From NCBI GenBank assembly GCA_027483405.1, contig JAIXUU010000057.1, positions 1 through 35,047 of the forward strand: a stretch of 35,047 bases of DNA. The letters are read 5' to 3'. Positions 1 to 35,047 of the stretch are shown here, one piece after another. Under the pieces are notes generated by a model. It searched no databases. It was not told the DNA's origin and saw only the letters and a list, made by a program, of their open reading frames with translations. Each line of letters opens with the position of its first letter. Within the stretch, counting starts at the first letter, position 1. A program made the position numbers and the translations under genes. The stretch is from Planctomyces sp. (lineage in GTDB: Bacteria; Planctomycetota; Planctomycetia; Planctomycetales; Planctomycetaceae).

Positions 1-402
1 ACGAACGCTGTCGTCGCCCGCTGGTACGCCGAAGGCCCTCACCTGGCTCGATACTGGTACAGCGGATTTCTGGGAAGTGGCTACCAGATCACTCTCCGTT
101 CTCAGCAGGCAATCGATCCGCAATCGATCCTGATTGATGCCTCATACACCGATCATGCAGGCACCACGATCTCGGCCACTCATGCATTTTCTGAAGCGGC
201 TGGTCTGGCCTCGACTCGTTCCCGTCGGGAAACACCAGCATCTTTCACCAACTCCCAGCAGACACAGCGCCCCGATTATTCGGCTGGTGAGTTAGCTTTG
301 CCCGAACTCCCCCAAGGGAACAACTCAGCCCTCGAACGCGCTGCAGAACTCGGTCCCACCTCTGTCAACTGGACAGACGAAACCATGCCCATCCGCCGGT
401 GA
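1..402 (+). CDS. C-terminal end of an unknown protein (5' truncated by the window)
   Basis: Frame 1 is open from the first base to a TGA at 400-402 and gives 133 residues with no start in view. The N-terminal part contains an aromatic stretch (RWYAEG...ARYWYSGFLGSGYQI) and the last 70 residues are low-complexity and polar (Ser, Thr, Gln, Pro), resembling a disordered tail. No catalytic motif or known domain is recognisable. The gene converges on the trans-sulfuration enzyme gene, with only 40 bp between the two stop codons. That the frame is coding is inferred from its uninterrupted length and codon use like that of its neighbours. Function is unknown. Confidence 0.6.
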   Translation, partial: TNAVVARWYAEGPHLARYWYSGFLGSGYQITLRSQQAIDPQSILIDASYTDHAGTTISATHAFSEAAGLASTRSRRETPASFTNSQQTQRPDYSAGELALPELPQGNNSALERAAELGPTSVNWTDETMPIRR

Positions 403-442
403 GCGCATTCAATCCAGCGATTAAGGTTTTTCTGAGTCAGAA

Positions 443-1618
443 TCATCCGGTAGGCGTCAATGCCCGGTCAAGTTCTTGCCGGAGATCTTCAAAATCTTCG
501 AGACCCACCGAGAGGCGGAAGATTCCTGCGGTCACGCCGCAGGCTTCGCGATCTTTGGCGGCCATGAACTTATGAGATGTTCCCGCCGGATAAGAGACAG
601 TGGTGCGGGCATCAGCCAGCGTGGGTGAGAAGGGAATCGCAGGCGCCAGCTTGTGGAAAATCGTATCGATCTCGCTGGCACCCCCTTTAATCTCGATAGA
701 AATCATCCCGCCGAAGCGATCCTGCAGATACTTCTGAGCAAGTTGATGTGTGGAGTGGCTGGTGAGGCCGGGATAGAAGACCTTTTTCACGCGGGGATGA
801 GTGGCCAGCCAATGGGCCAACTGCTGGGCCGTCTGTGTCACCCGGGCCATGCGCAGCGGTAAAGTTCGCAGGCCTCGAGTCGCCAGCCAGCATTCCATCG
901 GATTCGCATTCAGCCCGTAGAGCAGCATCGAGGTGCGGGCTTTCCGCATCGCTTCTTCGCCACCAACGATCACTCCCAGCATGACATCGCCATGCCCGTT
1001 GAGATACTTGGAAGCACTGTGCCAGACGATATCTGCCCCATAATCTTTCGGGCGAATGCCACACGGTGTGGCGAAGGTGTTATCCACCAGCAAGGTGATC
1101 GAGCTGCCTACGATCTGTCTCAGAGCCTGCAGATCCGTCACCTCGAGCAGCGGGTTCGAAACCGATTCGCAGATCATCATTCTGGTACTGGGTCGAATCG
1201 CCTTGCGCACCGATTCCAGATCATTGAGATCCACAAAGGTGACATTCACCTGAAAGCTGGCCTGCAGTTGCAGCAGGAATTGATGGGTACTGCCGTAAAT
1301 CGCCCGCGCACAAACAATGTGATCGCCAGTTTTCACAACACTGAGAACTGCTGCGGAAAGAGCCCCCATCCCCGAAGCACACGCCACGCCATGTTCAAAG
1401 CCTTCCAGCCGGGCGACATCATGCGTAAACGCCTCATGGTTGGGATTCTCAACCCGTGTATAGAAGTAGCCACGTTCCCGGCCTGCCAGCACCTCTTCAA
1501 ACTCAGCCAGTCCCGGCAAATCAAACGCCGTGGTCATATAAATCGCAGGAGCACTGGGAGGCGTCGAGAAGGGCGGTACATGTCCGCCACGAGTTGCCGT
1601 AGTGTCCGGGTGAGTCAT
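443..1618 (-). CDS. PLP-dependent trans-sulfuration enzyme (cystathionine gamma-synthase/lyase family)
   Basis: A 391-residue cytosolic enzyme of the Cys/Met metabolism PLP family (fold type I), full length for the family (about 380-400). Visible motifs are the cofactor phosphate-binding YFYTR at 51-55 and SGMGA at 82-86, the PLP-ring aspartate in VDNTF (D179), and the Schiff-base lysine K204 in SASKYLNGHGD. The loop reading AIYGSTH at 106-112 lacks the Cys of methionine gamma-lyases, so a cystathionine gamma-synthase, cystathionine lyase or O-acylhomoserine sulfhydrylase role is more likely; sequence alone does not separate these. It starts with ATG at 1618. The next gene upstream on the same strand ends 238 bp away, so it probably has its own promoter. 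Confidence 0.9.
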   Translation of the reverse strand: MTHPDTTATRGGHVPPFSTPPSAPAIYMTTAFDLPGLAEFEEVLAGRERGYFYTRVENPNHEAFTHDVARLEGFEHGVACASGMGALSAAVLSVVKTGDHIVCARAIYGSTHQFLLQLQASFQVNVTFVDLNDLESVRKAIRPSTRMMICESVSNPLLEVTDLQALRQIVGSSITLLVDNTFATPCGIRPKDYGADIVWHSASKYLNGHGDVMLGVIVGGEEAMRKARTSMLLYGLNANPMECWLATRGLRTLPLRMARVTQTAQQLAHWLATHPRVKKVFYPGLTSHSTHQLAQKYLQDRFGGMISIEIKGGASEIDTIFHKLAPAIPFSPTLADARTTVSYPAGTSHKFMAAKDREACGVTAGIFRLSVGLEDFEDLRQELDRALTPTG

Positions 1619-1856
1619 GAAACATCCTTAGAAGCAAACCAGCGATTTTCAGTTGATCAAGCGAGCTGCCCATCAATCATCAATTCATGAAGCGACATCA
1701 GAATTTAACAGCAGCCGAGTGCGTGTTGCTTAAAATCAATAACTTTGATCTGGAGTGCAAGCGTGGGGAGCGAAGATTATTGCCATTGCTGATCGACAAT
1801 TCGGCAGCGTATGGCCACTGCAGCAGGGACATACGATGATGAGCACACGCTCAAGA

Positions 1857-3083
1857 CTAAGGCGATGCACCATTTCTTCGGGAAGAGGTCATTTCATCGA
1901 GATCGGGAAGATCTTCTTTGATCTCTTGAGACGAAATCTGTTCAAGCTGCTCAAAGACCGAGGGAAGGTTCACTGGCGGGATCGACTCCAGGGCTTCTCT
2001 TGATGATTCATTGCGCGTCATCAGCACTTCGCGCTGGTACTTCATATCGCTGTAACTGATAGAACCGAGCATTGCCAGAACCGCCAGCAGCACCAGACCA
2101 ATGACAGCCGCCAGATAGAAGAACGATGTCATGTCCGTCGGTGGCACCGATGTCGCACGCACCAGATCGAGCCGCTTGCCAATCAATAGCGGTGTCACTC
2201 TCAAACCACCGGCGGCATCGTACCCTTCCCGCTTGAAAAAATAGCCCGCCACTCGAACGGGAGTCATCTGTTGATCTCCCAGTTTCAAATCGGGATCGAT
2301 CTGAGCCGTCACAACTCGCCAGGGAAAACTGCTGGAGTCGGCTGTAAAAATCCAGGCTTCGTAGTATTCCACCACCCCATAGGAATTCTGTGAGGCCTGG
2401 ATCTTGGAAAGTCGGCGTAAATCACCGCGAATCTCGACGAGCTCACCGCGATGTACTTTGGGATCAGCCATGAGATTATCCCACGTCAGATCATGACTGG
2501 CAGCTCTCGTCAGATATTCCGCCGGGAGCAACCTCGCATGGGAAAGCAGACGATAAAACGCATCCGCTTCGGAAATCCTCACACCCAGTGTGTTATCCAC
2601 CACATCACGCAGAATGATCGGGTCAATCGCCGTTTCGGCAAAAACATCAACGGACGCCGGTGGAGCTTGTTGATTGCCAACGCCTGCGGGCATGTTCGGC
2701 GCGGTGGCTCCACCAGTTGGCGCAGCATCACCAGACCGTACCGTACCACCAGACCTTACAGTATCTGTTGGAGAACCTAACGAGACATCGGGCAGCCCTT
2801 CCTCAGTGATCGAACCTCTGGGAGTAGCAGGTGCGGCGGTGGTTGCATCCGGAAGAATCTTCACGACCTCGGGTGGTAATTGCTCATTGCTTTCGAGCAC
2901 CACACGACGATCTTCCGCGGTGGATTTGAGTGTCGCTGCAGGATCGGCAGACTTGCGCGTGGCGGACCACATGATCTGAGAGACCACCAGGATTACCACC
3001 AGCACACCGACCCAGCGGAAGAGTCTCGCCTGAAATCCTCGCTGCAACCAGGTGACATCCTGAAATGAGCGTCCGAATCGCAT
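1857..3083 (-). CDS. Two-TM membrane protein of unknown function
   Basis: I place the start at the ATG at 3083 (408 residues) because an AGGAAA Shine-Dalgarno sequence lies 6 nt upstream; an upstream in-frame start would add 11 residues. The protein has an N-terminal hydrophobic segment (about residues 24-41, VGVLVVILVVSQIMW) and a second one about 75 residues from the C-terminus (YLAAVIGLVLLAVLAMLG). Between them lie a Pro/Ala/Gly/Thr-rich linker and a folded domain with VEIRGDLRRLSK and PVRVAGYFFKREG, which could be a small beta-barrel. The C-terminal tail is acidic and cytoplasmic in the simplest topology (N-in, C-in). I recognise no named family. The flanking gaps suggest it is transcribed alone. 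Confidence 0.75.
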   Translation of the reverse strand: MRFGRSFQDVTWLQRGFQARLFRWVGVLVVILVVSQIMWSATRKSADPAATLKSTAEDRRVVLESNEQLPPEVVKILPDATTAAPATPRGSITEEGLPDVSLGSPTDTVRSGGTVRSGDAAPTGGATAPNMPAGVGNQQAPPASVDVFAETAIDPIILRDVVDNTLGVRISEADAFYRLLSHARLLPAEYLTRAASHDLTWDNLMADPKVHRGELVEIRGDLRRLSKIQASQNSYGVVEYYEAWIFTADSSSFPWRVVTAQIDPDLKLGDQQMTPVRVAGYFFKREGYDAAGGLRVTPLLIGKRLDLVRATSVPPTDMTSFFYLAAVIGLVLLAVLAMLGSISYSDMKYQREVLMTRNESSREALESIPPVNLPSVFEQLEQISSQEIKEDLPDLDEMTSSRRNGASP

Positions 3084-3545
3084 GATTACTTTCCTGTTCA
3101 GAAACCCACCGCCCACTCCTTGTCGCTGCTCCCCGCGAACGAGTGAACAACAAATATCTTTTCTACCAGATTTACCCCATTTCCGTAGCTCTCCAGTTCG
3201 TCAAATCGAGATTTGTCAGCCAATTCCAACGTCCACCATCGACACGCGCATGCCGACTTTTGTACTCGCTCCCGGTTCCACATCAGGCTATAACATGTAA
3301 ACCACTGTGAATATGTTGATGTGGCTTTTCGCATTCATTTTAGAAAATTCGAGATCGACAGTATGACAGAAAAAGCGTTAGCCAACCCTCATGGCACTCC
3401 CGCAGACGGTTCTTCATGGAAGACAAAAACTCTTCAATTCTGGGGAATTCTCTGCCAGTCTCTGCGACCTTCCCGCGAGCCAGGTAAAAGCCAACCGGCG
3501 ATCGATCTTCCCGCAGAATTGTGGGGAACAGGCTTACCATTCTCG
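3084..3545. other. Divergent intergenic region
   Basis: This stretch lies between the starts of the two-TM protein (minus) and the propeller/cytochrome protein (plus). It must hold both promoters, but I see no convincing -35/-10 pair. The reading frame of the plus-strand gene stays open back to 3321, so the coding region could begin earlier, for example at ATG 3363. No RNA gene or repeat is seen. Confidence 0.4.
3090..3095 (-). promoter_or_regulatory. Ribosome binding site deciding the start of the two-TM protein
   Basis: On the minus strand the sequence reads AGGAAA followed by 6 nt and then ATG at 3083. It supports that ATG over the start 33 nt further upstream. Confidence 0.55.
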
Positions 3546-6137
3546 ATGAGACAAAATGCCCTCTGGCTTGCCGCCACCTGCCTCACTCTCTTTGCAGCTT
3601 CCACCAATCCCGCCGCTTTCGCCATCGATGGAGCCACTCCCGTAGCCTCGCTCAAGGTGAAGCCCGGCTTCAAAGTCGAACTGCTCTATTCGGTTCCTAA
3701 AGAGCAATTGGGCTCGTGGGTCAGCATGTGTACTGATCCCAAAGGGCGGTTGATCGTCTGCGATCAGTACGGCGGCTTGTACCGTGTGACCGTTCCACCG
3801 ATTGGAAGCTCGGAAGGTTCCAAAAGTAACGAAACATCCGCTGCCAATAAGGTGGAAATCGAAAAGATCGATATTCCGCTGGGCGAAGCACAGGGGCTGC
3901 TCTGGGCGTTTGACAGCCTGTATGTCGTCGTGAACTCAGGGGGCAAATACGAAAGTGGCTTCTACCGGGTGACCGACGCCAATCACGACGACAAGCTCGA
4001 TACCGTTGAGAAAATTCGCACCTTCCCCAAAGCCGGTGAGCATGGCCCGCATGCCGTGCTGCTCGCACCGGATGGCAAATCGTTGACGGTTTTGATCGGC
4101 AATCAGGTACCGGTTTTGCCTGAGTTAGCCGGTTCAAAAGTTCCTCGTTTGTGGGGTGAAGATCACCTGTTGCCGCGCATGCCGGATGGTCGCGGCTTCA
4201 TGAAAGGTGTTCTCGGCCCCGGTGGGAGCATCTATGAAGTCAGTCCCGATGGAAAGACTTGGACATTGCAATCAACCGGCTATCGCAACCAGTACGATGC
4301 CGCTTACAACCAGGACGGGGAACTCTTCACTTATGATGCCGATATGGAATGGGACTGGAACACCCCCTGGTACCGCCCCACGCGAGTTTGCCATGCCGTC
4401 AGTGGTGCGGAATTCGGATGGCGTAATGGTGCGGGAAAATGGCCAGCCTACTACCCCGATAGCCTCGGTTCAGTCGTCAATATCGGCCCTGGTTCACCTA
4501 CTGGAGTTTGCTGTGGCATAGGTGCCAGATTCCCTGCCGACTACCAGAAAGCACTCTTCATTTGCGACTGGAGCTATGGAAAGCTCTATGCAGTGCATCT
4601 CTCACCGAAGGGTGCCAGTTATGCAGGTAAGCTCGATGAACTGGTGGCTGGCTCACCACTCCCGCTGACAGATGTCCTCATCAATCCACATGACGGAGCG
4701 ATGTACTTCACCATTGGCGGTCGCAAGACACAATCGGGGCTGTACCGCGTCACATATGTCGGCAAAGATTCAACGGCCCCAGTCATTGCCGCCGCCCAAG
4801 ACGATGCCCTGGCCCAGCGAGCACTGAGAAAGAGTCTTGAAGCATTCCATGGCAAGATTGATGCTGACACTTTGAAAGTGGCCTGGCCTCATCTGGCCAG
4901 TGAAGATCGCGCCATCCGCTGGGCTGCCCGAGTGGCGATTGAGCATCAGCCGCTCGAAAACTGGCAGGAAAAAGCACTCTCCGAAAGTTCACCCGCAATT
5001 GCCATCCCGGCACTGCTGGCACTCACACGCGCAGGCGGGATTGATCCATTCCACCGCAAAGAAAGCGATGCCCCCGTGAACAAGTCACTGGGTGAGCAGA
5101 TTGCCGCAGCACTGGATCGAGTCTCCTGGGATCGTCTTTCAAAGGAACAAAAGGTTGATCTTTGCCGGGTGTATGAGATTCTGTTTAACAGGTATGGTTA
5201 CCCCAGCGAGAACGTTCGAGAGCAGGTCTTGAAGCGACTTGAGCCGGCATTTCCTTCGGGCTTTAAGCCACTCGATGCTGAATTGGCGAACCTGCTGGTC
5301 TATCTGCAGTCGCCACAGGCCGCCAACAAGATTGTGGCCGCTTTAGGCACAGCCCGCACTCAGGAAGAACAGATCGAGTATGCCCGCGCACTGCGTATGT
5401 TAAAGGAGGGTTGGACGACACCATTGCGAGAGAGCTACTTCAAGTGGTTCGGCAAAGCCGCCGGGTATCGGGGAGGTGCCAGTTTCTCGAAGTTTGTCGA
5501 GAACATTCGCAAAGATGCCGAAGCCACATTGACGGATGCCGAGCGAACTCAATTGAAGCCGATTCTCGATGCGACCCCCACAGAAGCTCCACCGGCTGCA
5601 GTTCCGCCGCGTGCCTTCGTGAAGGAGTGGTCAGTGGCAGAGCTGGCACCACTTGTCAGCGAAAAACTCACCGCACGCAGTTTTGACAAAGGTCGCGAGC
5701 TGTTTGCTGGCACCAGCTGCTTTGCCTGCCATCGTTTCGATGGTGAGGGTGGTGCTTATGGGCCGGATCTGACAATGGCAGGAGGCCGGTTCAGTGCTAA
5801 AGATCTGCTGGAGTCGATCATCGAACCGAGCAAAGCCATCAGCGATCAGTATGAAGCGGTCACGATTGTCCTCAACGACGGACGCTCCATCAGTGGTCGC
5901 ATTGCGAATCACAATGGAGAGTCATTCCAGGTGATGACCAATATGCTGGAGCCGAACAACCAGACAGGTGTCAAACGGGCAGATATTGAAGAGATTGTCC
6001 CTTCGAAAATCTCGATGATGCCGGCCGGTCTGATCAACACCTGTAATGTCGAAGAAGCAGCCGATCTGATTGCGTATATCCTCTCCCGGGGGCAGCGCGA
6101 CCACGCGATGTTTGCTGGCAAACCCAGTGGAAACTGA
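3546..6137 (+). CDS. Secreted beta-propeller / HEAT-like / cytochrome c protein (planctomycete membrane-bound dehydrogenase type)
   Basis: From the ATG at 3546 the product is 863 residues and begins with a signal peptide (MRQNALWLAATCLTLFAAS, cleavage probably after AAFA near residue 25). The frame is open upstream to 3321, but a signal peptide buried 75 residues in would make no sense, so I prefer 3546. Residues about 35-410 resemble the sorbosone/glucose dehydrogenase-like NHL propeller (KVKPGFKVELLY, CTDPKGRLIVCDQYGGLYRV). Residues about 430-680 are helical and HEAT-like. The C-terminus carries a c-type heme site CFACH at 725-729 in the context ELFAGTSCFACHRFDGEGG, followed by GPDLT, the planctomycete putative heme-binding domain (TIGR02603 type). 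It probably acts in the periplasm as an electron-transferring oxidoreductase; its substrate is unknown. A strong terminator follows. Confidence 0.9.
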   Translation: MRQNALWLAATCLTLFAASTNPAAFAIDGATPVASLKVKPGFKVELLYSVPKEQLGSWVSMCTDPKGRLIVCDQYGGLYRVTVPPIGSSEGSKSNETSAANKVEIEKIDIPLGEAQGLLWAFDSLYVVVNSGGKYESGFYRVTDANHDDKLDTVEKIRTFPKAGEHGPHAVLLAPDGKSLTVLIGNQVPVLPELAGSKVPRLWGEDHLLPRMPDGRGFMKGVLGPGGSIYEVSPDGKTWTLQSTGYRNQYDAAYNQDGELFTYDADMEWDWNTPWYRPTRVCHAVSGAEFGWRNGAGKWPAYYPDSLGSVVNIGPGSPTGVCCGIGARFPADYQKALFICDWSYGKLYAVHLSPKGASYAGKLDELVAGSPLPLTDVLINPHDGAMYFTIGGRKTQSGLYRVTYVGKDSTAPVIAAAQDDALAQRALRKSLEAFHGKIDADTLKVAWPHLASEDRAIRWAARVAIEHQPLENWQEKALSESSPAIAIPALLALTRAGGIDPFHRKESDAPVNKSLGEQIAAALDRVSWDRLSKEQKVDLCRVYEILFNRYGYPSENVREQVLKRLEPAFPSGFKPLDAELANLLVYLQSPQAANKIVAALGTARTQEEQIEYARALRMLKEGWTTPLRESYFKWFGKAAGYRGGASFSKFVENIRKDAEATLTDAERTQLKPILDATPTEAPPAAVPPRAFVKEWSVAELAPLVSEKLTARSFDKGRELFAGTSCFACHRFDGEGGAYGPDLTMAGGRFSAKDLLESIIEPSKAISDQYEAVTIVLNDGRSISGRIANHNGESFQVMTNMLEPNNQTGVKRADIEEIVPSKISMMPAGLINTCNVEEAADLIAYILSRGQRDHAMFAGKPSGN

Positions 6138-6152
6138 AGTTTTTCCTCTTGG

Positions 6153-6197
6153 CAGGCTCTGGAAGTGGCGATCAGCCTCCAGAGCCTGTTTTCTTTT
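6153..6197 (+). terminator. Rho-independent terminator after the propeller/cytochrome gene
   Basis: A perfect 11-bp stem (CAGGCTCTGGA at 6153-6163 with TCCAGAGCCTG at 6178-6188) and a 14-nt loop are followed by TTTTCTTTT at 6189-6197. It begins 15 bp after the stop codon and separates this gene from lpd. Confidence 0.85.
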
Positions 6198-6360
6198 ACG
6201 AACCCGCAAAATGCAGAACTTGCCCTGAAATCGAGAAAAAAGGGCTTCTGGCCACTTGATCAACGCTGCCGGTTTGCAATTCGTCCGTTGCCCCCCCACA
6301 ATCGAGAGAGAGCTGGATTACCAAGTTATAAAAATGTCGATATCGGGAAAGACTGCTTCA

Positions 6361-7749
6361 ATGAAAGAGCATGATCTGGTCGTAATTGGTGGGGGCCCCG
6401 GAGGTTATGTCGCTGCCATTCGCGCAGCACAGTTGGGCCTCAACGTGGCCTGCATTGAAAAAGAGTCGGCTTTAGGGGGCACCTGTCTGCGTGTGGGCTG
6501 TATCCCCAGCAAAGCCATGCTCGAATCGAGCGAACTCTTTCAGATGGCCAAGAATCATCTGGCTGAGCATGGTGTTTCCATCAATGCAGATTCCGTGAAG
6601 CTCGACCTGCCCGCCATGCTCAAGCGTAAGGATGGCATTGTCTCCCAGTTGACCAAAGGGATCGACGGCCTCTTCCGCAAGAACAAAATCACGCGGTACC
6701 TGGGCCACGGCAAGATTGTCGCTCCCGGTAAAGTCCTGGTCGAAGGGGCTCAACCCGAAGAGATCGTCTGCAAAAACATCGTCATTGCGACAGGAAGTAA
6801 ATCCGCCCCGCTCAAAGGCGTGGAAGTCGACAACGAACGAATTGGCACCAGCACTGAGGCGCTCGCCTTCCCGGAAGTTCCTGGAACCATGGTGGTCATT
6901 GGTGCGGGTGTGATTGGCCTCGAGCTGGGTTGCGTCTGGAGCCGGCTGGGTGCCAAAGTGATTGTGCTGGAATACCTCGACCGGATTCTTCCCGGCATGG
7001 ACAGCGAAATTGCCACCGAAGCCCAGAAGATTTTCACCAAGCAAGGCATTGAGTTCCGCCTGGGGATGAAGGTGACCGGCGCCAAGGTTTCGGGCAAAAA
7101 GTGCGTGGTGACTTGTGAAGGTGCCGAGCCGATCACCGCCGATCGTGTGCTCCTCGCTGTGGGCCGCATCCCGAATACCGAGAACCTGAATCTCGATGGA
7201 GTGCATGTGGCTTACGACAACCGTGGCCGCATTCAGGTGGATCAGCACTTCCAGACAACAATTCCGGGCATTTACGCGATTGGCGACGTGATTGGTGGTG
7301 CCATGCTGGCTCACAAAGCCGAAGAGGAAGGGATGGCCGTTGCCGAAGGAATTGTCTGGGGTCATTGCCACGTCAATTACGATGCCATTCCCGCCATTGT
7401 CTACACCCATCCTGAGATTGCCAGCGTGGGCAAGACGGAAGACCAACTCAAGGAAGCGGGCGTGCCCTATAAGAAGGGGAGCTTCCCTTACATGGCCAAT
7501 GGCCGGGCCAAAGCGATTGCCGCAAATGAGGGCCGCGCCAAGGTTCTGGCACATGCCGAAACCGACCGCGTGCTGGGTGTCCACATCATTGGGGCACATG
7601 CTGGCGATCTGATTGCTGAAGCGGCTCTGGCGATCGAATTCGGGGCTTCGAGCGAAGACATTGCCCGGACATCACATGCGCACCCGACACTGGCCGAAAT
7701 CGTCAAAGAAGCGGCACTGGCCGTCGATGGACGAGCCATTCACTTTTAA
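6361..7749 (+). CDS. lpdA: Dihydrolipoyl dehydrogenase (E3)
   Basis: A cytosolic FAD/NAD flavoenzyme that reoxidises protein-bound dihydrolipoamide using NAD+. From ATG 6361 it has 462 residues, the usual E3 length, and starts directly at the FAD-binding GGGPGG motif (10-15). The redox-active disulfide is C42/C47 in GGTCLRVGCIPSK. The NAD-binding GAGVIGLELG lies in the middle, the second FAD motif is YAIGD, and the catalytic pair H441/E446 sits in HPTLAE. A GGGAAAG element about 10 nt upstream supports 6361; ATG 6334 is an alternative. No E1 or E2 gene is nearby, so it may serve complexes encoded elsewhere or the GcvH-like protein at 9002-9457. A terminator follows. Confidence 0.95.
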   Translation: MKEHDLVVIGGGPGGYVAAIRAAQLGLNVACIEKESALGGTCLRVGCIPSKAMLESSELFQMAKNHLAEHGVSINADSVKLDLPAMLKRKDGIVSQLTKGIDGLFRKNKITRYLGHGKIVAPGKVLVEGAQPEEIVCKNIVIATGSKSAPLKGVEVDNERIGTSTEALAFPEVPGTMVVIGAGVIGLELGCVWSRLGAKVIVLEYLDRILPGMDSEIATEAQKIFTKQGIEFRLGMKVTGAKVSGKKCVVTCEGAEPITADRVLLAVGRIPNTENLNLDGVHVAYDNRGRIQVDQHFQTTIPGIYAIGDVIGGAMLAHKAEEEGMAVAEGIVWGHCHVNYDAIPAIVYTHPEIASVGKTEDQLKEAGVPYKKGSFPYMANGRAKAIAANEGRAKVLAHAETDRVLGVHIIGAHAGDLIAEAALAIEFGASSEDIARTSHAHPTLAEIVKEAALAVDGRAIHF

Positions 7750-7777
7750 TTGCTAGAACCAGCTTTTGAACATCGAA

Positions 7778-7821
7778 AGTGACCCGGCAACCCCCACGAT
7801 TGCCGGGTCACTCTCATTTTT
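7778..7821 (+). terminator. Rho-independent terminator after lpdA
   Basis: A perfect 13-bp stem, AGTGACCCGGCAA (7778-7790) and TTGCCGGGTCACT (7800-7812), with a 9-nt loop, is followed by CTCATTTTT. It is one of the strongest structures in the window and ends lpdA transcription. Confidence 0.9.
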
Positions 7822-8012
7822 GACGTGAAAAAACTCAATTTGTGGTTCAGACAAGATCATTCTGATAAAATTTGATCTGTTCAGCCTTTCGAAGCTGCAG
7901 AACCGCTTGCCCAAGCCATGTGGCTGGTTTACTCTAAGATTCTCACCGATGAGAAGATCGTTCTCACCCACAACCTGCCCTGCGTACCAGATTTTTTTCC
8001 GAGGATTGCGCC

Positions 8013-8786
8013 ATGAAGACCTTATTCAGATCATTCGCCTGTTTTGCAATCAGTGCCACAGCCTGCCTGGCCGTGACCACGGGGGCTGCTGCAGCCGACT
8101 GGGGAACTTTGAGTGGTCAGATTGTGCTGGATGGTGCTGTTCCTGATGCAAAAGTGCTGGTTCGCAAAGGCGATTCCACAGTTCGCGATGCTGCCGTCTG
8201 CGCCAAGGAAGATTTGCTTGATCAGAGTCTCGTGGTGGATCCTGCCAGCAAAGGGATTGCGAATGTGGTGATCTATCTCACCAAGGCTCCCAAGTCGATC
8301 CATCCCGACCTCAAGGCAGGCAAGACCGCCACTGTCGAGTTTGACAATCAGACATGTCTGTTTGTTCCCCGCGTGATTGCCGTGCAGACGGGCCAGCCGA
8401 TTAAGGTGCTGAACACCGACGCTGTCGCCCACAACGTGCACACCTATTCGACAAAGAATACTGCTGTGAACTTTCTCGTTCAGCCAGGGAACAAGACAGG
8501 CGTGCCACTCAAGGGAACTGAACAGGAACGAGTTCCATTTAAGGTAACTTGCGACATTCATCCCTGGATGCTCGGCCACTGGATGGTCTGCGATCACCCT
8601 TACTTCGCTGTGACCGGGCCTGATGGCAAGTTCACCATTGAAAACCTGCCAGCCGGTGAAGAAATTGAAGTCCGGATGTGGCAGGAGCGTTCTGGCTATG
8701 TGCAAAAGCCTGCAAAAATGACTCTCAAGGCAGGTGCCAACGATCTCGGTGCGATTAAGGTTCCTGTGGCCAGCTTCAATAAGTAG
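8013..8786 (+). CDS. Secreted cupredoxin-domain protein
   Basis: A 257-residue exported protein with a signal peptide MKTLFRSFACFAISATACLA and an AAA-type cleavage site near residue 28. A GAGGA ribosome site precedes the ATG. The core (about 75-195) looks like a type I copper domain. Likely ligands are H140 (DAVAHNVH), C180, H183 and M186 in TCDIHPWMLG, with the CxxHPxM spacing known from amicyanin. The last 60 residues (TGPDGKFTIENLPAGE) resemble a carboxypeptidase-regulatory or transthyretin-like beta domain. Such proteins are often annotated as methylamine-utilisation or plastocyanin-like in planctomycetes. A periplasmic electron carrier is inferred; no partner enzyme is adjacent apart from the Fe-S and cytochrome genes further away. 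Confidence 0.8.
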   Translation: MKTLFRSFACFAISATACLAVTTGAAAADWGTLSGQIVLDGAVPDAKVLVRKGDSTVRDAAVCAKEDLLDQSLVVDPASKGIANVVIYLTKAPKSIHPDLKAGKTATVEFDNQTCLFVPRVIAVQTGQPIKVLNTDAVAHNVHTYSTKNTAVNFLVQPGNKTGVPLKGTEQERVPFKVTCDIHPWMLGHWMVCDHPYFAVTGPDGKFTIENLPAGEEIEVRMWQERSGYVQKPAKMTLKAGANDLGAIKVPVASFNK

Positions 8787-8814
8787 GCTCGTCGGGGATT
8801 TTGCAATTCATCAC

Positions 8815-8849
8815 AACGCCTTGAGGGTTAGTGCCTTCAAGGCGTTTTG
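8815..8849 (+). terminator. Probable terminator after the cupredoxin gene
   Basis: The stem AACGCCTTGA (8815-8824) with TCAAGGCGTT (8837-8846) is a perfect 10 bp with a 12-nt loop, and the 3' arm runs into TTTT. The T-run is short, so efficiency is uncertain. It starts 28 bp after the stop codon. Confidence 0.65.
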
Positions 8850-9001
8850 CTGCGCGAGGATGGTTGCGGGTTGTTTGGAAAAACGTGGGAATCGCTGTCC
8901 AGGGGGCATTTCCAACCGACAACCATCAACCACAACTCCCCACCCACACGGTTCTCCGGCCTTGATTCCACAGCAGCGAACTCGACTCGCAAAGGCTCGC
9001 C

Positions 9002-9457
9002 ATGTCGGACGAATTGACATTCATGATGGGGCAGTTTCCGGCCCGGATACCGACCGACCGCAACTATGTGGCCACACACTTCTGGCTTCAGTCGATTGGG
9101 CCCGAGCTTTATCGCGTCGGGTTTACAGCTTATGCCGTCCGACTCCTGCAGGATGTCTATTTTCTCGACTGGTCCATCAGTGATGGTGCCATGGTTAGTA
9201 AAAAAGCCGAGATCGGCGAGATCGAGAGTTCCAAAGCCCTGAGTACCATGTACTCGGCAGAAGCGGGCGAGATTGTGCGCATCAACCCCGTCGTGGCGGC
9301 CGATCCCAGTGCCATCAATGCCGATTCTTATGGCGAAGGCTGGCTCTATGAACTGCGAACCACAGCCAGTTTGTTGAGTGCAGCCGAATACATGGATGTG
9401 CTCGCTGCGAGTTGGGAAAAAACGCAGGCCATCATCAAGGGGCAGATGAATCAGTAG
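9002..9457 (+). CDS. GcvH-like lipoyl-carrier protein
   Basis: A 151-residue cytosolic protein resembling glycine cleavage H protein. Seen: GFTAYAVRLLQDVYFLDW, which aligns with the family's G-T-YA-LGD motif; the lipoylation site K78 in GEIESSKALS (family ESVKA); AEAGEIVRIN; and DSYGEGWLYEL near the C-terminus (family PYGEGWL). It is longer than usual H proteins (about 125-130), with extra residues at both ends. No gcvT or gcvP is in the window; the neighbours are a two-cluster Fe-S protein 264 bp downstream and, further upstream, lpdA. A role as H protein of glycine cleavage, or as a dedicated lipoate-binding protein (LbpA-like), are both possible. Lipoylation is inferred from the conserved lysine. 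Confidence 0.85.
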   Translation: MSDELTFMMGQFPARIPTDRNYVATHFWLQSIGPELYRVGFTAYAVRLLQDVYFLDWSISDGAMVSKKAEIGEIESSKALSTMYSAEAGEIVRINPVVAADPSAINADSYGEGWLYELRTTASLLSAAEYMDVLAASWEKTQAIIKGQMNQ

Positions 9458-9721
9458 TCACCAATTCGCCTTCTGAGTTGTGGGTGGAAACGAACAGGTG
9501 ACGGAAAAGGATGCGGTGTCGAATTGCCATTGGTGGCATGGTTCGACATGATCAATGTGTCGAAAACATCCGGGTGACGAGAGCCTTCTCAACACCTCCA
9601 TGATGTCGGAGCCAACCGACCATTCCCGTAAAATATGTCAGATCTCAACCGTGATGCAGCCGAATGATCAGGCTGTGCACACGATCTTGATGGCCAGACA
9701 GTCGCATGTCGGAGAAGTGAT

Positions 9722-10828
9722 ATGGCTTCAGGAAAACTGACAGTCGTGATCTCACAGGCACCGGGCAAAAACCCGGTCAAAAGAGCCCTGGAAGAAGACA
9801 TCGCTGTCCAGCTTATGCTGGGTGGTCAGGTCGATGTCTCGGTCATTCCTCACCTGTACGATCTCCCTGCCGATCATACAGGACTCATGTTTTTGCGATC
9901 GCTCCCGGGCCACTTTGTGATTCTTTCGTGGCTTTATCCACGAGCGGCCCACTGGGTTCTGGATCGTCAGAAAATTGAGGGACAACTGGGGAAGACCCGT
10001 CTTGTAGATGAAGACGAGGACGAAGCGGAAACCGATGCCGACTCGGCAGAGATTCTGGCAGAAATGAACGGAGCCCATGCCGAAGCTGCCGGTGAAGACC
10101 ATGGAAAGTCGTCTCGCACCATCTGGTCCATCGACCTGAGAGTCCGGTCAGATGCTGCGGCCTACCTCGAAGAGATTCAGCGGATTGCCGCCGAACTGGC
10201 CGTCCCTGTCGTTTCTTTGGGATTGTCCTTTCCCTCAAAAGCAGCGCCTCTAAAGGCTTCTGTGGATTTGCCTGTCATCACGCCGCCAGTTCATTCCATG
10301 GCCAACGGCAGTTCCGAGGCGAATGGTGCTGCCGCATTGCCAATACCCGTTCATGTAGGTACCGAAGAGCTGACAAAGCGGCGCTGGTATCCCGTGATTG
10401 ATTACAGCCGCTGTACCAACTGCATGGAGTGCATCGACTTTTGCCTCTTTGGTGTTTATGGCGTGGATGCACTCGACCGGATTCTCGTTGAGCAGCAGGA
10501 TAGCTGCAAAAAAGGTTGCCCGGCCTGCAGCAGAGTTTGCCCCGCCAATGCAATTATCTTTCCCGAACACAAGACAGCGGCGATCGCTGGTGCCGATGGT
10601 GACGGCCCGGCAGCCTTCAAGGTCGATCTGTCGAAGCTCTTTGGCGGAGGGAACGATTCCGCCGAATCGGCCCTCGAAATGGCTGTCAAAGAACGCGATC
10701 AGGAACTTGTCGCCGATGGTCGAGAAGCTGTCGGTATGAAGGTGGGCATCCCCAAGCGGCAGGAAGGAAAAGCCCAGTCTCCACGCGACAATCTCGACGA
10801 CCTCCTCGACAGCCTTGACAGCTTTTAA
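9722..10828 (+). CDS. Two-[4Fe-4S] ferredoxin-type protein with an N-terminal domain of unknown function
   Basis: A 368-residue cytosolic protein. A GGAG ribosome site 7 nt before ATG 9722 fixes the start. Residues 1-90 form a globular domain of unknown type, followed by an acidic linker (DEDEDEAETD near 97-106) and a small alpha/beta segment (WSIDLRVRSDAAAYLEEIQ). The Fe-S domain has C231, C234, C237, C241 (CTNCMECIDFC) and C262, C266, C269, C273 (CKKGCPACSRVCP), enough for two [4Fe-4S] clusters; the second has CX3CX2CX3C spacing. The last 70 residues are charged and helical. It follows the GcvH-like gene on the same strand and ends at a hairpin. An electron-transfer role is inferred; the partner is unknown. 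Confidence 0.8.
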   Translation: MASGKLTVVISQAPGKNPVKRALEEDIAVQLMLGGQVDVSVIPHLYDLPADHTGLMFLRSLPGHFVILSWLYPRAAHWVLDRQKIEGQLGKTRLVDEDEDEAETDADSAEILAEMNGAHAEAAGEDHGKSSRTIWSIDLRVRSDAAAYLEEIQRIAAELAVPVVSLGLSFPSKAAPLKASVDLPVITPPVHSMANGSSEANGAAALPIPVHVGTEELTKRRWYPVIDYSRCTNCMECIDFCLFGVYGVDALDRILVEQQDSCKKGCPACSRVCPANAIIFPEHKTAAIAGADGDGPAAFKVDLSKLFGGGNDSAESALEMAVKERDQELVADGREAVGMKVGIPKRQEGKAQSPRDNLDDLLDSLDSF

Positions 10829-10952
10829 CCAGACTTGTGTCAGTGTGGCAGTGGATGAAAGTCTGTAGTTGAGCAAAGCGTGTCGATTGCGTTGTCAGGG
10901 CGTGGAAGATCATCGTCGCATGCACTTCGATTCGATGCTCGCTAAACAATAA

Positions 10953-10980
10953 CTCCCGGTGATTTTGCAATCACCGGGAG
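10953..10980 (-). terminator. Hairpin between convergent genes (terminator, possibly bidirectional)
   Basis: A perfect 12-bp stem, CTCCCGGTGATT (10953-10964) and AATCACCGGGAG (10969-10980), with a 4-nt loop. On the minus strand it is followed by TTATTGTTTA, fitting termination of the DUF4142 gene that ends at 11038. On the plus strand there is no T-run, but the position also suits the end of the Fe-S gene. Confidence 0.7.
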
Positions 10981-11037
10981 CCTTGATGCCCATCATGATG
11001 TCTGAACAGTACAGGAGCCTTTAAGCCCCTGTGGCAG

Positions 11038-12036
11038 CTACTTCTGATTCACTTCCTGCATCAGATTCTTGGCAATCTGCAGATGCTTTTGTGTGGTCGC
11101 TTTGGCTTCCACAACGAACTGCTGCAGCTCTCCGGACGTATGCTTTTCGAGCGCTGTTAGCTGTGCCAGCATCCCCATGTGCATCCCGGCCTGGATTCCC
11201 AGAAAAGCCTCATCAATCTGCTTGTTTTCCTTGGCTTCCATCAGTTCGGCAATCGCCAGGTTCAGGCATTCCTGAGTGGCTTCCTGATGAATCTGCAGAA
11301 ACTGGTCCCCTTCACTGGTTTTGCCAGCATACTGCGGCTGAAGCACAACTCGGTTTCGATAACCAACGACCTGTCGTCCGGTAGCAGGCCCATTGGGTGT
11401 CAAATCAACATTGACTCCCGTTGTCCGCTCAATCTGACGTTCGGTTCTTTCGTTCTGACGTTCCACACGCCGCTGGGCCTGAGTCGCGGGAACGGGAGTC
11501 GTGACAACTTCCGTCGCCACAAATGTGGCGGGCCGAGGTTGTTCCGACTGTGTGGTCTGGGTCATTTTCATGGCCTGAAGCTTCTGGACGGCTTTTTGAT
11601 GGTCGGCCACAAGCTGTTCGGCAAACTTCTTCACCTTCTCGTTTTGAAGTTCGTTTTCAATGTACTTGCTCAGCTCGACTTCTTCCTGATTTTTGAGAAT
11701 CAGGCAATTGAGAATATGCGATTCGATATTCATCGCAGGCTGTTGTACCGCTCTCGCATTGACGCCTGGGCGTTCCTGCCCGGCCACCAGTTGCGTACCG
11801 GGTGTGTAGACATTACCAGGGATCCGATCGACCTGATTGGGATCAATGGCCGTCGTACCCCGCGGTGGAGTATTAGTCTGCACCTGGACATTGCCGATCG
11901 GTGTTTCGACGTTGGTGACGTTCTTCGTCGGAGGAGTGACATTTGCTGGCGTTGAAGCGCTCTTGGCCTGTGCCAAGGCTGTGGTTGCGAGGCCAATCGA
12001 TAAGCCTGTCGTAAGAATTGTCTTGAAAACGTGCAT
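11038..12036 (-). CDS. Secreted DUF4142-family protein
   Basis: From ATG 12036 the product is 332 residues and starts with a signal peptide MHVFKTILTTGLSIGLATTA ending LAQA. The frame is open 80 codons further upstream, but GGAGG lies 6 nt before 12036. After a Pro/Thr/Asn-rich stretch come two helical segments typical of DUF4142 (ferritin-like helical bundle): ILNCLILKNQEEVELSKYIE...KKFAEQLVADHQKAV, and near the C-terminus IAELMEAKENKQIDEAFLG...HMGMLAQLTALEKHTSGELQ. About 100 residues rich in Arg, Thr, Gln and Pro separate them, an insertion not usual in the compact family. Location is extracytoplasmic and function is unknown. Confidence 0.8.
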   Translation of the reverse strand: MHVFKTILTTGLSIGLATTALAQAKSASTPANVTPPTKNVTNVETPIGNVQVQTNTPPRGTTAIDPNQVDRIPGNVYTPGTQLVAGQERPGVNARAVQQPAMNIESHILNCLILKNQEEVELSKYIENELQNEKVKKFAEQLVADHQKAVQKLQAMKMTQTTQSEQPRPATFVATEVVTTPVPATQAQRRVERQNERTERQIERTTGVNVDLTPNGPATGRQVVGYRNRVVLQPQYAGKTSEGDQFLQIHQEATQECLNLAIAELMEAKENKQIDEAFLGIQAGMHMGMLAQLTALEKHTSGELQQFVVEAKATTQKHLQIAKNLMQEVNQK

Positions 12037-12490
12037 GCTGAACCTCCAGTGATCAAAGCAAAACAAAATCGCCACTCCTCGATGATGCACCCAACATGAG
12101 CAATCATCCGGTATCTCATGGAGAGGCGAATTGTGCGGAGGTCTATGTCGCAACATACATGCCGCAAGCCATTCTCGAAGTGATGGTTGAGGCCATTCGA
12201 CGGGCTTTTGACGTGAGATGGCTCGCCTGATGGATGAACCATCGGTTGGCACGATTTCGTTTAACGCAACGAACAAGGGGATTTACGCAATCGCTGAGAG
12301 TTGATTTCCAGAGTCTTCAGAATCTTGGGCGAAGTGAACTTCAGGCACTTCATCAAAAGTCTCCCTGAGAAGATCTTCATGAGAAGTGAAGGGCGATCAA
12401 CCACTCAACAAGATCGATTGAGACGGCAGCCTGCGTGTCGGTCGCCTGGCGATCATGGTTGCTGCCGGCCTTGATGTCCTCTCGAATAAT
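12037..12490. other. Intergenic region without a visible gene
   Basis: The region separates the DUF4142 gene start from the stop of the esterase gene, both on the minus strand. It should carry the DUF4142 promoter and possibly the esterase terminator. Near 12425-12475 there is a 7-bp CGGCAGC/GCTGCCG pair with a long loop, too weak to call. I see no ORF with coding character, tRNA or repeat. Confidence 0.4.
12043..12047 (-). promoter_or_regulatory. Shine-Dalgarno site for the DUF4142 gene
   Basis: GGAGG on the minus strand, 6 nt before ATG 12036. It decides this start over the longer open frame that begins at 12276. Confidence 0.75.
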
Positions 12491-13843
12491 TCAAGGAGTG
12501 GTCGATTTGGGCAGCATGAGATCCGCATAGTTCAGGATGCCGGTCCAGAAATCGTTCGTGAGTGTGTGCTTTTCTGGCAGCCGCAATTGCAGCAGCTCGC
12601 CCACTTTGCCACGTTGAATCTCCGCGACTGAAGTGATCAGTCCCGATCCGACCAGGCCGGTTTTCCCGAGCAGCTTCCAGACGGGGTCAATTGCCTTAAG
12701 CGTTTCCAGCGATCTGGGAAAGTTGGCCCACGCGTCCTGATCGCCTTCGGTATCGAGCAATAATCGCGGCGCCACGAGCGAAGCCACCGCATGCTGATCG
12801 AAAGGAATCCGTGGCTCGTTTCCGCCAAATTTCTTGAACTCGCCACAGAACCAATGGGGGAACACTCGATTGATTCGTTCGACAGTCTCCTGATTATTCT
12901 CCCGGCTCAAAGCCATGCCACCCGTTCCCGATTGATGGGGCACCACCAGGGCAATTCGTTCATCCATAGCAGCAGCAAACAGGACGGTTTTCCCCCGGCG
13001 GGAATGACCCAGTAGACAAATACGCCGCGGATCAAGCTGTGGTTCCTGAGCCAGTTGATCGACGCAACGCAGCAGCCCCCAGGCCCACAGGGCAATTGTG
13101 GCGGGTTGTGAGCCTGCGGGAACCTGGTCGCTTTTCAGATAAGGAAACAGGCCATCGGTCCACTCATTCTTGTCGGCTTTGGTGTCACTTTCGTGGTAGG
13201 TCGCAAAGGCATAACCTCGGTCGATCACCTGCTCGACACACCAGAAATCGGCCTGTCCACCACGCTGCCCGATCCATTCTTTCTTCGAGCAATAGCGATC
13301 GGTATGAATGGTCGTCTGCGGATCTGTTGTGACGTTGGCGTTACCACAATAGTTAAGCGTCAGGAAGACCGGGATTTTTCCGGCCGGGTGGCGGTTGGGA
13401 ATCCAGAGTGCCAGGCGGATCTCAGGAGCCTCTGGAGGAAGCTGAGTGAATTTGAGGCTGATCTCTTTGAGCGTGGCCTTGCCAGCCAGAGCATCGGGAA
13501 CCGTTTTCGTGACAGTGGCTGTGAATGGCTGTGGAGCCGGGAGATACCCGAACATTTCGCGCTGGATAAGTTCCTGGAGTTCTGGCCGCCGCCGCTTCAT
13601 CCAGTCCTCAGGTGTTTTGACTGGTGCGCCATTCTTCAGCTTCAAAAGCTCAGGGAGTGCTGTCGATTCGGGATATGCGTCCCAATTGATCGTGGGAGTA
13701 CCTGGGGATGCCTCGGAAGTGCCAACCTGAGAATTTGTGGACAAGGGTTCCGCACTTTCTACCGCTGTCGCCAGGAGACACAGCCACAGCACGGGAACAA
13801 CAGAGTTCTTTAAATCGAGCTTTATGGAAACTAAGTTTTTCAT
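12491..13843 (-). CDS. Secreted CE15-type carbohydrate esterase (glucuronoyl esterase-like)
   Basis: An alpha/beta hydrolase, 450 residues from ATG 13843, which has GAGG 6 nt upstream; ATG 13855 is possible. The signal peptide is VVPVLWLCLLATAVESA. The nucleophile S281 lies in LLGHSRRGKTVL, matching the CE15 GxSRxGK motif, and the catalytic histidine is H351 in PFDQHAVASLVAPRLLL. The position of the canonical Glu two residues before SGxGG is a glutamine (VPHQSGTGG). Bacterial CE15 members often lack that Glu and use an acid in a later loop; the DTEGDQDAWAN segment offers candidates. Family members cleave ester bonds between lignin and 4-O-methyl-glucuronic acid on xylan. The substrate here is inferred. 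No other polysaccharide-degrading genes are adjacent. Confidence 0.85.
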   Translation of the reverse strand: MKNLVSIKLDLKNSVVPVLWLCLLATAVESAEPLSTNSQVGTSEASPGTPTINWDAYPESTALPELLKLKNGAPVKTPEDWMKRRRPELQELIQREMFGYLPAPQPFTATVTKTVPDALAGKATLKEISLKFTQLPPEAPEIRLALWIPNRHPAGKIPVFLTLNYCGNANVTTDPQTTIHTDRYCSKKEWIGQRGGQADFWCVEQVIDRGYAFATYHESDTKADKNEWTDGLFPYLKSDQVPAGSQPATIALWAWGLLRCVDQLAQEPQLDPRRICLLGHSRRGKTVLFAAAMDERIALVVPHQSGTGGMALSRENNQETVERINRVFPHWFCGEFKKFGGNEPRIPFDQHAVASLVAPRLLLDTEGDQDAWANFPRSLETLKAIDPVWKLLGKTGLVGSGLITSVAEIQRGKVGELLQLRLPEKHTLTNDFWTGILNYADLMLPKSTTP

Positions 13844-14219
13844 CGTGGGCCTCATGTCAGCAGGGAAGTCAATCGCGATAGGTACTGCCCGGAATCGTGA
13901 TCTGAAGTGTGCCAAATTCCAGATCGCGGCGAAAGAAGGCAGCCTTCAAAGCGGCGCGATCAGAAAATCAGGCTGCGGCAAGCCTCTTTGGCATATGTGA
14001 AAACTGACGCCTGGCAGCGTTGTATGCAGAAAATGACGACGAAACATTCCCGCCAATTTCGACTCGCCAAGTGGTTGAGAGTAGCGAAACGACGCAGAAT
14101 GGAGCAAACTTTCGTGCACAAGATCATTGTCGAAATCAGCCATTCGAGGCCGTTTGGCTGAGCGATAATGATGCCAGACAATTTTGCTGGACCACCTATC
14201 AGGGAACTGCGGGCTCAAT
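13844..14219. other. Divergent promoter region between the CE15 gene and cdsA
   Basis: About 376 bp between divergently oriented genes, so it must carry both promoters. Short open frames exist on both strands, but their products lack any recognisable feature and have no good ribosome sites. No clear hairpin, repeat or RNA gene is seen. Confidence 0.4.
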
Positions 14220-15131
14220 ATGCTTCGATGGCGGCTGGCCATGTCTGCCGTGCTGATTCCACTTCTGGCGGGGATCTTCGCACTCGATCATTCCTTCGGA
14301 AGCTCAGCACCCATTCTGCTGGTCTTTGGCTGCGTGCTGGCTTATCGCGGGGCCGATGAACTGTGCGATCTTCTGCATACCCGAAACTTCACACCCCATC
14401 GATTCACGGTGTGTGCATTGAGCATGCTGGTGACATCGGCTGCCTGGTTTGGCCGATCGAGGATCTTTCCCATCGATGTGCCTGATGATGGCAACACGCT
14501 GGCGCAAGTCATGCTGGCCTATTCGCTATCCATTCTGATCATGTTCTTTGTCTCGGCGTACCGGTATCGCGAGCCGGGCAAGAGTATGGAAACGCTTGGT
14601 GCCGAGTTGATGATTGTCAGCTATGTGGGTGTGCTCCTGGGGGTCTGTGCCCAGTTGCGTTGGGTGGCAGGTGCGGAGGCTGGTTATCTGGTGATGGGAT
14701 CCCTCGTCATTGTGACAAAAGCCGGCGATGCAGGTGCGTATACACTGGGCCGGCTGTTCGGACGCCGAAAGCTCGTGCCGTTGCTTTCTCCGGGCAAGAC
14801 GTATGCCGGCGCTGGTGGTGCCCTCCTGGGTTCGGCACTGGGGGCTTACTTGTGGCTCACCTTTGCGACCCCATTTTTCAATGCAACATGGCAACCGCCG
14901 GAGTGGTACTGGACAGTCCTCTATGGTGTGATTATCGGGATTGTCGGACTGATTGGCGATCTCTGCGAATCGCTGATCAAACGGGATGTCGGCAAGAAAG
15001 ATTCCGCAGGACTGCTCCCAGGATTTGGCGGCTTACTCGACTTGCTGGACAGCATTATTTACTCCGCACCAGTGGCCTACATTCTGTGGAAGGCCATCCC
15101 CCTGGCGACCTGGAAAATCCCCGGAGCCTGA
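14220..15131 (+). CDS. cdsA: Phosphatidate cytidylyltransferase
   Basis: An integral membrane enzyme making CDP-diacylglycerol from phosphatidic acid and CTP, the branch point of phospholipid synthesis. From ATG 14220 it has 303 residues; an upstream TTG at 14184 is less likely. Hydrophobic segments run through the whole protein. Signature regions are GDAGAYTLGRLFGRRKLVPLLSPGKTY and, near the C-terminus, the CdsA motif with SLIKRDVGKKDSAG, LLPGFGG and LLDLLDS. In the standard motif the glycines are preceded by His (PGHGG) and the aspartate is followed by Arg (DR); here Phe and Leu take those places. The core Lys/Asp residues are kept, so activity is expected. It is monocistronic in appearance. 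Confidence 0.92.
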   Translation: MLRWRLAMSAVLIPLLAGIFALDHSFGSSAPILLVFGCVLAYRGADELCDLLHTRNFTPHRFTVCALSMLVTSAAWFGRSRIFPIDVPDDGNTLAQVMLAYSLSILIMFFVSAYRYREPGKSMETLGAELMIVSYVGVLLGVCAQLRWVAGAEAGYLVMGSLVIVTKAGDAGAYTLGRLFGRRKLVPLLSPGKTYAGAGGALLGSALGAYLWLTFATPFFNATWQPPEWYWTVLYGVIIGIVGLIGDLCESLIKRDVGKKDSAGLLPGFGGLLDLLDSIIYSAPVAYILWKAIPLATWKIPGA

Positions 15132-15206
15132 TGTCATTGCTGACTGATAGCACCCTTCAAGCGATCTCGCTCATCATCGGCAGGACACGCATATGGCGCA
15201 GCTGCT

Positions 15207-15232
15207 TGTTGTCGTGAAGAGTCACGACAACA
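15207..15232. repeat. Perfect inverted repeat between convergent genes
   Basis: An 11-bp stem (TGTTGTCGTGA with TCACGACAACA) around a 4-nt AGAG loop, lying between the ends of cdsA and the TIM-barrel gene. No T-run follows on either strand, so a rho-independent terminator is not clear; it may be a structured RNA end or a REP-like element. Confidence 0.55.
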
Positions 15233-15294
15233 CGGGTATGGCGAATTCGGCACGAGTTGGCCGGGCCACCCTAAGAGGACAGCGATCTGTGTGC

Positions 15295-15320
15295 CATGCT
15301 TGCAGCTTTGGACAAGCATG
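15295..15320. repeat. Second intergenic hairpin
   Basis: CATGCTTG (15295-15302) pairs with CAAGCATG (15313-15320) around a 10-nt loop. It lies 62 bp after the first inverted repeat in the same 248-bp gap, making this a two-hairpin intergenic element. Confidence 0.45.
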
Positions 15321-15379
15321 TCTTCACAACCGGCAACGCGCAATTGCTTCCTGGGAACCGTATGACTTCCAGGATGCGA

Positions 15380-16333
15380 TTACAACTGGCTCAGGAACTC
15401 AAACGATTCCTGCAGCACCTGTGGGGCCATATAAGAATGCCTGCTCAGTTCGACATGCAGGCCACCCTGGTACGAGATCTCGCGAAAGGCCTGCATGACG
15501 GCGGCGAAATCGATTTCACCTTCTCCAAAACGCAAGTGCTCATGCACACCACGCCGCATGTCTTCAAGGTGGACATTCACGATCCGCGGGCCCCATTCCA
15601 ATAGATGCGGGATGACCAGCAGTTCGGTCTGCCGCCGACGGAGTGAGCAGGTCTCGGCAGTTGTAATACGCTCCTGTTTCTGTCCTGCTTCTGATCGCGA
15701 TGTTGATTCTGAAAGCACGGATTTCGCATTCATCACAGGCTTCTCCACGCAGTACAGATGCCCGACATCGATTGTTAAATCGAGATTGGGCTGCCCGACC
15801 CGCTCATCCAGTTCGCGAAAGTCGGCCATCGTTTCGATAAACATGCCAGGTTCGGGTTCGAATCCGAGCTTGATCCCATAATGGGCTGCATGCTGGCAGA
15901 CTTCGCGAACTCCCTCCGCGAGGATCTCCATCGTCTTCTCGCGCGGCCAGGGTTCTCGAAGGATTCCCGACCAGAACGAGACGCAGTCGGCTTCAAGGTC
16001 ATCCGCAAGATGAATCGCCCGCTTCAAAAAATCAATGCGTCGCTGGCGGGCTCGGGCATCACCGCTGATGAGTGTCGGCTCATGCTTTTTGAGAGGATCC
16101 AGAAGGAACCGCGCACCGGTTTCAATCACACACGAAAGGCCGAGCTTCTTGAGTGCCCGCTGATATCGCTCGAGCTGCCGGGGAAAATCGACCGCAAAAG
16201 GATCCAGACAGTGATGATCGACCGTAATCGCCACCGAGCGATAACCCGCTTTGGCAATCAGTTCCAGTGCGTCTTCCCAGCGGTGATCACTCAGCCCGTT
16301 CGTATTATAACCCAGCTTCATCAGGAGGCTCAT
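15380..16333 (-). CDS. Sugar phosphate isomerase/epimerase-like TIM-barrel protein
   Basis: A 317-residue cytosolic protein of the xylose isomerase-like/AP-endonuclease 2 superfamily. Seen: KLGYNTNGL at the N-terminus (first strand), FWSGIL, LGFEPEPGMFIET (metal-binding Glu on a strand), LTIDVGHLYC (Asp and His), VNVHLEDMRRGVHEHLRFGEGEID (His/Glu and the typical 'GEG-ID' strand), and LHVELSRHS. These are the usual metal-site positions of the family. There is an insertion of about 30 polar residues after GHLYC (VLSESTSRSEAGQK). The substrate cannot be told from sequence. It follows the DUF3592 gene after 83 bp on the same strand and could be co-transcribed. The start is the ATG at 16333; no clear ribosome site was found. 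Confidence 0.75.
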   Translation of the reverse strand: MSLLMKLGYNTNGLSDHRWEDALELIAKAGYRSVAITVDHHCLDPFAVDFPRQLERYQRALKKLGLSCVIETGARFLLDPLKKHEPTLISGDARARQRRIDFLKRAIHLADDLEADCVSFWSGILREPWPREKTMEILAEGVREVCQHAAHYGIKLGFEPEPGMFIETMADFRELDERVGQPNLDLTIDVGHLYCVEKPVMNAKSVLSESTSRSEAGQKQERITTAETCSLRRRQTELLVIPHLLEWGPRIVNVHLEDMRRGVHEHLRFGEGEIDFAAVMQAFREISYQGGLHVELSRHSYMAPQVLQESFEFLSQL

Positions 16334-16416
16334 TTCGAGAGTTGGTGACCGCTGAAAATCTCACTCAGCAGCCATTTGTATTGCTGTTCATCACGACGTA
16401 CTCATCACAGATCGAA

Positions 16417-17004
16417 TCAGCAGTTGTGACGCACCGGAACCAGATCGGCAAGAGGATTCGATCTGGATGCCGAGAGGACTGCTGCCATCAGCCTGTCACT
16501 TTCTCGATCTGAACCACCCGGATCAAAAGCCTCTTCGCGTAAAGATATTCCACTTGCCGCGAGATCCAGGAGTGGATCGGCAGCCCGCATGTTCTGCATC
16601 TCCTGCTGGACGACAAACACCACGATCACCGTACCGATCACAATCATCCCCACCAGAACGACCAGCACCCAATCCCTGCGGACAGTCGCCTGCTCGGGAT
16701 GCCCGATGGGGTACAGCACTGTAATCGATTGCCCGATTTTGTGAGCCGGTGGCCGGAAAGCCATCACGTCTTCAATCTCATGCACACCGTCTTCCGTCTC
16801 GAACTGGAAGACACTTTTCGTCATGAGATCGCCTTCGCTGTCCCGATGAGTCAATTGCCGCACGACCGTCGCATTGACTGAGACTTGCGACATGCGTTTT
16901 AACAACTGATGAATCAGCGAGATGGCTCCCACACAGGCCATCAAAGCGGGTATGCCCAGCTTGAACGCCAGTATCCAATCCCAGTTCAGGCCCAGAAACG
17001 GCAT
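16417..17004 (-). CDS. DUF3592-like membrane protein
   Basis: From ATG 17004 the protein has 195 residues; GGAG lies about 9 nt upstream, and the longer open frame would overlap the end of moaA. There are two hydrophobic segments: about 10-32 (ILAFKLGIPALMACVGAISLI) and about 110-135 (VLVVLVGMIVIGTVIVVFVV). Between them is a beta-rich extracytoplasmic domain (VNATVVRQLTHRDSEGD, FQFETEDGVHEIED, GQSITVLYPIGHPEQATV) typical of DUF3592. The C-terminal tail is charged and probably cytoplasmic. It lies 25 bp after moaA on the same strand and is probably co-transcribed. Its function is unknown and a link to molybdopterin synthesis is not implied. Confidence 0.7.
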   Translation of the reverse strand: MPFLGLNWDWILAFKLGIPALMACVGAISLIHQLLKRMSQVSVNATVVRQLTHRDSEGDLMTKSVFQFETEDGVHEIEDVMAFRPPAHKIGQSITVLYPIGHPEQATVRRDWVLVVLVGMIVIGTVIVVFVVQQEMQNMRAADPLLDLAASGISLREEAFDPGGSDRESDRLMAAVLSASRSNPLADLVPVRHNC

Positions 17005-17029
17005 GATTTGATCTCCCTGCGGAATGGCC

Positions 17030-18031
17030 TCAACCGCCAATCGAATGCATGGGTCTGGCTGGCTGAATGAACCGTGCGGTATTGATTTCGTGCCCTTCCT
17101 TCTTGTGAGCCACAGACTCTCGAATAGCTTCAACAATCGATCTTTGCCGATGATCGACTGATTCTTCTAAGCGAAGAAGCGATTTCAAATCAGTTTCTTC
17201 GAGGCTGAACAGACAATTCCGCAGTTTGCCATCGGCTGTCAGCCGGAGTCGATTGCATCGATTGCAGAAAGGCTCACTCACTGAAGCAATAAACCCGATC
17301 TGACCTTTTCCGCTGGCAAACGTATAGTCGGTGGCCGGTGCTTCGCGAGAACCTGTTGATTCTGCGGTAAGCGGTCCAAAATGCTTGATCAGTGCCTGTC
17401 GGATCTCGCTCGCAAACAGCACCTTCTCCCGCTCCCACTGATTCTCAGCATCCAGTGGCATGTACTCAATAAAGCGGACATCAATACCTGTCTTCAGTGC
17501 AAATTCACCAAAAGGAATGATCTGCTTTTCTGTCAGTCCGCGAACAGCGACCGCATTGATCTTGATGGGGTCCAGCCCCACGCTCTGAGCCGCTTCAATT
17601 CCCCGCAGGACAGCCTCTAATCCATCCCTGCGGGCAAACTCACGAAACGAGGCTTCATCAAGGGCATCCAGGCTGATGTTAATCCGCGACAGTCCAGCTT
17701 CTTTGAGAGCCTCTGCCTGATCAGCCAGCAGAATGCCATTCGTTGTCAGGCCAATATCGACCAGTCCATCAATCGCTTTGAGCGACTTGATCAATACTGG
17801 AAGATCCTGCCTCACCAGTGGCTCGCCACCCGTCAACCGGACTCGATCAATTCCTAAAGAGACAAAGATCGTCACCAGTTCGGTGATTTCTTCGTAAGTC
17901 AGCAGATGCTGCCGCGGCATGTACTGCACCGGCCCTTCGGGCATGCAGTAAAAGCAACGGATGTTGCAACGATCCGTTACACTGATCCGCAGGTTATTGT
18001 GCGTGCGTCCAAAGGAATCGACGAGTGTCAT
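17030..18031 (-). CDS. moaA: GTP 3',8-cyclase (molybdenum cofactor synthesis)
   Basis: A radical SAM enzyme that converts GTP to 3',8-cyclo-7,8-dihydro-GTP, the first step of molybdopterin synthesis. Numbering from ATG 18031 (333 residues): the SAM-binding cluster C22, C26, C29 (DRCNIRCFYCMPEG); the GGEP motif at 68-71; the second cluster C256, C259, C273 (FCNRCNRLRLTADGKLRNC); and the C-terminal GG required in the family. A GTG at 18040 would give 336 residues, but its upstream GAGAGAA touches it, while the spacing to ATG 18031 is normal. No other moa or moe gene is in the window, so the pathway genes are scattered. Confidence 0.95.
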   Translation of the reverse strand: MTLVDSFGRTHNNLRISVTDRCNIRCFYCMPEGPVQYMPRQHLLTYEEITELVTIFVSLGIDRVRLTGGEPLVRQDLPVLIKSLKAIDGLVDIGLTTNGILLADQAEALKEAGLSRINISLDALDEASFREFARRDGLEAVLRGIEAAQSVGLDPIKINAVAVRGLTEKQIIPFGEFALKTGIDVRFIEYMPLDAENQWEREKVLFASEIRQALIKHFGPLTAESTGSREAPATDYTFASGKGQIGFIASVSEPFCNRCNRLRLTADGKLRNCLFSLEETDLKSLLRLEESVDHRQRSIVEAIRESVAHKKEGHEINTARFIQPARPMHSIGG

Positions 18032-18095
18032 GGTGCTCACTTCTCTCTGACACCAGTCTACTCAGGAACGTCACCCTTCGCATCTGCAGGAATCG

Positions 18096-21000
18096 TTACT
18101 CAAATCGAATGAGGCCAATCGGCACATTGGCCGAAGAATCCGTCGTCGCGGGCGGCCAGTGGCGGGTTTCAATGGCTGGCAGAATACGCATCGCTTTGGC
18201 GGCATAGACATGATTGGTCACTGGAGCCTGCGCAGCCAGCTCACTCCACGCAATCGCCGCTTCGAATCTCCAGCCTTCCGTATCGCCATCGACGGCCACA
18301 AACCAGGCCGGATTCCAGCGCACCCGCTCCCAGCAGCTTTCACTCACCGCACCTGTTTCCGAAATCTCAAAGTGATAAGCCGAGACATAATCGCGGTCGA
18401 TATCGAGCGAAATCCTCACCCGGTCGAGTTCTTCTAAAGGAGCATCATACGTCCGGCCACTTGTCTCGACCGGGCTCGCTCGATGCCCGGGATGTCGATG
18501 ACATTTCCCCGCCAGATAAAGAAATTCCCGATCGTGAGCGATCATCACAAAATCGCGCGGCTGATCCGCCAGTTCCAGGTTCGATAACCCGGGCTTCTGT
18601 AATGACAGATCCTTGGCCACTTGCCAGCAATCATCGGAAAGGAGTCCATCCAGCACGGGCTTATGCGAAACATACTGTGAGGTCGCAATTGTTCCCGGCG
18701 ATGCTCCCGTCGCCGCCGTGATCCACATCTCCATGGCAGCGATCTGATGAATCGGATCTGTCGAGATTGTGGCCGACGCTTCTGCACTCTGGGCCTGCTG
18801 GCGAATCAGCAAAGAGCGATAAATACTATCGGCGTCTCCAAAGGATCCTCGATGTCTTTTCAGTGCCGCCAGTGGAAATTGAACCTCACTGGATTGAAAC
18901 ACTCTCGGTTCCTGCAGCTCCAGCATAGCCAGAAGTTCTGCAGCACGTTTTTGTCGTCCTTTGAGCTGATCGCTCTGATAATCTCCCCGACCCGACTGCA
19001 ACCGACCTTCTGCCCGAGCCCGCACAATGGGCGAGCGATCCCGCGAACTATACGAACCATCGTCATTCGCGAGTTCTTCACCATTGGCACCCACCCGGCG
19101 AATCACCGGTTGGGTGTCGGCTGTCACCACACTGGTCAGAGAACCTTCTTTTCGAGAGAGCTGGTACATCATTTCTCCACTCGTCCAGTAAGCCACCAGC
19201 CAGCGCAATGCCGAGGTTCCTTCTGGCGAAGTGGGATATCTGCGGATCAGTTCGAGTTGAGTCTGTTCGAGCAGCTCGTATTGATCATGCTGTCGATAAT
19301 CGCGGGCCAGTTGTGCCAGAAATGCGGCTCCCTGAGCCGGATCAAGCCCGGCGAGGATGGGCCCTACCTGTGCCAGCATCTGTCCCGCCACACGGGGGTC
19401 ACCCAGTTGCTGGCCAGTAAACGACTCGACATTCCGCAGCTTGGCGGCCGCCTTCATGCGCTCTGCCAGAATCTGATCATCCACAGGGAGCAGGCCTCGA
19501 CGAGCCGCCGTCCCAGGGGATATCGACAGCCCCGCGAACAGATCCTGCGAAGCCTGTGCACTGACGGCTGGCAACGAACCAATGCCACCCACAAGCTGAG
19601 CCGGGTCAAGTCGCCGATAAGCCTCGCGCTGCAGGAGACCCTGCCTTTGAATCTCTAACAGCCCATCGGCTCTCGCCGCTGCTGTTTTAACTGAGACACC
19701 CGTTCGCGGCAAAAAATCAAAGCCTTCGATTTGAGCATCACCCACACTGCCATCCGGCAATCGAAGAAGAACCCGCGAGACAGACCACGGTGCCAGCCCG
19801 ACAACTTCCTGCTGCTCGAATAATCTCGTCGCGTCGGCCGCTAAAGGAATGGCCCGGCACATCGCTGCAAACAATAGCTGAGCGACTGCATCATCAGCCG
19901 CCGGTTGATCGATCATGACGACGTCGGGTCGCCAGGTTCGCAAGTGACGCACAATCTGTCCCAGCAACATCTCGGGAAGCTTGTTTTCCGTCTTGAGCAT
20001 CCAGTCACGAAAGAGGGCCTCGCGATTGTGCTGCATCCCCGGTGTCGAAAGTGGGAAGGCCCAGCCTTCTTCCAGTGCGTTACCACCCGCCAGCAGCACT
20101 CCTGCCCGCCGAAGTTCTTCATTGCTGGAACTGTGAATCAGTCCCTCTTCATGCTCCAGTTTCGCATCAAGGCCCGCTGAAAGCAGAATCACACTCGATC
20201 GATACCCTTGCTCACCACTGGCTTTCGCCAATGCCCACGAAGAGATACGTTCTGTGCGAGCGGGCATGATCGTCAGTGCGGCTCTGCGACCTCCGCCTCG
20301 TAAAGCCTTCCAGGTTTTCCCCGAATCGGTCGTCTTGAGAATCAACCCGAGATGTCCGACGGCATAGCCCGTGGCGGCATGATCCAACTGATCGGCCGTT
20401 GTCGGCACAAAACGAATAGCTTCTAAAGGAACTGTCTCGCCCGTGCTGATATTCTCCCACGTTTGGCCCGCATTGGGGGAATGCCAGATCACAGAGCCGG
20501 GAGAGCCCACAATCCAGACATGCTCACCCAGACCATGCACCCCTCGGAAGTCCATCAGTTTGCGAGTTGCCGGCGGGAATTCACCCTGAGGAAGATCCCA
20601 GACAATCCCGCCATTCGTGGTTGTCAAGACGGTGGCACCATCACCCACCAGCCAGCCCCGTTCATCTTTCGTAACAAAAGCTCCGCGGAGTGTTCGCAAA
20701 CTGCCTCCCGGCATCTTGGAAGGCAAAAGCTGCTCATCACCCACCAGTGAAATCTTCAGGTCACTCCCCGCAACCAGCCCCATTTCCGGGCTGAACCAGG
20801 CGGCTGTTTTCCAGTGGCCCTGCCTTTGACCAGCCAACCGGTGCCAGGTGGTTCCGCCATCGACAGTCCGCATCACACCCGTGGGGACATCATCGTCGGC
20901 AGCGACGACCACTGCGGCCTGATCCATATCGAAAAATTGTACATGCTGGACAGGCGGCAGTTGACCAGCCCCCAGTTCCTGCCAGGTCATGCCGCCATCT

Positions 21001-21443
21001 ATGGTCGAGAGCAGAACACCTTGCAGATGATGATCGGAAGGTTCACCCACATATCCGCCCACCCAGCCAATCTGGTCTGTCACGAATTGGGCACACTTCA
21101 AATGAATCAGCCTGGGTGAACCCGTTCCCTGGGCATGCGAACTCTGAGCCAGTGAGAACCGCCACGTCGCTCCGGCATCATTAGAGATCCAGACCACGCC
21201 ACGATCACCCACCGCGAAAATATGTTTTTTGCCTACAGTGCAGACCGCCCTTAACGTCGCATCATCCTGCAGGGGAGTGGCTGCTGAGAGTACAGGCTCA
21301 CTCGCTACGAGAGATTTTAACAGTACTGCCGGGCAGAGGCTCATCCCAGCAATCGCCACGTAACAGCCCATGACAATGCGAGTCAATGGCCAGCGGAAAA
21401 TCGAAGGTCGATCATGGAATGCAGGCAAACGAACAGACTTCAT
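18096..21443 (-). CDS. Large exported protein: Asp-box propeller, PIG-L-like region, CBM9-like C-terminus
   Basis: A 1115-residue product with a hydrophobic N-terminal segment (about 22-48, signal or anchor). Residues 60-380 contain six Asp-box/BNR-type motifs (SNDAGATW, STIDGGMTW, RTVDGGTTW, TTNGGIVW, SPNAGQTW, TTDSGKTW), fitting a YCF48/sialidase-like beta-propeller. Residues about 388-560 recall the PIG-L/LmbE deacetylase fold (ALAKASGEQGYRSSVILLSAGLD, LRTWRPDVVMIDQPAADD), but the metal motif PHPDDE is replaced by PARTER, so it is probably inactive. A helical middle follows. The last 190 residues resemble CBM9/DOMON-type domains (HKPVLDGLLSDDCWQ, EGWRFEAAIAWSELA). The domain names are inference from motifs. 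It may act as a binding or scaffold protein at the cell surface. moaA follows after 55-64 bp. Confidence 0.75.
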   Translation of the reverse strand: MKSVRLPAFHDRPSIFRWPLTRIVMGCYVAIAGMSLCPAVLLKSLVASEPVLSAATPLQDDATLRAVCTVGKKHIFAVGDRGVVWISNDAGATWRFSLAQSSHAQGTGSPRLIHLKCAQFVTDQIGWVGGYVGEPSDHHLQGVLLSTIDGGMTWQELGAGQLPPVQHVQFFDMDQAAVVVAADDDVPTGVMRTVDGGTTWHRLAGQRQGHWKTAAWFSPEMGLVAGSDLKISLVGDEQLLPSKMPGGSLRTLRGAFVTKDERGWLVGDGATVLTTTNGGIVWDLPQGEFPPATRKLMDFRGVHGLGEHVWIVGSPGSVIWHSPNAGQTWENISTGETVPLEAIRFVPTTADQLDHAATGYAVGHLGLILKTTDSGKTWKALRGGGRRAALTIMPARTERISSWALAKASGEQGYRSSVILLSAGLDAKLEHEEGLIHSSSNEELRRAGVLLAGGNALEEGWAFPLSTPGMQHNREALFRDWMLKTENKLPEMLLGQIVRHLRTWRPDVVMIDQPAADDAVAQLLFAAMCRAIPLAADATRLFEQQEVVGLAPWSVSRVLLRLPDGSVGDAQIEGFDFLPRTGVSVKTAAARADGLLEIQRQGLLQREAYRRLDPAQLVGGIGSLPAVSAQASQDLFAGLSISPGTAARRGLLPVDDQILAERMKAAAKLRNVESFTGQQLGDPRVAGQMLAQVGPILAGLDPAQGAAFLAQLARDYRQHDQYELLEQTQLELIRRYPTSPEGTSALRWLVAYWTSGEMMYQLSRKEGSLTSVVTADTQPVIRRVGANGEELANDDGSYSSRDRSPIVRARAEGRLQSGRGDYQSDQLKGRQKRAAELLAMLELQEPRVFQSSEVQFPLAALKRHRGSFGDADSIYRSLLIRQQAQSAEASATISTDPIHQIAAMEMWITAATGASPGTIATSQYVSHKPVLDGLLSDDCWQVAKDLSLQKPGLSNLELADQPRDFVMIAHDREFLYLAGKCHRHPGHRASPVETSGRTYDAPLEELDRVRISLDIDRDYVSAYHFEISETGAVSESCWERVRWNPAWFVAVDGDTEGWRFEAAIAWSELAAQAPVTNHVYAAKAMRILPAIETRHWPPATTDSSANVPIGLIRFE

Positions 21444-21527
21444 GTCGGCATGTCCTGTGTCGGCATGCTGGCGAATTCACTCTTCGAAGGAGGAATCCGA
21501 CATAGCGTACCCCAAGTCGTGTTCAGT

Positions 21528-22025
21528 TCATAAAGAGGCCCGGCCGGTCTCTTCGCTGGCGGCGAATTCTTCTGTGGCGAAGGGGTCTTCAAAGTCTCCC
21601 TTCGCTTTCTTTTTGGTCGAGGCGGTCTTGGCGGGAGGACGGGCAGCACCATACTCACCCGACATCTGCCCGGGCATGGAAGGATTCATGCCACTCGAAA
21701 CCTGCATGCCATATTGCATACTTCCCGCACGATTGGCCTGAGCCGAACGCGCATAGGCACCATCAACGGGTGGATAAGCACCCATCGGTGGATAGCCTGG
21801 CTGCTTTGACGCCTGCTGCGAGGCGTTGGCTTTGCGCGAACTTCGAGCGGAGCCTTTATGCGACTCTCCACAAGAAAACTCATCAGGTTTCACGGAACTG
21901 AGAAATGGATCCTGCATGCTCTTCGTCATTGTCGAGCAACCGACCAGCCAGGCAAAAGCCACCGCCAGCATCAGCCATTTGACGCTCCAAATCACAAGCG
22001 GATGTGTGTTGACCCTGGTGATCAT
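21528..22025 (-). CDS. Small lipoprotein, Ser/Pro/Gly/Ala-rich
   Basis: A 165-residue product with an N-terminal hydrophobic stretch and lipobox WLVGC (C30), so it is predicted to be lipid-anchored. The mature part is low-complexity (PGYPPMGAYPPVDGAY, SSGMNPSMPGQMSGEYG) and ends with a charged segment KKKAKGDFEDPFATEEF. No domain is recognised. Its ATG overlaps the stop of the upstream gene (ATGA at 22022-22025), so the two are translationally coupled and probably work together. Confidence 0.75.
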   Translation of the reverse strand: MITRVNTHPLVIWSVKWLMLAVAFAWLVGCSTMTKSMQDPFLSSVKPDEFSCGESHKGSARSSRKANASQQASKQPGYPPMGAYPPVDGAYARSAQANRAGSMQYGMQVSSGMNPSMPGQMSGEYGAARPPAKTASTKKKAKGDFEDPFATEEFAASEETGRASL

Positions 22026-23287
22026 GGCTGACCTTTCGAGGCTGACGATTCGTTGTTGGTAGCGGAAGGCGGGGCTGATTCCGTGGCTTTTCCAGCGGCT
22101 TGAGAACTCTGGCGATCGCGCAAAGCTCGGTCGCGCAAGACCTCGCGGCCGTGATACCTGCGGTTGAATGCATCGGGATCAAAAGCATCCGGACGAAGTC
22201 GGCGGGGTGCCTCTTCCTCGGAGGAAACTGAACTTCTTGCGGCATCAGCATCACGACCCGGATGACTCGGCTGAACTTCATCAGGTGGCGTCTGGCGAAC
22301 AGGGGGAAGCAGGCCTCCCTCCTCGATCACGCCCGATTTGACTTGCATCTGCCCGGTCGATTCCATGCTTTCTGATGTTTGCGGACGATTCAATCCGCTT
22401 TGAGCATATGCATTCATTTCACTCAGTTTTGGATTGCGTTCGACAGCATATCGGTGCACCCACCGTTCGAGTGTTTCCATCTGCTGCCGGCCCGCCGAAC
22501 CCTGGAGTGGTGGCTGATTCATTCCGCCATGCATCTGGCGAGTCATCAGTAGAAGCTGGCTTTGTTCGGGTTCACTCAGATTGATCAGGCTCGCCACAGC
22601 CGCCAGATTGCGCTCGGCGTACAAGCGATGGCTCCCACCAGAAACGCGTGTGGTACTCAGGCGGAACTCGGACTTCGAGGAGTTTCCGTGGCAACTTCCC
22701 AAGCCGCACTTGTTCATCAGAATCGGGTGAACTTTGAGCGAAAACTCGGTCGCGGTCGCGGTTGTTAATCCACCCAGCGATTCGACATTTCGGGCCTGAT
22801 AACCCAAAGTGTCGGTTCTGGGTAAGGCCGGTTGTTGAACCACAGGAGCAGGATCGAGCATTTCTTCAATGCGCATGAGTAACCGGCGCAAGGCGGTTCG
22901 TTCGGGATCGAGCTTTAACGCCAGACGAACCTCATCGCGGGCTTCTCGATACAAATTCTGCGAGAGGCACCATTCGGCCAGTTGATGATGATCTTCTACG
23001 GTTGGATTTCGCTCGCCTGGCTTCTTTCGCTGGTCACGTATCTGCTGGTAAGCGTCCGCCATGGAACTGGCCACGCAGGCCACCTGCTCATCCGGCAGCG
23101 AAATCGTGCTGCCACCTCGCTCGACAGCATAACCACCGGTCACAGGCCGCACTTGTCCCTCGATGACCTTCCCCGATTTCAACACCACACTCCTGGCATC
23201 ATTGCGTACCTCTTCCGCCAGTGCACTCGCGAGAAGAGTGACTGTCAGAATCGTCATGCCAAATGCAGGATGTTGCCAGAGTTTCAT
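22022..23287 (-). CDS. Exported cytochrome-like protein with CX4CH motif
   Basis: From ATG 23287 the protein has 421 residues with a signal peptide (MKLWQHPAFGMTILTVTLLASALA). The frame is open 42 codons upstream, but the signal peptide fixes the start. Residues about 27-70 form a small beta domain (VVLKSGKVIEGQV). Residues about 99-143 are TPR-like (LAEWCLSQNLYREARDEVRLALKLDP). Then comes KCGLGSCHGNSSKSEFRLS with C194, C199, H200: a CX4CH site resembling the CNxGACHGKxxGFxLSL motif common in planctomycete cytochrome-like proteins. The tail is disordered, Pro/Arg-rich. Heme binding is an inference from the motif. The downstream lipoprotein gene overlaps by 4 bp. Confidence 0.75.
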   Translation of the reverse strand: MKLWQHPAFGMTILTVTLLASALAEEVRNDARSVVLKSGKVIEGQVRPVTGGYAVERGGSTISLPDEQVACVASSMADAYQQIRDQRKKPGERNPTVEDHHQLAEWCLSQNLYREARDEVRLALKLDPERTALRRLLMRIEEMLDPAPVVQQPALPRTDTLGYQARNVESLGGLTTATATEFSLKVHPILMNKCGLGSCHGNSSKSEFRLSTTRVSGGSHRLYAERNLAAVASLINLSEPEQSQLLLMTRQMHGGMNQPPLQGSAGRQQMETLERWVHRYAVERNPKLSEMNAYAQSGLNRPQTSESMESTGQMQVKSGVIEEGGLLPPVRQTPPDEVQPSHPGRDADAARSSVSSEEEAPRRLRPDAFDPDAFNRRYHGREVLRDRALRDRQSSQAAGKATESAPPSATNNESSASKGQP

Positions 23288-23641
23288 AGGAAGGGACAAC
23301 TGGGCAGGAGATGAGAAAAGGAGTGCTAACTCAAAAACAAACAACTTCGGACCGATCGCTCTTGGTGAGAGCCATTGGTTCGATTGATTGCCAGTCATTG
23401 AGATGTAGGGCAAGTGATCAGGAAGGGTTTAGAACTGCGGGGAGAGCAAAAGCCGAGGAGTGGAGCCTGTATGCAGGCTTATTTTCTATCGATGAGAATG
23501 AATGGAGGTAAGATCGAAGGTCGAAAGAAAGGCAGGAAAACATTGATCAACGGGTGGGAATAGCAGAAGCTGCCCAACCTGACAAGACGAGTTTCGCGGG
23601 AGACTACAGAATTCGACAGCTCTCCACGCGAAGTGAACACA
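23288..23641. other. Intergenic region without a visible gene
   Basis: This gap lies between the HD-protein stop and the CX4CH gene start, both on the minus strand, so it is a likely promoter region for the coupled pair. No strong hairpin, RNA gene, repeat or coding frame is seen. Confidence 0.35.
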
Positions 23642-25048
23642 TTACATATTTGTCTTGGCGTCACCGGCATCGCCCAGCAGGCTCTGCAAAGCCTGTGTAA
23701 TCGCCTTATCATTCGCGTGATCCCGACTGTAAACCCGGAACACCGACAGACTCAGCGGCAACTGCCGGAAAAGTTCATCATCCGAAAGCTCGGTGATTCC
23801 ACTGGCCGCTGGATCAAACAGATGATTTTGACCACCCACTGGGAGCCTGCCACTGGGCCGATGATAATGCCGAGCCACATCGATGCGCAATTCGATAGAC
23901 TTCTTATCCTCTGGCAACCGGCCGCGCAAGCGCTGCTCGATGAGGTCAGGTTCCGAGAAGATCGACATCCGCTCGGCACTGCTGGTGTAGTACCCCATGG
24001 TGCGCTCTGTCGCCATTTTCCAGTGGACTTCCCGCGAAAGAATCTTCTGCCAGCGCTCGCCCAATTGGCGTGTCGCAGGATCAATCGATTGCGAGAAGCG
24101 ATCCACATCGACCAGAAATGATGATTCTGTCAAGCGGCGGTAGTTTTCCAACTGACCAATCGGGCTCCCCTGGAACAGGTGAGGCATCGTCTCGGGAAAT
24201 AGATCCTCGAGTGCCAGATCGATGGCCCGGACCGTGCGATGAAAGTAGACCGTGCGGAAGAGGTTGGCACGGGTTTCGATGAAATTGATCAAGGTGGGCA
24301 AGCCACGAATATGAATCGTTAAGCCCTGAGGAGTAAAGAACGAATAGTGGAGCAGCCTGGAGATATCAAACGCCCGCACGTTGTAGCCCGTCATGTAGGC
24401 ATCGCGCAGAACGAAATCCATGTTGTCCACAGTATAGATACCGCTGAACATCGCCCGCAGTTTCTTGAGCCAGTCGGGATGGCCTTCGTCATCAGGTGAA
24501 CCTGGCCTGGGCCGGCGGATCAGCCACGAAATCTGCCGGGGATCGAGTTCTTCCAGTGGTTTCAGTTCTCCTTTGGGATTTCGCCGGATCCCCCGCAGCA
24601 GTTCTCCCAGTTCCTGCTCGATGATCACGCCCCCCACATCTTCGTGAGTGACACCGAACTGTGCCAGGTAATGATCATCAAAGAAATGGCCAAAGGGCCC
24701 ATGCCCCACATCGTGCAGCAGGGCCGCCATGCGTAAGAGCGATTCGACATAAGGCCGCGAAGGAACATTACGACACGCATCGCACAGCGAATCGTACCAG
24801 TAGTCAATGGCCACAGAGGCCAGATGCATGGCCCCCATCACATGCTGAAACCGCATGTGCTCCGCTGCCGGAAAGACCCACCAGGCTGTCTGTAACTGAT
24901 GAATATGCCGGAGTCTCTGCACCCACGGATGATCAATGATATCCTGCTCGGCTGTCTCTCCCAAAGGCAGACCCGCGCGTGAAATGAACGGAATGTATCC
25001 GTGAATCGGATCGTGTGAGAGGCTTTCGCTGATGAAGTTTCGCGACAT
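23642..25048 (-). CDS. HD-domain phosphohydrolase (SAMHD1/dNTPase-like)
   Basis: A 468-residue cytosolic metal-dependent phosphohydrolase numbered from ATG 25048. The frame is open 44 codons further, but homology to HD proteins begins at this Met (DPIHGYIPF, typical of the family). Metal ligands are H69 (FQHVMGAMH), H112 and D113 (LLHDVGHGPFGH) and D208 in TVDNMDFVLRDAYMTG, matching the VDKWDYFARD motif of SAMHD1. The PFGH segment is also a family mark. Members hydrolyse dNTPs or other nucleotides. It lies 88 bp after the condensing-enzyme gene on the same strand and may belong to the lipid operon. A functional link to that pathway is not obvious. Confidence 0.88.
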   Translation of the reverse strand: MSRNFISESLSHDPIHGYIPFISRAGLPLGETAEQDIIDHPWVQRLRHIHQLQTAWWVFPAAEHMRFQHVMGAMHLASVAIDYWYDSLCDACRNVPSRPYVESLLRMAALLHDVGHGPFGHFFDDHYLAQFGVTHEDVGGVIIEQELGELLRGIRRNPKGELKPLEELDPRQISWLIRRPRPGSPDDEGHPDWLKKLRAMFSGIYTVDNMDFVLRDAYMTGYNVRAFDISRLLHYSFFTPQGLTIHIRGLPTLINFIETRANLFRTVYFHRTVRAIDLALEDLFPETMPHLFQGSPIGQLENYRRLTESSFLVDVDRFSQSIDPATRQLGERWQKILSREVHWKMATERTMGYYTSSAERMSIFSEPDLIEQRLRGRLPEDKKSIELRIDVARHYHRPSGRLPVGGQNHLFDPAASGITELSDDELFRQLPLSLSVFRVYSRDHANDKAITQALQSLLGDAGDAKTNM

Positions 25049-25136
25049 ATCAACTGGACTTATCTGGAACGAGTTCTTCGAAACGTGAGAGTTTTTGAGA
25101 CCAATCACGGGAGTGGCCTGGCCGACATTTCCACCA

Positions 25137-26300
25137 CTACCAGTCGACCGCCAGCATGAGACAGTTGAGTCCGCTCCCAATCCCGAGAAATGCCACGCGG
25201 TCGCCCTTCTTCAGAAAACCACGCTCTTCCGCCAGTGAAGCAGTCATCGGCAAAGAAACCGTCCCCATGTTCCCGAGAAACGGAAACGTCGGAAAGTCTT
25301 TTTCCAGTGGTATCCCCAGTGATTTCAGAACCTGTTCGCGATGTCCCTTCCCCACCTGATGACAAATCACTTTGTCGATTTCCTGTGGCTTCAGCCCAAA
25401 GCGGGCCAGCATCGAAGCCCACGTTTTGACTCCCAGTTCGACACCATACTTCATGACGGAAATCGAATCGGTCTGCATAAACTGGTGGAAGGCGTGCGAA
25501 AGCTTGGCGGGCAAGATCCCGCTCACTTTCTGCTGCACCAGTTGCGGCATGAGTGACCCCAGCCTCGTTTGTGTCACAGCACTGGGAAGCACCTGCTCGA
25601 CCTTGTTGACGGCAGCAGGTAAAAGAGATTCAAAACCCCAGCGGCAAAGTTCATGATGCTCGGGAGCAGCCAATAAGCTGCCACCCAGCAGTTTATGACC
25701 GCGTGTTCGCGAGAAGGATCCGTCGGTGAGGATCACAGCGACGGCACCACTTCCACCTGTCAACGTGGCCAGTGAATGTGTCAGATTCTCCATGGTGGGG
25801 TCTTCGAGCAACCGCTGGATGGTGAACTCGATAATCTCGCGAGCCGATTCGCAGGAAACGACCATCCCCGCACGAATCTGCCCCAGTTCAATCCGGTTGG
25901 CAATATCGATGATTCCATTGAGCACACCCAGGCAGGCATTGCTGAGATCGTAGACCGCCACGTCATCGGTCAGTCGCAGGTTCGCTGCCACACCACAGGC
26001 CGTTGCCGGCTCGAACTGTTCCCGGCAGACACCTGCATAAATCAGCACGCCCAAGTCGCGAGTCGAGACGTTCGATTGTTCGAGTGCCCGCCTCGCCGCT
26101 GCTGTCGCTCCACTGGTGAGTTTATAGCCTTCAGGCCACCAGCGGCGTTCGCTGATCCCTGTCCAGGCTTCAAGCTGCCCGGGGCTCACTTTGAGCTTCT
26201 CGTAAACCGGTGCCAGGCGTTCTTCCAGCTCGACCGAGGAAACAACTTCGGGCGCCAGTTCGTAACCAATCGTTTCAATATAGACTTTGGAATAACGCAT
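25137..26300 (-). CDS. FabH/OleA-like condensing enzyme (ketoacyl-ACP synthase III family)
   Basis: A 387-residue thiolase-superfamily enzyme with the full catalytic triad: C123 (DLSNACLG), H314 (ICHQVGKGH) and N344 (LGNMGTVSL). It is longer than FabH (about 320) and closer in length to OleA. The segment VCREQFEPATA (91-101) resembles the OleA region holding the glutamate that helps deprotonate the substrate, so head-to-head condensation of acyl chains is a possibility; a FabH-like priming or acyl-transfer role is the alternative. It starts with ATG at 26300, 134 bp after the end of the megasynthase gene on the same strand, and very probably works with it. No oleB, oleC or oleD gene is nearby. 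Confidence 0.85.
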   Translation of the reverse strand: MRYSKVYIETIGYELAPEVVSSVELEERLAPVYEKLKVSPGQLEAWTGISERRWWPEGYKLTSGATAAARRALEQSNVSTRDLGVLIYAGVCREQFEPATACGVAANLRLTDDVAVYDLSNACLGVLNGIIDIANRIELGQIRAGMVVSCESAREIIEFTIQRLLEDPTMENLTHSLATLTGGSGAVAVILTDGSFSRTRGHKLLGGSLLAAPEHHELCRWGFESLLPAAVNKVEQVLPSAVTQTRLGSLMPQLVQQKVSGILPAKLSHAFHQFMQTDSISVMKYGVELGVKTWASMLARFGLKPQEIDKVICHQVGKGHREQVLKSLGIPLEKDFPTFPFLGNMGTVSLPMTASLAEERGFLKKGDRVAFLGIGSGLNCLMLAVDW

Positions 26301-26434
26301 ATCGATGAAAGGATCCGTTTTCAGGAATCGCAGCCGGTCGTTTCGAATCTCCCCATGGGAGGATTCAACGCTCGAACCCCTGACAGATTCGCAGGTGTGG
26401 CCCCGCCTGACAACTCATCGCAGTCACTCGACGA

Positions 26435-29400
26435 TCAACCCACACCCCGCACTGCCCAACCCGTCATCTGATAGATCACCCGTCCATCGACTTCCAGCCA
26501 GCCATTGGCAATGACCGTATTGGTTGTTCGATCAATCGAAACGATCTCGGCATCAATCGTTACCAGGCTGTCTTTGGGAATGACCTGACCACGATAGACC
26601 CACGCCTGCGGTGTGCCACAAACGGGTGTTTCGAAATTCACACCGCCATGTGTACTCACGATTTCGGCTTTGACCATCCAGTGCTTGATCACCTGCAAAA
26701 AGGCTTCCAGCCCCAGCGATCCAGGCATCACCGGGTCTTCGTAGAAGTGCGCCTTGTAGTACCACGCTGCGGGATTGACTTGGGCCTCCCCACGGACAAA
26801 ACCAGCCAGCTCGGGCCGCCCGGGAACACTTCCCTGCTGCAGAAGGCAATGCGTGATTCGATCGACAAAAGAATAACTCGCTTCAGGAAAGGGAGGCGAT
26901 TGCGAGAAGCTTTCCGAAGCAGCGAAATTTTCCAGCACCACACGTTTGGCATCTCGCAGGCCGACCTGATTGGCGAGCGATGCTGCCGAAAAGAACCCGA
27001 AGTAAGTTGTTCCCGAATAGACAAGTTCATCCCGTGCAAACATCTCCATCGAGAAGTGCTGAATGATCATGCCTCCTGACATCGAAGCCTGGGTCATGCG
27101 GGCTGTGGTGGTCAACGTACCAATCTCGGGAGTTACGGGCCGATGCTGAGTCGCCTTGCCTCCCAGATTGCGAAACTTGAGATCGGTCTCGCTGGTGAGT
27201 GCTGAGCCGGCATAAGCCGCCAGCCAGCCACAAGGTTGCAAAGCGGTTTCCAACAAAACTGAAAATGGCATTTCGGGCTGTCGATTGGCGCTGAAGTACC
27301 AGGCATCGACAGGAACATCGTACTGGGCGACGCAATGACAGCCAGCCTTCATCACAAATGGTGGCCCACCGACTTCCACAATCCGATCTAAAAACTGAAA
27401 CGGAGGGCCGGGCAGTCTCGCAATCTTGCGATCGTGGTCGAAGACTGTGTACTCCGGCCCAAAAGCTTCCGAAGGCTTACCAATCGAATAAGCCGTAATC
27501 CTTTCGAGAGGATAGATGGCTGGCCGCACATCGTACAGTGGAGTGTTCCCTCCACTCGCCCCGCTCTTCTTAACTTCGCTTATTCCCTCTCCCTCTGGGA
27601 GAGCCCGAGGTCTTTTTCCCTCTCCCTCTGGGAGAGGGTTAGGGTCTTCAATCTTCCTTCCCGCCCAGTTCGCTTCCACACGCGCTTTTGTCAGCCCTGT
27701 GAACTGCAGCGACATGTTACTGATTTCCACAATCGGCTTGCCATCGGCGAACATCAGGGCGTCGGCCAGGCAATAAGCATCGCTATTGGAACCATCCGTT
27801 CCATAACCCAGCTCGCGAATCGTGACTTCGTACCAGACCTCTTTCGTCGAGGCCAGCACCTGCCCGCGGCACTTGAGCCGACTTTCGATCCCCACGACAG
27901 GTTCGGAAACGACCTCACCGGTTTCACCCACCCAGCCCATGCGCAGCAGATAAATCCGCAGCGTGTGCAGGCAGCACTCGTACATCAAAGTCCCCGGCAT
28001 CACATGGTCATCACAGAAGTGACATTCGAGGAACCAGTCGTCGGGATGAATATCGAGCGCGGCGCGAATCCGTCCCAGCCCATACTTCCCCCCGCCAGGT
28101 TCAATCTCGATGACTCGATCCACGAGCCTCAGCTTGCCACCCGGAATGGTGTAAGGCTTGTGCAATGGCAGATTGGCAAATGCCTGACCAAAAGCACCGA
28201 CAAGATCTCCCTCTCTCAGCCGTTCGACCTGTGCGTCACTCAGGCTCCCCGGTGTGATGGCAACGGGTTCGCGCCAATCGGCAGGGAGCTTGCCAGGCCG
28301 CGGTGCGAGATCGAGTGTGCTGTGGATGATCCCTTTCCCTGCTGCCAACGCCGATTCGGTGAAGAACCCGGCACACCCCTCGCGCATCGTAATGAGTGGC
28401 TCGCCATTGACTGTTCCATCGAACTCAAATTTGAACAGCCAGGTCTCACCCTGCTGGAAGAACTTGAGAATGCGAATGTTATAGACAATCGTTTCGCCAG
28501 GAACAGGCAGACCCCGGTGGAATGTGACAATCGCATCGAGCAGACGATAAACCGCCTGGCCACGGGTTTGCAGATCAATCCCCAGCCAGCCCGCGAGAAA
28601 GAGATCGGCCTGACCCGATTCCACCGCAATCGCTGTCGGGATCCGTCCTCCATCCAGATACCACCGCGCTGCATGCACATCGTGTTCTGTCACCACGCAG
28701 CCGTGCGACATCGACAGTGGTTCACCTTCGATGTTCGTGATTCGATCGACCAGCATGAGTGGCTCATCCGGCAGTCGCACGCGCGTGGCGTACTGGTCGG
28801 CTGCGGCAAAGAGTGGCCCCAGTGCCTCGCCAATTTTCCCAATCGCGAATTCCAGGCACTCCTCGCGCGAGAGACTCCGCGGCGGTATCGATTTGTCGCG
28901 TTTCGACGAAACCGAATTCGTACTCAGAACCACTTCCTCATGAGGAGTGATCTCCAGCTCACCGGCTGCCTGCAAACGGGCTAACCGCTCTTCGAATGCC
29001 AGATAAGCGGCTTCAGCAGCCTCGATAGTTTCTGGGGAATTCATCGTCATGGGCGTCGCACTTGATGTCTTGGTATCAATCAGTTGTTCAGCAATCATCC
29101 CCTCTCCCTCAGGGAGAGGCCGATTATTTATTCCCTCTCCCACAGGGAGCGGGCCAGGGTGAGTTTCTGAGCGAGAACTTTCATTCCGCAATAATTCTTG
29201 CAGAACACCCGCAACTTCGCTTGTCACAACGGGGATCTGCTTCCAGTTCAAACGTCGGATCGGGATCTCGATCTGCGGGCTGGTGGGCAGGCCCAACGGC
29301 TTTCGTTTTCCTTCAAAGAGCTTCGTGAGCTGGCAGAGTGCAAAGAGTGGAGCCAAATCGACAGCCACTCCCCGGACAGCGAGCCACCCGAGTGTACGGA

Positions 29401-32400
29401 CAAAATGTCGCACGGGATGAGCTGTCAGCGGGCAGGCACTCCGCACGGAAACTTGCTGATCGTGGTCAACGAGAATGGTTTCAATTAAACGCGTGCAGGT
29501 GCTGCCCGGGCCGATCTCCAGAAACAGATTGGTTCCCTCCTGGTAGGCGGCTTCAATCACTGCCGGGAAATCAATCGTATGCAGTGCCTGCGAAGTGATT
29601 GCTTCAGCACAGGCAGTCGTGGAAGGGATGTAGGCCTTTGAAGTCGCTGTGCTGTAGACCGTGATCTCTGGTCGCAGTTGAACTGGCAACAGATGCAGTG
29701 CCCGCCACTGATCTTCCACCTGCTGTACGAAACTCAAATGGACTGTACTGGGCGCCGGCAAAGGCGTGATCGGGAGCGAAAGCTCTTCCAGCAATTCAGC
29801 GACTTGAACTGCATCGCCGCCAATCAGGCATTTTTGCGGGGCAAGGACAATCAGCAGTGCCACCTTTGGCTTTCTGGCAATAGCTGGCCAGAGCCGATCA
29901 GCCGGGCATTCGACCACTCCACTCGTCCAGGGGACAGGTTCATCGGGAGGAATGTTCCATGCCTGCCGGGCCGTATCGAACGGTGGTGTTAATAGACCGG
30001 CAAACAGTCGCGAGGCCAGCATGCGCGACAGCATTTCATCGCGGGCTGTCCAGATTCTTAATCCGAAGAGTGCTGAGGATTCCCCGAGACTGTTACCAAC
30101 CGAAACTTGAGGAATCACTCCAAAACAGGCCAGGAGATCGCACATCAACGTGGCCAGCGTCACCTGTCCGAAAATCATCGCCCGATGATCGTCGGCAATG
30201 GCTGCTGACGATTCGCCATTCCACAACAAGTCGGGCCGGTACTGATCGGCCAGCCGCAGATTCTCACGATCCTGCTGTTCGAGGATCTCCGGAAAAGCCT
30301 GCCCAAGCTCTCGTCCCATTCCCAGAAAATGACTCCCCGAACCCGGGAAGACAAAGGCCAGCTGGGGATTTTGAGGTGCTGCAGAAAGGTAGAGCACACC
30401 CTCCCGGCTCAACTCTTCCTGGCCTTGAGTCGTCGTGATTTGCTGCAGCAGGCTGGCCACCGATGCATTCGATGAAACCATGAGGATGGCGAGTGGTCGC
30501 GTCACTCCTTGCGGACGGGCGGCGTACACCTCGCAAAAGTGCTGCCACCGACTGGGCCCCACATGCCGCCCACTCAAACCATTGACAGCCGAGTTCTCCC
30601 ACGCAGCCAGTAACGAACGCGCCCGCTCTGCCAGTTGATGTTGGGTTGTCAGGTGAGCAGGCGAAGCTTCTGCAACGGTGCCAATCTCGCTACCAGAAGT
30701 TTGTGGTTCCGGCCAGATGACCAGCGGCAATTCGGTCAAGTGTGGTCTGGTCGCTTCCAGCGATGAAAACACCGGTTGAGGAGTTTCCTTGAGCGTGAGG
30801 AGACTCCATAAACCGATGGGAGATGGACTTCGAAGAGTGGCCCGGCGAGAACCTTCAGCTCGATTTCTCAACCAGTATTGCCAGCCCTTGGCGCTTTTCC
30901 CGAGGGCATCGGCTGCACCGGGTGGGAGTGATCGCGTCGCGAGGCAAGCCACGGCGGCAATCGCGTCGATCATCCCCGAAGCCACACCCGCAGGCCCCAA
31001 AAGAGCCGAGATCGAAGGGAAGACGTGTGGTAGTTCCTGAGATGGAGCCTCACCGGCACCAGACGTGACCTCTTCGATCAAGGCATAGATCTGGTCGCCA
31101 TCGCGCTGGGCATCCGAGAGCCGTTTGAGGACGACAGCACCGGCACCATAGGTCGAGTTGGCAGGAAGCGTACTCTTCCACAACCCGGTTTGATCAGCAT
31201 CCGGCAGATCGACAGCACAGGCCAGAGCCAGATCGATCTCTTTGAGTCGTAGCGCCTCGCTGGCCTGACGGATCGCTTCAAAACTGCTCGCCTCTTCGCT
31301 CGAAAGGACAAACGAGGGGCCGCCGCAATCGAGTTCGCGGGCCACGCGACTGGCCACAATCCCACCGAGATTTCCCATCACTCGATTGGGGGTGAGCGGA
31401 GGATGCAGCCCATTCACCAGAGATTCGATGACTGCTGCGTGATGTTCGGTCGCAGTGATTCCCGAGTCTCGCAGTTCCTGTTCGAGTCGCCAGCGCAAAT
31501 GAAAGTTCGACGATTCGATATCGAGGGCAATGCCGACAAACAGCCCGCAGCGATCTCCTAGCGAACCTTCGAGTCCCGCGTGCGCTTTGGCTTCACTGGC
31601 CACATCGAGCATCAGACCCTGTTGAGGGAGCATATCCTGCTGCTCGACGGGGGGAATTCGAAAACGCTGCACAGGCCAGGAGAGTTGAGGATCTTCCGCT
31701 CGCGCAGCTTCCCGTTCGGGATGTCGGCTTTGCCAACGCTCGAACAGTTGCTCGATCGAGGCTTCGCCAAGTGCTGCCGAGAAACCAATAATCGCGACTG
31801 GCTCTTGTTCTGGCTGAGGCGTCGTCAGATCCGCAGCGACACTCACCTGGACCGGGTGGTGAGTCGAAGGAAACGCCGTCTCCTTTTCAGAAGCTTCTTC
31901 GAGAAACTCTTCCACCAGCAGATGCCCGTTGATTCCGCCAAATCCAAAACCATTGACAGCGGCACGCCGGGGGAGACCATGACCGGGGGCTTCCCAGCGT
32001 TGACTCTCGCGCAAAACTGCAAAGGGAGAATGTGCTTCCTGCAGCAGACCGGCTGGCTGCTCAAAATTGGCCGTACAGGGCAATACCTGATGCTTGAGCG
32101 ACAGCACGACTTTCATAAGGGCCGCAGCACCAGCACCCGTCAGCAGATGGCCCACATTCGATTTCACTGCTCCCAGCACAGCCCGGGAAGAGCGATAGCC
32201 GGCCTGTCGCCAGAGTTCATGCAGGCTGGCAATTTCGACCTGGTCTCCGACAGGGGTTCCTGTGGCATGGCATTCGATGAGATCGACACTCTCGGGCAAC
32301 CATCCCGCCCGCTGATAAGCTGCGCGCATGGCCCGTAACTGGCCTTCTGTCCGCGGTGAAAGCAGGCTGCCACCCCGATCATTCGAAAGCCCCGCCTCCA

Positions 32401-33370
32401 CCAGCACTGCATGAATTTCCAGACCGGCTGCAATCGCATCCGGGAGCCTCATCAGCAGGAACATCCCGGCTCCTTCACCCACGACCAGCCCATCAGCCCG
32501 GGCATCGAGTGGACGACACTTCTGCCCTTGAGAGAGCGCCTTGAGCTGTGAGAATCCAATCTGCGTGTACTGGCAATCGGGTCGGGAAAGCCCTCCTGCG
32601 AGCATCACGTCCACTCGTCCTGCGCGGAGTTCGTTCATCGCCAACTTGACGGCATAGATCGATGAGGCACAGGCGGCATCGAGCGTGAATGCCGGGCCAC
32701 GCCAGCCGAGTTCGCGAGCAATCAGAGCGGCGGGCAAACCCAGTGCGTAACGGTTCTGCTCAGACCAGCGCTGGGGATCTGCTGATCCGTGGGGCCCGTG
32801 TGATTTTGTTCCCGTGGAAACTTCGAGCACTTTCGAGAGGTATCTCGAACCCAGCACATCCCAGCAAAGATCGTTGATGGCTTCGACGGGGAGAGCGATA
32901 CTGCCGAGAATCACACCACAGCGGGCCGGGTCAAGTTTCTGTAGGTTAAGCGGGTCGGCTGGCCTATTCTGGTCTGTTCCTTGCAGCGTTGAGTTTTGAG
33001 TGCTCTCGATGGTCTGGAAGGCTGTCTTCAGCCCAAGACGAAAGAGGGGATCGAGCCCGTTCCATTCGGCTTCTTTGATGGAGGGCAGATGTTGGGAAAT
33101 GGACGGCCTGTGGGGAAAGAGATTCCAGGCACCTTCATCGAGATAACAGCCCCAGGTCGAGAGGGCTTTATCTGGCTGAGAAAACGGCCCCAGTGCATAG
33201 CGGCTCTCCAACCTCCAGCGACCAGGCGGAACGCTTCTCCCGGCATCAACGCCTGAGTGAATATTGCTCCAGAAGCCATGCAAATCACCCGCGCCGGGAA
33301 AGTACCCTCCCAGGCCAACAATGGCGATTTTCTCACGGGAATCAGCAGAGCTTGGGGAACGTTGAGACAC
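26435..33370 (-). CDS. Pfa-like lipid/polyketide synthase: KS-CLF-AT-DH-DH-DH-DH
   Basis: A 2311-residue multifunctional synthase. The GTG at 33370 is the start: an in-frame TGA lies 9 nt upstream. Domains in order: KS at about 14-490 with C234 (DAACASS), H368 (ECHATGT) and H408 (KSNVGH); a second KS-like domain at about 522-860 in which the Cys position is E693 and the His residues are lost, fitting a chain-length factor; AT at about 1000-1350 with S1094 in VGNSLGES; four hotdog domains forming two dehydratase pairs, about 1500-1890 with catalytic H1784 (ECHFCDDHVMPG) and about 1960-2311 with H2208 (KAHFYEDPVMPG). The second pair closely follows PfaC (MPFSVLLETALQPCGW). No ACP, KR or ER is visible. 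It probably makes a special fatty acid or glycolipid chain with partner proteins encoded elsewhere. Confidence 0.9.
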   Translation of the reverse strand: MSQRSPSSADSREKIAIVGLGGYFPGAGDLHGFWSNIHSGVDAGRSVPPGRWRLESRYALGPFSQPDKALSTWGCYLDEGAWNLFPHRPSISQHLPSIKEAEWNGLDPLFRLGLKTAFQTIESTQNSTLQGTDQNRPADPLNLQKLDPARCGVILGSIALPVEAINDLCWDVLGSRYLSKVLEVSTGTKSHGPHGSADPQRWSEQNRYALGLPAALIARELGWRGPAFTLDAACASSIYAVKLAMNELRAGRVDVMLAGGLSRPDCQYTQIGFSQLKALSQGQKCRPLDARADGLVVGEGAGMFLLMRLPDAIAAGLEIHAVLVEAGLSNDRGGSLLSPRTEGQLRAMRAAYQRAGWLPESVDLIECHATGTPVGDQVEIASLHELWRQAGYRSSRAVLGAVKSNVGHLLTGAGAAALMKVVLSLKHQVLPCTANFEQPAGLLQEAHSPFAVLRESQRWEAPGHGLPRRAAVNGFGFGGINGHLLVEEFLEEASEKETAFPSTHHPVQVSVAADLTTPQPEQEPVAIIGFSAALGEASIEQLFERWQSRHPEREAARAEDPQLSWPVQRFRIPPVEQQDMLPQQGLMLDVASEAKAHAGLEGSLGDRCGLFVGIALDIESSNFHLRWRLEQELRDSGITATEHHAAVIESLVNGLHPPLTPNRVMGNLGGIVASRVARELDCGGPSFVLSSEEASSFEAIRQASEALRLKEIDLALACAVDLPDADQTGLWKSTLPANSTYGAGAVVLKRLSDAQRDGDQIYALIEEVTSGAGEAPSQELPHVFPSISALLGPAGVASGMIDAIAAVACLATRSLPPGAADALGKSAKGWQYWLRNRAEGSRRATLRSPSPIGLWSLLTLKETPQPVFSSLEATRPHLTELPLVIWPEPQTSGSEIGTVAEASPAHLTTQHQLAERARSLLAAWENSAVNGLSGRHVGPSRWQHFCEVYAARPQGVTRPLAILMVSSNASVASLLQQITTTQGQEELSREGVLYLSAAPQNPQLAFVFPGSGSHFLGMGRELGQAFPEILEQQDRENLRLADQYRPDLLWNGESSAAIADDHRAMIFGQVTLATLMCDLLACFGVIPQVSVGNSLGESSALFGLRIWTARDEMLSRMLASRLFAGLLTPPFDTARQAWNIPPDEPVPWTSGVVECPADRLWPAIARKPKVALLIVLAPQKCLIGGDAVQVAELLEELSLPITPLPAPSTVHLSFVQQVEDQWRALHLLPVQLRPEITVYSTATSKAYIPSTTACAEAITSQALHTIDFPAVIEAAYQEGTNLFLEIGPGSTCTRLIETILVDHDQQVSVRSACPLTAHPVRHFVRTLGWLAVRGVAVDLAPLFALCQLTKLFEGKRKPLGLPTSPQIEIPIRRLNWKQIPVVTSEVAGVLQELLRNESSRSETHPGPLPVGEGINNRPLPEGEGMIAEQLIDTKTSSATPMTMNSPETIEAAEAAYLAFEERLARLQAAGELEITPHEEVVLSTNSVSSKRDKSIPPRSLSREECLEFAIGKIGEALGPLFAAADQYATRVRLPDEPLMLVDRITNIEGEPLSMSHGCVVTEHDVHAARWYLDGGRIPTAIAVESGQADLFLAGWLGIDLQTRGQAVYRLLDAIVTFHRGLPVPGETIVYNIRILKFFQQGETWLFKFEFDGTVNGEPLITMREGCAGFFTESALAAGKGIIHSTLDLAPRPGKLPADWREPVAITPGSLSDAQVERLREGDLVGAFGQAFANLPLHKPYTIPGGKLRLVDRVIEIEPGGGKYGLGRIRAALDIHPDDWFLECHFCDDHVMPGTLMYECCLHTLRIYLLRMGWVGETGEVVSEPVVGIESRLKCRGQVLASTKEVWYEVTIRELGYGTDGSNSDAYCLADALMFADGKPIVEISNMSLQFTGLTKARVEANWAGRKIEDPNPLPEGEGKRPRALPEGEGISEVKKSGASGGNTPLYDVRPAIYPLERITAYSIGKPSEAFGPEYTVFDHDRKIARLPGPPFQFLDRIVEVGGPPFVMKAGCHCVAQYDVPVDAWYFSANRQPEMPFSVLLETALQPCGWLAAYAGSALTSETDLKFRNLGGKATQHRPVTPEIGTLTTTARMTQASMSGGMIIQHFSMEMFARDELVYSGTTYFGFFSAASLANQVGLRDAKRVVLENFAASESFSQSPPFPEASYSFVDRITHCLLQQGSVPGRPELAGFVRGEAQVNPAAWYYKAHFYEDPVMPGSLGLEAFLQVIKHWMVKAEIVSTHGGVNFETPVCGTPQAWVYRGQVIPKDSLVTIDAEIVSIDRTTNTVIANGWLEVDGRVIYQMTGWAVRGVG
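27585..27645. repeat. Tandem pair of palindromic repeats inside the synthase gene (copy 1)
   Basis: Two units, CCCTCTCCCTCTGGGAGAGC (27585-27604) and CCCTCTCCC-TCT-GGGAGAGGG (27618-27638, perfect 9-bp stem), are followed by TTAGGGTC. They encode LPEGEG twice (residues 1913-1918 and 1924-1929) in the linker between the second and third hotdog domains, without breaking the frame. Confidence 0.85.
29099..29163. repeat. Tandem pair of palindromic repeats inside the synthase gene (copy 2)
   Basis: The units are CCTCTCCCT-C-AGGGAGAGG (29101-29119, perfect 9-bp stem) and CCCTCTCCCACAGGGAGCGG (29133-29152, one mismatch) followed by GCCAGGGTGAG. They encode LPEGEG and LPVGEG (residues 1408-1424) in the linker between AT and the first hotdog domain. 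The same element type as copy 1. Confidence 0.85.
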
Positions 33371-33878
33371 AGGGCGTCAGATCATTCAAAAGTCGAATTT
33401 CAAACTGGCTCACGTCTGTTCACAGATCCAGGCGTAGCTCTTGGCAGCAACAACCCCCCAGTCTACCCAGACAGCAAACCTCAGGCGACCGGTCAGGCTC
33501 ATTCTAAGGGAAGAAAAGTGCAACGCACATCATCATTGGCAGAACAAATGGCGAAATGTCAATAACCGCCTCACACACCAGGAGATCGCTTCGAGAGAGA
33601 AGCCACCCTTCTTTGGCAGTTTTTTGATGGGGGCAGAATTATCTCTCATGAGATAAGCCGTCCACGATCTGACGACTTCATGCGATCACAAGCCCATTCG
33701 GTCAGCACTAAAGCCTAGAAAGCCAATGTTTTAATCATATGTTCTCTTGTTCCTTTGTTGTTTAGTGACAAAATTTAAGTGAGATAGAAATTGTCGTTGA
33801 CTTTTAACTTACTTGTGAAATGATCACTCCCACGCTCACCAAAAGAAATTGTGTTCCCAAGAATTTCAGGAGCCTGCG
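33371..33878. other. Divergent intergenic region, turning AT-rich towards its right end
   Basis: Between the synthase start (minus) and the orphan secreted-protein start (plus). The right 150 bp are clearly AT-rich compared with the rest of the window. A TTGACT at 33797-33802 could be a -35 element, but the matching -10 is poor. No coding frame of convincing character and no RNA gene is seen. Confidence 0.4.
33639..33656. promoter_or_regulatory. Short perfect palindrome upstream of the synthase (possible operator)
   Basis: TTATCTC (33639-33645) and GAGATAA (33650-33656) with a 4-nt TCAT spacer, in the divergent region about 270 bp before the synthase start. The dyad fits an operator or a small hairpin; nothing further identifies it. 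Confidence 0.3.
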
Positions 33879-34724
33879 ATGATGAAACATGCATTTATTG
33901 GTCTGGCGCTACTCATCCATGTTGTCACTGTAGTTAGTGATGCTGAAGCTACTCTTCCGCGTTTTCTCAGGACAGCAGGCGACGGAATGCGTACAAGAAT
34001 CAAAAGTACCGCAGGTGGAATCATTTACGGCGGCACTCCATTTGATATTGATGAATATAATAGTGGATGGGTTGATAGTGCTGTTGGGGATGCGACAGCA
34101 GCGATTGATTCAGGTGGTGTTTCTTCATTCTCTACAGCGGACTCTGCAATTGGCGTAGGTCTTGATGGTCAAACATTAATTTCAACTCCTTCATTATCTC
34201 AAGGTGTTATCCTACTTGAGGATTCGGGAACCGGAACGGTCAATGGAAGTGTGGGTGTATTAACAGAATGGGATGTTGAGTGGGTCGTAGATGATGAGGG
34301 TGGGCTTCGCGATTTTTCTCATGAGTACACAGTGCAATGCGAAATATCGCTTTCTCACTCAATGTTGGCGACGGGAGGTATGTCAACAATGGAGATGATG
34401 GCGTTCCCTTCGGCAGTTGGCTATGCAAGTGGTACGAGAAAGTATGGCGACGCATTCTTTATCAGAATTGAGGCCGGAGGAGAGATTATTGAAGTGACGT
34501 ATGATCCATATGAAAGTGAATGGGTTTCGAGCAATGGCGTTGTTTCTGTATCATACCCCAATAATGATGATGTTGAAATTGTTGTGAGCAAAAATGTAGT
34601 GCTAGAAGATGGTGACTCTGTTTCCGTTACAGGACAGATTGGCGTTAATTATACAATATTGTCCGCCGACCCCGCTGTTGAAGGTGTTTATACATTGGCT
34701 GTTGACGCAAAGCTTATACCCTAG
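33879..34724 (+). CDS. Secreted beta-rich orphan protein, AT-rich gene
   Basis: AGGAG lies 6 nt before ATG 33879, giving 281 residues; the next codon is also ATG. The signal peptide is MMKHAFIGLALLIHVVTVVS. The mature protein is rich in Gly, Ser, Val, Thr and Asp with alternating hydrophobic residues (VSVSYPNNDDVEIVVSKNVV, DSVSVTGQIGVNYT), suggesting an all-beta extracellular domain. No known family or C-terminal sorting motif is recognised. Codon use is AT-rich (many GGT, GAT, AAT, ATT) unlike its neighbours, suggesting recent acquisition. It is flanked on the right by a possible gene remnant. Function is unknown. Confidence 0.65.
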   Translation: MMKHAFIGLALLIHVVTVVSDAEATLPRFLRTAGDGMRTRIKSTAGGIIYGGTPFDIDEYNSGWVDSAVGDATAAIDSGGVSSFSTADSAIGVGLDGQTLISTPSLSQGVILLEDSGTGTVNGSVGVLTEWDVEWVVDDEGGLRDFSHEYTVQCEISLSHSMLATGGMSTMEMMAFPSAVGYASGTRKYGDAFFIRIEAGGEIIEVTYDPYESEWVSSNGVVSVSYPNNDDVEIVVSKNVVLEDGDSVSVTGQIGVNYTILSADPAVEGVYTLAVDAKLIP

Positions 34725-34813
34725 TTGTATGAGAAAGTCATCATTATCTTTAAGTGCATTTAAGAATTCGTCGATTGCTCAATTTCTCACAAGACTGCGA
34801 CTTTCTCTTCTAA
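34725..34813. other. AT-rich spacer with a possible stem
   Basis: GAGAAAGTC at 34731-34739 is the inverse complement of GACTTTCTC at 34799-34807, with a 59-nt loop. It directly follows the orphan gene and ends where GC-richer coding-like sequence resumes. It could be the edge of an inserted segment or a chance match. Confidence 0.3.
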
Positions 34814-34981
34814 AACAAACATCGTGCTTTTGCTTGTAAGCCGGGTGATGCTGGTATGCCAGTCATTCCGAAAGTGCCCGAGATTGTGCCCAAAAAGTAC
34901 CTCGATGCAAATAAGAGTGATCTGACTGTCTACGTGACTTCGGGAAAGCCCAGTCTCGACATTGAGCTGAAGACCAAGTAA
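34814..34981 (+). pseudogene. C-terminal remnant of a small protein (or a short ORF)
   Basis: The frame opens after a TAA at 34811-34813 and closes with TAA at 34979-34981. The product runs through ACKPGDAGMPVIPKVPEIV and ends in VYVTSGKPSLDIELKTK. From the internal ATG at 34856 it would be 41 residues. Composition and codon use return to those of the host genes, and the sequence reads like the end of a folded or exported protein, but there is no signal peptide and no ribosome site. I read it as a gene whose 5' part was replaced by the AT-rich segment to the left; a genuine short gene is the alternative. Confidence 0.4.
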
Positions 34982-35047
34982 TGACCATATACGTCAAACA
35001 ATGTGACTGATTACCAATAGAATACGCCATGTGGCATCACAGGATAA

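Follow-up and report, generated by a model that had tools for sequence, protein, structure and literature searches.

A fused pfaBC gene beside oleA points to a probable dispersed pathway to polyunsaturated hydrocarbons in Planctopirus-like bacteria

Introduction

To which machine does a 2311-residue chain of ketosynthase, acyltransferase and dehydratase domains belong, and what does that machine make? The question is raised by a planctomycete gene at positions 26435–33370 (minus strand, GTG start) of a 35,047-nucleotide stretch of DNA, here called the window. A preliminary description proposed that PfaB-type acyltransferase (AT) and PfaC-type KS-CLF and dehydratase (DH) functions, normally on separate subunits, are fused here in one chain without carrier or reductase domains, in a system that must either be split or use cellular FAS parts. 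This interpretation is partly supported. The reading frame is real and does encode the proposed fusion; the fusion itself, however, is a described one. In the survey of Shulse and Allen (2011, PMC3098273), Types C, D, H and I all have a pfaBC fusion, given with the order KS-CLF-AT-DH2 for C and D, and the planctomycete Gemmata obscuriglobus is counted in Type I. Their Type J, from Planctomyces limnophilus, has only pfaD and a pfaA of domain string KS-MAT-ACP3-KR, and is called 'apparently partial'.

Two systems provide a biochemical frame. Shewanella PfaA-E together with OleA in E. coli gives a 31:8 ketone, and the proposed substrate of OleA in Shewanella is a 16:4 acyl intermediate drawn from the synthase; with OleBCD the outcome is a 31:9 olefin (PMC6463001). 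Geobacter bemidjiensis has a tandem pfaDABC-oleABCD and makes C31:9 (PMC4882568).

Results

The 2311-residue protein is a pfaBC fusion of the known architecture KS-CLF-AT-DH2, and its full domain string reads KS-CLF/KS'-AT-DH'-DH-DH'-DH (Pfam and orthologue alignment); all domains lie on the minus strand. We read its catalytic residues directly and compared them on 15–16 planctomycete orthologues of 41–96% identity. The ketosynthase domain (residues 13–437; 32060–33334) contains both the N- and C-terminal ketoacyl-synthase parts (PF00109, PF02801) and has C234, H368 and H408, as read on 16 orthologues. It is followed by a CLF, or PfaB-type pseudo-KS (about residues 516–861; 30788–31825), recognised from the AlphaFold2 model and the PfaB match given below, in which the alignment shows E693 in place of the catalytic cysteine. 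The AT (about residues 958–1344; 29339–30499) has S1094 and an H1211 that is invariant among the aligned orthologues. Pfam places Acyl_transf_1 (PF00698) at residues 1006–1302 with 36 bits. The AT is of the PfaB type, with the motif GNSLG, and not of the malonyl type GHSxG; the PfaB model TIGR02816 matches at 74 bits, under its cut-off of 144.

Structure prediction agrees with this assignment. Among the solved chains listed, the best match to the model of residues 516–1395 is the crystal structure of Shewanella PfaB (9ry8), pseudo-KS plus AT (Z 36.8 over 586 residues, 3.9 Å). This stretch therefore resembles PfaB, and the chain as a whole resembles a PfaC into which a PfaB has been merged, after the KS and ahead of the DH domains. 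When we searched contigs with the PfaBC protein, only one same-genus MAG contig matched.

The four C-terminal domains are hotdogs, and the proposed duplication of the dehydratase is borne out down to the residue numbers. Pfam recognises four distinct FabA-like stretches (251 bits in total), and the AlphaFold2 model of residues 1486–2311 (pLDDT 82) arranges four hotdogs as two double-hotdogs. The first (residues 1502–1902; 27665–28867) has H1784 and E1798, and the second (residues 1955–2311; 26438–27508) has H2208 and E2222. All four residues are invariant across the aligned orthologues. Glutamate as the dehydratase partner is the FabZ-type acid; FabA has aspartate. The model matches FabA with Z 19.8 over 170 residues and the double-hotdogs of PKS DH domains with Z about 20 over 270 residues. 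We reject 'DH4' as a novelty: a DH'-DH-DH'-DH series of hotdogs is what PfaC normally has, and its extra DH' domains were noted in a 2016 review (PMC4882568).

Where, then, are the carrier and the reductases? The Pfam search found no PP-binding, KR or ER domain in the PfaBC chain. The window proteins scanned include no carrier protein, ketoreductase or PfaD, just as the preliminary description had stated, and no PPTase either. All are encoded outside the window in the same genome, a 5.36-Mb draft in 487 contigs with pfaBC on contig C449. On contig C304, pfaA and pfaD adjoin. This PfaA is a 2414-residue protein of the order KS-MAT-ACP-ACP-ACP-KR-PS-DH, with three PP-binding domains, and scores 1500 bits against TIGR02813 (cut-off 1010); its neighbour PfaD scores 618 bits (cut-off 449). 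There are three ACPS-family PPTase genes. One genome thus holds a Pfa-type set: PfaA with tandem ACPs and KR, PfaD, and PPTase candidates. The suggestion that the system is split is correct, and the suggestion that it uses cellular FAS parts falls away, since the presence of PfaA and PfaD makes such parts unneeded. We likewise reject a novel single-chain synthase without carrier and reductases, because its other subunits are encoded in the same genome. The single pfaD-pfaA-pfaBC cluster of Type I is absent: the genes are on C304 and C449 in the draft, and in the closed genomes G001 and G002 long distances separate them on the chromosome.

The genome also encodes another multidomain synthase, cut off by the end of a contig (L014, G000:C369; L015, G000:C80), which is probably a secondary lipid synthase of a Type R-like kind that the assembly has broken in two. 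Its existence, and the presence on C80 of both a PPTase and a KR-like protein, raise the question of whether PfaBC partners this synthase, or a type II FAS, and not the PfaA and PfaD of C304; proximity cannot settle partners in the window's genome. In relatives, however, the PfaBC orthologue clusters with PfaA and PfaD orthologues. Moreover, Type R as described in the survey has its own CLF (PMC3098273), so that a Type R-like synthase would not need PfaBC. We regard such a partnership as very unlikely.

The best clue to the product is a gene missing from the finding of the preliminary description. Separated from pfaBC by 134 bp, downstream and on the same strand (25137–26300, minus), it encodes a 387-residue head-to-head thiolase/KASIII-like protein. 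The closest solved chain is X. campestris OleA (3row), which scores 191 bits, whereas the best FabH-type chain reaches 77 bits; alignment shows that the active Cys, His and Asn and the OleA glutamate are conserved. Judged by sequence, the gene is an oleA. A plasmid search gave no match for OleA.

Two features of this neighbourhood deserve mention. The OleA proteins of the family have about 50 extra residues after residue 226 relative to X. campestris OleA, and class-level homologues of about 350 residues are without part of this segment. In each of the four same-genus genomes, the gene that comes straight after oleA codes for an HD-domain protein (23642–25180 in the window); no such neighbour of oleA turned up in the remaining family members read.

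Probing the window's genome with genes that are clustered in a family relative, we found single orthologues of OleB (C43, 62% identity), OleC (C92, 54%) and OleD (C262, 52%). OleC scores 632 bits against the NCBIfam olefin beta-lactone synthetase and OleD 428 bits against the 2-alkyl-3-oxoalkanoate reductase model, both under the curated cut-offs. OleB matches no olefin-specific model and has only a haloalkane dehalogenase-like match, which is the OleB fold family.

Comparison with relatives joins these scattered genes into one set. Four class-level relatives (G047, G050, G053 and G058) have a single co-directional cluster, pfaD-pfaA-pfaBC-oleA-oleB-oleC-oleD, and two more (G046 and G055) agree with it in the part read. 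In two members of the window's family, G027 and G028, pfaBC-oleA-oleB-oleC-oleD is still together, with pfaD and pfaA each elsewhere. G004 has pfaD-pfaA and pfaBC-oleA, with oleB about 31–38 kb off and oleC and oleD scattered. G036 has pfaA-pfaD; its oleD lies about 4 kb from pfaBC, on the opposite strand, and further contigs hold oleA, oleB and oleC. In the window's genus the genes are spread over five places, which on the closed chromosome of G001 are pfaD-pfaA at 0.59, pfaBC-oleA at 4.30, oleB at 3.42, oleC at 4.63 and oleD at 2.11 Mb. On the simplest history, a single cluster came apart in the family ancestor and later, following more than one pattern, and its genes were still co-inherited. 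That the cluster came first we infer from its wider distribution, Geobacter included, and not from rooting.

In two genomes of the comparison (G056 and G043; L066 and L067) a PfaA-like protein of 909–948 residues precedes pfaBC, and a shorter PfaA-like KS protein lies with PfaD on another contig. PfaA seems to be split in two there.

Could the dispersed genes be the leftovers of a formerly functional cluster, now in decay? The cluster is indeed broken up, PfaBC is fast-evolving in the genus (branch 1.0, against 0.18 for OleA) and the AT motif carries a substitution, N1093. Yet four same-genus genomes have full-length open frames with the KS and DH catalytic residues conserved, and OleA is 99% identical across three species. 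We find decay scarcely credible.

Gene content and phylogeny speak for joint inheritance. OleA occurs in 20 of 59 genomes, and all 20 also have PfaD and a PfaBC orthologue; PfaD is present without OleA in three, and 36 have neither (Fisher p 6e-13 for OleA and PfaD, uncorrected for kinship). Eight genomes of the window's family have all of these genes and 29 have none. The eight sit together on one branch in each of the PfaBC, OleA and PfaD trees, with 97–100% support.

The three genomes with PfaD and without OleA (G039, G044 and G048) belong to another family and show that the phylum has a Pfa system lacking olefin genes; in Gammaproteobacteria, Pfa systems yield EPA or DHA besides hydrocarbon (PMC6463001). 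The same split synthase might accordingly deliver mainly a PUFA, free or membrane-bound, or some different acyl unit, and OleA would then work on other chains. However, pfaBC and oleA are adjacent in seven of the eight family genomes that have both, even where the rest is scattered, and OleA is never found without PfaD in the 59-genome sample. A mainly PUFA-making system is in our view unlikely.

Discussion

We consider it likely that PfaBC is part of a split Pfa synthase, with PfaA, PfaD and PPTase encoded elsewhere, which feeds OleA and so leads to a long polyunsaturated olefin. The reading draws on domain content, intact catalytic residues, the full gene set, the clustering in relatives, joint presence and absence, and agreeing trees. 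Counted against it are the dispersal of the parts, the sub-cut-off scores of OleC, OleD and TIGR02816, an OleB without a specific model, N1093 and the enlarged OleA. Physical assembly of PfaBC with its partners is presumed, and the product is a prediction from gene content.

The proposed route would run as follows. Acyl chains would ride in trans on the ACPs of PfaA, with condensation by the KS and CLF domains of PfaA and PfaBC and reduction by the KR of PfaA. The double-hotdogs of PfaBC would dehydrate (and isomerise), and selective reduction by PfaD would leave methylene-interrupted double bonds. The AT of PfaBC would off-load or transfer long chains, and OleA would join two of them head-to-head. 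OleD, OleC and OleB would then take the beta-keto acid through a beta-lactone to a long polyunsaturated, C31-like olefin. Chain length and the number of double bonds are beyond deduction from sequence. A thioesterase, PfaT, is a helper known from Shewanella and Photobacterium. The AT of PfaB is described as a terminal long-chain acyltransferase (PMC12895367). That pfaBC and oleA stayed adjacent after the rest of the cluster broke up fits a hand-over from PfaBC to OleA.

The AT motif bears on this step. A tyrosine in the motif of bacterial (Moritella) PfaB is required for activity (PMC12895367), and N1093 stands in its place, so that off-loading by PfaBC may differ. The window's genus has GNSLG (residues 1092–1096; 30083–30097), most planctomycete orthologues have GYSLG, G047 and G056 have GLSLG, and G055 has GLPLG, without the serine.

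How does this system compare with those already described? PfaBC is an enzyme of a known kind whose gene set is unusually dispersed. Type I, as presented in the survey for Geobacter bemidjiensis and Gemmata obscuriglobus, shares with it the pfaBC fusion, a pfaA with ACPs and KR, pfaD and the ole genes; the Type I genes are clustered, whereas those of the window's genome lie in at least five places (PMC3098273). Type D, from Psychroflexus torquis, has the same KS-CLF-AT-DH2 order in a single chain, but its pfaA is split, its products are ARA and EPA, and the survey's passages on it do not mention an ole link. Shewanella PfaABCDE-OleABCD has the same set of functions, with OleA bridging Pfa synthase and hydrocarbon; there PfaB and PfaC are separate and the product is known (31:9), whereas that of the window's system is predicted only (PMC6463001).

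Type J is the closest case. It has the same two genes and the same domain string as C304, whose PfaA adds PS-DH. The survey calls Type J partial; in G001, which we infer to be P. limnophilus DSM 3776, pfaBC-oleA is unlinked, 1.7 Mb off by the short way. This locus would be the other half of Type J, and on that identification of G001 the synthase is probably complete. A literature search, which did not cover the 2010 survey of olefin producers, found no paper linking P. limnophila pfaBC with oleA.

More tentatively, as a reading that we hold to be less likely than not, we put forward the whole: a complete seven-gene pathway (pfaD, pfaA, pfaBC and oleA-D) in five places in Planctopirus-like genomes, dissolved from one cluster in several patterns within one family yet kept as a set, with Type J complete, and with an Asn-for-Tyr exchange in the AT and an enlarged OleA that may lead to a product not yet described.

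These findings fill a gap left in 2011, when Type J looked like half a machine; the other half probably lies beside oleA. They suggest that a megasynthase normally encoded in one cluster can scatter over a chromosome and yet persist as a set, and that genome-mining tools restricted to neighbouring genes will miss such cases. Genetic tools have been published for P. limnophila (PMC12078418), which makes the prediction of a polyunsaturated C31-type hydrocarbon directly testable.

A final observation concerns the linkers of pfaBC. A palindromic repeat, CCCTCTCCCNNNGGGAGAG, is present in four copies, in two pairs 33 bp apart, at 27580–27643 and 29095–29158. All copies lie inside linkers (AT-DH1 and DH1-DH2), where they read PLPEGEG in frame. 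Copy number varies among same-genus genomes, G002 being without the second site, and a small repeat element therefore seems to spread in tolerant linkers.
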